From assembly GCA_947372745.1 (NCBI GenBank), contig CANBUY010000006.1:1-64000 (forward strand): a DNA stretch of 64,000 nucleotides, read 5' to 3'. Under the pieces are notes generated by a model. The model was not told where the DNA came from. It saw nothing but the letters and a program-made list of their open reading frames with translations, and made no database searches. The translations under genes were made by a program, and so were the position numbers. Positions 1 to 64,000 of the stretch are shown here, piece by piece; position 1 is the first letter of the stretch; each line of letters begins with the position of its first letter. Origin of the DNA: Comamonadaceae bacterium. GTDB lineage: Bacteria > Pseudomonadota > Gammaproteobacteria > Burkholderiales > Burkholderiaceae_C.

Positions 1-323
1 CACGTTATGCGCAAGATGCAAGTCAACGAATGACTTATATTGTGAATTCGCTCGCCCAATATGAAGTTCACGTAGCCCGCTACTACTACACACGTGGCGC
101 CTACCTGGCCGCCATCAACAGAGCTCAACTGGCACTGTCTGACTACCAAGGCATGCCGGCAGTAGAAGAGGCCCTCTACATCATGGTGAAGTCCTACGAT
201 GCATTGGGGCTGGTTCAACTGCGCGATGATACGAAGCGAATTTTGGATAAGAATTACCCGAAAAGTGAATTTACAAGCCGTGGATTTAAAGCGAACTCCG
301 ATCCGTGGTGGAAGCTTTGGTAA
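1..323 (+). CDS. bamD: Outer membrane protein assembly factor BamD, C-terminal part (partial)
   Basis: This is the 3' end of a gene that begins before the window; the frame is open from base 3 and stops with TAA at 321-323. The visible protein contains the TPR-like repeat region with YEVHVARYYYTRGAYLAAINR, followed by a second helical pair and a short tail ending WWKLW. This arrangement is typical of BamD (ComL), the outer-membrane lipoprotein that works with BamA in inserting beta-barrel proteins. The lipobox and N-terminal TPRs lie outside the window. Its last 38 bases overlap the 3' end of the convergent helicase gene, so the two transcripts are antisense to each other at their ends. Confidence 0.9.
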   Translation, partial: RYAQDASQRMTYIVNSLAQYEVHVARYYYTRGAYLAAINRAQLALSDYQGMPAVEEALYIMVKSYDALGLVQLRDDTKRILDKNYPKSEFTSRGFKANSDPWWKLW

Positions 324-2298
324 GTTGAGCGAGTTCGTCAAATAGCGCCTCCTCCGTTTCGACTTTTCTCATGGGCGGCAGCGACGCCAATAGTCGCTTT
401 CCGTAGCCCATTTGCTTCAATCGGCTATCGCAAATAACCAACAGCCCCCGGTCAGATTCGCGCCGGATCAAGCGTCCCGCGCCCTGCTTCAACGCCATAG
501 CAGCTTCTGGAATGAAGTAGCGGCTGAACACGCTCTTCCCCATCGCTTCAATTTGCTTAGAACGCGCCTCAACCACGGGGTCACTTGGCGGAGGAAAGGG
601 CAGCTTGTCTATGACCAACAACTGCAAAACATCGCCCGGCAAATCAACGCCTTCCCAAAATGAAGCAGAGGCGACCAATATACAGCCAGGTTTATTTTCA
701 ATATTTCCACTGCGAAAACGCTCGATTAATTCCCTCTTGGGTAACTGCCCCTGCACCAAGACCTGCAAATCATTCGGACCAGTAAACCTTTGCTGTAATG
801 CATCGCTAATAGCGGCCAGCGCCCGGAGGGTCGTGGTGAGAACCAAGGTTCGACCACCGATCACCGGAGCCATTTGGGCAACCAATGCGGCCACCTGCGA
901 ACTGTGCGCCGGATCGTTGGGCTTGGGCAAATTCATGGGCACATAAACGCCGGCTTGAAGCGCGTAATTAAAAGGACTGGCCACCTTCAAAATTTCAGCT
1001 TCAGTTAAGCCACAGGGTTCGGTGAACCAGCGCAACTCAGGATCATCACCCAACGTCGCCGAGGTAAAAATCCACGCCTGATGCGCATCACCCGCGAGTG
1101 CAGACTTGACCAGCTTCGTTTTCACGACCTGCGCTATGTCTAGGGGCGCTTCAACCAAACGAAGCTGCATGCCCACATCGATCCATCTGACCGCTTCATG
1201 ACCACAGGGCGCTACAAACTGCGCAATGCGTTCGAGCATTGCATCGCAACGTTCGCTCAACCGCATTAAATCTGGCGCCAAGTCCTTCACAACCTTCAAA
1301 GCCAGACTGGACAAAGTGCATGCCGCCTCAATGTCCTTAATAGCTGAGCGCCAATCGGCTTCGATCAAATGCTCAGGCGCAACTTCAACCCAGCGCAGTT
1401 TGGTGCCCGACTTGACGTTGCCCACTGAAAGTCGAAGGTCTCGTGCAGCACATTCGATATTGAACGCCAGCGTAGCCCAATCAGCATACCCCCCGGCAAA
1501 ACTAAGTCCATGCGTTAAAAGGTCACGGGAAAAGTCGATGAGTTGGCCGCTGCTTAATTGCGACCCAAGAAACTGAACTCCTGTTTCGTTGAGCTGATGT
1601 GCCTCATCAAAGATCACCGTCTTGACCGTCGGCAGCAATTCGGCAACGCCAGAATCACGAACCGCCATATCTGCGAAGAACAAATGATGGTTTATCACCA
1701 CGACATCTGCAGCCATCGCCTCTCGACGGGCTAGATTGACATGGCATTCGCGAAATTGGGGGCAAGCTGCTCCAACACAGTTATCTCGGGTGGATGTCAC
1801 CAAGGGAATGAGGGGGGAGCGCTCATCCAGACCGGGAAGTTCCGCCAAATCGCCCGACCGCGTGGTGAGCGACCATGACTCAATTTTGGCTAAAGCGTGT
1901 ATTTTTAATCGATCAGATGCATCGACGTTTTGCCTCGTTCCCGCCAACCGGTGCAGACACAGGTAACTGCTTCGTCCTTTGAGCAAGGCGATACGAATGG
2001 GCAAATTCATCGCACTAACCAGTTCGGGCAAATCTCGACCGAATAATTGATCTTGCAAGGTTTTGGTTGCTGTCGAAAGCAGTACACGGTCACCGCTCAG
2101 CAGCACGGGCACCAGGTAGGCAAAGGTCTTGCCAATGCCGGTTCCGGCCTCCACCACAAGCACGCCACCCTCATCAATGACTCGCGCTACAGCAAGCGCC
2201 ATTTCGGTTTGCCCCGAACGTGGCACAAACGACTCAAAGGAGCGAGAAAGTAGACCGCCTATGGCAAACATCTCGCCTACAGTGTCTTGCAAGCTCAT
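286..2298 (-). CDS. DinG/YoaA-family (XPD-like) ATP-dependent DNA helicase
   Basis: A 670-residue superfamily 2 helicase. Walker A is AGTGIGKT at residues 51-58 and the DEAH box is at 231-234. Cysteines 114, 174, 179 and 185 lie between them and match the 4Fe-4S cluster ligands of the XPD/DinG group. The C-terminal half holds the motif V/VI region with GAGRLIRRESDRG. Family members unwind 5'-3' and act on damaged or branched DNA; E. coli YoaA associates with a polymerase subunit. The start ATG overlaps the stop of the upstream gene as ATGA at 2295-2298, so translation is probably coupled. DinG and YoaA cannot be separated with certainty by reading alone. Confidence 0.88.
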   Translation of the reverse strand: MSLQDTVGEMFAIGGLLSRSFESFVPRSGQTEMALAVARVIDEGGVLVVEAGTGIGKTFAYLVPVLLSGDRVLLSTATKTLQDQLFGRDLPELVSAMNLPIRIALLKGRSSYLCLHRLAGTRQNVDASDRLKIHALAKIESWSLTTRSGDLAELPGLDERSPLIPLVTSTRDNCVGAACPQFRECHVNLARREAMAADVVVINHHLFFADMAVRDSGVAELLPTVKTVIFDEAHQLNETGVQFLGSQLSSGQLIDFSRDLLTHGLSFAGGYADWATLAFNIECAARDLRLSVGNVKSGTKLRWVEVAPEHLIEADWRSAIKDIEAACTLSSLALKVVKDLAPDLMRLSERCDAMLERIAQFVAPCGHEAVRWIDVGMQLRLVEAPLDIAQVVKTKLVKSALAGDAHQAWIFTSATLGDDPELRWFTEPCGLTEAEILKVASPFNYALQAGVYVPMNLPKPNDPAHSSQVAALVAQMAPVIGGRTLVLTTTLRALAAISDALQQRFTGPNDLQVLVQGQLPKRELIERFRSGNIENKPGCILVASASFWEGVDLPGDVLQLLVIDKLPFPPPSDPVVEARSKQIEAMGKSVFSRYFIPEAAMALKQGAGRLIRRESDRGLLVICDSRLKQMGYGKRLLASLPPMRKVETEEALFDELAQLTKASTTDRSSL

Positions 2299-2894
2299 TG
2301 AACGGGAAGTGGTTGGATCGGTTTGTCAGCTTTTTTCTTAAGGAGTTCAGCTTCACGACTTTGCCGATGCTCCTGGGCCTCTTTGAGCTTGAGATCAAAG
2401 TCCATTTTGTTTTTAGCAGCCTCTTCCGCATAACGTGATGATTCCAAGGGCGTCTTGGCCTGCTTGTCATCCTTTATTGGCAAAGGCTTGAGCAGCTGAT
2501 CCGCCACCTTTTTTGCAGCGCTGGCCTCACGCTCTTTTTGCGCATTAACAGCTTCCAAACGGCTAGCATTAGCTTCTTCAAGCTTTTGAGGTGAAGATTT
2601 TTCCTGAATCAGTTCGATCTGATCGGCCGCCTTTTTTCTTCGCTCCAGGTCGTTCAGGATAACTTCCTGGCGCCGCAGATCCTCCAGGGCCGAACGGCGC
2701 TTGACGCGCACTTGCTTCAGGCAGTCGTTCACAGCAAACCGCTCATAACAAACACGCTCCTGGTCAGAAAAACGAGCCTCCTCGGCGCTACGCGCTTCTT
2801 GTATTTGCTGACGTGTCAAGCCTTCATAGCTTGTTTGCGCACTTGTGCCTGACAAGGAAAAAGCGATGAGCAAGAAGCTGAGATGCCGCCTCAT
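2295..2894 (-). CDS. Exported coiled-coil protein of unknown function
   Basis: A 199-residue protein with a clear Sec signal peptide (MRRHLSFLLIAFSLSGTSAQ, cleavage probably after SAQ or nearby). The rest is very rich in Lys, Glu, Ala, Arg and Gln and looks like a long charged coiled coil from about residue 60 to 190. Two cysteines (in VCYERFAVNDCL) near the mature N-terminus could form a disulfide. I do not recognise a named family; such proteins are common between zapE and helicase genes in this group. It is joined by 4-base ATGA overlaps to zapE upstream and the helicase downstream, so the three form one translationally coupled unit. A periplasmic location is inferred from the signal peptide. 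Confidence 0.72.
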   Translation of the reverse strand: MRRHLSFLLIAFSLSGTSAQTSYEGLTRQQIQEARSAEEARFSDQERVCYERFAVNDCLKQVRVKRRSALEDLRRQEVILNDLERRKKAADQIELIQEKSSPQKLEEANASRLEAVNAQKEREASAAKKVADQLLKPLPIKDDKQAKTPLESSRYAEEAAKNKMDFDLKLKEAQEHRQSREAELLKKKADKPIQPLPVQ

Positions 2895-3988
2895 GTCAAA
2901 CGGGTATCAACAACTCGACGCTCAAGCGCCAAAAACTCACTTGATCGCATTTCATTCAGTCGAGAAACCGTTCGGGGGAACTCATGGGCCAAGGGTCCCT
3001 CTTGGTACAAGAGCTCAGGCGCAACCTCTGCGGACAAGATCAATTTGACGCGCCGATCGTAAAGCACGTCCACCAGCCAAGTAAACCTTCGCGCTTCGGA
3101 AGCCATTCTCATCGGCATGTGAGGCACATCGCTGAGCAATACCGTGTGGAACTGGGTGGCGATTTCAAGGTAATCGTTTTGTGAGCGGGGCCCGCCACAC
3201 AGCGTCTTGAAGTCAAACCAAACCATGCCGCCGGCTTTGCGGCGGGATCTTATTTCTCGGGCTTCGATGTGTAAAACAGGGTTTTCATCCGGGCATTCAG
3301 CCAGTCGGTCAAACGCATCACGCATAGAGGCATCGGCAGCGGCGCCCAGTGGCACATGGTAAAGCTCGAGTTGCTCCAAGGTTCGACGACGGTAATCGGT
3401 GCCATTGTCAACGTTGATGACTTCCAGCTTTTGATTCAACAAGGCAATCGCCGGCTTGATGCGGTCGCGGTGCAATCCATTGGGGTACAGATCGTCGGGC
3501 TTGAAGTTGGAAGTCGTGACCAACCCAACGCCATTGTCAAACAAGGCGGCCAAGAGCCGGTGCAAAATCATGGCGTCGGTAATGTCGGCGACATGAAATT
3601 CATCAAAGCAAATCAAACGGTATTTTTTGGAGATTCGCTTGGCCAGCTCATCCAGAGGATTCACCGTGCCTTGCAGGCCAGAAAGTTCGCGGTGCACCTC
3701 GCGCATGAACTCATGGAAGTGCAAACGCGTTTTACGCCTGAGGGGCACGGCGTTATAAAAGCAATCCATCAGGAAACTTTTGCCCCGCCCTACCCCGCCA
3801 AACATGTAAACACCCCGAGGAATCTCGGGGCGGTTAATTAGTTTCTTGAGGGCATTCGAGCGTTTTTCTTTGAACTGCGCCCATTCTTGTGCACAACGCT
3901 CAAGGGCCTCGACAGCCCGAAGCTGTGCTGGATCAGCGGTATATCCCCGTGCCAATAACTCAGCTTGGTAGGCTTGTAAAACAGTCAC
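2891..3988 (-). CDS. zapE: Cell division protein ZapE (AFG1-like ATPase)
   Basis: A 365-residue AFG1/ZapE P-loop ATPase. Walker A is GGVGRGKS at residues 64-71 and Walker B is LICFDE at 125-130, followed by FHVADITDAM and the sensor region VTTSNFKPDDLYPNGLHRDRIKP typical of the family. In E. coli ZapE associates with FtsZ at the constricting septum and is needed under low oxygen or heat; the mitochondrial relative AFG1 handles respiratory complexes. The predicted start is GTG at 3986-3988. The gene overlaps the following coiled-coil protein gene by 4 bases. It lies just downstream of the 2-oxoglutarate dehydrogenase operon but is separated from it by a terminator hairpin. Confidence 0.9.
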   Translation of the reverse strand: MTVLQAYQAELLARGYTADPAQLRAVEALERCAQEWAQFKEKRSNALKKLINRPEIPRGVYMFGGVGRGKSFLMDCFYNAVPLRRKTRLHFHEFMREVHRELSGLQGTVNPLDELAKRISKKYRLICFDEFHVADITDAMILHRLLAALFDNGVGLVTTSNFKPDDLYPNGLHRDRIKPAIALLNQKLEVINVDNGTDYRRRTLEQLELYHVPLGAAADASMRDAFDRLAECPDENPVLHIEAREIRSRRKAGGMVWFDFKTLCGGPRSQNDYLEIATQFHTVLLSDVPHMPMRMASEARRFTWLVDVLYDRRVKLILSAEVAPELLYQEGPLAHEFPRTVSRLNEMRSSEFLALERRVVDTRLT

Positions 3989-4009
3989 GTATCAAAACCC
4001 AGTTGCTAT

Positions 4010-4052
4010 AAAAAAAAGAGCTGCTTAAGCCCTCTGTACGGACCTAAGCAGC
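4010..4052 (-). terminator. Rho-independent terminator after lpd
   Basis: An 8-bp perfect stem, GCTGCTTA (4020-4027) and TAAGCAGC (4045-4052), is followed on the minus strand by TCT and eight T (the A-run at 4010-4017). It lies 15 bases past the lpd stop and would end the odhA-odhB-lpd transcript before zapE. The same sequence, with the upstream GCTAT at 4005, matches the ATAGCTG-type repeat seen at 56190-56236. Confidence 0.8.
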
Positions 4053-4066
4053 AATTTAAGTATAAA

Positions 4067-5494
4067 TTAAAAATTCAATGTGCGCTTATCGACGGCCAGA
4101 GCAGCCTCTTTGGTCGCCTCGCTCAGTGAAGGGTGCGCATGGCAAATACGGGCAATATCTTCGCTGCTGGCCCGAAACTCCATCGCCACCACACATTCAG
4201 CGATCAATTCGCTGGCCATAGGGCCGACAATGTGAACGCCAAGAATTTCGTCGGTGGTGGCATCTGCCAACATTTTGACCATGCCTGTGGTGTCGCCCAA
4301 GGCACGCGCGCGTCCGTTGGCCAAAAACGGAAACGTGCCAGCTCTGTAAGCCACGCCGTCGGCTTTGAGTTGCTGCTCAGTGCGGCCCACCCAAGCGATT
4401 TCGGGGCTGGTGTAAATCACCCAGGGGATCGTGTTGAAATTGACATGACCGTGCTGACCTGCAATACGCTCAGCGACAGCCACGCCCTCTTCTTCTGCTT
4501 TGTGCGCCAGCATTGGGCCACGCACCACGTCACCCACCGCCCAAATACCGGGCAAACTGGCACGGCACTGCTCGTCCACCACAATCGCACCACGCTCATC
4601 CAGCGCCAAACCGACCGCTTCGGTGTTCAGACCAATGGTATTAGCTACGCGGCCAATGGAGATGATCAATTTGTCCACCTCCAACGTCTGCGCTTCACCT
4701 TTGGCATTGGTCCAAGCCACGCTCACGCCTTTTTTGCTGGTTTTGATCTCACCAACCTTGACGCCCAGCTCAATTTTCAAACCTTGCTTGACAAATGCCT
4801 TGTGTGCTTCTTTGGCAATTTGCTCATCGACGGCGCCCAGGAAAGTCGGTAAACCTTCAAGAATGGTGACTTCCGAGCCCAAACGACGCCAGACCGAGCC
4901 CATCTCCAAGCCAATCACGCCCGAGCCAATCAGGCCCATTTTCTTTGGCACAGCGCCCAAAGCCAAAGCACCTTCATTGGAGAGGATCAACTCTTCATCA
5001 AACGGTGTTCCTGGCAATGCGCGCGCATTGGAACCCGTAGCCACAATAATTTGCTTGCCTACCAAGATTTCTTCTGTGGCGCCTGCCACATTGATTTCAT
5101 AGCCGCCCTCTACTGCTTTAACAAACGAGCCACGTCCGTGAAAGAAAGCGACCTTATTTTTCTTTAACAGGTATTGAATACCGTCGTTGTTTTGTTTGAC
5201 GACCATGTCTTTGCGCGCCACCATTTTGGCCACATCAAGACTTAAACCGGACACTGAAATACCGTGATCTGCAAAGTGGTGGCTGGCATGGTCAAAATGC
5301 TCGGACGACTGCAAAAGCGCTTTGCTGGGAATGCAACCGACATTGGTACAAGTACCGCCCAAAGCCGGGCCACCCTTGGCGTTTTTCCATTCGTCGATGC
5401 AGGCCACGTTCATGCCCAACTGGGCTGCGCGAATAGCTGCAATATAGCCACCAGGGCCGCCACCGATGACGATCACGTCGAATTGTTTACTCAT
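4067..5494 (-). CDS. lpd: Dihydrolipoyl dehydrogenase (E3) of the 2-oxoglutarate dehydrogenase complex
   Basis: A 475-residue FAD flavoprotein that reoxidises dihydrolipoamide with NAD+. The FAD-binding GGGPGG is at residues 11-16. The redox-active disulfide is Cys49/Cys54 in [14 protein letters not shown] second Rossmann [10 protein letters not shown] motif binds NAD, and the C-terminal [13 protein letters not shown] holds the catalytic His-Glu pair. Unlike the E3 at 46475-48322 it has no lipoyl domain. It is the third gene after odhA and odhB, separated from odhB by 83 bases that contain a terminator-like hairpin, so its expression may be partly uncoupled. Assignment to OGDH rather than PDH rests on this context. 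Confidence 0.95.
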
Positions 5495-5513
5495 GAAAAT
5501 TCCAGTATTCGGT

Positions 5514-5560
5514 TAAAAAACAACCCGTTCACAAGGCCAAAGGCCTCGTCACGGGGTTTA
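5514..5560 (-). terminator. Terminator-like hairpin between odhB and lpd
   Basis: On the minus strand, AACCCCGTGACGAGGCC pairs imperfectly with GGCCTTGTGAACGGGTT around a TTT loop, followed by G and six T. It sits between the odhB stop and the lpd start. It looks like an intrinsic terminator inside the operon, which would lower lpd expression relative to odhAB or imply a separate lpd promoter. Confidence 0.6.
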
Positions 5561-5577
5561 TCGCTTAGCTTGAATGA

Positions 5578-6810
5578 TTAAATATCAAACAACAAACGAG
5601 CGGGGTCTTCCAGCGCTTCCTTCATCGCCACCAAGCCCAATACAGCTTCACGACCATCAATAATGCGGTGGTCGTAGCTCATGGCGAGATAGTTGATGGG
5701 TTGAACCACGATTTGGCCATTCACGACCATCGCACGGTCTTTGGTCGCGTGAACGCCCAAAATTGCGGACTGTGGTGGGTTGATGATGGGGGTCGAAAGC
5801 ATCGAGCCAAACGTGCCACCATTGGAGATGGAGAACGTACCGCCTGTCATCTCTTCCATGCTCATCTTGCCGTCGCGGGCCTTGGCACCGTACTCGGCAA
5901 TCTTTTTCTCGATGTCTGCAAAACTCATCTGATCGGCGTTGCGCAAGATAGGCACCACCAAACCGCGTGGTGAGCCCACAGCAATACCGATGTCGAAGTA
6001 GCCGTGGTACACGATGTCATTGCCGTCAACGGAGGCATTGAGAACAGGGAATTTCTTCAATGCATGGACAGCGGCCTTCACAAAGAAGCTCATGAAACCA
6101 ATTTTGATGCCATGCTCTTTCTCGAACTTATCCTGGAAGCGCTTGCGCATTTCCATGACCGGTCCCATATTGACTTCATTGAAGGTCGTCAAAATGGCAT
6201 TGGTGGACTGTGACTGCAAGAGACGTTCGGCCACACGAGCACGCAAGCGGCTCATAGGCACGCGCTGTTCAGGACGCTCGCCCAAGGCAACGGGTGCACT
6301 GGCCACCTGAGGCAACAAAGCCGCTGGAGCCTTAACAGGCATAGGCGTCACAGCGACGGCTTTAGGTGCAGCAACGGCCACCAAAACATCACCTTTGGTC
6401 ACGCGGCCATCTTTGCCGGTACCAGCAACAGAGCCTGCAGCCAACTGGTTGTCCGCCATCAATTTGGCAGCAGCAGGCATGGCCACGCCAGCCATGCTGT
6501 TGCCAGCAGAAGGTGCGGCAACCGCAGCTGCGGCCGCAGGGACTGCAGCGGTCGCGGCACCTGCTTTGGCTTCGGTGTCAATCCGGGCAATGAGCTGCTC
6601 GGCACCTACGGTGGCGCCGTCAGCCACGAGCAGTTCGACCAACACGCCAGCAGCGGGCGCAGGTACTTCCATCACCACTTTGTCGGTTTCGACTTCAATC
6701 AGGATTTCATCAATCGTGATGGCGTCTCCGACTTTTTTCTTCCATTGCAACAATGTGGCTTCGGCCACGGATTCAGACAACTGGGGAACTTTTACTTCAA
6801 CGATAGCCAT
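5578..6810 (-). CDS. odhB: Dihydrolipoyllysine succinyltransferase (E2 of 2-oxoglutarate dehydrogenase)
   Basis: A 410-residue E2 component. The single N-terminal lipoyl domain carries its lysine at K44 (ETDKVVME). An Ala/Pro-rich linker follows, then the peripheral subunit-binding domain near residues 110-147 (PAAAKLMADNQL... GKDGRVTKGDV). The C-terminal catalytic domain ends with SYDHRIIDG, containing catalytic H381 and D385. It transfers the succinyl group from odhA to CoA and forms the core of the complex. It is 27 bases after odhA on the same strand. The lipoyl domain and the succinyltransferase signature support SucB/OdhB rather than AceF, whose paralog lies at 48446-50110. Confidence 0.96.
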   Translation of the reverse strand: MAIVEVKVPQLSESVAEATLLQWKKKVGDAITIDEILIEVETDKVVMEVPAPAAGVLVELLVADGATVGAEQLIARIDTEAKAGAATAAVPAAAAAVAAPSAGNSMAGVAMPAAAKLMADNQLAAGSVAGTGKDGRVTKGDVLVAVAAPKAVAVTPMPVKAPAALLPQVASAPVALGERPEQRVPMSRLRARVAERLLQSQSTNAILTTFNEVNMGPVMEMRKRFQDKFEKEHGIKIGFMSFFVKAAVHALKKFPVLNASVDGNDIVYHGYFDIGIAVGSPRGLVVPILRNADQMSFADIEKKIAEYGAKARDGKMSMEEMTGGTFSISNGGTFGSMLSTPIINPPQSAILGVHATKDRAMVVNGQIVVQPINYLAMSYDHRIIDGREAVLGLVAMKEALEDPARLLFDI

Positions 6811-6837
6811 ATCAATTCTTTCGGTATTTATTTAAGA

Positions 6838-9705
6838 TTATTTGGTAAGAACGAAGCCTTTGAGCTTGCTGAAAGCGCCTTCAACCAGTGCTTTTTGCTG
6901 CTCTTGGTGCAGGTGCGAGTAGCCCACCGCCGGAGAGGCAGAGGCGGCACGACCCGAGTAGCCCAGCTTTTGTCCATCTGCCATATTTTCATGAATATAG
7001 TGCTGAACAAAGAACCATGCGCCCTGATTTTGCGGCTCATCCTGGCACCAGACGATGTCTGTGGCGTTGGGGTATTTTTTGATTTCGTTTGAAAAAGCTT
7101 TGTGCGGGAACGGATACAGCTGTTCAACGCGCAAGATGACGACATCATCAGCACCCTTCTCTTCGCGTTTTTTCACCAAATCGTAGTACACCTTGCCGGA
7201 GCAGGCCACGATACGTTTGACTTTATCCGCCTTCAGTTCCTTGTTCTCAGGAATCACCGTCTGGAAGCTGCCCTTGGTGAACTCGGACACTGGCGAGGCC
7301 GCATCTTTGTTACGCAGAAGCGATTTGGGGGTAAAGATAACCAGCGGCTTGCGCAGGTTACGAACCATCTGACGACGCAGGACGTGGAAAATCTGGCTCG
7401 CAGTGGTGGGCTGCACGATTTGCATGTTGGTGTCCGCAGACAACTGCATGAAACGCTCCAGGCGCGCCGAACTGTGCTCAGGTCCCTGACCTTCATAGCC
7501 GTGCGGCAGCATCATGGTGATGCCGTTAACACGACCCCACTTGACCTCACCTGAGGCAATAAACTGGTCAATCACGACTTGCGCACCGTTGGCGAAGTCG
7601 CCAAATTGCGCTTCCCAGATCACCATCGTGTGAGGATCCGTGGAGGCGTAACCGTATTCAAAGGCCAAAACAGCCTCTTCAGACAAGATCGAGTCAATCA
7701 CAACAAACGGTGACTGGCCTTCAGCGACGTTTTGCAATGGCACATAAGTACCGGTATCCCACTTTTCGCGCTTTTGATCATGAATCACGGCGTGGCGGTG
7801 GGTAAAGGTGCCGCGACCTGAATCTTCGCCGGACAAACGCACTGGGTAACCACTGGCTACCAATGAGGCAAAAGCCATGTGCTCGCCCATACCCCAATCC
7901 ACGGGCGTGTCACCGCGACCCATCGCCGCACGGTCGTCATAGACCTTGCGAACCAATTGGTGAGGCGTCACGCTGTCAGGAATCGTCGTGACTTTTTCAG
8001 ACAAGCGCTTCCACTCAGACAAAGGAATGGAGGTGTCGCCTGCATCGGTCCACTTTTTACCGAGGAAAGGTGCCCAATCGACCGCGTACTTGCTCTTGAA
8101 GTTGCTCAAGATAGGATCAACCGTGTGCTTGCCCGAGTCCATGGCCGCGCGGTAAGCACGGGCCATGTCATCACCCAAAGTCTCGCCCAAACCTTGCGCT
8201 GATAATTTGTCAGCATACATTTTGCGAGTGCCGGGGTGGGCAGCAATTTTCTTGTACATCAAGGGCTGAGTCAGCGCCGGGGTGTCTTGTTCGTTGTGAC
8301 CCAACTTGCGGAAGCAAGTGATGTCCAACACGACGTCCTGACGGAACTCCATCCGGAATTCCAGGGCCAACTGGGTAGCCAGTACGACGGCTTCCGGGTC
8401 ATCGCCATTGATGTGCAAGACCGGAGCCTCCACCATCTTGACGATATCGGTGCAATACACCGACGAGCGCATGTCGCGCGGGTCTGAGGTCGTAAAGCCG
8501 ATCTGGTTGTTGATGATGATGTGCACCGTACCGCCGGTGGTGTAACCACGGGTTTGGGCCAGTGCCAGGGTTTCCTGGTTAACGCCTTGACCACCAAAAG
8601 CCGAGTCACCGTGCACCAACACGGGCAACACCTGCTTGCCCAGAGGGTCAGCGCGGCGATCCATACGGGCGCGCACTGAACCTTCAACCACGGGGTTCAC
8701 AATTTCAAGGTGTGAAGGATTAAAGGCAAGACTCAAGTGAACCGGACCGCCGGGTGTGGCGACGTCAGAGCTAAAGCCTTGGTGGTACTTCACATCACCG
8801 CTGGGGAGTTCTTCTGGCGCGGTGTGGTCAAACTCGGCAAACAAATCCGCAGGCAATTTGCCCAGGGTGTTGACCAACACGTTCAAACGACCCCGGTGGG
8901 CCATGCCAATCACGATCTCTTGAACGCCTTTGGCGCCAGCGGACTGAATCAACTCGTCCATGGCGGCAATAAAGCTCTCGCCACCTTCGAGTGAAAAGCG
9001 CTTTTGACCCACATACTTGGTGTGCAGGAAACGCTCAAGGCCTTCAGCAGCGGTCAAGCGATCAAGAATGTGTTTCTTCTTCTCGCTGTTGAAACTGGGC
9101 TTGCTGCGAATGCTTTCTAACTTTTGTTGCCACCAGCGCTTTTGATTTTGGTCGCTGGTGTACATGTACTCGACACCAATCGTGCCGCAGTAAGTCTCAC
9201 GCAGAGCATTCATCAACTCACGCAAAGACATGGTCTCTTTGCCAAAGAAGGTATTGCTGGTGTTAAAAACCGTTTCCTGGTCGGCATCGCCAAAACCATA
9301 GAAAGCGGGGTCAAGCTCAGGAATATTGTCACGCTCAGTGCGCTTCAAGGGGTCCAGATCGGCCCAGCGCTGTCCGACATTGCGGTAGGCAGCAATCAGT
9401 TGCTGTACGGCGGTGCGTTTTCGCCCCATCTCGATATCAACATTGGCCACAACGACTTTAGTGCCACCGCGCTTGGCGCGCTCGGCAAAAGCATTGATCA
9501 CAGGTTGGTGAGGCACGTCTTTGGCGTTGCTGCCGTCAACGGCTGGTACGTGCTGCAAAGCGTCGAAGTAATCGCGCCATGAGTCTGTGACGCTACCGGG
9601 GTTGGCCAGGTAGTTTTCGTACATCTCTTCGACGTACGGTGCATTGCCACCAAATAAATAGGTGTTCGCCTGATAGGCGTTAAAGATCGAGTTCGATTCA
9701 CTCAT
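6838..9705 (-). CDS. odhA: 2-Oxoglutarate dehydrogenase E1 component
   Basis: A 955-residue thiamine diphosphate enzyme that decarboxylates 2-oxoglutarate and succinylates the lipoyl arm of odhB. The sequence shows the family's short N-terminal YLFGGNAPYVEEMYENYL segment, which docks into the complex, then GMAHRGRLNVLVNTLGK, VHGDSAFGGQGVNQET, the TPP region with NNQIGFTT, and the C-terminal transketolase-like half with GEDSGRGTF and LPHGYEGQGPEHSSARLERF. The ATG at 9703-9705 is preceded by a strong GGAGG site. It is the first gene of odhA-odhB-lpd. A small hairpin lies immediately upstream of the ribosome site. Confidence 0.97.
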   Translation of the reverse strand: MSESNSIFNAYQANTYLFGGNAPYVEEMYENYLANPGSVTDSWRDYFDALQHVPAVDGSNAKDVPHQPVINAFAERAKRGGTKVVVANVDIEMGRKRTAVQQLIAAYRNVGQRWADLDPLKRTERDNIPELDPAFYGFGDADQETVFNTSNTFFGKETMSLRELMNALRETYCGTIGVEYMYTSDQNQKRWWQQKLESIRSKPSFNSEKKKHILDRLTAAEGLERFLHTKYVGQKRFSLEGGESFIAAMDELIQSAGAKGVQEIVIGMAHRGRLNVLVNTLGKLPADLFAEFDHTAPEELPSGDVKYHQGFSSDVATPGGPVHLSLAFNPSHLEIVNPVVEGSVRARMDRRADPLGKQVLPVLVHGDSAFGGQGVNQETLALAQTRGYTTGGTVHIIINNQIGFTTSDPRDMRSSVYCTDIVKMVEAPVLHINGDDPEAVVLATQLALEFRMEFRQDVVLDITCFRKLGHNEQDTPALTQPLMYKKIAAHPGTRKMYADKLSAQGLGETLGDDMARAYRAAMDSGKHTVDPILSNFKSKYAVDWAPFLGKKWTDAGDTSIPLSEWKRLSEKVTTIPDSVTPHQLVRKVYDDRAAMGRGDTPVDWGMGEHMAFASLVASGYPVRLSGEDSGRGTFTHRHAVIHDQKREKWDTGTYVPLQNVAEGQSPFVVIDSILSEEAVLAFEYGYASTDPHTMVIWEAQFGDFANGAQVVIDQFIASGEVKWGRVNGITMMLPHGYEGQGPEHSSARLERFMQLSADTNMQIVQPTTASQIFHVLRRQMVRNLRKPLVIFTPKSLLRNKDAASPVSEFTKGSFQTVIPENKELKADKVKRIVACSGKVYYDLVKKREEKGADDVVILRVEQLYPFPHKAFSNEIKKYPNATDIVWCQDEPQNQGAWFFVQHYIHENMADGQKLGYSGRAASASPAVGYSHLHQEQQKALVEGAFSKLKGFVLTK

Positions 9706-9720
9706 ATTCCGCTGACCTCC

Positions 9721-9737
9721 GTTTCCCTTTAGGAAAC
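9721..9737 (-). promoter_or_regulatory. Hairpin abutting the odhA ribosome-binding site
   Basis: GTTTCC and GGAAAC form a 6-bp stem with a 5-base loop. In the odhA leader this hairpin ends directly before GGAGG. A looser inverted repeat GGTTAA/TTAACC at 9745-9769 lies just upstream. Together they could influence translation or mRNA stability. This is visible structure only; no known riboswitch is recognised. Confidence 0.35.
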
Positions 9738-9887
9738 ATTAGCTGGTTAAAGCTGATTGATAATTAACCTTCCGCGTCCCGGCTTGACCGTTTGGCGGAT
9801 GCGACTGTGGCGTGGAAGGGCCTAGTAACTCTCTCAATTGTGCCACTAAAAGAAATATCGACTGAAGTCTCTTTTTGGCAAACACAA

Positions 9888-11783
9888 TTAAGCCGCGATC
9901 AAATCTTTGATTTGCTGGAGTGCGCCGGGGTCATCCATGGTGGTTAAATCACCTGGATCACGCCCCTCGCAGACCGCCTGCAGCGCCCGACGCAAAAGCT
10001 TGCCGCTTCGGGTTTTTGGCAGTGTGTTGACGAATCGAACGCGGGCAGGACGCGCGACAGCGCCCAGATCACGATCAACCATCTTCATGATTTCGCCCTC
10101 CAACTTCAAACAAGCGGCGTCGTCCACCAGCAAGCTTGCGTCTTTAACGACGGCAAATGCCATGGCGACCTGGCCTTTGAGCTGGTCAGCAACGCCCACC
10201 ACCGCCACCTCGGAGATATTAGGGTGAGCCGAGATGCTCTCTTCAATTTCCCGGGTGCCCAGGCGGTGCCCGGCCACGTTGATCACGTCATCGGTACGAC
10301 CCAGAATAAAGAAGTAACCGTCGGCATCACGAATTCCCCAGTCAAACGTGCTGTAAACCATTTTATTGGGCACGCTGGACCAGTAGGTTTTAACAAATCG
10401 CTCGTCATCGCGCCAGATCGTTTGCAGGCAGCCAGGAGGCAGAGGGCCTTCGATAGCGACCACACCTTTTTGGTTGGGTCCTGTTAATTCTTCGCCGGTT
10501 TGATCGTCCAGCAGTTTGACGTCGTAGCCGTAGACCGCTTTGCCCGGTGAGCCAAATTTACTTTGCGCCTGCTCGACCCCATTGCACAGCGAAAGAATCG
10601 GCCAACCCGTTTCTGTCTGCCAGTAGTTGTCAATGATCGGCTTACCGAGGCTTTCACTAATCCATTTGGCCGTGGGCTCGTCCAAGGGCTCACCCGCCAA
10701 AAACAGGGCACGCAGGCTGGACAAATCATATTTTGAAAGCAGCGCCGGGTCTTGCTTTTTCAAAACGCGCACCGCAGTGGGGGCGCTGAACATCACGGTG
10801 ACCTTGTACTTCTCGACCAAACTCCACCAGATGCCGCCATCAGGACGCGTCGGCAGTCCCTCGTACATGATGGTTGCCATGCCGGCAATCAATGGGCCGT
10901 AAATAATGTAGCTGTGACCCACCACCCAGCCAATATCGCTGGTTGAAAAATAGGTTTCGCCCGCATTGCCGCCATAAATATGCTTCATGCTGGACGCCAG
11001 CGCCACAGCGTAACCGCCCGTGTCGCGCTGCACGCCTTTGGGCTTGCCGGTGGTGCCACTCGTGTAAAGCGTGTAGCTCGGATGTGTGGACTCCACCCAT
11101 TCGCAGGGCACGACTAAGTTGAAGTGTTTTAACCTTAAATCGCCCCACAGATGATCTCGACCAGCTACTAAATCCATAGCAACTAACTGACGATCAACGA
11201 GCAATACAGACTCCGGCTTGTAGCTGGACAAGCGAATCGCTTCGTCTAGCAAAGGCTTGTAAGCGACCGGTTTGCCACCGCGCGAACCGGCGTCAGCACT
11301 GATCACAACCTTAGGCTCTGCGTCTTCAATTCTTGACGCCAGCGAACCCGAGGCAAACCCGCCAAAAACAACCGAGTGGATGGCGCCAATGCGTGTGCAA
11401 GCCAACATGGCAAACGCAGCCTCGGCAATCATGGGCATGTAAATCAGGACACGATCGCCCTTTTGAACGCCCAAGTCCTTGAGCGAAGCGGCCATGCGCT
11501 GAACTTCCGCATGGAGCTCACGGAATGAATAGATGCGCTCTTCGTTGGTTTCAGTGGAAACAAAAATCAAGGCCGCTTGATCAGCGCGCGCGGCCAGGTG
11601 ACGATCGACCGCGTTGTGGCACAAATTGGTCGTGCCACCGACAAACCATTTGGCAAACGGCGGATTGGTGTAATCACAAATCTGCTGCGGGGGCGTTTTC
11701 CAGTCCACCATTTGCGCCTGCTCGGCCCAAAAAGTATCACGCTCGTTCAAGGAACGACTGTGGAAGTCGGCGTACGTTGTCAT
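9888..11783 (-). CDS. prpE: Propionyl-CoA synthetase (propionate--CoA ligase)
   Basis: A 631-residue AMP-forming acyl-CoA ligase. The N-terminal NPPFAKWFVGGTTNLCHNAVDRHL, the SRIEDAEPKVVISADAGSRGGK segment and the C-terminal CEGRDPGDLTTMDDP tail fit PrpE better than AcsA. TSGTTGKPKGVQRD is the ATP-binding loop, DNYWQTETGWPI the adenylate motif, and K595 in SGKLLRR the catalytic lysine that is also the usual acetylation site. It activates propionate, and in some bacteria acrylate or 3-hydroxypropionate. Upstream on the same strand lie a hydrolase and an AcuI-like reductase, which supports a propionyl-CoA theme. A GGAGA site precedes the start. There are 182 bases to odhA downstream with no obvious terminator. 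Confidence 0.9.
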   Translation of the reverse strand: MTTYADFHSRSLNERDTFWAEQAQMVDWKTPPQQICDYTNPPFAKWFVGGTTNLCHNAVDRHLAARADQAALIFVSTETNEERIYSFRELHAEVQRMAASLKDLGVQKGDRVLIYMPMIAEAAFAMLACTRIGAIHSVVFGGFASGSLASRIEDAEPKVVISADAGSRGGKPVAYKPLLDEAIRLSSYKPESVLLVDRQLVAMDLVAGRDHLWGDLRLKHFNLVVPCEWVESTHPSYTLYTSGTTGKPKGVQRDTGGYAVALASSMKHIYGGNAGETYFSTSDIGWVVGHSYIIYGPLIAGMATIMYEGLPTRPDGGIWWSLVEKYKVTVMFSAPTAVRVLKKQDPALLSKYDLSSLRALFLAGEPLDEPTAKWISESLGKPIIDNYWQTETGWPILSLCNGVEQAQSKFGSPGKAVYGYDVKLLDDQTGEELTGPNQKGVVAIEGPLPPGCLQTIWRDDERFVKTYWSSVPNKMVYSTFDWGIRDADGYFFILGRTDDVINVAGHRLGTREIEESISAHPNISEVAVVGVADQLKGQVAMAFAVVKDASLLVDDAACLKLEGEIMKMVDRDLGAVARPARVRFVNTLPKTRSGKLLRRALQAVCEGRDPGDLTTMDDPGALQQIKDLIAA

Positions 11784-11884
11784 TATTTGTCTCCAGTTGG
11801 ATCAGTAAACTGAATTCATAATTATGATGATTCAGCTTGCAAGAGACTGACTATGAGACCGCCTGTGCACGGTCCATGACGCCG

Positions 11885-12484
11885 TTATTTGATGAGCGCC
11901 TGCACCTCATGAAAGGCAGGATGCTCTGCCGAGCGCAGCCACTCAAACGCCACCATTTCTGTGGTGACCAACTCAGCACCTGCCCCGGCGAGACGGTCAA
12001 AAGCTGCATCACGGTTGCGCTCAGTGCGTGAGCTGCACGCATCTGTGACGACCCACACGTCAAATTCATCCTCCAGCAGATGGAGAGCTGTTTGCATCAA
12101 GCAAATATGCGCTTCACACCCAGCAATCACGATGGTGCTGCGTTCATCCGTTTGGGCCGGTTTTTGCAAGTGCTTGGGCAAACTGCGCGCATTACCCCCA
12201 ACAGGTTTGGCCGGCGGACGCAGCCATTCACCCAGCCCTTCTTCAACGCCACTGAATTGCATTTTGCTCAGAGTCTTGGCACACAAAGCACGCACCTCAG
12301 CCACGTTCTCACCCAATTTTGACGGGTTTTGCTCTGTCCCCCAAACCGGCACGTCCATCAACTGCGCCAACTTACCCAGTCGAACAGCGTTCGCAATGAC
12401 TTGGGCATTTTCAAAAATGACTGGCATCAGGCGAATTTGATAATCAACCAGAACAAGTTGGCATTGGTCAGCGTCTAGCAACAT
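11885..12484 (-). CDS. Isochorismatase-family cysteine hydrolase
   Basis: A 199-residue single-domain isochorismatase/nicotinamidase-like hydrolase of the YcaC type. The catalytic triad is visible: D14 in LVDYQ, K74 in TLSKMQFSG, and C128 in GCEAHICLMQTA. The family hydrolyses amides or related substrates through a thioester; the substrate cannot be read from sequence. An insertion rich in Pro and Lys (residues about 90-114, KPVGGNARSLPKHLQKPAQ) before the central strand is unusual, since many relatives lack it. It lies between acuI and prpE with gaps of 85 and 101 bases, all on the same strand, so a shared transcript is possible but not shown. Confidence 0.82.
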   Translation of the reverse strand: MLLDADQCQLVLVDYQIRLMPVIFENAQVIANAVRLGKLAQLMDVPVWGTEQNPSKLGENVAEVRALCAKTLSKMQFSGVEEGLGEWLRPPAKPVGGNARSLPKHLQKPAQTDERSTIVIAGCEAHICLMQTALHLLEDEFDVWVVTDACSSRTERNRDAAFDRLAGAGAELVTTEMVAFEWLRSAEHPAFHEVQALIK

Positions 12485-12569
12485 AAAGGGCTTTCAAAAA
12501 ATAGTGGCCTTGGAAGGCAGGCACTGATTAGAACGCAGCATGAGGCGATCCTGCCGAAAAACGTCAAAA

Positions 12570-13556
<987 letters not shown>

Positions 13557-13642
13557 AGAAACCCTTTTTTACTGCGAATGATCCGAGCGGGGCCTCAAAA
13601 ACTGAACACGCTGAACAGAGCGCTAAAAACCCAACTGTTAAT

Positions 13643-14233
13643 ATGCTACCCAAGATGCGAATCCCCCTTATTTTTGCCAGTCTAATTTTTGCAGTTTCAG
13701 CGCATGCAGCGCCCCCTGCGCCGGCCGATGACCTTGATCGTCTTTTAGCCGACAAAGGCCTCATGGCGCGCATAGAAACTGTCCGCCAAACCGTGAGTGA
13801 AAAGGCTTCATTGTTGGTGTTTACCTCTATCGGTTTCCTGGGCGTTCCTTACCGTCGCGGCGGCAGCACGGTGGAGACCGGTTTTGATTGCAGCGGTTTT
13901 GTCAAAGCCATGTTCGAGCAAACCGTCGGCATGGTGCTTCCTCGAAAGGCCGAGCAACAAGCTGCTGCCACTGAAAAAATCGACCGAACCGACCTGAAAC
14001 CGGGTGACCTGGTGTTTTTCAACACCATGCGACGGGCTTTTAGCCACGTTGGCATCTATATCGGCGAGGGGAAATTTATCCATTCGCCCAAACCTGGCTC
14101 TGAGGTTCGGGTTGAAGACATGAGTCTGTCCTATTGGAGTCGACGATTCGACGGCGCCCGGCGTGTACCCAGCGCCGGCGCTGAGCCACAGTCACCACAA
14201 CTTTTACCAAAAAGTGAAGCTACTACGCGCTAA
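13643..14233 (+). CDS. Secreted NlpC/P60 (C40) cell-wall peptidase
   Basis: A 196-residue exported cysteine peptidase. A signal peptide (MRIPLIFASLIFAVSAHAA) suggests that the true start may be the second ATG at 13655. The NlpC/P60 domain shows catalytic Cys83 (FDCSGFV), His135 (FSHVGIYIG) and His147 (FIHSP). The preceding GVPYRRGGSTVETG is typical of small single-domain Spr/MepS-like endopeptidases that cut peptidoglycan stem peptides. There is no lipobox, so it is probably soluble in the periplasm. A Pro/Ser-rich tail of about 25 residues follows the domain. It stands alone between acuI and the exonuclease gene. Confidence 0.9.
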   Translation: MLPKMRIPLIFASLIFAVSAHAAPPAPADDLDRLLADKGLMARIETVRQTVSEKASLLVFTSIGFLGVPYRRGGSTVETGFDCSGFVKAMFEQTVGMVLPRKAEQQAAATEKIDRTDLKPGDLVFFNTMRRAFSHVGIYIGEGKFIHSPKPGSEVRVEDMSLSYWSRRFDGARRVPSAGAEPQSPQLLPKSEATTR

Positions 14234-14268
14234 CCCTTCCCTGCTATGCTTTAAATAGCTAGTTAAGC

Positions 14269-14907
14269 ATGAATATAAAGGCTTACAAGGTTAATAGCCT
14301 CAATAAAAGACCAACCATGCAACGCCCACACCACCCAAGTAAAGAAGAAATCATCACTCTAGCCCCCATGAATCGCCTTGGGCTGGCAGATATTGTGCTG
14401 ATCAACACCTTGGATCAGGCTGAATTGGCACTGCAAACTTTACTGACCCATGACGTGCTCGGGTTCGATACTGAGTCCAAACCGACTTTTATCAAAGAAG
14501 AGGTGTCCAGTGGTCCGCATATCGTGCAATTCGCCACCTTGCAAAAAGCTTATATTTTTCAGCTGCACGATGCCGCCAGCACCCGTATTGCGTCTCAGAT
14601 CCTGACCAATCAAAAAATACAAAAAGTGGGCTTTGGGCTGGCGGGTGACCATGTCCAAATAAAAAGGACCCTGGGTGTTCATCCACAAAATGTGCTGGAC
14701 CTCAATGAAGTATTCCGCAATCAGGGCTACATCAAAGAGCTAGGCGTCAAGTCAGCGGTAGCCGTCATGTTCCAACAACGATTTCTCAAATCAAAAAAAG
14801 CGACGACCTCAAACTGGGCCAACCAGAGCTTGACGGAGAGTCAGTTGGTCTATGCGGCCAATGACGCCTGGGCGGCCATCAAAGTTTTTCACGCGCTTAA
14901 CGTCTAG
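14269..14907 (+). CDS. DEDDy 3'-5' exonuclease-domain protein (RNase D-like)
   Basis: A 212-residue protein consisting of one 3'-5' exonuclease domain. The DEDDy residues are visible: D67 and E69 in GFDTES, D127 in GLAGDHVQ, and Y195 with D199 in YAANDAW. There is no HRDC domain, so it is not a full RNase D; it resembles the small stand-alone 3'-5' exonucleases found in many proteobacteria. Its substrate (RNA or DNA) is unknown. The N-terminus is uncertain: ATGs at 14269, 14317 and 14368 are all in frame and the domain begins only near residue 40. A degenerate ATAGCTG-type repeat (14243-14270) runs into the first candidate start, which argues for a downstream one. Confidence 0.8.
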   Translation: MNIKAYKVNSLNKRPTMQRPHHPSKEEIITLAPMNRLGLADIVLINTLDQAELALQTLLTHDVLGFDTESKPTFIKEEVSSGPHIVQFATLQKAYIFQLHDAASTRIASQILTNQKIQKVGFGLAGDHVQIKRTLGVHPQNVLDLNEVFRNQGYIKELGVKSAVAVMFQQRFLKSKKATTSNWANQSLTESQLVYAANDAWAAIKVFHALNV

Positions 14908-14995
14908 CCAAAGACACGTCAATTGTAAAAAAGCAGTTGAAATTTAGATAAAGCGCCAAGAACTCACTCGCCAGATTCTGAATATCCAAACCTTA

Positions 14996-15919
14996 TCAAG
15001 GGGATGAATTCTTGACAATCCAGTCCACCACACCCTTGAGATTCATAAAATCATCGCTTGAGCGCGCTGGAATATCTGGGTATCGATCATTCCACATCCG
15101 ACCCAGGGCTGAACCAGCACCAATTTCCAACACACAAGAAACCTGATGCTCCGCCACAGCATCCATACATGCAGACCACTGCACCGTACTGGAGATTTGT
15201 TGACTCAAGGCTGTGCGTAACTCGATCGGCTTGCGACTTAAGGAACCAAACGCATTGAGGGCAATCGGACAAATGGGGTTTGCAAAGGGTACCGCCAGCA
15301 ATAGCTCCGAAAAATCGTCAGTAGCCGACTTCATCCAGGATGAGTGAGAAGCCACTCGAACATCGAGCCGTTTGCAAACCGCGCCACGCGCCACCAATAA
15401 CGGGGTAACTTTTAACAAGTTTTCTTCTGTCCCCGCGAATAGGTTTTGATTGGGATTGATACGAATCGCACATTCAATCTCGAGTCTGGCACAGACCTCC
15501 AGGACAAGCGATTCCGGCAAGCCCGCAACCGAGAGCAAACCAGTCTTCAGACCCTGCACAGACTGGTCCATCAGGTGCGCCCTATGGGTCGCCAAATTGA
15601 GTGCGAGATCGGGTGAAAACACGCCTGCACTGGCAAAGGCCGACAACTCGCCAACACTGTATCCAGCAACTACCGTCGGTCGTTCAGATAATTTATCTTG
15701 TATTGCAGCCCATGCTGCCAGAGATGTGCCGGTAATCAAGACTTGTGCAAAAGCATTGCCACTGCGACGATCGGGATTTTGAAGTTGATCGCGCCAATCA
15801 GAACCCAGCCGTTCGCTCATGGCCATTAAAGTAGCCGTCGCAGCTGGCTCGGCCTCAAGCCATGACAGCATCGCAGGATGCTGGCTGGCCTGACCAGCAA
15901 ATAGCAAGGCGTAGGTCAT
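14996..15919 (-). CDS. mdcH: Malonate decarboxylase epsilon subunit (malonyl-CoA:ACP transacylase)
   Basis: A 307-residue acyltransferase of the FabD type. GYSVGE holds the nucleophile S88, and H192 in VASHSSW completes the dyad. The N-terminal FAGQASQHPAM replaces the usual FPGQG. In malonate decarboxylase MdcH charges the acetyl/thiol form of the MdcC carrier with malonyl from malonyl-CoA to start the catalytic cycle. It is the last gene of the operon and overlaps mdcB by 4 bases. I find no clear terminator in the 88 bases after it, before the convergent exonuclease gene. Confidence 0.92.
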   Translation of the reverse strand: MTYALLFAGQASQHPAMLSWLEAEPAATATLMAMSERLGSDWRDQLQNPDRRSGNAFAQVLITGTSLAAWAAIQDKLSERPTVVAGYSVGELSAFASAGVFSPDLALNLATHRAHLMDQSVQGLKTGLLSVAGLPESLVLEVCARLEIECAIRINPNQNLFAGTEENLLKVTPLLVARGAVCKRLDVRVASHSSWMKSATDDFSELLLAVPFANPICPIALNAFGSLSRKPIELRTALSQQISSTVQWSACMDAVAEHQVSCVLEIGAGSALGRMWNDRYPDIPARSSDDFMNLKGVVDWIVKNSSP

Positions 15920-16860
15920 TGCACCAACAAGCTCGAATCTTTAGCCAGCCAAAGAGACATTTCATCGCATTGGGCAAGGTCACGATCAATAAGGATGGGC
16001 AAGCGAGTAAGCGCGTCCACCCAACAGGCAGAAGCCAACACATCGGCAGCACCACCGGGAGAAAGTCTGCGTTGAATAAAATCAGCATGTACTGCTCGGG
16101 CCTGTTCCCGCCAATCAGTTTGCTTGAAGCCGCCCATTTCCAAAAACTGCAGTGCTCGGGATTGAACAAAACGCAGGCCTTCGACACCACCGCGGTGGAC
16201 GACATTGGTGTCATCAAGCACCGCCATAGTTGCAAAAAGGGCATGCACGCGAGCGCTGCGAGTGGTAGCGCCACCGGCCAATGCCGATTGCAACGCAGGC
16301 AACGTCACGTCAAAAAGGGTTGGGAAGGCCTGAGCCGCTTCGTCGCCCGCACTGCGCATGCCATACTGTTGAGCGACCCTCTGACCATTGGAAATCGGGG
16401 GGGCTATTCGCGATGACTTGGCCCGCGCAGTCAGTGCCTCTCCCCAGGTCGACAAGAGTACAGCCCGTAAATGCAAGGGCGTGCATGTCAACCGTTGGGC
16501 GTGCAACTGCCCCGCACTGGCACACAGCAAGCCCAAACCAAAAACGGCGCCCCGGTGTGTATTGACACCCCTTGTGGCGATCAACATACGCGCCTCGGCT
16601 TCTTTCCCGAGTGACTGCAAGACCGTAAAAGAACACCCTTGGGCACCAGCTTGGGCAATACGAGGAAAGTAGCTACGTAGCGCAAACAGACTGCGCATGA
16701 AGGTGCCAGCGTCCATGTCAAGGTGACTGCCGCAGTCCCTGAACGAGACGAGACCAGGCTTTGGTTCGAGTGAGATTTCGGCGTACAAGGCTCGCACGGC
16801 TGCTCGCCCAAGTTGCTGAGCGCGCACAACGTTTTCATGACCGGAGCCTGGGCGACTCAC
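15916..16860 (-). CDS. mdcB: Triphosphoribosyl-dephospho-CoA synthase
   Basis: A CitG/MdcB-family enzyme that joins ATP and dephospho-CoA to make the prosthetic-group precursor for the carrier protein MdcC. Visible family features are LYAEISLEPKPGLVSFRDCGSHLDMD near the N-terminus and RGAVFGLGLLCASAG in the middle. I place the start at GTG 16858-16860. It overlaps the mdcG stop as GTGA, has AAGGG about 8 bases upstream, and gives a protein of 314 residues starting MSRPGSG. An ATG 48 bases further upstream (16908) lies inside mdcG and would add an unconserved-looking extension. It overlaps mdcH downstream by 4 bases. Confidence 0.88.
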   Translation of the reverse strand: MSRPGSGHENVVRAQQLGRAAVRALYAEISLEPKPGLVSFRDCGSHLDMDAGTFMRSLFALRSYFPRIAQAGAQGCSFTVLQSLGKEAEARMLIATRGVNTHRGAVFGLGLLCASAGQLHAQRLTCTPLHLRAVLLSTWGEALTARAKSSRIAPPISNGQRVAQQYGMRSAGDEAAQAFPTLFDVTLPALQSALAGGATTRSARVHALFATMAVLDDTNVVHRGGVEGLRFVQSRALQFLEMGGFKQTDWREQARAVHADFIQRRLSPGGAADVLASACWVDALTRLPILIDRDLAQCDEMSLWLAKDSSLLVQ

Positions 16861-17552
16861 AGCAAACACCCTTCTAATTCTGAGCTTTGCACCGAGGCTT
16901 CGCTGCACAGGTGAATCAACTCTTCCTGAGAGAGTAATTTAAGTGAGTGGCGGTCTTTCATCATGACGTGTGATGTTTTACCTTGAATCAATTGATACAG
17001 CTCTCGCCACGCAATCGCCTGCCCTTGGGGGAATACTATTTCACCATCCACGCGACAATGAATGGATGTGTTGTCAAGGCAATGGACCAACTGGGATGCC
17101 ATCTCCCATGAATTCACTGTCAAACTCAAATCAAGGTCAGAGGCCTCATGCAAATAGGTCAATCCAGTCAACCATTGCCAGCCGTGCGAACCATAGACGT
17201 GGGCCTTTGCACCCAGATTTGCGATTGCATCTGATAACTCAATAACCGCCGAAACCCAATGATTCGTTTGCACCACTTGCGCCAAGGTGGGGAAACCTGC
17301 ATGCGCCGTAAGATGATCCAGGCAGACCGTCAAAGCCACCCTTCGGCGGGACCATTGTTGCGGCGATGGCAAGCCCATGCAAACATGATTTGACTGGGCC
17401 TCTGCACGTTGCCTGCACACGACCAGCGGCAGCTGATAGGACCGCCAGTGCGAGAAAATCGTTTGCGCCTGTGCATCCCAATCATGCGCTTCAATCAGCG
17501 CCCAGCCTGCTGAGTCAACGCAAAGCAGTTGATTTCGAACCAAGGTATTCAT
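16857..17552 (-). CDS. mdcG: Phosphoribosyl-dephospho-CoA transferase (holo-ACP synthase) of malonate decarboxylase
   Basis: A 231-residue nucleotidyltransferase that attaches 2'-(5''-phosphoribosyl)-3'-dephospho-CoA to the serine of MdcC. The motif GSHGWQWLTGLTYL followed by ASDLDLSL is the polymerase-beta-like GS...D-x-D metal site of the CitX/MdcG group, and the N-terminal half with RRRVALTV is typical of MdcG. It is 23 bases after mdcE and overlaps mdcB through a GTGA junction. The order A-C-D-E-G-B-H matches the Acinetobacter-type operon. Confidence 0.9.
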   Translation of the reverse strand: MNTLVRNQLLCVDSAGWALIEAHDWDAQAQTIFSHWRSYQLPLVVCRQRAEAQSNHVCMGLPSPQQWSRRRVALTVCLDHLTAHAGFPTLAQVVQTNHWVSAVIELSDAIANLGAKAHVYGSHGWQWLTGLTYLHEASDLDLSLTVNSWEMASQLVHCLDNTSIHCRVDGEIVFPQGQAIAWRELYQLIQGKTSHVMMKDRHSLKLLSQEELIHLCSEASVQSSELEGCLL

Positions 17553-17575
17553 ATCACCATGATTAAAATTTCGGC

Positions 17576-18274
17576 TTAGGCCTCAACCACCCGCTCCACC
17601 ACCATGGCAGCAAGTTTGCGACCACCGCGTGCAGCACCGTCAAGTGAACGCTGATCTACTATGGGTGAATTTTCCAATGCAATGCGCAATTGAGCTTGCA
17701 GATCGCCGCGCCAAAGGGCCCGAATACCGCCCATCGCGACAAAATTCTCAACACCCGGCGCGAACACCGGGTTTGATTTGGACAACTCTGTCAGTCGCTC
17801 TTCGTCGATCTTGGTCACCCGCGCCATCGCAGGCAGTCGCATCACGCGTATCTCAGCTTCGGGCAAAGCGTAGCAAGCATCTGCTATCAGTCCCGAGGTA
17901 ATGAACCCACCGGACAGCGCTTGGTCGTACACCAGACCAATCACAGCGTGATGTTGACGGCGTGCCAATTCAATGCAGCAACCCAAATGCGCCATGTAGC
18001 GGTTAATACCCAGTAATTCATCACGGTGCCGCAATCGCTGACCCTGGGTATCGACGAGTAACACAATAGGTCGACCGGGATGCTCGCGCACCACCGCCAA
18101 CACAGCACCCGCTTGAGCTAACGCCAACTCAACACCGATAGCCGCATGGTTGGTGGTACCGACCACCGCAACGGTACGCCCTTGGACTTCGGCGGTGCCC
18201 GTTAGCAAATCGCCCGAACAGGTGACTTGGTGACCGACATCAAAAAGTGCGTCTAGTAATGGCGCCCAATTCAT
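17576..18274 (-). CDS. mdcE: Malonate decarboxylase gamma subunit
   Basis: A 232-residue protein of the carboxyltransferase/crotonase fold. With MdcD it forms the biotin-independent malonyl-S-ACP decarboxylase, releasing CO2 and acetyl-S-ACP. The segments VVGTTNHAAIGVELALAQ, RPIVLLVDTQGQRLRHRDELLGINRYMAHLG and YDQALSGGFITSGLIADACYALPEAEIRVMRLPAMARVTK match the family. The length is short compared with gamma subunits of about 265 residues, but start and stop fit the gene borders exactly, with an ATGA overlap to mdcD. Confidence 0.93.
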   Translation of the reverse strand: MNWAPLLDALFDVGHQVTCSGDLLTGTAEVQGRTVAVVGTTNHAAIGVELALAQAGAVLAVVREHPGRPIVLLVDTQGQRLRHRDELLGINRYMAHLGCCIELARRQHHAVIGLVYDQALSGGFITSGLIADACYALPEAEIRVMRLPAMARVTKIDEERLTELSKSNPVFAPGVENFVAMGGIRALWRGDLQAQLRIALENSPIVDQRSLDGAARGGRKLAAMVVERVVEA

Positions 18275-19158
18275 ACCGACTCCCCACTTGCCAGTGACTT
18301 CAAGACGTCCATCTCAGAGGCCTCCAAATCCGCCACGATTGACGGATCAGACACGCCTAAAAGGCGCCAGACATCCAGCGCATCTCGGCATTCGCCAAAG
18401 TGCGTCAACCGATCGGAAAGTAGGTCGTGTTCAGCCTCTAGCACAAGCAAACTCAAGGGCATGGACTGGCCGAGCAAGCCGATCGCCGCGTGGCGGAAAG
18501 CATCAACATCATCCTCAACCAATTGATCGCAATCACCGATCAAGTAACGGTGTTTACCACCAGTCGTGCGCCAAACCAGCGCACGATCACGGGAATCATA
18601 TTCTTCAACACCATGCGAGGACTCAATCACTTCAGGCCCCGACATGGCGAGGCGGCCCAGGTCGCTCATCACGACGTGGTCAGCGCAGCGTGCTATCAGA
18701 CCCATGCCTCCAAAGCAACCGTTGGCACCACCTATCAACATAATCACAGGAACACCTTGGGCGCGCGCATCGAGAAGAGCTCGCATCACTTCAGAAACTG
18801 CTATCAAACCGGCATTGGCCTCGTGCAAGCGAACACCCCCTGATTCAGCCAGCACGATCACCGCAGCAGGCTTGTCACGCAAGGCCCGTTTAAATAAACC
18901 AACGAGCTTTGCACCGTGCACTTCACCAACCCCGCCCCCCATAAACTCGCCCTCTTGCGCGGCAATAAACACAAGTTGACCATTCAAGGTTCCATGACCA
19001 ATAACGACACCATCATCGAACGAAGACGGTACACCGAGCAAGGCCAGATGAGGACTGACGACACGTTCGCCAGGACCCAGAATTTCAATAAATGACTTCG
19101 CATCAAGCAAATGCACCACGCGCTCGCGGGCTGTGGACTCTGCAAAACTGCGGTTCAT
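18271..19158 (-). CDS. mdcD: Malonate decarboxylase beta subunit
   Basis: A 295-residue carboxyltransferase-fold subunit. FIEILGPGERVVSPHLALLGVPSSFDDGVVIGHGTLNG, EGEFMGGGVGEVHGAKLVGLFKRAL and VIVLAESGGVRLHEANAGLIAVSE are characteristic of MdcD. It catalyses decarboxylation of malonyl-S-ACP together with MdcE. It overlaps mdcC by 4 bases (19155-19158) and mdcE by 4 bases (18271-18274), so the core subunits are tightly coupled, as expected for a complex with fixed stoichiometry. Confidence 0.95.
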   Translation of the reverse strand: MNRSFAESTARERVVHLLDAKSFIEILGPGERVVSPHLALLGVPSSFDDGVVIGHGTLNGQLVFIAAQEGEFMGGGVGEVHGAKLVGLFKRALRDKPAAVIVLAESGGVRLHEANAGLIAVSEVMRALLDARAQGVPVIMLIGGANGCFGGMGLIARCADHVVMSDLGRLAMSGPEVIESSHGVEEYDSRDRALVWRTTGGKHRYLIGDCDQLVEDDVDAFRHAAIGLLGQSMPLSLLVLEAEHDLLSDRLTHFGECRDALDVWRLLGVSDPSIVADLEASEMDVLKSLASGESV

Positions 19159-19478
19159 GCGTTGTCCTTGGTCAGGTCAAGCAAGGCTGCTGCAGCTTGG
19201 TCCAGGCGCAGACTCACGACGGCAGGCGTTGCACCCATATCGTTGATTGAAATAGCAATGCCTGCTAGTCCGTGCCTCTCCTGAAAATCTTGCATGACGG
19301 CACGCCAGATCGGTGCAAAACCTTGCGCCGAGGTGATCACGTCGACGCGGCACGTAGGGCTGTCAGCCAGGGGCTCAATCATGACTTCAAGATTGCCAGA
19401 TCCCACAACGCCTACAAGGATTGGTATGAACGCTGATGGCGCTTTATCCCCAATCAATTGAAATTGAAGTTTTTCCAT
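19155..19478 (-). CDS. mdcC: Malonate decarboxylase acyl carrier protein (delta subunit)
   Basis: A 107-residue carrier protein. S27 in VGSGNLEVM corresponds to the serine known to carry the 2'-(5''-phosphoribosyl)-3'-dephospho-CoA arm in Klebsiella MdcC. The C-terminal half has the conserved VITSAQGFAPIWRAVMQDF. It shuttles acetyl and malonyl groups between MdcA, MdcH and MdcDE. It starts 3 bases after mdcA with AGGAA upstream. Confidence 0.93.
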   Translation of the reverse strand: MEKLQFQLIGDKAPSAFIPILVGVVGSGNLEVMIEPLADSPTCRVDVITSAQGFAPIWRAVMQDFQERHGLAGIAISINDMGATPAVVSLRLDQAAAALLDLTKDNA

Positions 19479-19481
19479 TTT

Positions 19482-21158
19482 TTACCAATTCCTGAATCGT
19501 TTTGGTGGGTTATATAAACCACCAGAAGCGCGCACAAGATCGCGCATGGTTCGCGCGGCCAAGAGGCTGCGTGTCGCATCCCGTTTGTCAATGCCAATGT
19601 CTTCAGCTCGCTGAATGACACCCCGATCACGCAGGTTTTCAACCATTCGCTTGTCTCGGGCCAGCCCAACGGGCGTAAAACCAGCCACGCCACGAATAGC
19701 CTGCTCACGCTCCTCGTCGCCACGACACATCAGTAGGTTGGCGATACCCTCCTCTGTCAGAATATGAGTGACGTCATCACCGTAGATCATCACCGGTGGA
19801 ATCTCCATCTTGGCCTGTTCGGCCAACGCCCAGGCATCAAGTTTCTCGACAAACGCGGGCTGCATGTGCTCACGAAATGTTTCCACAATTTGAACGACCA
19901 ACTTTTGCCCACGCGGCATGGCGTGCACGCCGCTTCGGCCTTCACGCGCCTGCGCACCAGCTTTTAACCAAGCCGGGGTAGCGTGACGACGCCCACGCGC
20001 ATCCGCCCCCATATTGGGTGCACCACCAAAGCCCGCAATTCGTCCCTGTGTAGCCGTAGAACTGTGTCCATTCAGATCAATTTGCAAGGTGGAACCGATG
20101 AACATATCGCATGCGTAATGACCCGCTGCCTGACACATTGCTCGGTTACTCCGCATGGAGCCATCAGCGCCAGTAAAAAATACGTCAGAGCGCTGTTTGA
20201 TGTAGTTTTCCATGCCCAACTCGGAACCAAAGGAATGCACGGATTCAACCCATCCGGCCTCAATAGCCGGAATCAATGCTGGATGCGGATTCAGTGCCCA
20301 ATGCTTGCAAATTTTTCCTTTAAGTCCCAGAGACTCGGCATAGGTCGGCAAGAGCAATTCAATGGCAGCGGTATCAAAACCAATGCCATGATTCAGGCGT
20401 TGCACACCATACTCCGCATAAATGCCTTTTATAGCCATCATGGCCATCAAGACTTGTATTTCAGATATTTGAGCCGGGTCGCGGGTAAACAGTGGTTCAA
20501 TGAGGTTGGGCTTGGGTGCGAGGATGACAAAGTCCACCCAGTCACCCGGAATATCCACGCGTGGAAGGTGCTCGACCATTTCATTGACCTGAACAATGAC
20601 AATGCCACTTTTAAAAGCAGTCGCTTCAACAATCGCTGGCGTGTCTTCTGTGTTTGCTCCCGTGTAAAGATTACCCTGAGCGTCAGCAGACTGTGCACAA
20701 ACCAGGGAAACTCGCGGTGTCAAGTCAACAAAATAGCGTGCAAAGAGCTCCAAATAAGTGTGGATGGCTCCAATCTGAATTTGTCCTGCTGCCACCATCT
20801 TTGCAAGCCGTGCACTCTGCGGTCCTGAGAACGAAAAATCGAGCTTGGACGCAATGCCGCTCTCAAACAAATCCAGGTGCTCGGGCAAAGCCAGCACCGA
20901 TTGCACCATGTGCAGGTCATGTACTTGCGAGGGATCAAGCTGGCTTAGAGCACGGGCTAAAAAATCAGCCTGCTTCTGGTTGTTACCTTCGAGGCAGACC
21001 CGGTCGCCGGGCTCTAAAACGGCTGTCAACAATTTCGTCGTATCTTCTGGCGTCACCTGCTTGCCCTTCAAGCCATGGCCCAGTGCAACAACGGCACGCG
21101 CCAAACGACGAGTGCGACTTTGCGCCTGCTGGTTCCAGCGTCCGTCAGGTGCATTCAT
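19482..21158 (-). CDS. mdcA: Malonate decarboxylase alpha subunit (acetyl-S-ACP:malonate ACP transferase)
   Basis: A 558-residue CoA-transferase-like protein that exchanges acetyl for malonyl on MdcC, producing acetate. Family segments include GDRVCLEGNNQKQADFLARAL, SFSGPQSARLAKMVAAGQIQIGAIHTYLELFARYF, LNHGIGFDTAAIELLLPTYAE and GFGGAPNMGADARGRRHATPAW. The frame is open further upstream to 21236, but the ATG at 21158 (MNAPDGRW) is preferred: it begins one base after the TRAP permease stop and has GGGAG about 10 bases upstream. It is the first mdc gene and follows the transporter genes directly. Confidence 0.95.
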   Translation of the reverse strand: MNAPDGRWNQQAQSRTRRLARAVVALGHGLKGKQVTPEDTTKLLTAVLEPGDRVCLEGNNQKQADFLARALSQLDPSQVHDLHMVQSVLALPEHLDLFESGIASKLDFSFSGPQSARLAKMVAAGQIQIGAIHTYLELFARYFVDLTPRVSLVCAQSADAQGNLYTGANTEDTPAIVEATAFKSGIVIVQVNEMVEHLPRVDIPGDWVDFVILAPKPNLIEPLFTRDPAQISEIQVLMAMMAIKGIYAEYGVQRLNHGIGFDTAAIELLLPTYAESLGLKGKICKHWALNPHPALIPAIEAGWVESVHSFGSELGMENYIKQRSDVFFTGADGSMRSNRAMCQAAGHYACDMFIGSTLQIDLNGHSSTATQGRIAGFGGAPNMGADARGRRHATPAWLKAGAQAREGRSGVHAMPRGQKLVVQIVETFREHMQPAFVEKLDAWALAEQAKMEIPPVMIYGDDVTHILTEEGIANLLMCRGDEEREQAIRGVAGFTPVGLARDKRMVENLRDRGVIQRAEDIGIDKRDATRSLLAARTMRDLVRASGGLYNPPKRFRNW

Positions 21159-21159
21159 G

Positions 21160-22509
21160 CTACTTGACTCCCATGACCATATTGGGTAATCCAGTCGCAA
21201 TTCCGGGGAATATGCAAAGCAAAAATACGGCAACAAACATCAGTCCAAGAAATGGCATCACACCCCAGATCACATCCTTCAGCGGAATATCAGGGGCAAC
21301 ATTCTTGATAACAAAAATATTCAAACCCACGGGTGGATGAATCAAGCCCATTTCCATCACGATGGTCATCACAACACCAAACCAAATAAGGTCAAACCCA
21401 GCGGCTTTAAGCGGTGGAAGAATGATGGGCGCTGTCATCAGGATGATGGAGACCGGTGGCAAAAAGAAGCCCAAAACAATCACCATCAACAAAATGACGC
21501 ACAACAATATCCACTTGGATAAGGCCATGCCAACGATCCACTGGGCTGCACCCTGACTAATGTGCAGGTGACTCATCACATAGCTGTACAGAAGCGACAT
21601 GCCAATGATGAGCATCAACATGGTCGACTCCTTCAGCGTCGACGTGAGAATGGGTGCCACATCTTTCGGACGCCACAGGCCGTAGACCACAGCCACCAAA
21701 CCCAAGGCCATCAAACCACCTAATCCAGCCGTCTCGGACGGTGTAGCAAAGCCGCCATACAAAGCAATCATGACGCCAATGAGCAACACCACGAAGGGCA
21801 GAACGCGTGGCAGCATTTCTACTTTTTTTGCCAGTGTGAAATGTTCTTTTTCAAGGTAAGCCGACTTGGCACCGCCTTTTTCATAAATCTCAAGGGCTAT
21901 TGCATATTCCTTACGAGCTCGAACAACGGCATAGCCCGCAAAAAGTCCTACCAGTAGCAGACCGGGTCCAATACCAGCCAGAAATAAGCGACCCAACGAT
22001 TGCTCAGCGGCCACCGCATACAAAATCATCACGATCGAAGGCGGCAACAAGATACCCAGGGTTCCGCCAGCCGCAATAATACCGGCCGCAAAACCAGGTG
22101 AATAGCCACGTCTGCGCATTTCGGGAATACCGGCAGAACCAATTGCCGAACAGGTCGCGGGGGATGACCCGGCCATCGCAGCAAACAAAGCGCAGGCAAA
22201 AACATTGGCAATACCTAACCCACCTGGAACCTTGTGCAACCACGCATGGATTGCCGAGTAAAGGTCTTGACCGGCGCGGGATTTGCCAATTGCAGCGCCC
22301 TTCATAATGAACAATGGAATGGACAACAAGGTGATGGAAGCCATCTCCTCATAAACATTTTGTGTCACCGTATCCAGCGACGAGGCTGGCATAAAAAAAT
22401 ACATAAATGTCACGGCGACGGACCCGAGGGCAAACGCAATCGGCATGCCTGAAAACATCACCAGCAAGGTTGCACCACCGTAAAGCAGTCCAATGGCTAA
22501 CTCACTCAT
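21160..22509 (-). CDS. TRAP transporter large permease (DctM family), probably for malonate
   Basis: A 449-residue polytopic membrane protein with about 12 hydrophobic segments. Family features include the N-terminal GMPIAFALGSVAV, PLFIMKGAAIGKSRAGQDLYSAIHAWL, AAMAGSSPATCSAIGSAGIPEMRRRGYSPGFAAGIIAAGGTLGILLPPSI and the late FLPPVSIILMTAPIILP. It is the proton- or sodium-coupled core of a TRAP system working with the adjacent small permease and receptor. Its start overlaps the small-permease stop (ATGA at 22506-22509) and its stop is one base before mdcA, so malonate is the likely substrate. TRAP malonate carriers (MatPQM) are known in alphaproteobacteria. Confidence 0.9.
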   Translation of the reverse strand: MSELAIGLLYGGATLLVMFSGMPIAFALGSVAVTFMYFFMPASSLDTVTQNVYEEMASITLLSIPLFIMKGAAIGKSRAGQDLYSAIHAWLHKVPGGLGIANVFACALFAAMAGSSPATCSAIGSAGIPEMRRRGYSPGFAAGIIAAGGTLGILLPPSIVMILYAVAAEQSLGRLFLAGIGPGLLLVGLFAGYAVVRARKEYAIALEIYEKGGAKSAYLEKEHFTLAKKVEMLPRVLPFVVLLIGVMIALYGGFATPSETAGLGGLMALGLVAVVYGLWRPKDVAPILTSTLKESTMLMLIIGMSLLYSYVMSHLHISQGAAQWIVGMALSKWILLCVILLMVIVLGFFLPPVSIILMTAPIILPPLKAAGFDLIWFGVVMTIVMEMGLIHPPVGLNIFVIKNVAPDIPLKDVIWGVMPFLGLMFVAVFLLCIFPGIATGLPNMVMGVK

Positions 22510-23075
22510 TTTTTGCTTCCTTTGACTTCACCGCCGGACAGCCCAATAGCGGATTGTAAAAATAGTTGTAAAGCCAATAGCGACATGCCTACGGCCATCA
22601 TGCCGTAGGGGATCCATAGTGGCGGCGCGAAACTACTGGAAGTGGTTTGCCCCTCAGCCCAAGCTTCATGAAACAAAGTCCAAGACTTCCAGGAAAAGAA
22701 GGTGCAAAACAAGGTGGATCCGATATCTACCGCGATTAATCGCACCCGATTAACGCGAGCGGGCAGTAACGACGCCAAAGCCTCAATACCCACATGCCCA
22801 CGCAAGGACTGAACATAAGATGTGCACATGAAGGTGGCGCCCACCAACATGAATACAGCTGCCTCGTCTTGCCAATCGGTCGCTACTTTCAGGAAGTAAC
22901 GCGTCACGACAGAGTAAGTCAATACACATGATGTGAGCACCAGTGCAATCATGGAAAGGACCAACACGATGCGGTTCACCCAATTCAACAACTGGGCGAG
23001 GACCGCAAGCGCCGGATTTTTGGGCACCATCGTCCCGGGTGCTGCACTGGGCTCTAGTTCAAACCCGTGGCTCAC
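22506..23075 (-). CDS. TRAP transporter small permease (DctQ family)
   Basis: A small integral membrane protein with four predicted helices (LVLSMIALVLTSCVLTYSVV, AAVFMLVGATFMCTSY, the AVDIGSTLFCTFF segment, and the C-terminal YGMMAVGMSLLALQLFL). The frame is open upstream to 23168, but I prefer GTG 23073-23075. It overlaps the receptor's stop codon as GTGA and has GGCGGAG 8 bases upstream, giving 189 residues starting MSHGFEL. An ATG at 23030 (MVPKNPAL) is the alternative, with a weaker site. Its partner genes flank it in the same operon. Confidence 0.85.
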   Translation of the reverse strand: MSHGFELEPSAAPGTMVPKNPALAVLAQLLNWVNRIVLVLSMIALVLTSCVLTYSVVTRYFLKVATDWQDEAAVFMLVGATFMCTSYVQSLRGHVGIEALASLLPARVNRVRLIAVDIGSTLFCTFFSWKSWTLFHEAWAEGQTTSSSFAPPLWIPYGMMAVGMSLLALQLFLQSAIGLSGGEVKGSKK

Positions 23076-24088
23076 AAAGTCTGCTCCGCCAATGCCAACA
23101 ATTTGGCACAGCCTTCGTTTTTCGAACCGTAGTCTTTCCAGGCCGTGGTGCGGGCGATAGCCTGCCATTTTTTGATTGTTGCAGGTGATAAATCAACCAC
23201 CTTGGCACCGGCCTTTTGGTAGATGGCAGCCACATCGACATCGTCCTTTTTGGCCGCTGCCATCGCAAATTTCTCCATCTCGGCTCCGACGGCCATGATG
23301 GTGTCACGCTGGTCTTTAGGCAGTTTGTCGAAGATCGCCTTTGACATCATGAGCGGCTCGAACATAAACCAATAAGCACCAGTGCGTCCAGTGGTCAGTG
23401 ACTTGGCGACCTCTTCAAGTCGGAATGAAATAAATGAAGTGGACGAGGTCATAGCCGCATCCATCGCACCTGTCTGCATCGCTGCGTATATTTCGTTAGA
23501 AGGCAGGGTCACAACGGCTGCACCTGCTTCTTTGAGAATCATGTCGACCTCACGCGAACCGCCGCGAATTTTCATGCCTTTTGCATCTTCAGGCTCAACG
23601 ACCGGCTTGCCACGAGAAGCAACACCTCCAGCCTGCCAGATCCAACTAATCAGCACAATACCTTTATCAAGGAGTACTCGATTCAATTCAGCGCCAATGG
23701 GCTTGCTTTTCCAGCCGTAGGCCTGCTCATAGGACACCACCAAGCCTGGCATTAGACCAATATTGACTTCAGGAATCTCCCCGCCTGCGTAGGACAAAGG
23801 AATCAACGCCATATCGAGCGCACCTTTTCGCATTGACGAAAACTGGGCATTGGTCTTCATCAATGATGAACCTGGGTAAATCTCGAACTTCAAAGCGCCT
23901 TTGGTTCGTTTTTCCACCTCTATCGCGAAATTCCGAACCAAGCGGTCACGGAAATCACCTTCTGTAACGGTACCACCTGGAAATTGGTGCGAAATTTTTA
24001 GCGTGGTACTTTGTGCCCATGCCGGAGTAAATGACAAGGAGGCAAGGGGCAGGCTGCCAAGGGCTTGAACGAGGTGACGTCTTTTCAT
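23072..24088 (-). CDS. TRAP transporter periplasmic receptor (DctP family)
   Basis: A 338-residue solute-binding protein. The start at 24086-24088 gives MKRRHLVQALGSLPLASLSFTPAWAQ, a clear signal peptide, and has AGGA upstream; the open frame continues to 24355 but that part overlaps the promoter and regulator. Mature features include ISHQFPGGTVTEGDFRDRLVRNFAIEVEKRTKGALKFEIYPGSSL and the conserved KGMKIRGGSREVDMILKEAGAAVVTLPSNEIYAAMQTGAMDA, where the arginine normally binds the substrate carboxylate. It is first in the receptor-permease-mdc operon, downstream of a palindromic operator. Malonate binding is inferred from context. Confidence 0.9.
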   Translation of the reverse strand: MKRRHLVQALGSLPLASLSFTPAWAQSTTLKISHQFPGGTVTEGDFRDRLVRNFAIEVEKRTKGALKFEIYPGSSLMKTNAQFSSMRKGALDMALIPLSYAGGEIPEVNIGLMPGLVVSYEQAYGWKSKPIGAELNRVLLDKGIVLISWIWQAGGVASRGKPVVEPEDAKGMKIRGGSREVDMILKEAGAAVVTLPSNEIYAAMQTGAMDAAMTSSTSFISFRLEEVAKSLTTGRTGAYWFMFEPLMMSKAIFDKLPKDQRDTIMAVGAEMEKFAMAAAKKDDVDVAAIYQKAGAKVVDLSPATIKKWQAIARTTAWKDYGSKNEGCAKLLALAEQTL

Positions 24089-24116
24089 GGTGTGTCCTGA
24101 AACAGTGGCTTTAGAA

Positions 24117-24148
24117 ATAATACCTTGCAGCTCCGCAATGTATACATT
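24117..24148 (-). promoter_or_regulatory. Operator/promoter of the malonate operon (GTATAC palindrome)
   Basis: AATGTATACATT at 24137-24148 is a perfect 12-base palindrome, followed on the plus strand by the half-site AATGTATT. On the minus strand a TATTAT -10 candidate (24117-24122) lies 14 bases downstream, so the palindrome would cover the -35 region. A plus-strand promoter candidate for the regulator (TTGAAT 24159-24164, TAAATA 24181-24186) starts nearby. GntR regulators of malonate genes, MdcY and MatR as I recall, bind palindromes with the same GTATAC core. Confidence 0.75.
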
Positions 24149-24221
24149 AATGTATTCTTTGAATATTTTCGACGCATCAGTAAATACCCTAATTAAATCT
24201 ACCAATGCGCAAATAAGAGTG

Positions 24222-24929
24222 ATGCGAGAATTACGTATGAAAATTTCTGAACGCTTGTGTGAAAAAATTGAAGAACAAATCGCCACCGGCGAGTTATCAC
24301 CCGGAAGTGCACTGGAAGAAGCCGCGCTCATTGAAAGTTTCGGCGTCTCACGCACGCCAGTACGTGAGGCCTTAATCCAACTTGCAGCTCAGGGCTTGAT
24401 TGAAATCAGGCCACGTCATGGCGCAGTCGTCACCAGCATTGGCCCAGCACGCCTGCTTGAGATGTTTGAAGTGATGGGTGAACTCGAGTCCCTTTGTGGC
24501 CGATTAGCTGCCCGACGAATGAACGACAGTGAAAGAGCCAATTTGGTGGCGGCCCATGAAGCCTGTGAAAAAGCAAGAACTGAACAAGACTCTGATACAT
24601 ATTTTTATTGCAACGAGCGGTTTCACGCTGCAATCTACTCCGGAAGTCACAACAGCTTTCTGAGTGAGCAAGCCTTACAACTGCATCGTCGGCTTCGCCC
24701 CTACAGGCGTTTGCAATTGCGGGTTCGAAACCGAATGGGTACATCTTTCAAAGAACACGAAGCCATAGTCGCAGCGATCCTGTCAGGCGATGCAGAAGCT
24801 ACTGCACTGGCTTTGCGAGAACATGTGGTCGTGCAAGGAGAGCGTTTTGGGGATCTGCTCGCGTCATTGAACGATATGACTATGTCGTCAGAGGTCAGAG
24901 CCGAGAAAGCATTGCCATTCCCAGCATGA
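24222..24929 (+). CDS. GntR-family (FCD domain) transcriptional regulator of the malonate genes
   Basis: A 235-residue regulator. The N-terminal winged helix (MKISERLCEKIEEQIATGELSPGSALEEAALIESFGVSRTPVREALIQLAAQGLIEIRPRHGAVV) is standard GntR. The C-terminal FCD domain has the metal/ligand histidines in CNERFHAAIYSGSHN and EHEAIVAAILSGDAEATALALREH. The open frame begins at 24087, but the region before 24222 is the divergent promoter, so ATG 24222 (MRELRMKI) or 24237 is the start. It is divergent from the TRAP-mdc operon and upstream of Bug-matB, hence likely the malonate-responsive repressor, equivalent to MdcY/MatR. The effector is inferred. Confidence 0.88.
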   Translation: MRELRMKISERLCEKIEEQIATGELSPGSALEEAALIESFGVSRTPVREALIQLAAQGLIEIRPRHGAVVTSIGPARLLEMFEVMGELESLCGRLAARRMNDSERANLVAAHEACEKARTEQDSDTYFYCNERFHAAIYSGSHNSFLSEQALQLHRRLRPYRRLQLRVRNRMGTSFKEHEAIVAAILSGDAEATALALREHVVVQGERFGDLLASLNDMTMSSEVRAEKALPFPA

Positions 24930-25106
24930 ATCGCATTAATTGATATCAACCAACATAGCGTGAAGCAATATACCTAGGCACAAAGTCCGCAAGCAGGAAG
25001 GGGAACACCCCACCCAAATCACGAATCAATAATTTCTTGCCGCCTAATGCTTAAGACTTAAACTGCCATCGTCATGTGCAAGTTACTTAAATAATCAGGA
25101 GACGAC

Positions 25107-26102
25107 ATGAAAATCACCACCTACCGAAATTCAAGCCGCCGTGAGATGCTCACATTCGCTGCGGCAAGTTTGGCACTGGTCCCCTTGATAGGCCAAGCGC
25201 AAACCAGTTGGCCCTCCAAACCCGTCACCGTCATTGTCCCCTTCCCTGCCGGCGGTGGCACTGATGCCTTCGCGCGCCCCTTGTCCGCTCAATTTTCGAA
25301 AGCCACTGGCAAACAACTCATCATTGACAACCGAGGAGGTGCAGGCGGCACGTTGGGGGCGAGTATCGCCGCCAAGGCCCCTGCGGATGGCTACACCCTC
25401 TTTATGGGTGCTGTACACCATGCCATCGCACCCGCCATGTACCCCAAGTTGGACTACGATATCGAGAAGGACTTCGTCCCCATCGCCTTAATGGCCAACG
25501 TGCCTCAAGTATTGGTGGTCAACCCCAAAAAGGTACCGGGCGACTTTAAGGCCTTCATAGAATTAGTCCGAAAAAACCCAGGCCGGCTCAACTATGGCTC
25601 AGCGGGTGGCGGCACGTCACACCATCTCGCTGGTGAGTTGTTCAAGCAGCAAACTAAGACTTTCATCACACACATCCCCTACCGGGGCGCTGGGCCCGCT
25701 TTGCAAGATTTGATGGCCGGCAATGTAGACATGATGTTTGACGGTCTGGGTTCGTCTGCGGGACACATCAAAGGCGGGCGAATCAAAGCTTTGATGGTCT
25801 CGGGTCTCAAGCGCAACCCAGCTTTCCCCGATGTACCCTGCGCCGGTGAATTAGGGCTGCCCGACTACACCGTCACCACTTGGTATGGTCTGTGGGCGCC
25901 TAAAGGCACGCCTGCTGATGTGATCGCCCGCATCACAGAAGAAATGAAACGAAGCGCAGCCACTGATGAACTCAAGGCCAGTTGGGCGAGCAACGGCGCC
26001 GAATTTGGCAACCTGAGCCCACAACAATTTGGCAGCTTCGTGAGCAATGAGATCAAACGCTGGGCCGCCGTTGTTAAAACATCCGGCGCAAAACTCGATT
26101 GA
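25107..26102 (+). CDS. Bug-family (TctC-like) periplasmic solute receptor
   Basis: A 331-residue tripartite-tricarboxylate receptor. The signal peptide has a twin-arginine-like start (SSRREMLTFAAASLALVPLIGQAQ). The mature protein begins WPSKPVTVIVPFPAGGGTDAFAR and includes the ligand-loop motif APADGYTLFMG and SAGGGTSHHLAGELF. AGGAG precedes the ATG. No TctA or TctB membrane subunits are present in the window, so it is an orphan receptor, as is common in Comamonadaceae and Bordetella. Its position between the malonate regulator and matB suggests a dicarboxylate such as malonate, either as a second capture protein or a sensor. That is inference. Confidence 0.9.
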   Translation: MKITTYRNSSRREMLTFAAASLALVPLIGQAQTSWPSKPVTVIVPFPAGGGTDAFARPLSAQFSKATGKQLIIDNRGGAGGTLGASIAAKAPADGYTLFMGAVHHAIAPAMYPKLDYDIEKDFVPIALMANVPQVLVVNPKKVPGDFKAFIELVRKNPGRLNYGSAGGGTSHHLAGELFKQQTKTFITHIPYRGAGPALQDLMAGNVDMMFDGLGSSAGHIKGGRIKALMVSGLKRNPAFPDVPCAGELGLPDYTVTTWYGLWAPKGTPADVIARITEEMKRSAATDELKASWASNGAEFGNLSPQQFGSFVSNEIKRWAAVVKTSGAKLD

Positions 26103-26132
26103 TCAGGTACTCACTACTTCCCAACATTTGAC

Positions 26133-27692
26133 ATGCCAACCCATCACGACACACCGCCTCATCAGGGCAATTTATTCACAGCACTGCGCGCCTCTTTCCC
26201 GACCAACTTGGACGCCACGGCAGTTGAAACCGATAACGGACTTTTTTACACTTGGCGCGATCTGGACCGGGCGACGGCCAAGATGGCGAACTTGCTCGAC
26301 TCACTGGAACTTCCAGAAGGGTCGCGCGTGGCCGTGCAAGTAGAGAAATCAGTCGAGGCCCTGATTCTCTACCTCGCGACCTTGCGCGCAGGTTTTGTTT
26401 TTTTACCGCTCAACACCGCGTACCAGAGCGCAGAGATTGAATACTTCATAGGCAACGCCGAACCCGCCGTGGTGGTTTGCACCGAAAAAAACTTCGGCTG
26501 GGTAAGCAAGATTGCGTTTAAGGCCGGCACAAAACATGTGTTCACCCTGTCAGAAAACGTCACAGGTTCGCTACTGGACCGCGCGGCAAATCTTTCCGAT
26601 CAGCATGAAATCGCCATAAAAAATAGTGATGATTTAGCGGCCATTTTGTACACCAGCGGCACCACCGGTCGTTCCAAAGGAGCCATGTTGACCCACGGCA
26701 ATCTCCTGAGCAACGCCTTGGTTCTTAAAGACTACTGGGGATGGCGAACGCCAGACCAAGGGGGTGATGTGTTGATTCACGCCTTGCCTATTTTTCATGT
26801 GCATGGTTTGTTTGTCGCCATTCATGGCGCGCTGATCAACGGCAGCAAAATGATCTGGCTTTCAAAATTTGATCCCAAGGTCGTTCTCGAAAAAATGCCT
26901 GAAGCCACCATCTTCATGGGGGTGCCCACCCTCTATGTCAGGTTGCTTGCCGAGCCAGGGCTAAACCAAGACGTTGTGAAAAACATGCGGCTGTTTATTG
27001 CCGGGTCTGCGCCCTTGTTGATCGAGACATTTAATGCATGGCAGACGCAAACCGGTCACACGATCCTGGAACGTTACGGCATGAGCGAAACTGCCATGCT
27101 CACGTCCAACCCTTATGACACGAAACAAGGTGAGCGCCGTGGAGGAACGGTTGGTTTTCCCCTGCAGGGCGTGACGATACGCGTTCAAGACGAGAAAAAC
27201 AAAACTCTACCCACGGGCGAAATTGGCAACATCGAAGTCAAAGGCCCCAATGTTTTCAAAGGCTACTGGCGGATGCCGGAGAAAACGGCTGAGGAATTTA
27301 CAGCTGATGGTTTTTTCAAAACGGGCGACGTGGGGAAATATGACGAGCGGGGTTACATCACCATCGTAGGGCGCAGCAAAGATCTGATCATCAGCGGCGG
27401 CTACAACGTGTACCCCGCTGAAATCGAAGGCTACCTGAATGACTTACCAGGCATTGAGGAAAGTGCGGTGATCGGTATCCCTCACCCGGACTTTGGAGAA
27501 GTGGGTGTCGCGTTGCTGATTGCCAAGAAAGGCATCATCCTCGATCATGCAAAAATCATAGCCAATATGAAAGCGAACTTGGCCAACTTCAAGGTCCCCA
27601 AGCAATGCTTTGTGATTGATGCACTACCCCGCAACACCATGGGTAAAGTTCAAAAAAATATCCTAAGGGAGCAATACGCCAAAGGACTTTAA
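26133..27692 (+). CDS. matB: Malonyl-CoA synthetase
   Basis: A 519-residue AMP-forming ligase converting malonate, CoA and ATP to malonyl-CoA. The P-loop is YTSGTTGRSKGAMLTHGNL; HALPIFHVHGLFVAIHGALINGSKMIWL and FMGVPTLYVRLL are typical of MatB; ERYGMSETAMLTSNPY is the adenylate motif; and the catalytic lysine is K505 in RNTMGKVQKN. It follows the Bug receptor by 30 bases. No malonyl-CoA decarboxylase (matA) is in the window. The product may supply MdcH with malonyl-CoA to prime the decarboxylase, feed fatty-acid synthesis, or act as a separate malonate route. Confidence 0.93.
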   Translation: MPTHHDTPPHQGNLFTALRASFPTNLDATAVETDNGLFYTWRDLDRATAKMANLLDSLELPEGSRVAVQVEKSVEALILYLATLRAGFVFLPLNTAYQSAEIEYFIGNAEPAVVVCTEKNFGWVSKIAFKAGTKHVFTLSENVTGSLLDRAANLSDQHEIAIKNSDDLAAILYTSGTTGRSKGAMLTHGNLLSNALVLKDYWGWRTPDQGGDVLIHALPIFHVHGLFVAIHGALINGSKMIWLSKFDPKVVLEKMPEATIFMGVPTLYVRLLAEPGLNQDVVKNMRLFIAGSAPLLIETFNAWQTQTGHTILERYGMSETAMLTSNPYDTKQGERRGGTVGFPLQGVTIRVQDEKNKTLPTGEIGNIEVKGPNVFKGYWRMPEKTAEEFTADGFFKTGDVGKYDERGYITIVGRSKDLIISGGYNVYPAEIEGYLNDLPGIEESAVIGIPHPDFGEVGVALLIAKKGIILDHAKIIANMKANLANFKVPKQCFVIDALPRNTMGKVQKNILREQYAKGL

Positions 27693-27708
27693 GGACAAGC
27701 CTTCACCT

Positions 27709-27818
27709 CGTCATCGCGAGCGTAGCGCGGCGATCCATCTTCGAGTTTCCAGAGTTTTCAGCATTGGAAAAGGTGGAGCTCGGTACGATGGACTGCCGCG
27801 CTTCGCTCGCAGCGACGG
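27709..27818. repeat. Dispersed inverted repeat, copy A
   Basis: The left arm begins CGTCATCGCGAGCGTAGCGC (27709-27740). The right arm, read in reverse complement from 27818 to 27787, begins CCCGTCGCTGCGAGCGAAGC. The arms form a long imperfect hairpin around about 46 bases of unrelated sequence. The arms match copies B, C and D elsewhere in the window. It lies between the convergent matB and DUF2817 genes and could end transcription from both sides. Confidence 0.8.
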
Positions 27819-27836
27819 GGAATAGGAATTTTTGAT

Positions 27837-28934
27837 TCAGGAACTTAATCCGTTGACCGCCTGAACGATGGATTCTTGTGCCTGACTGATGATTTGGCGC
27901 TTCCATTCATCGGTATTGACATAAAAAGCATCCATCATTTGCTGCTTGATCTCTGTAGCCAATTCCTTGGAAGCCTCAGGGTGCTTGTTAAGCCAATGCT
28001 CTGCCCGCAGCGCCTGGATCATTTGTTCGATAGGGAGCGTTCCATATTCCATGGCGATGCCGGTGTACTGGGCCTTTGGGCACTCCTGATAAAGCGCCAT
28101 CCACATCAGGCCGGTTAAAAAAGCGGAGGTCGATGAGCCATCGTAAATGGAGGTCAAGGGCGTGGCGCCCTCGCCGCCCCACCATTGCTTGGCTCTGACA
28201 AAAGCTTCAGCATCATCCTTGCAGGCAAAAATTCGCTCACCCACACCGCTAGGGCCCAAGCCCGTATGCAGATCAATCCACCCAATCCGATGCGCTTTAC
28301 CTGCATGGTCGCGTAAAACCTGGCGCAGTGTCCGGTTGCTCCAGGTGGGCTCGGTGCCACCAAAAAACAGACCATCAGGAAACGATTGCTGCCCGCGAGT
28401 CACCGCCGACTGAAAAGCGTTGATGCCGTGATCTTTGACAAAACCTGCAATCGCTAAATTATTATCCGCATCAGGCGGCCATTGCTCAGGCAGCAGCAAA
28501 TCATGCAGCGCTGCATAGTCAGAGTTCACGGGTAATGCTTTGGAGAAATCCTGAAAATTCCGATTCAGATCTACATTCTCGTGGGTCGTGCGACGCACAT
28601 GTGAAAACCCATAAGGATTCAACGCATGGATATACAGCACGGCGCAACCGGACGACCGCAATCTTTCACGTAAGACCTTATCGTGCATTGAAAAAACCTG
28701 CACCCCACTGCCACAGTAGCCTTCAACGCCGTGACAAGCGCTGCTCACGATCAGTAAATTTTCAGCATCGGGGGAGCCATCCAGAACAACATCCATGGCC
28801 AGGTCTTCACCGTCACGGCCTTTCTCGGGATGGGCGTACGAGACCACGGTCAAGCCTGCATGGGCGGCTGCGTCCAGAAATTGGGTGCGCGCCTGCGCGT
28901 ATGAATTTGAGAATGCTTGAATAGGGTTCATCAT
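27837..28934 (-). CDS. DUF2817 (M14-like) zinc carboxypeptidase
   Basis: A 365-residue protein of the DUF2817 family, which has the M14 metallocarboxypeptidase fold. The zinc triad is visible as H68 and E71 (SACHGVEGYCG) and H223 (WIDLHTGLG). ENVDLNRNF (119-127) provides the substrate-binding Arg, and GIAMEYGT near the C-terminus probably holds the catalytic Glu. There is no signal peptide, so it is cytoplasmic. Start 28934 overlaps the amidohydrolase stop as ATGA. As the last gene of an ABC-transporter and amidohydrolase operon it probably trims imported peptides or acylated amino acids. The substrate is unknown. Confidence 0.82.
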   Translation of the reverse strand: MMNPIQAFSNSYAQARTQFLDAAAHAGLTVVSYAHPEKGRDGEDLAMDVVLDGSPDAENLLIVSSACHGVEGYCGSGVQVFSMHDKVLRERLRSSGCAVLYIHALNPYGFSHVRRTTHENVDLNRNFQDFSKALPVNSDYAALHDLLLPEQWPPDADNNLAIAGFVKDHGINAFQSAVTRGQQSFPDGLFFGGTEPTWSNRTLRQVLRDHAGKAHRIGWIDLHTGLGPSGVGERIFACKDDAEAFVRAKQWWGGEGATPLTSIYDGSSTSAFLTGLMWMALYQECPKAQYTGIAMEYGTLPIEQMIQALRAEHWLNKHPEASKELATEIKQQMMDAFYVNTDEWKRQIISQAQESIVQAVNGLSS

Positions 28935-30139
28935 TTTGTAGCATCCCGTGCTGGGGTCTTGAACCACTCCTCAGCCAACTTCACCCAGTAGGTGGCCCCT
29001 AATGGAATCAAGTCGTCATTGAAGTCATAACTTGGGTTGTGCAGCATGCATGGGCCTCCCCCATGACCCATTTCTCGGTGGGCACCATCACCATTGGCGA
29101 TAAAGCTGTAGCAACCGGGTTTGGCCATCAACATATAGGAAAAGTCTTCGGCTCCCATGGTGGGCTCCTGCGCTTCAACATTGCTCTCTCCCACAATACT
29201 GGCCATCACTTTGCGCGCAAATTCAGACTCATAGGCGCTGTTGATGGTGGGTGGGTAGTTGCGGACAAACTCAAACTCACACGTCATGTCAAAGGCCGCA
29301 CAGGTATGTTCAGTGATCTGCTTCATGCGACGCTCGATCAGGTCCAGCACCTCAATGCTGAAGGTTCGTACCGTGCCCTGCAATTCACAACTATCAGGAA
29401 TGACATTAGTGGCCTCTCCCGCGTGAATCATGGTGACCGAGATCACCCCCGCATCCACCGGCTTTTTGTTCCGGGTGATCACCGTCTGGAAAGCACCCAC
29501 CAATTGGCAGGCTACCGGTACGGGATCAAGGCCGTTGTGGGGCAAGGCAGCATGCCCGCCTTTGCCAATAATTTTTATCTTGAACTCATTGCTTGACGCC
29601 ATGACCGGGCCAGGACTCACCGCAAACTTGCCCAATTGATTGCCGGGCCAGTTGTGCATGCCAAACACCGCATCCATCGGGAATTGCTCAAACAAGCCGT
29701 CCTTGATCATTTCACGGGCACCACCACCGCCCTCTTCTGCCGGTTGGAATATCAAATAAACAGTGCCATCAAAATTTCTGTTGGCTGCCAGATGCTGCGC
29801 GGCGGCCAATAGCATGGCGGTATGTCCATCGTGACCACAGGCATGCATCTTTCCAGCGTATTGGCTGGCATGGCTGAAGGTATTGAATTCCTGCATGGGC
29901 AAAGCATCCATGTCGGCTCTTAATCCAATCGCACGGTTGGATGTGCCACTTTTCACAATACCAACCACCCCGGTCGTGCCCATACCTCGGTGAATCGGAA
30001 TGCCCCATTCTGTGAGCTTTTGCGCCACCACATCCGCTGTGCGAACTTCTTTAAAACACAATTCTGGGTGCGCATGAATATCGCGTCTTATGCTGGCAAT
30101 CCCCGCGGACTGGGTCAGTATGGAGTCAATAATTTTCAT
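28931..30139 (-). CDS. M20-family amidohydrolase (hippurate hydrolase/aminoacylase-like), copy 1
   Basis: A 402-residue metallo-amidohydrolase. The binuclear metal site is visible in LRADMDALP, HACGHDGHTAML (C101, H103) and FQPAEEGGGGAREMI. The lid/dimerisation domain begins with GKGGHAALPHNGLDPV, and MGAEDFSYML is the late metal ligand region. Relatives remove acyl groups from N-acyl amino acids (HipO, AbgB, ILL2). AAGGA lies 8 bases before the ATG. It follows dppF by 66 bases and overlaps the DUF2817 gene. Its paralog sits earlier in the same operon at 34733-35980. Confidence 0.88.
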   Translation of the reverse strand: MKIIDSILTQSAGIASIRRDIHAHPELCFKEVRTADVVAQKLTEWGIPIHRGMGTTGVVGIVKSGTSNRAIGLRADMDALPMQEFNTFSHASQYAGKMHACGHDGHTAMLLAAAQHLAANRNFDGTVYLIFQPAEEGGGGAREMIKDGLFEQFPMDAVFGMHNWPGNQLGKFAVSPGPVMASSNEFKIKIIGKGGHAALPHNGLDPVPVACQLVGAFQTVITRNKKPVDAGVISVTMIHAGEATNVIPDSCELQGTVRTFSIEVLDLIERRMKQITEHTCAAFDMTCEFEFVRNYPPTINSAYESEFARKVMASIVGESNVEAQEPTMGAEDFSYMLMAKPGCYSFIANGDGAHREMGHGGGPCMLHNPSYDFNDDLIPLGATYWVKLAEEWFKTPARDATK

Positions 30140-30205
30140 ATGTTTAGTCCTTAAATCAAATCAAATTGAAACTACACAAGGCGGCATTCGTCCACCCCAA
30201 AAAAC

Positions 30206-31210
30206 TCAAATACGGCCTTCTTCCACAGCATGGCAAGCTATTTTTATCCCTTGAAACTCATGAAGCTCCGGCTGAACTTCGCGACAGCGTTGGTTAGCAT
30301 GCAAACAACGGGGATGAAAAGCACAGCCCGTGGGTGGGTTCAAAGGGTTGGGAACTTCACCGATCACCGGCGTGCGGGCTTGCCCGGTGTCGTGCATTTT
30401 TGGAATGGCATCCAGCAGCATGCGGGTATAGGGATGGCGGGGATTCGCAAACAACGATTCTTTGTCAGCCAATTCGACCAAGCGCCCAAGGTACATCACC
30501 CCCACATCATCACTCACATGACGAACCACCGCCAGGTTGTGAGAGATAAACAGATAGGTCAAGCCGAGATCGCGCTGCAAATCCTTCATGATGTTCAGCA
30601 CCTGCGCCTGAACACTCACATCCAGGGCCGAAGTGGGTTCATCACAAACCAAAAACTCAGGATTTGTTGCCAATGCACGGGCAATAGAGATGCGTTGACG
30701 CTGCCCCCCAGAAAACTGATGAGGGTACTTGGCCATGTCAAGGGCACTTAGGCCCACGGAGGTCAGCAGTTGTGCCACCCGGGCCTTCAAGGCCTCGGGC
30801 TCAGTCACCAGGCCGTGCTCAATCAAGGGCTCCCCCACAATGGCGTCCACCCGCCAGCGCGGATTTAAAGAGGCATAAGGGTCCTGAAAAATCATCTGGA
30901 TACGACTGCGTAATTTCAGACCAGCAGGCGTTTTGAAAATAGCGTGCGCATCGAGTCCGTCATAAGTCAAGTGGCCCCTCGTCGGCTCATACAGTCCCAC
31001 CAACAGTTTGGCAACCGTACTCTTTCCGCACCCCGACTCACCGACCAAAGCCAGTGTTTTCCCTTTTTGAATTTCAAAGCTAACGCCATCAACCGCATGC
31101 AGCAAAGTTCGAGGTTTGCGTTCCAGCACGCGGTTGAGCCACGGCGCTGACACATCAAAAACCATGGCGAGGTCTTTGGCCTGAACCAGGGCTTGACCCT
31201 CGGGCTTCAT
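30206..31210 (-). CDS. Dipeptide/oligopeptide ABC transporter ATP-binding protein (DppF-like)
   Basis: A 334-residue ABC ATPase: Walker A GESGCGKST, signature FSGGQRQRISIARAL, Walker B FLVCDEPTSALD. The C-terminal oligopeptide-type extension ending NPPTGCAFHPRCLHANQRC carries cysteines typical of OppF/DppF and likely an Fe-S or zinc site. It pairs with the DppD-like ATPase at 31207-32172 (4-base overlap) to energise uptake through the two permeases. Confidence 0.92.
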   Translation of the reverse strand: MKPEGQALVQAKDLAMVFDVSAPWLNRVLERKPRTLLHAVDGVSFEIQKGKTLALVGESGCGKSTVAKLLVGLYEPTRGHLTYDGLDAHAIFKTPAGLKLRSRIQMIFQDPYASLNPRWRVDAIVGEPLIEHGLVTEPEALKARVAQLLTSVGLSALDMAKYPHQFSGGQRQRISIARALATNPEFLVCDEPTSALDVSVQAQVLNIMKDLQRDLGLTYLFISHNLAVVRHVSDDVGVMYLGRLVELADKESLFANPRHPYTRMLLDAIPKMHDTGQARTPVIGEVPNPLNPPTGCAFHPRCLHANQRCREVQPELHEFQGIKIACHAVEEGRI

Positions 31211-32172
31211 ACTGCCACCTCATTGAGCCAGCACGCGGCTTGCGTCACTTGGGCCTGCATCAAAGATGGCCGCACTTCCTTGCATTTACCAAAGACGCGA
31301 TCGCACCGGGGATTGAAGGCGCAACCTGCAGGGATCGCGTTTAAGCGGGGCATGGCGCCGTCAATCTGATGAAGCCGCGCCCGATCTTGTGTCATGTCAG
31401 GAATCGCCGCCATGAGCCCTGCGGTATAAGGATGGGCCGGGTGATTAATGACTTCATGCACAGGACCAATTTCTGCTATGCGCCCGGCATACAACACCGC
31501 CACGCGATCACAGGTTTCGGCAATCACCCCCATATCGTGGGTGATAAGCATCACGGCCGCCCCGTGCTGTTTGCACACGGTTTTGAGCAGGTTGATGATT
31601 TGCGCCTGAATGGACACGTCCAACGCGGTAGTGGGCTCGTCAGCGACAATCAATTTTGGTTCTGCAGCCAAGGCCAGCGCAATCACCACCCGTTGACGCA
31701 TGCCCCCAGAAAACTGATGAGGGTAGTGGTCGATGCGCGCCTGCGCACCCGGAATGCCGGTGTCATTCAACAAAGAAATAGCGCGCTCACGGGCTTCCCT
31801 GGCACTGACTGGCAGATGGGCGCGTATGGTTTCAGTGAGCTGACGACCCACGGTGTACAAAGGATTGAGCGAAGTCAGGGGATCTTGAAAAATAGCCCCT
31901 ATGCGTTTACCCCGAATATGGCGCATTGCTTCAAAATCTAAATTATCAATACGGCTACCTTCCAGCCAAATTTCTCCGCTGGCAATGCGGCCCGGTGCCT
32001 CAAGCAAACCAATAATGGCCGCCCCGGTGAGCGATTTTCCAGCACCCGACTCCCCCACCACACCCAATATTTCACCGGGCGCAATAGAGAAAGAAATGTC
32101 GTCCAAGGCACGTAAGGTACCGTGACGCCCAGGAAACTCAACGACCAGATTTTTAACTTCTAAAAGACTCAT
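31207..32172 (-). CDS. Dipeptide/oligopeptide ABC transporter ATP-binding protein (DppD-like)
   Basis: A 321-residue ABC ATPase: Walker A GESGAGKSLT, signature FSGGMRQRVVIALAL, Walker B LIVADEPTTALD, and the C-terminal AIPAGCAFNPRCDRVFGKC oligopeptide extension. It lies 16 bases after the DppC-like permease gene and overlaps the DppF-like gene. The signature sequence (GGMRQR) versus GGQRQR in its partner is the usual D/F difference. Confidence 0.92.
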   Translation of the reverse strand: MSLLEVKNLVVEFPGRHGTLRALDDISFSIAPGEILGVVGESGAGKSLTGAAIIGLLEAPGRIASGEIWLEGSRIDNLDFEAMRHIRGKRIGAIFQDPLTSLNPLYTVGRQLTETIRAHLPVSAREARERAISLLNDTGIPGAQARIDHYPHQFSGGMRQRVVIALALAAEPKLIVADEPTTALDVSIQAQIINLLKTVCKQHGAAVMLITHDMGVIAETCDRVAVLYAGRIAEIGPVHEVINHPAHPYTAGLMAAIPDMTQDRARLHQIDGAMPRLNAIPAGCAFNPRCDRVFGKCKEVRPSLMQAQVTQAACWLNEVAV

Positions 32173-32188
32173 GCAGCAAATGGCCGTG

Positions 32189-33106
32189 TTAGCGTAAGCG
32201 GGGGTTCAAAGCATCGCGAAGCCAGTCACCCAGCAAATTAACACTCAAAGAGATAGTCACCAGCATCATTCCGGGAAAGACCGTTATCCACCATTCTCCT
32301 GAAAAAAGATAATCGTTGCCCACCCTGATCAATGTCCCTAGCGAGGGTGAGGTCGGCGGGGCACCCACACCCAAGAAGGACAAGGTGGCTTCGATGATGA
32401 TCGCTGTGGCAACCTGAATCGTGGCCAACACCAGAACCGGCCCCATGACATTGGGCAACACATGGCGGCGCATGATTCGCAGCTTGGACACACCGGTCAC
32501 TCGGGCTGCCTGAACGTATTCCTTGTTGCGCTCTACCAGCGTTGAGCCACGTACCGTCCTCGCGTATTGAACCCAACCCGTCAGGGTGATGGAGACAATC
32601 AGCACGGCCAAGGCCAAGCCGTCTTGCGCATTAGGAAACAGGGCTCTTCCGACACCCGCAATCAACAAGGCCACCAAAATAGCCGGAAAAGAAAGCATCA
32701 CGTCACACAAACGCATGAGGAAAGAATCCACCCAGCCGCCTAAAAAACCTGACAAGAGGCCCAAAGTCACACCCACCAGCACCGACAGGGCAACCGAGGC
32801 AAAGCCCACAGCCAAAGATATGCGGGCACCGTACATCAAAGCGGACAAAATGTCGCGCCCTTGATCGTCGGTGCCCAGCAAAAATTTAGCGCTCCCCAGG
32901 GGGTCCCAAGAAGGAGGCAAGCGTGCTTCGCTTAACTCCAGGGTACTCAGGTCAAAGGGGTTGTGAGGGGCAACCCAATTGGCAAAGACAGCACAAAATA
33001 TGCAGATAAATGCAATGGTGGCCGCAGCCATCGCCACCGGCGAAGTGCGAAAACTGTAGCCTACATCACTGTTTCCAAGTCTGATCAACCATTGTTTTAT
33101 CTGCAT
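32189..33106 (-). CDS. Dipeptide/oligopeptide ABC transporter permease (DppC-like)
   Basis: A 305-residue inner-membrane permease with an N-terminal helix (MAAATIAFICIFCAVFANWVAP), the DppC-type periplasmic loop NPFDLSTLELSEARLPPSWDPLGSAKFLLGTDDQGRDILSALMYG, and the EAA-like loop YVQAARVTGVSKLRIMRRHVLPNVMGPVLV that contacts the ATPases. It follows the receptor gene by 13 bases. Confidence 0.92.
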   Translation of the reverse strand: MQIKQWLIRLGNSDVGYSFRTSPVAMAAATIAFICIFCAVFANWVAPHNPFDLSTLELSEARLPPSWDPLGSAKFLLGTDDQGRDILSALMYGARISLAVGFASVALSVLVGVTLGLLSGFLGGWVDSFLMRLCDVMLSFPAILVALLIAGVGRALFPNAQDGLALAVLIVSITLTGWVQYARTVRGSTLVERNKEYVQAARVTGVSKLRIMRRHVLPNVMGPVLVLATIQVATAIIIEATLSFLGVGAPPTSPSLGTLIRVGNDYLFSGEWWITVFPGMMLVTISLSVNLLGDWLRDALNPRLR

Positions 33107-33119
33107 TACTCAGGGTGCC

Positions 33120-34703
33120 TTAAGGGTTGACCTTGACGAACTTCCAAGGCATGCCGTTGTCAGGCCACTGCACCAGGTCCACCGTTTTCTTGGCACCCCA
33201 GTTCAGGGCCTGCTGATGGAGAGGCAAATGGCCAATCTCGTCTTGGTGGATTTTGAGCGCTTCGTGAATCATCTCGTTGCGCTTTTTAAGATCGGTCTCT
33301 GAACCAATCTTCGTCGTCAACTCATCCACCTTGGCGTTGCTGTAGGCCCCCAGATTGAACTGACCACGACCGCCCTCACCCGGTGAAGACATGATGGGGT
33401 ACAAAACGTTGTGTACGTCCACCGTGCTGGCAGTCCAGCCCAGCATATAAAAACTGGTATTGCGGCTCAAGATTTTCGGGAAGTAAGTGCCCTTGGTTTC
33501 CGCTTCGAGGTTGATTTTGACCCCGATTTTTGCCAAGTTGGCCGCGACCGCTTGGCAAATTTCGCCGTCATTGACATAGCGGTCATTGGGGCAGTTCAAC
33601 TTGACCTCAAAGCCCGTGGGATAGCCCGCCTCGGCAATAAGTTTCTTGGCAGCCTCCACATCAAAAGGCAAGCGCTTGGCCAAGTCAGGCATAAAACCAT
33701 TGACTTGCGGGGGAAGCATTAAGGCTACAGGGGTTGAGGCACCGCGCATCACGGTCTTGTTGATGCCGTCAATGTCAATCGCCTGGTAGAAGGCCTGACG
33801 AACCCGCTTGTCTTTGAAGGGGTTTTTACCCTTCACGTTCGAGAATAAGAGCTCATCGCGTTTTTGGTCCATACCCAAAAAGATCACGCGCAACTCAGGG
33901 CCTTGCATCACTTTGAGCTTGGCATTGCTTTTCAGCCGGGCCACATCCTGCACCGGCACGGGCTCCATCACATCGACTTCGCCTGACAGCAAGGCCGCCA
34001 CGCGGGTGGCATCGTTGCCAATGGGGGTGAAAATAACTTCGTCCACATTGCCGTCAATCTTGCCCCAGTAGCTGCCATTGCGCGTAAATGAAGTGCGCAC
34101 ACTTGGCTGACGCTCACGCACGCGGTAGGGTCCCGTGCCGTTGGCCCGGAAAGAAGCGGCGTTCTCAATGCCTTTACGTCGGTCTACCGGCTTGGTCGCC
34201 TGGTTGGTTTCGCACCACAGCTTGCTCATCATGTGCCACTGCGTAAACAGCTCGGGCAAAATTGGGAAAGGCGCATCCAAAATAAAGTCAACCGCGTAGT
34301 CGTTGATTTTTTTGACTTCCTTGATCTGCCCCACATAACTCTTCATGTCTGAACCATCGCCTTTGGCACGTTCGTAGCTGAAGATCACATCGTTAGCGGT
34401 AAAGGGCGTTCCATCATGAAACTTGACGCCTTTGCGCAAATTGAAACGCCAGACCGTGGGGGATGTTTGCTTCCAATCCGTGGCCAGGGCAGGCGTGAGT
34501 TTGTAGTCACGGTCGCGGCTGACCAAGGGCTCGTAGACGTTACCCACAATGGACAACTGAAGGGACTCGTTCAGGGAATGCGGGTCCATGGCAAGCGCGT
34601 CGCCCTGGTTAGCCACCTTCAGCGTGACCGCTGACGCTACAAAACTCATAGCTGCTATAGCTATCGCCACGGGGGCTAGAGCCATTTTTCTTTGAAATTT
34701 CAT
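33120..34703 (-). CDS. Dipeptide/oligopeptide-type ABC transporter periplasmic receptor (DppA/SBP5-like)
   Basis: A 527-residue family 5 solute-binding protein. The chosen start, 34703 (MKFQRKMALAPVAIAIAAMSFVASA), has AGGAG 6 bases upstream and a clear signal peptide; an in-frame ATG at 34730 would add nine residues. Typical segments are YEPLVSRDRDYKLTPALATDWKQTSPTVWRFNLRKGVKFHDGTPFTANDV and KRVRQAFYQAIDIDGINKTVMRGAS. The ligand is unknown; the two amidohydrolases suggest peptides or N-acyl amino acids. The stretch encoding the signal peptide (34636-34679) carries an ATAGCTG-type repeat found elsewhere in the window. Confidence 0.9.
   Translation of the reverse strand: MKFQRKMALAPVAIAIAAMSFVASAVTLKVANQGDALAMDPHSLNESLQLSIVGNVYEPLVSRDRDYKLTPALATDWKQTSPTVWRFNLRKGVKFHDGTPFTANDVIFSYERAKGDGSDMKSYVGQIKEVKKINDYAVDFILDAPFPILPELFTQWHMMSKLWCETNQATKPVDRRKGIENAASFRANGTGPYRVRERQPSVRTSFTRNGSYWGKIDGNVDEVIFTPIGNDATRVAALLSGEVDVMEPVPVQDVARLKSNAKLKVMQGPELRVIFLGMDQKRDELLFSNVKGKNPFKDKRVRQAFYQAIDIDGINKTVMRGASTPVALMLPPQVNGFMPDLAKRLPFDVEAAKKLIAEAGYPTGFEVKLNCPNDRYVNDGEICQAVAANLAKIGVKINLEAETKGTYFPKILSRNTSFYMLGWTASTVDVHNVLYPIMSSPGEGGRGQFNLGAYSNAKVDELTTKIGSETDLKKRNEMIHEALKIHQDEIGHLPLHQQALNWGAKKTVDLVQWPDNGMPWKFVKVNP
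34636..34679 (+). repeat. ATAGCTG-type element inside the dppA signal-peptide coding region
   Basis: Read on the plus strand, GCTAC, then ATAGCTG 7 bases later, then AGC, CGC, GG and GCTA follow at the same spacing as in the element at 48000-48056. It encodes most of the hydrophobic core of the receptor's signal peptide in the opposite strand. The match covers about 30 of 45 positions by eye. Confidence 0.5.
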
Positions 34704-34732
34704 GAAATTCTCCTGTTTAAATGTCATCAAAA

Positions 34733-35980
34733 TTAGTTTGAAAGAAGCGGCATGGCCTGCTCCACCAAACTGGCGTGCAAAGCCGCACCCAAAGGCAAAA
34801 TATCATCGTTGAAGTCATAACGACTGTTATGTAAAAAACAACTCCCCACCCCGTTTTCTTCACCCTGCCCAATGCGCAGATAAGCCCCTGGCTTGACTTG
34901 CAACATGAATGAAAAATCTTCGGCGCCCATGCTGGGCTCCAGGTCGCGCACCACATGGTCCCGCCCCACCAGACTTTGCGCGACATCGGCGGCAAAGTGG
35001 GCCTCTGCGGCCGTATTGATAGTGGCTGGGTAAACGCGCTCGTAATTAACCTGGGCCGTCGCCCCAAAACCCATCGCAACGGCGTTGCACAGTTCTGTGA
35101 GACGCCGCTCAACCAGCGCTTGAACTACGGGGCTAAAAGTGCGCACCGTGCCGATCAAGGTGGCCGAATCAGGAATCACACTCATGGCCCCCAAATCACC
35201 CGCCTTGATGGCGCACAGGCTGATCACAGCACTGTCCATGGGTTTGACATTACGCGACACAATGCTTTGCACCCCCGTGATGATGTGCGCCGCCACCAAA
35301 ATGGGGTCAATGGTCTGATAAGCATGGGCGCCATGTCCGCCCTTTCCCGTAATCTCGATCGTGATGCGGTCCGCAGCGGCCATCATCGGCCCCGGGTTGA
35401 CGCCAATCATGCCGGGCTGCATGGCGGGCCAGTTGTGCATGCCGTAGACGGATTGCACGGGAAAACGGTCAAATAAACCATCGTCAATCATGGCCTTGGC
35501 GCCCGCGTAGCCTTCCTCTCCGGGTTGAAAAATCAACACCGCCGTGCCGTCAAAGTTTCGGGTCTCGGCCAAATAACGTGCCGCCCCAACCAGCATGGCC
35601 GTATGGCCATCGTGACCACAGCCGTGCATCAAACCAGCTTTGCCGGACTTCCAGGCAAAGTTGTTGTGCTCGGTCAAAGGCAGGGCGTCCATATCAGCCC
35701 GCAAACCAATCATCTGGGCGCCGCTGTTTTGCCGCCCTTTGATGACCGCCACCACACCTGTTTTGCCAATGCCCGTATGAATTTCATCAACGCCGCACAA
35801 TTTGAGCGCCTCTTGAACACGCTGACTGGTATAAAACTCTTCAAAGCCCAACTCCGGGTGAGCATGAAGGTCACGCCTCAAAGCGGTAATTTCGGGGTGG
35901 AACGCGGCAATGTGTGCAAATGCACGACCATGCACCCGGTGACCCGAACGCAACGTAGCAGCCAATGTTGAACCAGACAT
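34733..35980 (-). CDS. M20-family amidohydrolase (hippurate hydrolase/aminoacylase-like), copy 2
   Basis: A 415-residue paralog of the enzyme at 28931-30139. It shows RRDLHAHPELGFEE, LRADMDALPL, MHGCGHDGHTAMLVGAARYLAETRNFDGTAVLIFQPGEEGYAGAKAMI, the lid GKGGHGAHAYQTIDPI and MGAEDFSFML. The start ATG at 35978-35980 overlaps the permease stop by one base (TGATG) and has AGGAGG 6 bases upstream. It is cytoplasmic. The N-terminal extension of about 25 residues before the metal-site domain is longer than in copy 1. It lies between the dppB- and dppA-like genes, which suggests it acts on the transported compound. Confidence 0.9.
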   Translation of the reverse strand: MSGSTLAATLRSGHRVHGRAFAHIAAFHPEITALRRDLHAHPELGFEEFYTSQRVQEALKLCGVDEIHTGIGKTGVVAVIKGRQNSGAQMIGLRADMDALPLTEHNNFAWKSGKAGLMHGCGHDGHTAMLVGAARYLAETRNFDGTAVLIFQPGEEGYAGAKAMIDDGLFDRFPVQSVYGMHNWPAMQPGMIGVNPGPMMAAADRITIEITGKGGHGAHAYQTIDPILVAAHIITGVQSIVSRNVKPMDSAVISLCAIKAGDLGAMSVIPDSATLIGTVRTFSPVVQALVERRLTELCNAVAMGFGATAQVNYERVYPATINTAAEAHFAADVAQSLVGRDHVVRDLEPSMGAEDFSFMLQVKPGAYLRIGQGEENGVGSCFLHNSRYDFNDDILPLGAALHASLVEQAMPLLSN

Positions 35981-36960
35981 CAATGTCCTCCTGACTGGCT
36001 GACACGTAGCCGTGGATCGACCAAAAAGTAAAGCAAATCAACCACCAGATTGATCACCACAAAGATCAAGGCAATCAAACACAAATAGGCTGCCATCACG
36101 GGCACATCAGCGAACGTGACGGCTTGGATGAACAGCAAACCCATGCCGGGCCACTGAAACACCGTCTCGGTGATGATGGCAAAAGCAATGAGCTGCCCCA
36201 GTTGCAGGCCGGTGATGGTGATCACGGGCACCAGGGTGTTTTGCAAGGCATGACCGAAGTGAATTACGCGGTTGCTCAAGCCCCGTGCGCGGGCAAATCG
36301 GATGTAATCGGTGCGCAGCACCTCCAGCATCTCGGCCCGCACCAGGCGCATGATGAGAGTGAGCTGAAAAACGGCCAGCGTAATGGCCGGCATCACGATG
36401 TGGTGGAGGCCATCCAGGGTCAAGAGCCCGCTGCTCCACCAGCCGATTTGAACCACCTCACCCCGACCAAAGCTGGGAAACCAACCCAGCCCCACAGAAA
36501 ACACCAAAATCAACAAAATACCAATGAGAAAAGTGGGCAGCGACACGCCCAACAGAGATATCGTCATCAGCAGTTGGCTAAAGAACTGGCCTCGTTTGAG
36601 TGCGGCATACACCCCAAACGGCACCCCCACCAGCAAAGCCAGCACGCCCGCAAACAGGGCCAGCTCCAAGGTGGCGGGAAGGCGCTCGGTAATTAGGCGC
36701 GACACTTTCGCCCCCTGGCGCAAGCTCAAACCAAATTCGCCTTGCACAGCGTTGAGCAGGAAATGCCAGAACTGAATGAAAAACGGTTGGTCCAAACCGA
36801 GATCAATTCTTAACTGTTTGATCTGATCAGGACGCGCATCTTGACCCAGCAGAAAAACGACTGGATCGCCCACGTATTGGAAAAGCATGAAGGCGATGAA
36901 GGCCACAGCCACCATCACGACCATGGCTTGAATCAGGCGGCGAAGAATAAAAACGAACAT
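35980..36960 (-). CDS. Dipeptide/oligopeptide ABC transporter permease (DppB-like)
   Basis: A 326-residue permease with the DppB N-terminus (MFVFILRRLIQAMVVMVAVAFIAFMLFQYVGDPVVFLLGQDA), about six hydrophobic segments and the conserved cytoplasmic loop LRTDYIRFARARGLSNRVIHFGHALQNTLVPVITITGLQLGQLIAFAIITETVFQWPGMGLL. It is the first gene of the eight-gene operon reading leftwards. No strong Shine-Dalgarno site is seen before its ATG. The 149-base upstream gap contains CTGTG-CGA-CACAG at 37001-37013, a possible small operator. Confidence 0.92.
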   Translation of the reverse strand: MFVFILRRLIQAMVVMVAVAFIAFMLFQYVGDPVVFLLGQDARPDQIKQLRIDLGLDQPFFIQFWHFLLNAVQGEFGLSLRQGAKVSRLITERLPATLELALFAGVLALLVGVPFGVYAALKRGQFFSQLLMTISLLGVSLPTFLIGILLILVFSVGLGWFPSFGRGEVVQIGWWSSGLLTLDGLHHIVMPAITLAVFQLTLIMRLVRAEMLEVLRTDYIRFARARGLSNRVIHFGHALQNTLVPVITITGLQLGQLIAFAIITETVFQWPGMGLLFIQAVTFADVPVMAAYLCLIALIFVVINLVVDLLYFLVDPRLRVSQSGGH

Positions 36961-37109
36961 CTATTTTTGTTTGAAAAATTCAATTTAACATGAAGTTTGT
37001 CTGTGCGACACAGGGGTTTACATCATGCCAAATTAATTTTTGAAACCAATGAATAAATGGTATATCTCCACTATTTAGGTCGCGCGGGCGACTGTGTCCC
37101 AGCAATCCG

Positions 37110-37814
37110 TTAAAGACCCAGGCTTTGCAACTCGACGATTCCTTTGGGCGTATTGAGCACCGCGGTGATGTTTGCTGGGCCGGTACTCACGGCGATACCA
37201 GTCAGCCCCAGTGCGTCATAGGCGGCTTGCAGCTTGGCCGCCGTGGGGTGGGTAATTGAAATACTTTGCAAGGTAACGCCCGAACGGGGCAAGGTATTGC
37301 GTGGGTGCAGCCGCAGTGGCTCGGCCGCATCAGACTTGCCCCACTGGATCAAGCTGGGCAGTGCGCCATCAAACAAGCGTTGACCATCTTCACGCACTGT
37401 AATCTGCCACTGCAAAACGCCACGACGAGAATGACGCTTGGCATGCACGGCCAAGCCGCGGTCAATGCCTTGGATTTTCAAAGCTATTCTGGCGGCCTGA
37501 ATGTCATCTGTATTGGCCACAAAATGAACCAAGCGGGGCTCAATGGCGACAGCGGCCTGCAAGGCGGCATCGTCCATGTCAAACCAACGGGTTGCCGGAG
37601 TGGCGCTGCGTTTGGCCCCTGGGTTGATGGCAATAATTTCAAAATAAGCCAAGGGGTTGGCAGGCGAGGCAATTTTGAACAGTCGGTTGTGCGTGCCGAA
37701 CTGGTCATGTTCGCCACCGGGGCCGGGCGTGACGCCCAATTTGGCCTCACACCACTTAACGCCTTGTTCCAGTGTTTGCGCGACGACGACGAGGTGATCT
37801 ATTTGTGTTTTCAT
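37110..37814 (-). CDS. Glyoxalase-like (VOC superfamily, Glyoxalase_3) domain protein
   Basis: A 234-residue protein with an N-terminal VOC-type module (IDHLVVVAQTLEQGVKWCEAKLGVTPGPGGEHDQFGTHNRLFKI ... YFEIIAINP) and a second weaker half (VTLQSISITHPTAAKLQAAYDALGL). H7 and E59 resemble metal ligands of the fold. This matches the Glyoxalase_3 family, whose reactions are mostly unknown. It is transcribed alone. No signal peptide is present. Confidence 0.75.
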   Translation of the reverse strand: MKTQIDHLVVVAQTLEQGVKWCEAKLGVTPGPGGEHDQFGTHNRLFKIASPANPLAYFEIIAINPGAKRSATPATRWFDMDDAALQAAVAIEPRLVHFVANTDDIQAARIALKIQGIDRGLAVHAKRHSRRGVLQWQITVREDGQRLFDGALPSLIQWGKSDAAEPLRLHPRNTLPRSGVTLQSISITHPTAAKLQAAYDALGLTGIAVSTGPANITAVLNTPKGIVELQSLGL

Positions 37815-37940
37815 CCTCTAACCATACCATCTGAGGTGACACCCTGAGCACATGACGCCGCGTCCAGGAACAACTTTGATCGAAAAAATCTCAGGCGAAA
37901 TAATCTTTAAACTTCAAGAAAAAGATTATCTTCATTATAT

Positions 37941-37960
37941 TAATTTAATTTAATTTAATT
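37941..37960. repeat. Short tandem repeat (TAATT)x4
   Basis: Four direct copies of a pentanucleotide (TAATT) in the AT-rich gap between the glyoxalase-like gene and the exported unknown protein. It lies just past the stop of the latter. It could be a slippage-prone tract but no reading frame crosses it. Confidence 0.7.
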
Positions 37961-37988
37961 TAAATTCAATTATATTAATATATAAATA

Positions 37989-38447
37989 TTACTGATCACT
38001 CAACAGCACTACACCGCCTTGTGTAACGATTCTTCGTGCTTCAACAAACCCGCCCCTATTGACGGCACTAGATAACAGTCGGCTTTTAGCCCCACTGGTC
38101 ATGAGTAGCGAGCCATCATTTAATTGGCTGATATCACCATTTTTAATTAATTCATTGAGCGCACCTTGGTTTACGACATAAGACAATGTGGTGACGTCTT
38201 TGAAAGCAACGGTCGGTAAAGTTTCCGTGCCAAGCGTGGTGCTGCCAATAGATGCCTTTAAATGTGCTTGCTTATCAACGACTGATGAACTCTCGGACGC
38301 GAGAAATTTCCCAGAATCAATGAGGCGTAAATTGTTTAAATTGAGGGTCGTCGCAATCAAGTCGGTAATGGCTTGACTCTCAGCCGTTGCTGACTGAGCA
38401 AGTGCACTCATCAATACAAGAGCTGCTGCAAATAATATTTTTCTCAT
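37989..38447 (-). CDS. Small exported protein of unknown function
   Basis: A 152-residue protein with a clear signal peptide (MRKILFAAALVLMSALAQSATAE). The mature part is about 125 residues, Ser/Leu/Thr-rich and without cysteine. I choose ATG 38445-38447, which has GGAG 6 bases upstream; an ATG one codon earlier and a TTG at 38459 are also in frame. The composition and AT-rich flanks differ from its neighbours. I do not recognise the family. The region LSYVVNQGALNELIKNGDISQLNDGSLLMTSG could be a repeating strand-turn unit. Confidence 0.6.
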   Translation of the reverse strand: MRKILFAAALVLMSALAQSATAESQAITDLIATTLNLNNLRLIDSGKFLASESSSVVDKQAHLKASIGSTTLGTETLPTVAFKDVTTLSYVVNQGALNELIKNGDISQLNDGSLLMTSGAKSRLLSSAVNRGGFVEARRIVTQGGVVLLSDQ

Positions 38448-38935
38448 CATTATCTCCAATACAAAGAATTAAGAAAACAGGAATTAATATTCCTGCTTAA
38501 ATTTTAAATCTTCAAATTAAAATAATTTAACTATATTTCAGTTGATCGATTTGAAATAAATAAAAATGCTTGTCGCCTAATATTGATGGATTGAATTTCA
38601 ATAAATATATTTGCAATAATATATTTATGTCATATTTACTCAAATTAACAGGGTAACTAACGTTAAAACCGTCTATGCCCAACGAATAGTGAGGGGCTTT
38701 ATCTCATTTCGCATCAACGGCAAATGAGTGCGCGACGACCAACACACTTCCGCGTTAACACCGGCATCAGCATCACACAACTTTGTGCCCCTGTTAAATA
38801 AGTGAGCCTAGTCGCACCTCGCCACAAGCCCACCTCTGTTGCATCTTCACTCTCAAACCAGAACATTAGCGATTAATCAATAATTTATGTTTAAATTAAG
38901 TTTTTAAAATTTAATTACGTAAATTATTGGTTTAA
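38448..38935. other. AT-rich gap with several small inverted repeats
   Basis: The only gap above 300 bases. No credible reading frame is seen. CAGGAAT-TAAT-ATTCCTG lies at 38478-38495, 31 bases upstream of the exported protein gene and so a possible operator. A perfect 11-bp inverted repeat, ATAAATATATT/AATATATTTAT with a 6-base TGCAAT loop, is at 38601-38628. The last 60 bases before the restriction-modification gene are almost entirely A/T and carry no ribosome site. Confidence 0.65.
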
Positions 38936-41803
38936 ATGACAAAATTCATTAACTTCGCATCTAATGCTGCTCAAACCACCCAAGAATTGCAAGACCAGCT
39001 CAATGAGCGGGCTGAGAAATTTGCCAAAGACTTTGCCCACGCGGCCTATGAAATGGGCGAAGCCCAAAACTTTGTGCGCGAGCTGTGTGGTGTCTATGGC
39101 CTCAACTACCTGCGCTCGGTAGACTTTGAGCGCCGTGTGGCCAAAGAGAGTGGCGTGGGCATCAACCGCATTGACGGCTTTTTTCCGGGCCTGTTGCTGG
39201 TCGAAATGAAGTCCGGCGGCAAAGACCTCCAGGAGGCCTACGCACAAGCGAAGGCCTACATCCCCAAGCTCAAAAACTTGGATGATGTGCCGCGCTACAT
39301 CTTGGTCAGCGACTTTCAAAACCTGCATCTGTATGACGAAACGGGCATCAACCCACCCATCAAATTCAAACTCGCCGACTTTAAAAGCCACGTCAACGAC
39401 CTCGATTTTTTGCTTGGCTACGAGCGCATTTACCAAGCGCGCCAAGCCGCAGCCAGCATTGAAGCCGCCAACCGCTTGGGCTCCCTGCACGACGCCATCA
39501 AGCAAACCGGCTACCGGGGCCAGGACCTGCAAACCCTGCTGGTGCGCTTGTTGTTTTGCCTGTTTGCCGACGACACCCGCCTCTTTAACAAAGAAGATGC
39601 CTTCAAACAAGCGGTGCAAAGCAGCAACAGCGCGGGCGACGACTTGGGCAGCAAGCTACAACGCATCTTTCGCCGCCTCGACACCAACCCGGCGCAAACC
39701 AAGCAAGCCGAAACCAGCGCACAACGCACCGACGGGCAATACGCCTACCTGCTGGACTTCCCCTACATCAACGGAGCACTGTTCACCACGCGCATAGAAG
39801 ACCCCGACTTTGACGGTGTCTCGCGCCAGGCCCTGCTGGGCTGCTGCGACTTGGATTGGTCCGACATCAGCCCCGATATTTTTGGTACTTTGTTTCAGCA
39901 CATCATGCATTGGGACGACGAAGAGGCCGAGGGCAAAAGCAAAAAGCGGCGCGACTTTGGCGCCCACTACACCAGCGAACGCAACATTCGCCGCGCCATA
40001 GACCCGCTGTTTCTGGACGCCCTGAAAGACGAGCTGGCCCTAATCAAAGGCGACGCCAAAAAGCTGGGCCTCTACATCGCCAAATTAGCCACCCTGCACA
40101 TTTTTGATCCCGCCTGCGGGTGCGGCAACTTTTTGGTGGTGGCCTACCGCGAGCTGCGCTGGCTGGAGCAACAAACCCTGCTGGAACTCAACAGTATTAA
40201 GGGCGCGCAGCAAACCATGCCGCTGTGCAATGTGCACCAGTTTCACGGCATTGAGATTGACCCTACGGCGGTCGAGATTGCCACCGTGGCCATGTGGCTG
40301 ACCGACCACCAGATGAACCAACACTGGGCCAGCGGCTACAAACGCATCCCTTTAGTGAGCAAAGCCAACATCCACTGCGGCAACGCCTTGCGCACCGACT
40401 GGGAGACCGTGCTGCCCGCTGACAAAACCAGTTTCATTGTGGGCAACCCGCCATTTTTGGGCTACACGCAGCAAAGCCCAACGCAAAAAGCCGACATGGC
40501 CTTGATTTACGGCAACGCCCAAGGCACCGGCGTGCTGGACTACGTGACCGCTTGGTACGTGAAGGCGTTTGCACAGATCAAGGCCAATCCGCTCATCAAG
40601 GCGGCGTTTGTGTCGACCAACAGCATCACACAAGGTGAACAGGTATCGGTACTTTGGAAGCCCCTGTTTGACCAAGGTTTGCACATCCAGTTTGCGCACC
40701 GCACCTTCAAGTGGAGCAACGAGGGCTCGGGCGTGGCGGCCGTGCACTGCGTGATCGTCGGCTTTGGGTTGGAAAAGCCGAGAAAGTGTGACCTGTGGGA
40801 CTACGGTGCGCTGATAGGGGGACAGGGGCAACTGAAGAAGACCCGACGCATCAATGCGTATCTGGTGGATGCGCCTGCGATTTTTCTGACGAAGGTACGC
40901 AAGCCTTTGCAAGCGGACGTGACTGAAATGATTTTCGGAAGTAAACCCACCGACGGCGGTCATCTTCTTCTCAACGCCGAAGAAGAAAAAACCCTCCGAG
41001 CCAGTGACCCGATAGCGGCCCAATACATCCGTCCGTTTTTGGGTGCCGACGAATTTTTGAACAATACGGCGCGCTTTTGCCTGTGGTTGGACAAAGTTAC
41101 CGCACACGACTTGGCGCACTCACCCGAGCTCAAGCAACGCACAGAAGCCGTCCGTGCCATGCGGCTGGCCAGTCCCAAAGTACCCACGCAAAAATTAGCG
41201 GAAGTTCCGCATTTGTTTGGTGAAATCCGGCAACCCACAGACAAATATTTGCTCGTTCCGCTGCACTCATCAGAAAACCGAGCATTCATTCCAGTTGGCT
41301 TTTTAGACAGCCAAGTCATTTGCGGCAATGCCAACTCGCTCATTCCCAACGCCACGACCTACCACTTCGGCCTACTCAGTTCAACCATGCACAACGCCTG
41401 GACGCGCGCTGTCTGTGGCCGTATTAAAAGTGATTACCGCTACTCCAACACCATCGTTTACAACAACTACCCGTGGCCTAACCCCACTAATGCGCAGCAG
41501 GCCAGCATTGAGGTCGCTGGGCAAGCCGTGCTGGACGCCCGTGCCCAGCACGTTGGCAAAAGCTTGGCATGGCTCTACAACCCCGAGACCCTGCCTAAAA
41601 ACCTGCAAAACGCCCATGACTTGGTAGACGACGCTGTCGACGAAGCCTACGGCTACGACAAAGGCAACGACGACACCAGCCGCGTCGCCTATTTGTTTGA
41701 GCTGTATGAAAAGCTCACCCTTGCACCCTTGCTAGCGCCCAGCAAGCCAGCCCCCAAAACGCGCAAACCCAAAGCCCAAAGTGGCAAGAGCGGTAAGCTA
41801 TGA
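38936..41803 (+). CDS. MmeI-like (Type IIL) single-chain restriction-modification enzyme
   Basis: A 955-residue fusion of nuclease, methyltransferase and specificity domains. The PD-(D/E)XK nuclease is seen as D80-X9-E90-X-K92 (RIDGFFPGLLLVEMKSGG), with the same spacing as in MmeI. A helical linker (about 165-330) leads to the gamma-class N6-adenine methyltransferase: motif I FDPACGCGNFL (390-400) and catalytic NPPF (504-507). The C-terminal part (about 620-860) should be the target recognition domain, ending YRYSNTIVYNNYPWP. All key residues are intact, so it looks active. Family members cut about 20 bases from the site and protect one strand by methylation. The start lacks a Shine-Dalgarno site. 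Confidence 0.9.
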   Translation: MTKFINFASNAAQTTQELQDQLNERAEKFAKDFAHAAYEMGEAQNFVRELCGVYGLNYLRSVDFERRVAKESGVGINRIDGFFPGLLLVEMKSGGKDLQEAYAQAKAYIPKLKNLDDVPRYILVSDFQNLHLYDETGINPPIKFKLADFKSHVNDLDFLLGYERIYQARQAAASIEAANRLGSLHDAIKQTGYRGQDLQTLLVRLLFCLFADDTRLFNKEDAFKQAVQSSNSAGDDLGSKLQRIFRRLDTNPAQTKQAETSAQRTDGQYAYLLDFPYINGALFTTRIEDPDFDGVSRQALLGCCDLDWSDISPDIFGTLFQHIMHWDDEEAEGKSKKRRDFGAHYTSERNIRRAIDPLFLDALKDELALIKGDAKKLGLYIAKLATLHIFDPACGCGNFLVVAYRELRWLEQQTLLELNSIKGAQQTMPLCNVHQFHGIEIDPTAVEIATVAMWLTDHQMNQHWASGYKRIPLVSKANIHCGNALRTDWETVLPADKTSFIVGNPPFLGYTQQSPTQKADMALIYGNAQGTGVLDYVTAWYVKAFAQIKANPLIKAAFVSTNSITQGEQVSVLWKPLFDQGLHIQFAHRTFKWSNEGSGVAAVHCVIVGFGLEKPRKCDLWDYGALIGGQGQLKKTRRINAYLVDAPAIFLTKVRKPLQADVTEMIFGSKPTDGGHLLLNAEEEKTLRASDPIAAQYIRPFLGADEFLNNTARFCLWLDKVTAHDLAHSPELKQRTEAVRAMRLASPKVPTQKLAEVPHLFGEIRQPTDKYLLVPLHSSENRAFIPVGFLDSQVICGNANSLIPNATTYHFGLLSSTMHNAWTRAVCGRIKSDYRYSNTIVYNNYPWPNPTNAQQASIEVAGQAVLDARAQHVGKSLAWLYNPETLPKNLQNAHDLVDDAVDEAYGYDKGNDDTSRVAYLFELYEKLTLAPLLAPSKPAPKTRKPKAQSGKSGKL

Positions 41804-41830
41804 TTTATTGGTCTTACCACTTAATTTTTT

Positions 41831-42592
41831 ATGCCCCCACTTCTTCCCGCTGCCCGCTTAGCCGATACCGTTGCCAGCGAGCTTGAAAAACGGATTCTTG
41901 AAGGCTCGCTCAAACCGGGGGATGTCTTGCCCGCCGAGCGCGATCTGGCGCTAGAGCTCGGTGTCTCGCGCCCTTCGCTGCGCGAGGCTATCCAAAAATT
42001 GGTTTCCAAAGGGCTGCTGACCACACGTCATGGCTGCGGCACCACCGTCACGGACCGGCTTGAAGCGCATTTTGTCGACCCTTGGCAAGACATGCTCAAA
42101 GGCCACCCGATGCTGCACCGCGACTTGCTGGAATTTCGTCAGATGCTCGAAGGCCAAGCGGCCCACCTGGCTGCCGAGCGTGCCCTGGATGTCGATATCC
42201 AGCGCCTTGATGTGGTTTACGCTGTACTGGAAGCGGCTTACGACAGCAACGATATACGCGCCTGCATTGATGCGGATGTCGCCTTTCACCAAGCAGTGGC
42301 CGAGGCGGCCCACAACGTGCTGATCGGTCATCTGAGCGCTAGTTTGATGCGCGTCATCCATGGCCACGTCGCGACCAATCTCGCACAACTCCATACCCAG
42401 CCGCCCCGCTGGGATCAGTTGAAAGCACAGCACCATGCCATCTGGCAAGCAATCCGAAACCACCAGCCCCAAATGGCCGATCAAGCAGCACGTAGCCACA
42501 TCGAATTTGTCAGACAGAGCATGGATGACAACGCCCAAGACGAACAACGCCGCTTGAGTGCTTTGCGTCGTTTGGGTGATGCCGCACGCTAA
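41831..42592 (+). CDS. lldR: GntR-family (FCD domain) regulator, probably LldR (lactate-responsive)
   Basis: A 253-residue regulator with an N-terminal GntR helix-turn-helix (RLADTVASELEKRILEGSLKPGDVLPAERDLALELGVSRPSLREAIQKLVSKGLLTTRHGCGTTV) and a C-terminal FCD domain (ADVAFHQAVAEAAHN, LKAQHHAIWQAIRNHQPQMADQAARSHIEFV). The PAERDLALELGVSRPSLREAI sequence is the PdhR/LldR/FadR type. It is followed by lactate permease with a TGGT-N3-ACCA palindrome between them, the LldR/PdhR-type operator, which supports the name. Repression relieved by L-lactate is inferred from E. coli and Corynebacterium relatives. Confidence 0.82.
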   Translation: MPPLLPAARLADTVASELEKRILEGSLKPGDVLPAERDLALELGVSRPSLREAIQKLVSKGLLTTRHGCGTTVTDRLEAHFVDPWQDMLKGHPMLHRDLLEFRQMLEGQAAHLAAERALDVDIQRLDVVYAVLEAAYDSNDIRACIDADVAFHQAVAEAAHNVLIGHLSASLMRVIHGHVATNLAQLHTQPPRWDQLKAQHHAIWQAIRNHQPQMADQAARSHIEFVRQSMDDNAQDEQRRLSALRRLGDAAR

Positions 42593-42626
42593 GCGCGCGC
42601 AACCTAGGGTTTTTACCTATAGACCA

Positions 42627-42671
42627 TTGACCGTTAGTTTTTTACATTCAATGCAACTGGTAATACCAGTT
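42627..42671 (+). promoter_or_regulatory. Probable LldR operator and promoter of lldP
   Basis: AACTGGT-AAT-ACCAGTT at 42655-42671 is a perfect 7-bp inverted repeat fitting the TGGTnnnACCA pattern of PdhR/LldR-type regulators. A promoter candidate, TTGACC (42627-42632) and AATGCA (42650-42655) with 17 bases between, ends at the operator, so bound regulator would block the start site. The -10 match is weak. Confidence 0.6.
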
Positions 42672-42782
42672 TACCAATTTTTCAGACTCACTTAAATACA
42701 TGAAGCCGGGAAGCGAAGGCCATGCTCGGCTGAAGCGAAGCAGGAATTTTTTAGTTTTTATATTTGGTTAGAGGAGATATTT

Positions 42783-44444
42783 ATGATTTGGCAACAGGTT
42801 TACGACCCCATAGGAAATATGGTGATTTCCACGCTGCTGGCCGCCATCCCCGTAGTGGTGATGCTGGTGGCCTTGGGCTTCATGCACATCAAGGCCCACA
42901 TTGCAGCGGGCCTCGGGCTTTTGGCTGCGGTGGTCGTGGCGGTGTTTGCCTATGGCATGCCCCTCGGCATGGCGGGCACAGCGGCGATGTACGGCGGCTT
43001 TACCGGCTTGCTGCCGATTGGCTGGATTGTGCTCAACATCATCTTTTTGCAGCAACTGGCCGAACAAAACGGCAGCTTCAAAATCTTGCAGGCGTCACTC
43101 TCGGGCATCACCGATGACCGTCGCCTGCAACTGCTGCTGATTGCCTTTTGCTTTGGTGCGTTCTTTGAAGGCGCTGCGGGCTTTGGCACACCAGTCGCCG
43201 TCACGGCAGGCATCTTGATTGGTCTGGGCTTTTCACCGCTGGCCGCCTCGGGTTTGAGCCTGATTGCCAACACCGCCCCTGTGGCCTTTGGTGCGCTGGG
43301 TACACCGGTTATCACACTGGCCAAAGTGCATGGCTACGACCTGATGGAAGTCACCGCGATGATTGGGCGCCAACTCCCCTTCTTCTCGCTGCTAGTGCCA
43401 TTTTGGTTGATTTGGGCCTTTGCCGGTCGCAAGGCGATGATGGAAATCTGGCCCGCTATTTTGGTCACGGGTTTGTCGTTTGCCATTCCCCAGTACCTCG
43501 TTTCCAACTTCATTGGCCCCGAGTTGGTGGACATCATTGCCGCCATCGTGTCGATGGTCTCCTTGATATTGTTCTTGCGCGTGTGGCAGCCTAAAAAGAT
43601 TTGGACTTCTCCCAACCTGAAAGGTCACGAGACCGATGGCGGCGAAGCCAAGGCCCCGATCGCCCTGGTGAAATACTCACGCGATGAGCAGATTCAAGCC
43701 TGGACACCTTGGGCGATTCTGACGGTGTTCGTGTTCGTCTGGGGCCTGCCGCCCGTGAAGACTTTCCTGAACAACCTCTATGCACCCAAATTCGTTATGG
43801 AAGGCCTACACAACCTGGTTATGAAAATGCCGCCAGTGGTGCCGAAACCTACCCCTGAAGGCGCTGTCTACGTGCTCAACCTGTTGTCCGCGACCGGCAC
43901 CGGCATTTTGCTGGCGGCCATCATCGGCGCGCTCATCATGAAATATAAACCGATGGAAATCGTGCGCACCTTTGGTCGCACCTTCTGGCTGGTGCGCTAC
44001 TCGCTCGTAACGATTGTGCTGATGCTGGGTCTGGGCACGTTGACACGCTACTCTGGCACTGACACCACACTGGGACTTGCGTTTGCCAACAGCGGTGTGT
44101 TCTATCCCTTCTTTGGCACCTTGATGGGCTGGGTGGGTGTGGCCATGACGGGTTCTGACACCGCCTCTAACGTGCTCTTTGGTGGCATGCAGCGCGTGGC
44201 TGCCGAGCAGTTGGGCCTGAGCCCTAACCTCATGGGCGCGGCCAATAGCTCTGGTGGCGTGATGGGCAAGATGATCGATGCGCAATCGATCGTTGTGGCC
44301 TCCACCGCCACCCGCTGGTTTAACCACGAAGGCGACATTCTTCGCTATGTGTTTTTCCACTCGATCGCCCTCGCCTGCCTGGTGGGACTCTACGTAACGA
44401 TGCAAGCCTACGTTTGGCCGTTCACGCTGATGGTGGTTAAATAA
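42783..44444 (+). CDS. lldP: L-lactate permease
   Basis: A 553-residue member of the LctP family with about 12-14 hydrophobic segments. LQASLSGITDDRRLQLLLIAFCFGAFFEGAAGFGTPVAVTAGILIGLGFSPLAASGLSLIANTAPVAFGALGTPV is the family signature, as is GWVGVAMTGSDTASNVLFGGMQRVAAEQLGLSPNLMGAANSSGGVMGKMIDAQSIVVA near the C-terminus. It imports L- or D-lactate and glycolate with protons. GAGGAG lies upstream of the ATG. No lactate dehydrogenase gene is adjacent, which is unusual. Confidence 0.95.
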   Translation: MIWQQVYDPIGNMVISTLLAAIPVVVMLVALGFMHIKAHIAAGLGLLAAVVVAVFAYGMPLGMAGTAAMYGGFTGLLPIGWIVLNIIFLQQLAEQNGSFKILQASLSGITDDRRLQLLLIAFCFGAFFEGAAGFGTPVAVTAGILIGLGFSPLAASGLSLIANTAPVAFGALGTPVITLAKVHGYDLMEVTAMIGRQLPFFSLLVPFWLIWAFAGRKAMMEIWPAILVTGLSFAIPQYLVSNFIGPELVDIIAAIVSMVSLILFLRVWQPKKIWTSPNLKGHETDGGEAKAPIALVKYSRDEQIQAWTPWAILTVFVFVWGLPPVKTFLNNLYAPKFVMEGLHNLVMKMPPVVPKPTPEGAVYVLNLLSATGTGILLAAIIGALIMKYKPMEIVRTFGRTFWLVRYSLVTIVLMLGLGTLTRYSGTDTTLGLAFANSGVFYPFFGTLMGWVGVAMTGSDTASNVLFGGMQRVAAEQLGLSPNLMGAANSSGGVMGKMIDAQSIVVASTATRWFNHEGDILRYVFFHSIALACLVGLYVTMQAYVWPFTLMVVK

Positions 44445-44462
44445 TTCAGCTAGAAAATCTAC

Positions 44463-44481
44463 ACCTCATCAATGATGGGGT
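44463..44481 (+). terminator. Weak hairpin after lldP
   Basis: ACCTCATC and GATGGGGT pair with one G-T wobble around AAT, followed by GGGTTTA. It lies 18 bases past the lldP stop. The T-run is poor, so termination is uncertain. Confidence 0.35.
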
Positions 44482-44553
44482 GGGTTTATCCTGATCTTGC
44501 GAGGGTAATTGGCTGATAGAGTGATTGCTTTCTTGTTTCAAGAGCTTGTTGAT

Positions 44554-45552
44554 ATGCCGAATACTTTGAATCGTCGTCACTTTCTATCAGGGGCGACGGC
44601 TATCGCTGCAAGCGGGCTGGAGAGTGCCTGGGCACAAGCAAAACCCAATGCGGCCAAATGGCCGCTCAAGCCGATCCGCATCGTGGTCGCCTTCCCGGCA
44701 GGCGGCCTCACTGATGCTTATGCCCGCATGTTTGCCGAACAAATCACATCCCAATTAGGCGTGCCTGCGGTGGTTGAAAACAAACCCGGCGCGGGCGCCA
44801 TCATTGCCATCGATTACGTGGCCAAATCCGCACCCGATGGCTACACGCTGCTCATGACCACGTCGGGCACCGTCTGGCAAAACCGCGTGCTGTTCAGCAA
44901 GCTGCCCTACAACCTGGACAAAGACCTTACGCCCATCGCCAACTTCCCGTCAGGGCCACTGGTGGTGGCGGTCTCTGAAAAAGTGCCCGCCAAGAATATG
45001 CGCGAGTTTATTGAGTTTGCCAAGACCAACAACGCATCAATGGGAACCTACGCCCCAGGTTCTTACCCGCACATGGTGGCCGACCAGACCAATCGGGCCG
45101 AGGGCACCAAGATTCAATCCATCCATTACCGGGGCGAAGCGCCCATGTGGATTGACGTCGCATCGAGCCAAACGCAAATTGCCATTGGGAGCTACCAATC
45201 GTTTGCCACGGTGCAAACGCGCGGTGTCAGGGCCATTGGCGTCACCGGAAATTACCGCTCACCCAAATTGCCCGATTTGCCCACGCTGGTCGAGCAGGGC
45301 ATTGGCGGCAACCTGGTTTCACTCGAAGGCGGCCTGCCGCTGATGGCCCCCGCAGGCACGCCAGAGGCGGTGTTGCAAGCCCTTTCGCGCGTGGTGGTGA
45401 CTGGGGCAAACACCGAACGCGCCGCCAAACTGAGGGAGAGTTTTGCGATTCCCAACAAACCCAAAAATTTAACCGACACGCGCCGGGAGTGGGAGCAGGT
45501 CGTGCCCGTGTGGATCAAACTGGCGGTTGATTTGGGGATCAAGCTGGATTGA
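44554..45552 (+). CDS. Bug-family (TctC-like) periplasmic solute receptor
   Basis: A 332-residue receptor; the frame opens at 44509 but MPNTLNRRHFLSGATAIAASGLESAWAQ at 44554 is a good twin-arginine-type signal peptide. The mature part has WPLKPIRIVVAFPAGGLTDAYARMFAE, the loop SAPDGYTLLMTTSG, and PLMAPAGTPEAVLQAL. There are no TctA/TctB genes nearby. It is 109 bases after lldP and is followed by a strong terminator, so it may share the lactate transcript. The ligand is unknown; a hydroxy or dicarboxylic acid is plausible. Confidence 0.87.
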   Translation: MPNTLNRRHFLSGATAIAASGLESAWAQAKPNAAKWPLKPIRIVVAFPAGGLTDAYARMFAEQITSQLGVPAVVENKPGAGAIIAIDYVAKSAPDGYTLLMTTSGTVWQNRVLFSKLPYNLDKDLTPIANFPSGPLVVAVSEKVPAKNMREFIEFAKTNNASMGTYAPGSYPHMVADQTNRAEGTKIQSIHYRGEAPMWIDVASSQTQIAIGSYQSFATVQTRGVRAIGVTGNYRSPKLPDLPTLVEQGIGGNLVSLEGGLPLMAPAGTPEAVLQALSRVVVTGANTERAAKLRESFAIPNKPKNLTDTRREWEQVVPVWIKLAVDLGIKLD

Positions 45553-45578
45553 TCGAAACGCAGCTTTAACCAGAAAGC

Positions 45579-45612
45579 AAAAAGCCCGGGCCTGAAAAGG
45601 ACCGGGCTTTTC
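45579..45612. terminator. Bidirectional terminator
   Basis: AAAAGCCCGG (45580-45589) pairs perfectly with CCGGGCTTTT (45602-45611) with a 12-base loop. The A and T runs flank both sides, so it can end the Bug receptor transcript on the plus strand and the convergent periplasmic protein gene on the minus strand. Confidence 0.9.
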
Positions 45613-45621
45613 TTTAGGCAC

Positions 45622-46338
45622 TTAAGGCTTTAATGTCGCTTCTTCGATGAGCACCTTGTACGCATAGCCTGAGCCAAAATCCTTATCGGTGCGCACAAGG
45701 CCCGACACCGTCACGACATCACCGAGCTTGGCCTGATTCAGGGTAGTGACCAAAATGTCATGGGTGTTGTCCGCGGCGACACCTGTTCCATCGCGCAGAT
45801 GGACCCAATTTTTTCCCATGACCTGAGGGTTGTATTTGACGATTTGGCCGCGCACCAAAACAGACTTGTCCTTTAGCTCGGCGGCTTTTGTCACGATTTC
45901 GGCCACGGTCCGCGCATTGGCCCCAATGGCCTTGGCAACATTGACGGGGACGGTCGTATCCAGCGCTTTGGCCGCGCCAGAGTGCGGACTGGCTGTGGCT
46001 TTGTCGGCAACAGTGAGGCTACCGAAAAGAATCGTCGGGAAGGTCTTGTTCAGCGACTTGCTCTCGAAATTTTTCATGACCATCACGTTTTCAATGGTGA
46101 CCTTGGCGCCTTTCTTGACAGCCGCCTTGCCTACAGCAGCCCAGGTCTCACCTTCTTTGGTTTTGAGACGAAGGTAGGTGTAGCTGTCGACGTCCTTGAT
46201 CTCAAGGACTTCACCCGTCACAACGGCTGCTGAAGACGAGACGGCGGCAGGAGTTTCGCCCGCCCAAACGGATGGGACTAATGGGGCGGCAACTATCAGG
46301 CAGATCGCCAGCAGGGTTTTCATGGTCGGGGTTCTCAT
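45622..46338 (-). CDS. Periplasmic protein with tandem OB-fold-like domains
   Basis: A 238-residue exported protein (signal peptide about MKTLLAICLIVAAPLVPSVWAGE; the start may be the second ATG at 46323). Two similar halves are visible. Residues 38-110 contain VTGEVLEIKDVDSYTYLRLKTKEGETWAAV, and residues 155-238 contain KSVLVRGQIVKYNPQVMGKNWVHLRDGTGVAADNTHDILVTT and VVTVSGLVRTDKDFGSGYAYKVLIEEATL. Both look like OB folds of the nucleic-acid/sugar-binding type found in periplasmic proteins. The function is unknown. It is a single gene between two terminators. Confidence 0.7.
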   Translation of the reverse strand: MRTPTMKTLLAICLIVAAPLVPSVWAGETPAAVSSSAAVVTGEVLEIKDVDSYTYLRLKTKEGETWAAVGKAAVKKGAKVTIENVMVMKNFESKSLNKTFPTILFGSLTVADKATASPHSGAAKALDTTVPVNVAKAIGANARTVAEIVTKAAELKDKSVLVRGQIVKYNPQVMGKNWVHLRDGTGVAADNTHDILVTTLNQAKLGDVVTVSGLVRTDKDFGSGYAYKVLIEEATLKP

Positions 46339-46416
46339 TGGGTAAACGAAAAAGCATAACAGTCAGAGGGGGCAGATCTACCGAAGTTAGATCAGCATTT
46401 CAGTCAATAAATGAAT

Positions 46417-46451
46417 AAAAAAAAGCCCGAACCTTTGACGGCTCGGGCTTT
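46417..46451 (-). terminator. Terminator after lpdA of the pyruvate dehydrogenase operon
   Basis: On the minus strand AAAGCCCGA pairs with TCGGGCTTT (12-base loop), followed by five further T. It lies about 24 bases past the lpdA stop and ends the aceE-aceF-lpdA transcript. Confidence 0.88.
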
Positions 46452-46474
46452 GCTGTGAAGCTTGTGTCAGGCGT

Positions 46475-48322
46475 TTATTTACGCGCTGGCGGCAAATCGG
46501 TACAACTGCCATGCGCCACTTCCGCCGCCATGCCAATGCTCTCGCCCAGCGTGGGGTGCGGGTGAATCGTTTTACCGATGTCGACCGCGTCAGCGCCCAT
46601 CTCGATGGCCAGTGCAATCTCGCCGATCATGTCGCCCGCATGGGTGCCAACCATGCCGCCGCCGAGAATCTTGCCGTGGCCGTGCGCTTCCGGTGAATCA
46701 TCAAACAGGAGTTTGGTGACGCCTTCGTCGCGGCCATTGGCAATAGCGCGCCCAGATGCGCTCCAAGGGAACAAGCCTTTTTTGACCTTGATGCCTTGCG
46801 CTTTGGCCTGGTCTTCGGTGAGGCCGACCCAGGCCACTTCGGGGTCGGTGTAAGCGACGCTAGGAATGACACGGGCGTTAAACGCCGCAGCGGCCAGTTC
46901 TTTGTTGCCTTGCAGTTCACCGGCAATCACTTCTGCAGCCACATGTGCTTCATGCACCGCTTTGTGCGCCAGCATGGGCTGACCCACGATGTCGCCAATG
47001 GCAAAGATGTGAGGCACGTTGGTGCGCATCTGGATGTCCACAGGGATGAAGCCTCGGTCGGTGACCGCAACACCCGCCTTCTCAGCGGCAATCTTTTTGC
47101 CATTGGGCGTGCGGCCCACGGCTTGCAACACCAGGTCATAAACCTGTGGCGCGGGGGCGGTACCGCCCTCCTCGGCTGGCGCAAACGTCACTTCAATGCC
47201 TTCGGGCAAGGCGCGGGCGCCTACCGTTTTGGTCTTGAGCATGATGTTGTCAAAACGCGGTGCGTTCATCTTTTGCCAGATTTTGACCAGGTCACGGTCA
47301 GCGCCTTGCATCAGGCCGTCCATCATTTCCACCACGTCCAGGCGAGCGCCCAGCGTGCTGTAAACGGTGCCCATCTCCAAACCGATGATGCCGCCACCCA
47401 AAATCAACATGCGCTTGGGGACTTCTTTCAACGCCAATGCGCCGGTGGAGTCGACCACACGCGGGTCATTGGGCATAAAGGGCAAGCGAACCGCTTGCGA
47501 GCCAGCGGCGATGATGGCCTTTTTGAACGCAATAGTTTGCGACTTGCCGGTTTTCTCTTGGGCCGTGCCACTGGTTTCTTCAACCGTCACATGGTTGGCG
47601 CCGACAAAAGCACCGTAGCCGCGCACCACGGTCACTTTACGCATTTTGGCCATCGCGGCCAGTCCGCCGGTGAGCTTGGTGATCACCTTGTCTTTGTGGC
47701 CACGCAACATGTCAACGTTCACCGTGGGCGCACCAAACTCGATGCCCAAAGCGCCGAGGTGGCTGACTTCGTCCATGACAGCGGCCACATGCAACAGCGC
47801 TTTTGAAGGGATGCAACCCACATTCAGGCAAACACCACCCAAGGAGGCGTAGCGCTCAACCAGAATCACCTTGAGCCCGAGGTCAGCGGCGCGGAAAGCG
47901 GCTGAATAGCCGCCAGGGCCCGCACCGAGCACCAGCAGATCGCATTCCATGTCGGCGGTGCCCGCAAAGCTGGAAGCCACCGGGGCTGGGGCGAGCGGAG
48001 CTGCTACTGCATTGATAGCTGGTGTAGCAACGCTAGCGGGCGCTACAGCTTGTTTTGACTCAAGAACAGGGGCAATGACGTCGCCCGCCACTTCGAGGCT
48101 CAACACCACCGAACCTTCTTTCACTTTGTCGCCAATGGCAACCTTGAGCTCCTTCACCACACCACCGTGGCTTGAGGGGATTTCCATAGAGGCTTTGTCG
48201 CTCTCCACCGTGATCAGGCTTTGGTCGGGTTTGATGGTGTCGCCCACTTTGACCATGAGTTCAATGACGGTCACTTCGGCGAAGTCGCCGATGTCAGGTA
48301 CTTTGATGTCTATAGATGCCAT
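46475..48322 (-). CDS. lpdA: Dihydrolipoyl dehydrogenase (E3) with N-terminal lipoyl domain, pyruvate dehydrogenase type
   Basis: A 615-residue E3. An N-terminal lipoyl domain (1-80) carries K43 in ESDKASMEIPS. An Ala/Pro/Val-rich linker (81-122) leads to the flavoprotein: FAD loop GAGPGG at 133-138, redox Cys165/Cys170 in [13 protein letters not shown], and a C-terminal HPHPTLGE with the catalytic histidine. Lipoylated E3 is typical of PDH in Neisseria and Burkholderiales. It is the last gene of aceE-aceF-lpdA, 123 bases after aceF, and that gap contains a dispersed inverted repeat. Part of its linker is encoded by an ATAGCTG-type repeat. Confidence 0.96.
   Translation of the reverse strand: MASIDIKVPDIGDFAEVTVIELMVKVGDTIKPDQSLITVESDKASMEIPSSHGGVVKELKVAIGDKVKEGSVVLSLEVAGDVIAPVLESKQAVAPASVATPAINAVAAPLAPAPVASSFAGTADMECDLLVLGAGPGGYSAAFRAADLGLKVILVERYASLGGVCLNVGCIPSKALLHVAAVMDEVSHLGALGIEFGAPTVNVDMLRGHKDKVITKLTGGLAAMAKMRKVTVVRGYGAFVGANHVTVEETSGTAQEKTGKSQTIAFKKAIIAAGSQAVRLPFMPNDPRVVDSTGALALKEVPKRMLILGGGIIGLEMGTVYSTLGARLDVVEMMDGLMQGADRDLVKIWQKMNAPRFDNIMLKTKTVGARALPEGIEVTFAPAEEGGTAPAPQVYDLVLQAVGRTPNGKKIAAEKAGVAVTDRGFIPVDIQMRTNVPHIFAIGDIVGQPMLAHKAVHEAHVAAEVIAGELQGNKELAAAAFNARVIPSVAYTDPEVAWVGLTEDQAKAQGIKVKKGLFPWSASGRAIANGRDEGVTKLLFDDSPEAHGHGKILGGGMVGTHAGDMIGEIALAIEMGADAVDIGKTIHPHPTLGESIGMAAEVAHGSCTDLPPARK
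48000..48056 (+). repeat. ATAGCTG-type element inside the lpdA linker coding region
   Basis: On the plus strand GCTAC, ATAGCTG, AGC, CGC, GG, GCTA occur at the spacing seen at 34636-34679, followed by CAGCTTGTTTT. On the coding strand it specifies linker residues about 90-108 (QAVAPASVATPAINAVAA). The flexible linker tolerates such a sequence. Confidence 0.5.
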
Positions 48323-48357
48323 ATTTTTCTTTCAAATTGATTGAGGGCGCATGACGT

Positions 48358-48442
48358 CCGTCATTGCGAGCGCAGCGCGGCAATCCATGTGCCGGATACG
48401 CCGTCATGGATTGCCACGTCGCTGCGCTCCTCGCAATGACGA
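48358..48442. repeat. Dispersed inverted repeat, copy B
   Basis: The left arm CGTCATTGCGAGCGCAGCGC through CAATCCATG (48359-48389) and the right arm CATGGATTGCC to CTCGCAATGACG (48405-48442) form a long near-perfect hairpin. It lies within the PDH operon, from 36 bases before the lpdA start to 4 bases before the aceF stop codon. Confidence 0.88.
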
Positions 48443-48445
48443 GAC

Positions 48446-50110
48446 TTACAGCAAGACCCGGCGGAAATCGCCAAGGATCTGACCTAAGTACACGTTGAAG
48501 CGCGCGGCTGCAGCGCCGTCAATCACGCGGTGATCCCAGGTCAGGCTCAAAGGCAACATCAAGCGCGGCTGGAAGGCCTTGCCGTCCCAGATGGGCTGAA
48601 TGGTCGACTTGCAAACACCCAAGATAGCCACCTCAGGCGCGTTGATGATGGGCGTGAAGTAACGCCCGCCAATGCCACCCAAAGAAGAAATAGTGAATGA
48701 GGCGCCCGACATTTCGGCGGGGCTCAATTTGCCATCGCGTGCCTTCTTGGCCAACTCGCCCATCTCCAGAGAGATTTGCATGATGCCTTTTTTGTCAGCA
48801 TCCTTGATCACCGGCACCATCAAGCCATTGGGCGTGTCTGCGGCAAAACCAATATGGAAATACTGTTTGTAGATCAGTGCATCGCCGTCGAGAGAACTGT
48901 TGAACTCGGGGAACTTCTTGAGCGCGGCCACGCAGGCTTTAATCAGGAAAGCCAGCATGGTGACTTTGGCGCCCGATTTCTCGTTCTCTTTATTGGTGGA
49001 GACGCGGAACGCTTCCAGATCGGTAATATCGCAGTCGTCGTGGTTGGTGACGGCCGGAATCATGATGGCGTTGCGCAACAAGTTGGCACCACTGATCTTC
49101 TTGATGCGCGACATTTCTTTACGCTCAATTGGACCAAACTTGGTGAAGTCCACCTTCGGCCAGGGAATCAAGCCCAGGCCAGCACCATCATTGCCGCCCG
49201 CAGCGGCAGGTTTGGCTTGTGCCGCAGCCGCCAGCGTTTGAACCGCACCGCTCATCACCGAGCGGGTGAACGATTGCACATCAGCATCGGTGATGCGGCC
49301 TTTGAGGCCACTGCCTTTGACTTCATTCAAAGGCACACCGAGCTCGCGGGCAAACTTGCGCACTGAAGGCGACGCATGGGGCAGACCCACCGTCAAAGCG
49401 CCCGGATTGTGTGCAGCAACTGCAGCTGCAACAGTGGCCACAGCAGGCACACTTGCGGCAGCCGCCACAGGCGCTGCCAGCGCAGGAGCAGCCACTGATG
49501 CCACGGTAGCGGCGACGGCACCGGTAGGCACCACGCCTTCCAGGATAGCCAGCAAGTCACCAATGTTGACCTTGTCGCCGACCTTGATTTTCAGTTCCTT
49601 GAGCACGCCCGCAGCGGATGAAGGAATCTCCATCGCGGCTTTGTCAGACTCGACCGTGATCAATGATTGTTCGATACGGATGCTGTCACCCGGCTTGACC
49701 ATGATCTCGATCACAGCGACGTCCTTGAAGTCGCCAATATCTGGCACACGGACTTCAATCGGGCCAGAACTGGCCGCAACCGCTGCGGGTGCAGCGGCGG
49801 CTACAGGCGCTTGAACCACAGGGGCAGCAGCTTGGGGTGCAGGTGCTGCAACAACAGCAGAAGCCACAGCGCCCTCCACTTCAAGCATTAACACCACCGA
49901 GCCCTGTTTGACTTTGTCACCAAGTGCGACCTGGAAGTCTTTGACCACACCGGCGTGGCTGGAAGGGATTTCCATTGACGCCTTGTCAGACTCAACGGTG
50001 ATCAGTGATTGATCAGCCTTGACCGTGTCGCCCACTTTGACCATCAATTCAATGACGGTGACTTCATCGAAGTCGCCAATATCTGGTACTTTAATTTCTA
50101 CGATAGACAT
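48446..50110 (-). CDS. aceF: Dihydrolipoyllysine acetyltransferase (E2 of pyruvate dehydrogenase)
   Basis: A 554-residue E2 with two N-terminal lipoyl domains (K43 and K157, both in ESDKA(S/A)MEIPS), Ala/Pro-rich linkers, a subunit-binding domain near residues 245-285 (ASPSVRKFARELGVPLNEVKGSGLKGRITDADV) and the catalytic domain ending TWDHRVIDGAAAARF with H527. It accepts acetyl from AceE and passes it to CoA. It is 21 bases after aceE. The two lipoyl domains here plus the one on lpdA give three lipoyl domains per complex set. Confidence 0.96.
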   Translation of the reverse strand: MSIVEIKVPDIGDFDEVTVIELMVKVGDTVKADQSLITVESDKASMEIPSSHAGVVKDFQVALGDKVKQGSVVLMLEVEGAVASAVVAAPAPQAAAPVVQAPVAAAAPAAVAASSGPIEVRVPDIGDFKDVAVIEIMVKPGDSIRIEQSLITVESDKAAMEIPSSAAGVLKELKIKVGDKVNIGDLLAILEGVVPTGAVAATVASVAAPALAAPVAAAASVPAVATVAAAVAAHNPGALTVGLPHASPSVRKFARELGVPLNEVKGSGLKGRITDADVQSFTRSVMSGAVQTLAAAAQAKPAAAGGNDGAGLGLIPWPKVDFTKFGPIERKEMSRIKKISGANLLRNAIMIPAVTNHDDCDITDLEAFRVSTNKENEKSGAKVTMLAFLIKACVAALKKFPEFNSSLDGDALIYKQYFHIGFAADTPNGLMVPVIKDADKKGIMQISLEMGELAKKARDGKLSPAEMSGASFTISSLGGIGGRYFTPIINAPEVAILGVCKSTIQPIWDGKAFQPRLMLPLSLTWDHRVIDGAAAARFNVYLGQILGDFRRVLL

Positions 50111-50131
50111 GCTGGTCTCCTTGATCTTTTT

Positions 50132-52843
50132 TTAGGCGTAAAGCGGATTGACCTTGTCGGTCTTGATGCCGTATTTGGCAATGGCTTGCACCACTTGTGA
50201 CACCGGCACCGTGCCGTCTTCGCTGAGTGCTTTCAGGGCAGCAATCACAATATAGTGACGATTGACCTCGAAGTGTTCACGCAATTTAGAGCGGAAATCG
50301 CTGCGTCCAAAACCATCGGTACCGAGCACTTTGTAGGTACGGTCCTTAGGAATGAAGGAGCGAATCTGCTCAGCGTAAGCCTTCATGTAGTCGGTGGAAG
50401 CCACCACTGGGCCGGCGTGTTTTTCAAGCTGTTGGGCCACAAAGGACACGCGCTGTGTTCCCTCTGGGTGCAACAAGTTGAAACGCTCGCAGTCCTGGCC
50501 TTCGCGGGTCAGCTCGTTAAAGCTTGGGCAGCTCCAGACGTTGGCGGTCACGCCCCAGTCCTGGGCCAACAACTCTTGCGCCGCAATCGATTCACGCAGG
50601 ATGGTGCCTGAACCAAGCAACTGCACGGTGGGGGCCTTGGCAACCGCCACACCTGGTTTGCACAGGTACATACCCTTGATGATTTGCTCTTCCGTGCCAG
50701 CGGTCAGGCCAGGCATGGGGTAGTTCTCATTGAGCAGCGTGATGTAGTAGTACACGTTGTCTTGCTTCTCGACCATGCGTTTGAGGCCGTGGTGCAAGAT
50801 CACGCCCACTTCATGCGCGAAGGTCGGGTCATAAGAAATGCAGTTAGGAATGGTGCCTGCCATGATATGGCTGTGGCCGTCTTCGTGCTGCAAACCTTCG
50901 CCATTCAAGGTGGTGCGCCCGGAGGTGCCACCCAACAAGAATCCACGCGCTTGCATGTCGCCAGCCGCCCAGGCCAAATCGCCAATACGCTGGAAGCCAA
51001 ACATCGAGTAGTACACGTAGAACGGCACCATGATGCGGTTGTTCGTTGAGTAAGACGTGGCCGCAGCAATCCAGCTGCTCATGCCGCCGGCTTCGTTAAT
51101 GCCTTCTTGCAAAATCTGGCCAGCTTTGTCTTCGCGGTAATACATCACCTGGTCTTTGTCCACCGGGGTGTATTTTTGACCTTCAGGGTTGTAAATTCCG
51201 ATTTGACGGAACAAGCCTTCCATACCAAAGGTACGGGCCTCATCCACCAAGATAGGCACGACACGGGGGCCGAGCGCCTGGTCACGCAGCAGCGTGGTCA
51301 AGAAGCGCACATAGGCTTGCGTGGTGGAGATCTCGCGGCCTTCAGCCGTGGCTTCAATCACTGTTTTGAAAGTCTCCAGCGCGGGCACGGTGAACTGCTC
51401 ATCCGACTTGACCCGACGATGTGGCAGGTAGCCACCCAAGGCCTTGCGGCGCTCGTGCAGGTATTGCATCTCAGGGGTGTCGTCGGCTGGCTTGTAAAAC
51501 GGAATCTCGGCCAACTGGCTGTCTGGAATTGGGATATTGAAACGGTCACGGAAGATTTTGATGTCTTCGTCAGTCAGTTTTTTGGTCTGGTGAACGTTGT
51601 TTTTACCTTCACCGCTCTTGCCCATGCCAAAGCCTTTAACGGTTTTGATTAACAAAACAGTGGGTTGGTCTTTGTGGTTGACGGCTGAGTGGTAAGCGGC
51701 GTAAACCTTTTTAGGGTCATGACCGCCACGCTTCAAAGCGAAGATTTCGTCGTCGGTCATGTGGGCAACCATCTCCAGCGTGCGAGGATCGCGGCCAAAG
51801 AAATGCTTGCGTACGTAGGCGCCGTCATTGGCTTTGAAGGCTTGGTAATCGCCGTCCAGCGTTTCCATCATGAGCTTCTTCAAAGCGCCGTCTTTGTCGC
51901 GGGCCAAGAGAGGATCCCACTCGCTGCCCCAGAGAAGCTTGATGACGTTCCAGCCTGCGCCACGGAACTCGCCCTCTAACTCTTGCACAATTTTGCCATT
52001 GCCGCGCACCGGGCCGTCCAGGCGCTGCAGGTTGCAGTTGATGACAAAAATCAGGTTGTCGAGCTTTTCACGCGCAGCCAAACCGATCGCGCCGAGGGAT
52101 TCGACTTCGTCCATCTCGCCATCACCGCAGAACACCCAGACCTTGCGGTTCTCGGTGTTGGCAATGCCACGGGCGTGCAGGTATTTCAGGAAACGGGCTT
52201 GGTAAATCGCCATCAAGGGACCAAGGCCCATCGACACCGTGGGGAACTGCCAAAAATTGGGCATCAACTTAGGATGCGGATAGCTGGACAAGCCATGGCC
52301 ATCGACCTCTTGGCGGAAATTAAGGAGTTGCTCTTCGCTCAGACGGCCTTCAAGGTAGGCACGGGCGTAAACGCCTGGGGAAACGTGGCCCTGAATATAG
52401 AGGCAGTCGCCACCGTGGTTTTCGCTCTCGGCGTGCCAAAAATGGTTGAAGCCGGCGCCAAACATGTGGGCCAGCGAGGCAAAGGAACCAATGTGGCCAC
52501 CCAGGTCGCCACCGTCAATGGGGTGATGGCGGTTGGCCTTGACGACCATCGCCATCGCATTCCAACGCATATAAGAACGCAGACGCTCTTCAATTTCAAG
52601 ATTACCAGGGCAGTGCACCTCTTGGTTAGTCTCAATCGTATTAACGTAACTCGTGTTGGCAGAGAACGGCATGTCGATGCTGCTCTGGCGGGCATGCTCC
52701 AACAACTGCTCCAGCAAATAGTGCGCCCGCTCAGGGCCCTCACTTTGTATGACGGCGGACAGTGCGTCCATCCATTCACGGGTTTCCTGACTGTCTAAAT
52801 CACGCGCGGATGCACCGGGTGAATTGGCGGGAATTGCGGTCAT
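50132..52843 (-). CDS. aceE: Pyruvate dehydrogenase E1 component (homodimeric type)
   Basis: A 903-residue thiamine diphosphate enzyme that decarboxylates pyruvate. The homodimeric AceE type is shown by the N-terminal RYMRWNAMAMV-like region, HHPIDGGDLGGHIGSFASLAHMFGAGFNHF, the TPP motif GDGEMDE (240-246) with N271, and the late FVPFYVYYSMFGFQRIGDLAWAAGDMQARGFLLGGTSGRTTLNGEGLQHEDGHSH region. It begins the operon and is divergent from a sensor kinase gene over 158 AT-rich bases. Confidence 0.97.
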   Translation of the reverse strand: MTAIPANSPGASARDLDSQETREWMDALSAVIQSEGPERAHYLLEQLLEHARQSSIDMPFSANTSYVNTIETNQEVHCPGNLEIEERLRSYMRWNAMAMVVKANRHHPIDGGDLGGHIGSFASLAHMFGAGFNHFWHAESENHGGDCLYIQGHVSPGVYARAYLEGRLSEEQLLNFRQEVDGHGLSSYPHPKLMPNFWQFPTVSMGLGPLMAIYQARFLKYLHARGIANTENRKVWVFCGDGEMDEVESLGAIGLAAREKLDNLIFVINCNLQRLDGPVRGNGKIVQELEGEFRGAGWNVIKLLWGSEWDPLLARDKDGALKKLMMETLDGDYQAFKANDGAYVRKHFFGRDPRTLEMVAHMTDDEIFALKRGGHDPKKVYAAYHSAVNHKDQPTVLLIKTVKGFGMGKSGEGKNNVHQTKKLTDEDIKIFRDRFNIPIPDSQLAEIPFYKPADDTPEMQYLHERRKALGGYLPHRRVKSDEQFTVPALETFKTVIEATAEGREISTTQAYVRFLTTLLRDQALGPRVVPILVDEARTFGMEGLFRQIGIYNPEGQKYTPVDKDQVMYYREDKAGQILQEGINEAGGMSSWIAAATSYSTNNRIMVPFYVYYSMFGFQRIGDLAWAAGDMQARGFLLGGTSGRTTLNGEGLQHEDGHSHIMAGTIPNCISYDPTFAHEVGVILHHGLKRMVEKQDNVYYYITLLNENYPMPGLTAGTEEQIIKGMYLCKPGVAVAKAPTVQLLGSGTILRESIAAQELLAQDWGVTANVWSCPSFNELTREGQDCERFNLLHPEGTQRVSFVAQQLEKHAGPVVASTDYMKAYAEQIRSFIPKDRTYKVLGTDGFGRSDFRSKLREHFEVNRHYIVIAALKALSEDGTVPVSQVVQAIAKYGIKTDKVNPLYA

Positions 52844-53001
52844 GCTTGTCTCCTATGATATTTATATCGTTATTAACACACAAAATAATTCTCGCACATT
52901 TTCTTAAAAATTTCAAATGATGCTTACCATTTTTACAATGTGAAATTTATTCAATCAATCAGCAATAAATTTCCGCTTTAGGGCTGATTTACACTCCAAA
53001 C
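52844..53001. promoter_or_regulatory. Divergent promoter region between aceE and the sensor kinase
   Basis: This 158-base AT-rich region must hold promoters for both directions. A perfect 8-bp inverted repeat AAATTTCA (52908-52915) and TGAAATTT (52941-52948) with 25 bases between is a possible regulator site. I cannot assign -10/-35 boxes with confidence. No PdhR-type TGGTnnnACCA box is seen. Confidence 0.4.
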
Positions 53002-55515
53002 ATGCCCTTGCTCAGCCCTAATTCATCGTCCAACCCTGCTCAAGCAGCGCCGTTTAAACAAATTTTTAATTGGTGGAAGCGTCAATCACCCCAGCGGCAG
53101 GATCGATTCGCTGTGCTGGCGCCGCTGGCCGCCGTGCTTTTATTTTTAGCAGCCATTGTGGTGGCGTTTGGCTATTTACGCATTGAGGAAATAGACCGGG
53201 AACAAGAAGCAGTTAAGCGCGACGTTGAATACACCCAACAGCGTCTGCGCCTACGTATGTTGGAGCGCCAAGAGCAGCTCATGCGCTTAGCGCGCGAAAT
53301 GTCAAACCGCGAGATTGATGAAGAAGACTTTCAGGGGCGCGGGGAAGAAATGGTCAACCGTTACCCAGAGCTACAAGGCCTGTCCTGGATCGACGGCTAC
53401 AGCAAAATAAAAGCAAGCTATGGCATGGCCAGTTTGTCCACTCAACAACTCAGAACCATTGGCGACACCTTAACCCTGGGCGAAACTGAAGGGGCCTACC
53501 GCTTGGCCCAGGAACTCAGACAACCCCTTTATTACCAACATTTGGCAAGCGCTGGCAGCGCCGCCATGTTGCAACTGCACATTCCACTGAGCGAGCGAAC
53601 CAAATTCACAGGTGTTTTGTTGGCAGAATTTTCTGTCGATGGCTTGTTTCGCTATGGCGTGCCCACCGAAGTCTCGGCACGTTACGCCATTTCATTTCGT
53701 GACTCAAAAGGTAACTTGTTAGCGGGAAGCAGCCTGCCAGTGCGCAAAAGTGCCGCCAGCCTGCTGCCCTGGGCCAGTCCCAACAACGTGTATGAAGTTC
53801 CGGTGTCGCCGGTGGGCAACGGCTTGCTGATTAGAGGGCAAGCCTACCGAACCTCGCTGGGCTTGATCGGTAGCGGCCTTTTTTGGCTCATCACCGTCTT
53901 GAGCCTGATGACGGCCTGGATGCTGATCGCCAACTGGCGACACACACGTCGTCGCATGGAAGCGCAACAAGCCTTGGTGGTGGAAACCAGTTTTCGTCGC
54001 GCGATGGAAAACTCGATTTTGACCGGCATGCGGGCACTTGACCTCAATGGCCGGATTACCTATGTGAATGCCGCCTTTTGCCAAATGACCGGCTGGAGCG
54101 AAGCTGACTTGGTCGGTTTAACCGCCCCCTTCCCCTACTGGCCAGAAGAAGATCGAGAGTTACTCAACCAGCGACTGACCGAAGAACTGACCGGGAAAAC
54201 GGTGAACGGTGGTTTTCAGGTACGGGTCAGGCGGCCAGACAACACCATATTTGATGCCCGCCTTTATGTATCCCCTTTGATTGACGCCCGCGGGGTCCAA
54301 ACAGGATGGATGACCTCGATGACCGACATCACTGAGCCCAACCGCATCAGGGAACAGTTATCAGCCTCGCACGAACGATTTACCACCGTGCTTGAGGCGC
54401 TGGACGCCTCTATTTCGGTGGCACCGCTGGGCAGCGACGAATTGCTGTTTGCCAATAAGTTGTATCGCCTGTGGTTTGGCACCCAAGCGGGCGGTCACCT
54501 GGCCTTGGTCTCTCAGGCCGGTATTCCATTGCCGCTCCCACTGGATGAAGTCTCTGACGCGGTCGATACGATGGCCGGCCTCCCCACTGACGCCCTGTCA
54601 GAGGGCGATGCTGAAAGCGCCGAAATTTATATTGAGCCCCTGGGAAAATGGCTGGAAATTCGCACCAGGTACCTGAGCTGGGTGGACGGCCGCTTGGCTC
54701 AAATGGTCATCGCCACCGACATCACCGCGCGTCGTCTGGCTGAAGAACAGTCAGCCGCTCAAACCGAGCGCGCCCAAAACGTGAGTCGACTCATGACCAT
54801 GGGCGAAATGGCCTCCAGCGTGGCGCATGAACTGAACCAGCCGCTGACCGCCATCAACAACTACTGCATGGGGATGATTTCGCGCATCAAAGACAAACAT
54901 ATTTCTGAAACTGATCTTTTGGGCGCGCTGGAAAAAACAGCCAAACAAGCCCAGCGCGCAGGCCAGATCATTCAAAGGGTGCGCTCGTTCGTCAAGCGCA
55001 GTGAACCCAACCGATGCTTGTCCGACATCAACACCATGGTGGATGAGGCCGTTGAGCTCGCGGGCATTGAGTTTCGCAGGCGCAATGTTCGGCTCACGCA
55101 CTTTGTCGCCCCCGGCTTGCAGCAACTCATGGTGGACCCTATTCTTATTGAGCAGGTACTGGTCAACTTGCTGAAAAATGCAGCAGAATCCATTGACCAA
55201 GCCCAAAGGTCAACAATGAACCGAAGTGTAAAACTTCGCGTCCAAGCGGCCCGAGTTGAAGACAATAAAGTCATTGAATTCACGGTGGTGGACACCGGCA
55301 TGGGTATCGCCCCAGAGGTCATGTCGAGGCTCTACGAAGCCTTTTACTCGACCAAGGCTGAAGGCATGGGTATTGGCCTGAGCTTGTGTCGCTCGATCGT
55401 CGAATCGCATCTGGGACGATTGAAAGCAGAGAACATCTACAATGAAGCCGAAGTAACAGGCTGCTGTTTTTCCTTCTGGATCCCTGTGAATGAATCGCTT
55501 CCATTGAAGCCATAA
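53002..55515 (+). CDS. Membrane-bound PAS sensor histidine kinase
   Basis: An 837-residue hybrid-free sensor kinase. Helix 1 is at about 37-58 and helix 2 at about 288-312, enclosing a periplasmic sensing domain of about 230 residues. Two PAS domains follow (about 335-450 with ITYVNAAFCQMTGWSEADLVG, and 455-580). The H-box GEMASSVAHELNQPLTAINNYC contains H609. The ATPase has N-box VNLLKNAAES, DTGMGIAPE and GMGIGLSL. The architecture resembles DctS/FixL-type carboxylate or redox sensors. The cognate regulator follows 37 bases later. The signal is unknown; its divergence from aceE suggests a link to pyruvate or carboxylate metabolism. Confidence 0.9.
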   Translation: MPLLSPNSSSNPAQAAPFKQIFNWWKRQSPQRQDRFAVLAPLAAVLLFLAAIVVAFGYLRIEEIDREQEAVKRDVEYTQQRLRLRMLERQEQLMRLAREMSNREIDEEDFQGRGEEMVNRYPELQGLSWIDGYSKIKASYGMASLSTQQLRTIGDTLTLGETEGAYRLAQELRQPLYYQHLASAGSAAMLQLHIPLSERTKFTGVLLAEFSVDGLFRYGVPTEVSARYAISFRDSKGNLLAGSSLPVRKSAASLLPWASPNNVYEVPVSPVGNGLLIRGQAYRTSLGLIGSGLFWLITVLSLMTAWMLIANWRHTRRRMEAQQALVVETSFRRAMENSILTGMRALDLNGRITYVNAAFCQMTGWSEADLVGLTAPFPYWPEEDRELLNQRLTEELTGKTVNGGFQVRVRRPDNTIFDARLYVSPLIDARGVQTGWMTSMTDITEPNRIREQLSASHERFTTVLEALDASISVAPLGSDELLFANKLYRLWFGTQAGGHLALVSQAGIPLPLPLDEVSDAVDTMAGLPTDALSEGDAESAEIYIEPLGKWLEIRTRYLSWVDGRLAQMVIATDITARRLAEEQSAAQTERAQNVSRLMTMGEMASSVAHELNQPLTAINNYCMGMISRIKDKHISETDLLGALEKTAKQAQRAGQIIQRVRSFVKRSEPNRCLSDINTMVDEAVELAGIEFRRRNVRLTHFVAPGLQQLMVDPILIEQVLVNLLKNAAESIDQAQRSTMNRSVKLRVQAARVEDNKVIEFTVVDTGMGIAPEVMSRLYEAFYSTKAEGMGIGLSLCRSIVESHLGRLKAENIYNEAEVTGCCFSFWIPVNESLPLKP

Positions 55516-55551
55516 AATCCGTAAACACCAACAAGGACGACCTAGTAAATC

Positions 55552-56178
55552 ATGAGTTTAATTCCCAAAAAAGGAACGGTTTATGTTGTTGATGACGACG
55601 AAGCCGTCCGTGATTCACTGCAATGGCTGCTGGAAGGCAAAGACTACCGCGTGCGCTGCTTTGAGTCAGCCGAATCGTTTTTAAGCCGCTACGATGCCCG
55701 CGAAGTCGCCTGCCTGATTGTGGATATCCGCATGGGCGGCATGACCGGTCTGGAGCTTCAAAACCGTTTATTGGAAATTCACTCCCCCCTCCCCATCGTG
55801 TTCATCACCGGGCACGGCGACGTTCCGATGGCGGTGGACACCATGAAAAAAGGCGCCATGGATTTCATCCAGAAACCTTTTAACGAAGACCAACTGGTTC
55901 CTTTGGTGGAGCGGATGCTGGAGCAAGCCAAAGGCGCCTTTGCAGAACACCAAAGTGCGGCAAGCCGCGACGCCCTCATGGCCCGCCTGACTATCCGCGA
56001 AGCCCAGGTGCTGGAGCGCATTGTGGCCGGTCGCTTAAACAAACAAATTGCGGACGACCTCGGCATCAGCATCAAGACGGTGGAAGCGCACCGTGCCAAC
56101 ATCATGGAAAAACTCAGTGCCAACACGGTCGCTGACCTGCTGAAAATCGCTTTGGGTCAAGCCGCCGTCAAAGCCTAG
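55552..56178 (+). CDS. FixJ/LuxR-type response regulator
   Basis: A 208-residue regulator. The receiver domain has acidic YVVDDDEAVRD, phosphoacceptor D58 in LIVDIRMGGMTG, and K in FIQKPF. The LuxR-type helix-turn-helix is REAQVLERIVAGRLNKQIADDLGISIKTVEAHRANIMEKL. It follows the sensor kinase by 36 bases and is certainly its partner. A terminator with an ATAGCTG-type sequence closes the pair. Targets are unknown, possibly the divergent PDH operon. Confidence 0.93.
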   Translation: MSLIPKKGTVYVVDDDEAVRDSLQWLLEGKDYRVRCFESAESFLSRYDAREVACLIVDIRMGGMTGLELQNRLLEIHSPLPIVFITGHGDVPMAVDTMKKGAMDFIQKPFNEDQLVPLVERMLEQAKGAFAEHQSAASRDALMARLTIREAQVLERIVAGRLNKQIADDLGISIKTVEAHRANIMEKLSANTVADLLKIALGQAAVKA

Positions 56179-56189
56179 TCTTAGTCACT

Positions 56190-56236
56190 TTTAATAGCTG
56201 CTTACGCCCGCTCAGTATGGACTAGCGGGCTTTTTT
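56190..56236 (+). terminator. Rho-independent terminator (ATAGCTG-type element) before folD
   Basis: GCCCGCT (56206-56212) pairs with AGCGGGC (56224-56230), 11-base loop, followed by six T. Upstream of the stem, AATAGCTGCTTAC lines up base for base with the minus-operon terminator at 4015-4052, including GTA-GGAC in the loop. It ends the two-component transcript. Confidence 0.85.
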
Positions 56237-56253
56237 ATATAGAAAATACAACC

Positions 56254-57117
56254 ATGACCACTCAAACTTTCGGCCAAATTATTGATGGCGTCGCTCTCTC
56301 AAGCCAACTGCGCGCTGACGTCGCCCAACGCATCGTCGCCCTCAAGGCTCGCGGCGTGACACCGGGCCTGGCCGTCATTTTGGTGGGCGAAGACCCCGCC
56401 AGCGCAGTTTATGTGCGCAACAAGGTCAAGGGGTGCCTGGACACGGGCGTGCACTCGGTGTTTGAGAAGTATGAAGCCACCTTGACCGAGGCCGACCTGC
56501 TGACCCGCATTGCCGCCCTGAATGTGGACCCCAGCATTCACGGAATTTTGGTGCAAATGCCCCTGCCCAAACACATTGACCCGCTCAAAGTTATTGAGGC
56601 TATTTCAACCGCCAAAGACGTCGATGGCTTTGCCACCTTGAGCGCCGGCGAGCTGATGACTGGTCAGGCCGGCTTTCGCCCTTGCACGCCTTATGGCTGC
56701 ATGAAATTGATCGAGAGCACCGGCATTGATTTGCGCGGCAAGCACGCCGTGGTCATTGGGCGCTCTAACACCGTGGGCAAACCCATGGCCATGCTGCTCT
56801 TGCAAGCCAACGCCACCGTCACGGTTTGCCACAGCGCCACGCCAGACATTGGTTTTCACACCCGTCAGGCCGACGTGGTGGTGGCCGCTGTGGGCAAGCG
56901 CAACGTGCTGACCGCCGACATGGTGAAACCCGGTGCGATCGTGATTGACGTGGGCATGAACCGCAACGATGAAGGCAAGCTCTGCGGCGACGTCGATTTT
57001 GCCGGGGTCAAAGCTGTGGCCAGCCACATTACCCCCGTGCCTGGCGGGGTTGGCCCCATGACCATTACGATGTTGTTGGTCAACACCCTTGAAGCCGCTG
57101 AACGCGCCGCTATCTAA
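56254..57117 (+). CDS. folD: Bifunctional methylenetetrahydrofolate dehydrogenase/cyclohydrolase
   Basis: A 287-residue FolD interconverting 5,10-methylene- and 10-formyl-tetrahydrofolate with NADP. Features are [25 protein letters not shown] with the catalytic lysine region, [39 protein letters not shown] and the NADP loop [18 protein letters not shown], ending [19 protein letters not shown]. Its stop overlaps the prlC start by one base (TAATG). Confidence 0.97.
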
Positions 57118-59162
57118 TGCCCATGAACAATCCTCTGCTCTCCTTTGACGATCTGCCTCTTTTTGACCAGATCAAACCCGACCATGTGGCACCTGCCGTA
57201 GACCAGCTGCTTGAAGGCGCCAGTGCGGCGCTGGAAACTGTCACCGCTGCTGACTTCCCTGCCCGCTGGACGGATATAGCCGCCGTGCTGGATGTGGCCA
57301 CCGAAAAACTCAGCCGCGCCTGGGGCGCTGTGAGCCACCTCAACAGCGTGGCCGACACGCCCGAGTTGCGTGCGGCTTACAACGAAGCGCTGCCCAAAAT
57401 CACCGAATTTTTCACCCGCTTGGGTGCGGACGAGCGGCTTTACGCCAAATACAAAGCCATTGACGTGGCCACGCTCAACACCGAGCAGCGCCAAGCCCAC
57501 AAAAATGCCGTGCGTAACTTTGTGCTTGGCGGTGCCGAGTTGCAAGGCACTGACCGCGAACGCTTTGCCGCCATTCAAGAGCGCCAAGCCGAGTTGAGCC
57601 AAAAGTTCAGCGAAAACGCATTAGATGCGACCGATGCCTTCGCCTACTATGCAGCTGCTGACGAAATGGACGGTGTGCCTGAGGATGTGCAGCAAACCGC
57701 GCTTGAAGCCGCCAAGGCCGAGGGCAAAGAGGGTTTTAAGCTCACCCTCAAAATGCCGAGCTACCTGCCTGTGATGCAGTTTGCCCAAAGCAGCGCCCTG
57801 CGTGAAAAGCTGTACCGGGCCTACGTGACGCGCGCCTCGGACCAGGCCGATGTGGACATGCACAAATTTGACAACTCGACCATCATTGCCGAAATGTTGG
57901 CCTTGCGCCTGGAAGAAGCCCAACTGCTGGGCTTTAACAACTTTGGCGAACTCTCTGTAGTGCCCAAGATGGCCGAGACACCCCAGCATGTGATCGACTT
58001 TTTGCGCGACCTGGCCGCCAAAGCCCGCCCCTTTGCCGAAAAAGACCTGACTGACCTGCGCGAATTTGCCCAACAACATCTAGGACTCGCCGACCCACAA
58101 TCTTGGGACTGGCCCTATGTCAGCGAAAAGCTCAAGGAAGCGCGCTACGCCTTCAGTGAGCAAGAGGTCAAACAGTATTTCACCGCCCCCAAAGTGCTGG
58201 CGGGCTTGTTCAAGATTATTGAGACCCTGTTTGAGGTCAACATCAAAGCTGACAAGGCGCCCGTATGGCACGCCGGTGTTGAGTTTTACCGCATTGAGCG
58301 GGCCGGCCAATTGGTGGGGCAGTTTTACCTGGACCCCTCAGCCCGCACCGGCAAACGCGGTGGTGCCTGGATGGACGACGTGCGCACCCGCTGGTTGCGC
58401 CCCGACACCCAACAGCTGCAAACCCCGGTGGCCCAGCTGGTGTGCAACTTTGCCTCCAGTGTCAACGGCAAGCCTGCGCTCCTGACGCATGACGACGTGA
58501 CCACCTTGTTTCATGAGTTTGGCCACGGTCTGCACCACCTGCTGACCCAGGTGAACGAGCACGACGTCTCAGGCATCAGCGGCGTGGAATGGGACGCCGT
58601 AGAGTTGCCCAGCCAGTTCATGGAAAACTTCTGCTGGGAATGGGATGTGCTCAAGCACATGACCGCCCATGTCGACACCGGCGAACCCCTGCCACGCGCC
58701 TTGTATGACAAGATGCTGGCCGCCAAGAACTTCCAAAGCGGCATGCAAACCTTGCGCCAAATTGAGTTCTCGTTGTTTGACATGCTGCTGCACACCGCCC
58801 ACGACCCGGCGCTGGATTTGATGCCTTTGCTTAACCAGGTGCGTGCCGAAGTATCGGTGCTACAGCCGCCAAGCTGGAGCCGCACCGCGCACACCTTCAG
58901 CCATATTTTTGCCGGGGGCTATGCGGCGGGTTACTACAGCTACAAATGGGCCGAGGTGCTGAGCGCCGATGCTTACGCAGCGTTTGAAGAAACCGCCGAC
59001 ACATCAGGCTTGCCCAATGCCGAGACAGGTAAAAAATACCTGCAGTCCATTTTGGAAGCTGGTGGCAGTCGCCCCGCCATCGAGTCCTTCAAAGCATTTC
59101 GCGGCCGCGAACCCAACCTAGATGCCTTGTTGCGGCACCAGGGCATGTCAGAAAAGGCCTGA
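57117..59162 (+). CDS. prlC: Oligopeptidase A (M3 metallopeptidase)
   Basis: A 681-residue cytoplasmic thimet-family peptidase. HEFGH at residues 466-470 gives the zinc histidines and catalytic Glu, and ELPSQFMENFCWE about 25 residues later holds the third ligand. The flanking AYNEALPKITEF, MPSYLPVMQFAQ and YYSYKWAEVLSADAYAAFEE regions are typical of PrlC. It degrades short peptides, including cleaved signal peptides. The start is ATG 57117 or ATG 57123 two codons later. It is translationally joined to folD. Confidence 0.95.
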   Translation: MPMNNPLLSFDDLPLFDQIKPDHVAPAVDQLLEGASAALETVTAADFPARWTDIAAVLDVATEKLSRAWGAVSHLNSVADTPELRAAYNEALPKITEFFTRLGADERLYAKYKAIDVATLNTEQRQAHKNAVRNFVLGGAELQGTDRERFAAIQERQAELSQKFSENALDATDAFAYYAAADEMDGVPEDVQQTALEAAKAEGKEGFKLTLKMPSYLPVMQFAQSSALREKLYRAYVTRASDQADVDMHKFDNSTIIAEMLALRLEEAQLLGFNNFGELSVVPKMAETPQHVIDFLRDLAAKARPFAEKDLTDLREFAQQHLGLADPQSWDWPYVSEKLKEARYAFSEQEVKQYFTAPKVLAGLFKIIETLFEVNIKADKAPVWHAGVEFYRIERAGQLVGQFYLDPSARTGKRGGAWMDDVRTRWLRPDTQQLQTPVAQLVCNFASSVNGKPALLTHDDVTTLFHEFGHGLHHLLTQVNEHDVSGISGVEWDAVELPSQFMENFCWEWDVLKHMTAHVDTGEPLPRALYDKMLAAKNFQSGMQTLRQIEFSLFDMLLHTAHDPALDLMPLLNQVRAEVSVLQPPSWSRTAHTFSHIFAGGYAAGYYSYKWAEVLSADAYAAFEETADTSGLPNAETGKKYLQSILEAGGSRPAIESFKAFRGREPNLDALLRHQGMSEKA

Positions 59163-59170
59163 CACAGGAG

Positions 59171-59296
59171 CGTCACTGCGAGGGCAAAGATAGCACCCGT
59201 CACTGCGAGGCCAAAGGCCGCGGCAGTCCATCTTCGAATTGCTAGGGTCGCGTCAGGCGCGCAGTCATGGACTGCCGCGCTTTGCTCGCAGTGACA
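59171..59296. repeat. Dispersed inverted repeat, copy C
   Basis: The left arm CGTCACTGCGAGG occurs twice (59171-59183 and 59199-59211), the second leading into GCGGCAGTCCATC. The right arm CATGGACTGCCGCGCTTTGC to GCAGTGAC (59266-59295) closes the hairpin. It fills the gap between the convergent prlC and rpiA genes. The doubled left end suggests a nested or partly duplicated insertion. Confidence 0.82.
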
Positions 59297-59302
59297 AGCT
59301 CC

Positions 59303-60007
59303 TTAAAACGTCAACGTTTTAACGCCGGTGGCGGTGCCCAGTAGGCACACCTGAGCTTTCTGGTGGGCAAACACGCCCACGGTGACTACGCCGGGCCACT
59401 GGCTCACTTGCGTCTCGAACGCCAAAGGGTCGGCAATTTGCAGGCCCAACACATCAACGATGATCTGACCGTTGTCGGTGATGAGAGGTTGGCCGTCTTT
59501 CAAACGAATCGTGGCCTGACCGCCCATCGCGGCAAACTGGGCGATGATGCGCTGAGCAGCCATGGGAATCACTTCCACTGGCAGGGGAAACTTGCCCAGC
59601 TTGTCCACCAGCTTGGATTCGTCGGCAATACAGACAAACTTGGCCGACTGCGCCGCCACAATTTTCTCGCGGGTAAGGGCTGCACCACCACCCTTGACCA
59701 TGTGGCCATGGCCGTCGATCTCGTCAGCGCCATCGATGTAAACAGACAAATGCGGTACGTCGTTGGAGTCAAGCACTGGAATCCCCAAAGCCTTCAGGCG
59801 CAGGGTACTGGCCTCTGAGCTGGACACGGCGCCCTTGATCTGGTCTTTGATAGTGGCCAGCGCGTCAATGAATTTATTCACGGTGGAGCCCGTACCCACG
59901 CCCACGATGTCGCCCGGCACCACATACTGCAAAGCGGCCAGGCCGACCAGCGTTTTGAGTTCGTCTTGAGAAAGAATCGGGGCGGCGGGGGAATTAGGGT
60001 GTGTCAT
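59303..60007 (-). CDS. rpiA: Ribose-5-phosphate isomerase A
   Basis: A 234-residue Rpi[33 protein letters not shown], the catalytic [27 protein letters not shown] and the ending [20 protein letters not shown] cover the active site (Asp, Glu and Lys of the DGADEID and KGGGAAL motifs). It interconverts ribose-5-phosphate and ribulose-5-phosphate in the pentose phosphate pathway. It is convergent with prlC and divergent from pyrD over 58 bases. Confidence 0.97.
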
Positions 60008-60065
60008 CTGGGAAAATCGGGTGAGTTGTTGAAAACATAAACAAAGAATCTACAGGAATTATCCG

Positions 60066-61136
60066 ATGTCTCTCGTCCCCTACGCCCTCGCCCGCCCGTT
60101 TTTATTTAGCCTGGACCCTGAGGTCGCCCACGATGTGACGATTAAAGGCTTGGCCGCCCTGCAAGGCACGCCTTTTCAAAGGGTATTTTCTTCTGCCCGC
60201 GTGGAAGACCCCATTCAATTGGCCGGGCTGACCTTCCCCAACCGAGTCGGTATGGCGGCAGGGCTGGACAAAAACGCCCGCTGCATTGACGGACTGGGCG
60301 CCATGGGTTTTGGCTTTGTGGAGGTGGGCACGGTCACGCCGCTGGCGCAGCCCGGCAACCCCAAGCCCCGCATGTTTCGCCTGCCCGAGGCGCAAGCCCT
60401 CATCAACCGTCTCGGTTTCAACAACGACGGCTTGGATGCCTTTATTGCCAATGTGAAGCGCTCAAACTTTTACCGCCAGCGCCAGATCGCCAGCCTTGGG
60501 GCCAAAACCCCGATGCTGCTAGGGCTCAACATTGGCAAAAACGCCGCCACCCCCATCGAGCGCGCCACCGACGACTACCTGCTTGGCCTGGATGGCGTCT
60601 ACCCCTATGCCGACTACGTCACCATCAATATATCGAGCCCCAACACTAAAAACCTTCGGGCACTGCAAAGCGACGAGGCGTTGGACCAACTGCTCGGTGC
60701 CATCGACCAGCGCCGCGAGATGCTGGCGCAGCAACACGGCAAGCGCACGCCCATCTTTGTCAAAATTGCGCCTGATCTTGATGAAACCCAAGTCAGCCTG
60801 ATCGCCGCCACCTTGCAGCGCCACCACATGGACGGCGTGATTGCCACCAACACCACGCTGAGCCGTGAGGCGGTTAAAGGGATGGCGCATGAGGCTGAGA
60901 CCGGCGGTCTCTCAGGCAAGCCGGTGCTCGCCATGAGCAACCGGGTGATCACCCAACTGCGCCAGGCACTGGGCAAAAACTACCCCATCATTGGCGTGGG
61001 CGGCGTGATGAGTGCCGAAGATGCGGTGAGCAAAATAAGAGCTGGGGCCGATGTGGTGCAAATTTACACCGGCCTGATTTACCAAGGCCCGGACTTGGTG
61101 AAGCAGGCAGCTAATCTTATTAAAAAGACCTTCTAA
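60066..61136 (+). CDS. pyrD: Dihydroorotate dehydrogenase, class 2 (quinone)
   Basis: A 356-residue membrane-associated class 2 enzyme. The N-terminal helix region ([26 protein letters not shown]) binds the membrane and quinone. [13 protein letters not shown] and [15 protein letters not shown] form the FMN site, with the serine of SSPNT as catalytic base; IKIAPDLDE-like [11 protein letters not shown] and [30 protein letters not shown] follow. It oxidises dihydroorotate in pyrimidine synthesis. Confidence 0.97.
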
Positions 61137-61139
61137 GCC

Positions 61140-61177
61140 AATCCAGACCAGCTAGAGTAGCTAACTTTTTAATAGCA
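61140..61177 (-). repeat. Degenerate ATAGCTG-type element after pyrD
   Basis: On the minus strand GCTATT, 9 bases, AGCTACT, GC, and GTCTGGA align with the element at 4005-4046. It lies between the convergent pyrD and oxidoreductase genes; no T-run is present in this copy. Confidence 0.4.
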
Positions 61178-61178
61178 T

Positions 61179-62309
61179 TTAAAGATGCTCAAATTGAGTG
61201 ACCACGTAGTCACCCAAGGCCAGCGCACTGGTCAGGCCGGGTGACTCAATGCCATAAAGATTGACCAACCCCGCTACGCCGTGTGTGGCGGGGCCTTGAA
61301 TCAAAAAGTCGCAAGCGGGCGCATCGGGGGCATGGATTTTGGGCCGAATGCCTGCGTAGCCGGGAATCAGAGCGCCATCCGCCAACTCAGGCCAGTATTG
61401 GCGCACTTCGGCATAAAACGCATCGCCCCGCGCCGGGTCCACGACGAGATCATCGGCGGACTCCACCCACTGCACATCGGGTCCAAACTTGGCTTGACCG
61501 CCCAAATCCAGAGTCAGGTGCACGCCCAAACCAGCCGCCTGGGGCACCGGGTAAATCAAATGAGAAAACGGCGCACGCCCTGCCAGGGTGAAGTAATTGC
61601 CCTTGGCAAAGTAGGCTTTGGGCACATGACGCGCATCCAGCCCTTGAAACCGCGCGGCCACCGCCGGGGCATGCAAACCCGCCGCATTAACCACCATTTT
61701 TGCTTGCAGACAGGTGCCATCTTGGGTGAATAAATTGATAGCGCCTTGCGCTATTTCCGCGTGGTCAAGCGCCGAATTAAGCACCACCATGCCACCCGCA
61801 TTTTCAAGATCGCCTTGGAGTGAAAGCATGAAAGCGTGACTATCCACAATGCCCGTGCTGGGCGAGAACACGGCGCCTACGCAACGCAGGGCGGGCTCTA
61901 GCGCTTGGGCTTGCTCACGGCTGAGCATCACCAAATCATCCACCCCGTTTTGCCGGGCTTTTTCAATGATGGCTTGTAACTGCGCCAATTGATCAACATG
62001 GGTGGCGACCAGCAGCTTGCCGCAACGCCGGTGACCTATTCCCCTCTCGGCGCAGTAGGCGTACAGCGCCTGCTTGCCCTGCACGCACAAACGCGCCTTG
62101 AGCGAGCCCGGCACGTAATAAATTCCCGCGTGGATCACCTCGCTGTTGCGCGAACTGGTTCCGGTGCCTATGGCGTTGGCCGCTTCCAGCACCAACACTT
62201 CGCGGCCAGACAGGGCCAAAGCGCGGGCAACCGCCAGGCCAACCACACCAGCGCCGATGACGACGCATTCGACTTGGTCAGGGTTTGAAGCGATGGGGGA
62301 AGTGGTCAT
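61179..62309 (-). CDS. FAD-dependent oxidoreductase, L-2-hydroxyglutarate oxidase-like
   Basis: A 376-residue DAO-family flavoprotein. The Rossmann loop is [65 protein letters not shown] is characteristic of the L-2-hydroxyglutarate dehydrogenase (LhgO) group, as is the late [12 protein letters not shown] and [21 protein letters not shown]. The substrate may be L-2-hydroxyglutarate or a related 2-hydroxy acid. No signal peptide or strong membrane helix is seen. It is a single gene. Confidence 0.83.
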
Positions 62310-62434
62310 GCATTGGGCTTTGTTTGGGCAGAACCCAGGTTTGGATTCTTGTGGGACTGAATGGGTGTGACTTTGGGCATTTTAGTAATTGTTTAGGCCG
62401 TTATGTAAATCGCTCCATGCGAGTTGTGTGCGGT

Positions 62435-62800
62435 TCAAAGGAAGCCGATAGGTGGCTTGGCCTTGCGTGTTTTGTCTTCTGAGATGAGTTGTTTGATGGC
62501 ATCGAACACCTGGGAGAACTGCTCGTCGTGGCGGGTTTCCATGGCCTCAATGCGCAATCGGAGGTCGCGGTTGGAATCCATCAGGCGGCGCAACTGCACA
62601 AACGTTCGCATGATGGCGATGTTGACCTCAACTGCCCGTTGGGAGCGCAGCACGCTGGAGAGCATGGCCACACCTTGCTCGGTGAAAGCGTAGGGAATCG
62701 CCGAGAGTTTGCGTCGCGATGTGGTCACAATTTGTGACCACATAGCTGTCCCCTCTTGAGTTGGTAGCTGAAACATGAAGTCATCAGGGTTGTGGCGGCA
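62435..62800 (-). pseudogene. ORF6N-domain protein, N-terminally truncated
   Basis: The C-terminal two thirds of an ORF6N (phage/toxin-type DNA-binding) protein: NPDDFMFQLPTQEG, IPYAFTEQGVAMLSSVLRSQRAVEVNIAIMRTFVQLRRLM, then a charged helical tail ending KPPIGFL. The usual start of the domain, with RG-VILDxDLAxLYGV, is missing. The open frame continues to 62869 only through the dispersed repeat at 62811-62844, which encodes an unrelated SLRAQRGSLSCRA-like peptide. So the 5' end has been lost at the repeat. An internal ATG at 62774 could still give a short product, but function is unlikely. Confidence 0.75.
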
Positions 62801-62810
62801 AGCACGGCAA

Positions 62811-62844
62811 GATAGACTGCCGCGCTGCGCTCGCAGTGACGGGG
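62811..62844. repeat. Dispersed inverted repeat, copy D (right arm only)
   Basis: GATAGACTGCCGCGCTGCGC to GCAGTGACGGGG matches the right arms of copies A and C. No left arm is present within the next 250 bases on either side. It sits at the broken 5' end of the ORF6N gene. Confidence 0.78.
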
Positions 62845-63066
62845 CTAAGGGTTCCTCTTGACAGGGCAAATGGAATCAAATAGTGAAGCAGCTGAATCTT
62901 GGTGCACCAACCATGCTGACTGCCGATGACACCGGGGTGGATGGTGCAGCGAAATCAAGGAGGAGCCCAAAGGGCGGGGGACATTCGCGGAAGCATTCGC
63001 CCCGGCGGCAGCGGCCCCCCACAAATCGGCGCGTGTGCCGACAGCCCAGCAAAACCCAACGCCCAT

Positions 63067-63094
63067 AAAAAAACCCGCACTAGGCGGGTTTTTT
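63067..63094. terminator. Terminator after phaB
   Basis: CCCGC (63074-63078) pairs with GCGGG (63084-63088) around ACTAG, with seven A before and six T after, so it can act in either direction. It lies 20 bases past the phaB stop and ends the phaA-phaB transcript. Confidence 0.85.
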
Positions 63095-63113
63095 CGATAC
63101 CTGAGACCAGGTA

Positions 63114-63851
63114 TTAACCCATGTGCAAACCACCGTTGACCGAGAAGTCAGCGCCTGTGGAGTAGCCGCCTTCTTCTGATGCCAACCACGCAATGATGGA
63201 GGCAATCTCGCTGGGTTTGCCCAAGCGCTTCACCGGAATAGTCGCCACAATTTTGGCCAACACGTCTTCACGAATCGCGTTCACCATGTCGGTCCCAATG
63301 TAGCCTGGGCTCACGGTGTTGACCGTTACGCCTTTGGTGGCCAACTCTTGCGCCAAAGCCATGGTGAAACCGTGCATACCGGCTTTGGCGGCTGAGTAGT
63401 TGGTTTGACCCGCTTGGCCTTTTTCGCCGTTCACCGACGAGATGTTGACAATGCGTCCCCAACCCTTTTCAACCATGTCGCCCACCACTTGCTTGGTGAC
63501 GTTGAACATGGAGTTCAGATTGGTCTCGATCACTGAATCCCAGTCTTCGCGCGTCATTTTCAAAAACATGCGGTCACGGGTAATACCCGCGTTGTTGACC
63601 AGCAAGTCAATGGTGCCGTGCTCGGCTTTGGTTTTCTCGAAGGCTTCAACTGTGGAATCCCAGTCGCCCACATTGCCAGCAGAAGCGTAGAACGTGAAGC
63701 CGAGGGCCGCTTGTTCTGCAATCCACTTGGCGTGGTCACGGGTGGGGCCGCAGCCTGCAATCACCTTGAAACCTTCGGCGTGAAGCCGCTGGCAAATGGC
63801 GGTCCCGATGCCACCCATACCACCGGTGACGTAAGCTACTTTTTGACTCAT
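63114..63851 (-). CDS. phaB: Acetoacetyl-CoA reductase
   Basis: A 245-residue short-chain dehydrogenase. The NADPH loop is TGGMGGIG (9-16), with NNAG at 86-89 and the catalytic S139, Y152 and K156 (NISSVNGEKGQAGQTNYSAAK). The start MSQKVAYVTGGMGGIGTAICQRLHAEGFKVIAGCGP is typical of PhaB. It makes (R)-3-hydroxybutyryl-CoA for polyhydroxybutyrate. GAGGAAA precedes the ATG. The thiolase gene upstream completes the route from acetyl-CoA. Confidence 0.95.
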   Translation of the reverse strand: MSQKVAYVTGGMGGIGTAICQRLHAEGFKVIAGCGPTRDHAKWIAEQAALGFTFYASAGNVGDWDSTVEAFEKTKAEHGTIDLLVNNAGITRDRMFLKMTREDWDSVIETNLNSMFNVTKQVVGDMVEKGWGRIVNISSVNGEKGQAGQTNYSAAKAGMHGFTMALAQELATKGVTVNTVSPGYIGTDMVNAIREDVLAKIVATIPVKRLGKPSEIASIIAWLASEEGGYSTGADFSVNGGLHMG

Positions 63852-63902
63852 TTTTGTTTCCTCTTTGTTAATGAACTGTCTATTTTTCTAACCACTAAAA
63901 AC

Positions 63903-64000
63903 TTAGCGCTCGATCGTCAAGGCAACGCCCATACCGCCACCAATGCACAAGCTGGCAATGCCTTTTTTGGCATCGCGGCGCTGCATTTCATGCAAGAGCG
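63903..64000 (-). CDS. phaA: Acetyl-CoA acetyltransferase, C-terminal end (partial)
   Basis: The last 31 codons of a thiolase: [31 protein letters not shown], stop TAA at 63903-63905. The C-x-G motif in SLCIGGGMG holds the second catalytic cysteine. It lies 51 bases upstream of phaB on the same strand, so it is the biosynthetic thiolase that condenses two acetyl-CoA. The rest lies beyond the window. Confidence 0.9.

Follow-up and report, generated by a model that had tools for sequence, protein, structure and literature searches.

Does the long forward-strand gene in this stretch of a Comamonadaceae genome encode a complete restriction-modification system in one working protein, and if so, which DNA site would that protein recognize? 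The window (the whole stretch of 64,000 nucleotides that was analysed) belongs to a draft assembly of 217 contigs with 6.4% contamination. The assembly is perhaps a metagenome bin, and therefore there may be no source strain that could be sequenced.

Family membership of the gene

The features of the locus are collected in Table 1. The open reading frame is complete, and it carries the five domains of the MmeI family in the MmeI order, every one of them over its curated Pfam cut-off (E-values of 1e-29 for MmeI_N, 8e-19 for MmeI_hel, 3e-83 for MmeI_Mtase, 1e-73 for MmeI_TRD and 5e-23 for MmeI_C). These family matches are far beyond chance. The best PADLOC family is REase_MTase_IIG (Type IIG restriction enzyme-methyltransferase, 7.8e-304), and a sequence search of the PDB aligns residues 21-943 with residues 7-916 of MmeI (5hr4) at 9e-237. 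In a MAFFT alignment the two proteins are 45% identical (406 of 897 paired residues).

Table 1. Features of the MmeI-family locus, in window coordinates
Feature	Position	Strand	Details and basis
Type IIL (MmeI-family) fused restriction endonuclease / m6A methyltransferase	38936..41803	+	955 aa, ATG to TGA; ORF, Pfam, PADLOC, PDB, model
MmeI_N nuclease domain	39008..39505	+	aa 25-190, with D80-X9-E90-X-K92; Pfam, residue mapping
MmeI_hel spacer	39524..39784	+	aa 197-283; Pfam
MmeI_Mtase domain	40049..40795	+	aa 372-620, motif I, motif IV and W593 inside; Pfam, residue mapping
MmeI_TRD target recognition domain	40871..41482	+	aa 646-849, with contact residues; Pfam, mapping to MmeI contacts, genome match
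MmeI_C C-terminal helical domain	41489..41719	+	aa 852-928; Pfam
AT-rich intergenic stretch before the MmeI gene	38460..38935		32.6% GC

The structural comparison gives the same family. An AlphaFold2 model built from 15 aligned sequences (pLDDT 81.8, pTM 0.76) has as its best PDB matches the MmeI chains 5hr4_J (E 1.5e-72) and 5hr4_C (2.2e-72), with a TM score of 0.84 by target length and an rmsd of 5.0. Weaker structural neighbours are CamA, BpuSI, DrdV, M.BseCI and PglX, at E 2.9e-18 and weaker. A BREX PglX identity was tried and rejected, as the best score is 39.4 bits against a curated NCBIfam PglX cut-off of 900. The Type IIL identity in the original prediction is therefore upheld by domain order, identity to MmeI and model alike, and the window enzyme is an ordinary, well-preserved new member of this well-known family. 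The nuclease and methyltransferase domains lie in a single polypeptide, in agreement with the proposal that one protein would provide both restriction and protection.

The enzyme had also been described as solitary. This description stands for the neighbourhood, where no partner restriction-modification gene adjoins the MmeI gene; for the genome as a whole it has to be qualified. In the draft genome, which is listed as 86% complete, the window gene is the only MmeI_TRD match, but other N6_Mtase matches occur on contigs C22, C87 and C34, and weakly on C69.

Catalytic motifs, selection and activity

In the nuclease domain, D80, E90 and K92 align with MmeI D70, E80 and K82, whose replacement by alanine is reported to abolish nuclease activity (PMC4833311). 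The triad is kept in 15 of the 18 aligned loci, and the other three (L003, L011 and L018) have no letters at these columns, where the frame used began downstream; the alignment took in 18 of 23 relative loci and left out the five short matches L020-L024. The structure 5hr4 lacks the nuclease domain, and the nuclease fold is read here from sequence and predicted strands alone: D80 lies between strands 76-79 and 81-83, E90 falls in strand 87-91 with K92 at the strand end, and a helix follows at 98-111. In the methyltransferase part, motif I (FDPACGCGNFL) is found at residues 390-400 and motif IV (NPPF) at 504-507. The adenine pocket, formed by NPPF, W593 and H344 (the last ahead of the MmeI_Mtase domain), aligns with NPPF, W570 and H314 of MmeI, which are described as absolutely conserved in 341 aligned family enzymes (PMC4833311). 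Both the D-X9-E-X-K motif and the methyltransferase motifs are thus preserved, as originally predicted.

Does selection maintain the nuclease? The nearest relatives, found with peptide patterns in genome_contigs, match nearly the whole length of the window enzyme: L002 from a Comamonadaceae bin (81% identity in the best segment), L003 from the isolate Limnohabitans sp. WS1 (78%) and L011 from a Limnohabitans bin (76%). Compared with L002, dN/dS is 0.159 for the nuclease, 0.130 for the spacer, 0.123 for the methyltransferase, 0.144 for the TRD, 0.305 for the C-terminus and 0.158 overall. These values show purifying selection on the nuclease domain since the separation from L002. This is a simple Nei-Gojobori count on one pair (80% identical) with dS near 0.9, so that it speaks for long-term and not for present function, and a recent loss would be invisible to it.

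These measurements bear on the alternative of an orphan methyltransferase with a regulatory role, of the DnmA (YeeA) kind, which methylates and no longer cuts. There is a precedent, as DnmA of B. subtilis, 38% identical to MmeI, is reported to methylate GACG(m6A)G outside any active restriction-modification system (PMC7261158). The same source, however, groups DnmA with MmeI homologues in which the nuclease motif is missing and which adjoin yeeB/yeeC-like genes. In the window enzyme the triad is intact and constraint on the nuclease domain is about the same as on the other domains, which argues for a working nuclease and against an orphan methyltransferase such as DnmA; and the genes that follow, for a GntR-FCD regulator, an L-lactate permease and a TctC-like receptor, are not yeeB/yeeC-like. 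A DnmA-like layout is seen instead in a Klebsiella plasmid locus (L094), where the triad columns read G/Q/V and a DEAD/DEAH helicase lies downstream. We consider an orphan methyltransferase very improbable here.

A second alternative is that the gene lost its activity recently, through a silent promoter or a subtle missense change, and has begun to decay. Of the three closest relatives, two are indeed broken, L003 by an in-frame TAA at codon 110 and L011 by a one-base frameshift, and promoter-like matches around the window gene are at chance level (4 vs. 2.6 +/- 1.7 in shuffles). Against it, the 955 codons hold no stop or frameshift, the catalytic residues are present and dN/dS is low. We give recent inactivation even less weight than the orphan methyltransferase.

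We therefore hold, with high confidence, that the locus encodes a Type IIL restriction-modification enzyme that is intact and probably active, and the claim of an intact gene agrees with its unbroken frame and retained catalytic residues. By analogy with MmeI, the single polypeptide would use its target recognition domain to bind an asymmetric site of six bases, flip out the adenine at position 5 and methylate it on one strand, which would protect the host. On meeting at least two unmodified sites, molecules would pair by way of the PD-(D/E)XK domain at the N-terminus, and cleavage would fall about 20/18 bases downstream. The one-strand methylation, the pairing and the cut distance are all carried over from MmeI.

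The two broken relatives deserve a description of their own. In L003, the frame from 5989 is interrupted just past the nuclease motif, and the next in-frame ATG (6925) would begin a 632-residue methyltransferase-TRD part; this locus is either a natural nuclease-less form or a pseudogene. The frameshift in L011 is possibly an assembly error in a metagenome bin.

Predicted target site and specificity among relatives

The published residue code for MmeI (PMC4833311), applied to this one enzyme, predicts the target 5'-C(C/A)NR(m6A)G-3'. The contact residues are given here with MmeI numbers in brackets. The firmest calls are G at position 6, from K831 (806) and D833 (808), and R at position 4, from A799 (774) and R835 (810): in the cited account K806-D808 goes exclusively with G at position 6, and A774 combined with R810 goes with R at position 4. 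A C at position 1 is likely, as the residues there are K748 (723), G762 (737) and E763 (738), and C:G is reported to go with Arg or Lys at 723, usually together with Glu at 738. Position 2, with F667 (642) and K670 (645), is ambiguous. Lys645 is described as going mostly with C:G, and the pair Ile-Lys with A:T in three named enzymes and with C:G in another; we therefore read F-K as C or A. At position 5 the residues are H777 (752) and I830 (805). H777 replaces MmeI T752, which is described as well conserved and as contacting the base opposite the methylated adenine (PMC4833311); histidine occurs in that column in 6 of 31 sequences.

Position 3 is where the code gives no call. The residues are L776 (751) and N798 (773), and the code for this position is described only for E/N (C) and for K or R with D (G) (PMC4833311). 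The L/N pair occurs in 5 of 31 sequences. From the chemistry, leucine against the thymine methyl and asparagine on the adenine, the base pair is possibly T:A. A tentative candidate, which we think less likely than its opposite, is that the site is one unassigned to any restriction enzyme and that L776-H777-N798 adds to the Type IIL code an entry not yet described, filling position 3. The expectation that the site could be predicted from the target domain thus holds in part, with five of the six positions at least constrained and the third without a call. Four plasmid relatives were also fetched, none of them tied to a known site. The motif CMNRAG occurs 499 times in the window vs. 527.5 +/- 23.3 expected, that is, with no depletion; because the enzyme would methylate one strand, this count is uninformative on activity.

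How stable is the target among close relatives? L002, L003 and L011 all have K/Q at 642/645. L002 has in addition E-R at 806/808; L003 has E751, K774/S810 and K-D at 806/808; and L011 has S751, L774 and E-R at 806/808. Together with the window enzyme these are four different sets of specificity residues. Among the four, 9 of 13 contact columns vary, vs. 87 of 205 TRD columns (hypergeometric 0.042), and 7 of 10 main specificity columns vary (0.070), which suggests a weak excess of variation at the contacts. The 31 sequences compared, with MmeI among them, carry 29 distinct ten-residue contact sets, and ready change of target is a reported behaviour of the MmeI family (PMC4833311).

Genomic surroundings

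The gene has 55.9% GC and a GC3 of 70.3%, and eight measured neighbour genes have 53-59% GC and a GC3 of 61-73%. Its composition is host-like, as had been claimed, and being like that of its neighbours it is no guide to origin. At E <= 0.001, matches occur in at least 56 of 89 genomes of the window's genus (its own included), many over the methyltransferase part only. Among the matches listed, 9 other genomes of the genus have a single match above 750 bits, and the best other copy is 58% identical over residues 12-821; relatives closer than that came only from the peptide-pattern search. Because the best other copy listed in the 89 genus genomes is only 58% identical, the gene may have arrived horizontally.

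The order of the flanking genes is compatible with an insertion. On the left, the genes for a solute-binding protein, an M20 peptidase, an ABC permease, a glyoxalase-like protein and ORF156 have counterparts in the same order on contig C608 of genome G064, at 93-98% identity (ORF156 at 47%); this contig ends there and so does not reach the junction. On the other side, the GntR-FCD and L-lactate permease genes occur together in 6 of 14 fetched stretches of other genomes, with about 0.3 to 6.1 kb between them and no MmeI match at a 45% identity filter; three of the 14 have GntR alone and one has the permease alone. GntR and the permease are on a different contig from the glyoxalase gene in G049 and G047. 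The MmeI gene may therefore stand where the gene order is broken, as would fit an insertion.

Three vehicles were considered and rejected, on evidence that does not bear on the insertion site itself. For a mobile element, there is no tRNA in the window, and the neighbourhood genes were viewed from 33 to 48 kb. For a phage, six peptide patterns gave no match in viral_contigs, and the six phage records at E <= 1e-20 are all below 60% identity. For a plasmid, 299 records at E <= 1e-30 are likewise all below 60% identity. The record of Leptospira phage LE1 (BX571876.1, 40704-43403) has an MmeI-like gene of nearly full length, with 40.5% identity and 95% of the query covered, whose annotation says no more than unnamed or hypothetical, and in Pseudomonas mendocina plasmid pPME5 (L095) a 45%-identical relative is directly followed by a gene annotated as an abortive infection family protein.

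The gap at 37815-38935 has 36.9% GC vs. 55.9% for the gene, which confirms the AT-rich gap originally noted beside it. It contains ORF156 (37989-38459, minus strand), which has no Pfam match and whose 47% homologue in another species (G064) adjoins the same glyoxalase gene; at 38475-38498, just before the ORF156 start, there is a 10-pair hairpin. The start context of the MmeI gene, AAATGAC, is common to L002 and L011, and L003 has AAATGAT. No clear ribosome-binding site is visible by eye before the window gene. In the 120 bases before its start, a search for an operator gave a best inverted repeat with a score of 8, and plain shuffles have a mean of 5.7, with about 3 of 60 at least as high. 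Over 15 upstream stretches scored in this way, L002 (0.02) and L009 (0.03) also stand out. We rejected an upstream controller or operator for the family, as no repeat is common to these 15 stretches, with L003 and L011 inspected by eye.

The Limnohabitans-type loci have features of their own. An operator-like inverted repeat about 20-45 bases before the MmeI start reads AATGAATA-N6-TATTCATT in L002 and L003, and TGAATA-N6-TATTCA in L011; the arms are kept and the loops differ (scored in L002, by eye in L003 and L011). This type of repeat is not seen before the window gene. The three loci have flanking DNA in common with one another, and of ten window genes tested in them, all but the MmeI gene stay at or below 36% identity. 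PIN-domain proteins, which look like toxins of toxin-antitoxin pairs, adjoin their MmeI genes (L002 4126-4548, L011 9132-9554, L003 5113-5841 on the minus strand), on the basis of Pfam for L002 and L003 and of a start resembling that of L002 for L011. A literature search on Limnohabitans restriction-modification or methylomes had no Limnohabitans paper among the matches listed.

Comparison with known systems

The enzyme is a modest addition, as one more well-preserved member, to a family that serves in the engineering of cutting specificity. It resembles MmeI (Type IIL, TCCRAC 20/18; 5hr4) in the five-domain order, the nuclease triad, the gamma-class m6A motifs and the TRD fold, and at the contacts in the A774/R810 pair (position 4) and N773 (position 3). 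It differs from MmeI at position 6, with K-D vs. E-R and a predicted G instead of C; at position 1, with K723/E738 and a predicted C instead of T; and in having L751/H752 vs. E751/T752, and F vs. Y at 642. DnmA/YeeA of Bacillus subtilis (GACGAG) is, in the cited account, also an MmeI homologue, with its m6A on the fifth base of a six-base site that is not palindromic, but it belongs to a group without the nuclease motif and with yeeB/yeeC adjoining, whereas in the window enzyme the motif is present and neighbours of that kind are absent. The partial motif C(C/A)NR(m6A)G is a concrete target to look for in methylomes. Finally, L002, L003 and L011 have a start-codon context similar to that of the window gene and different specificity residues, and with it they form a natural set on which the residue code could be tested, L/H/N at position 3 in particular.
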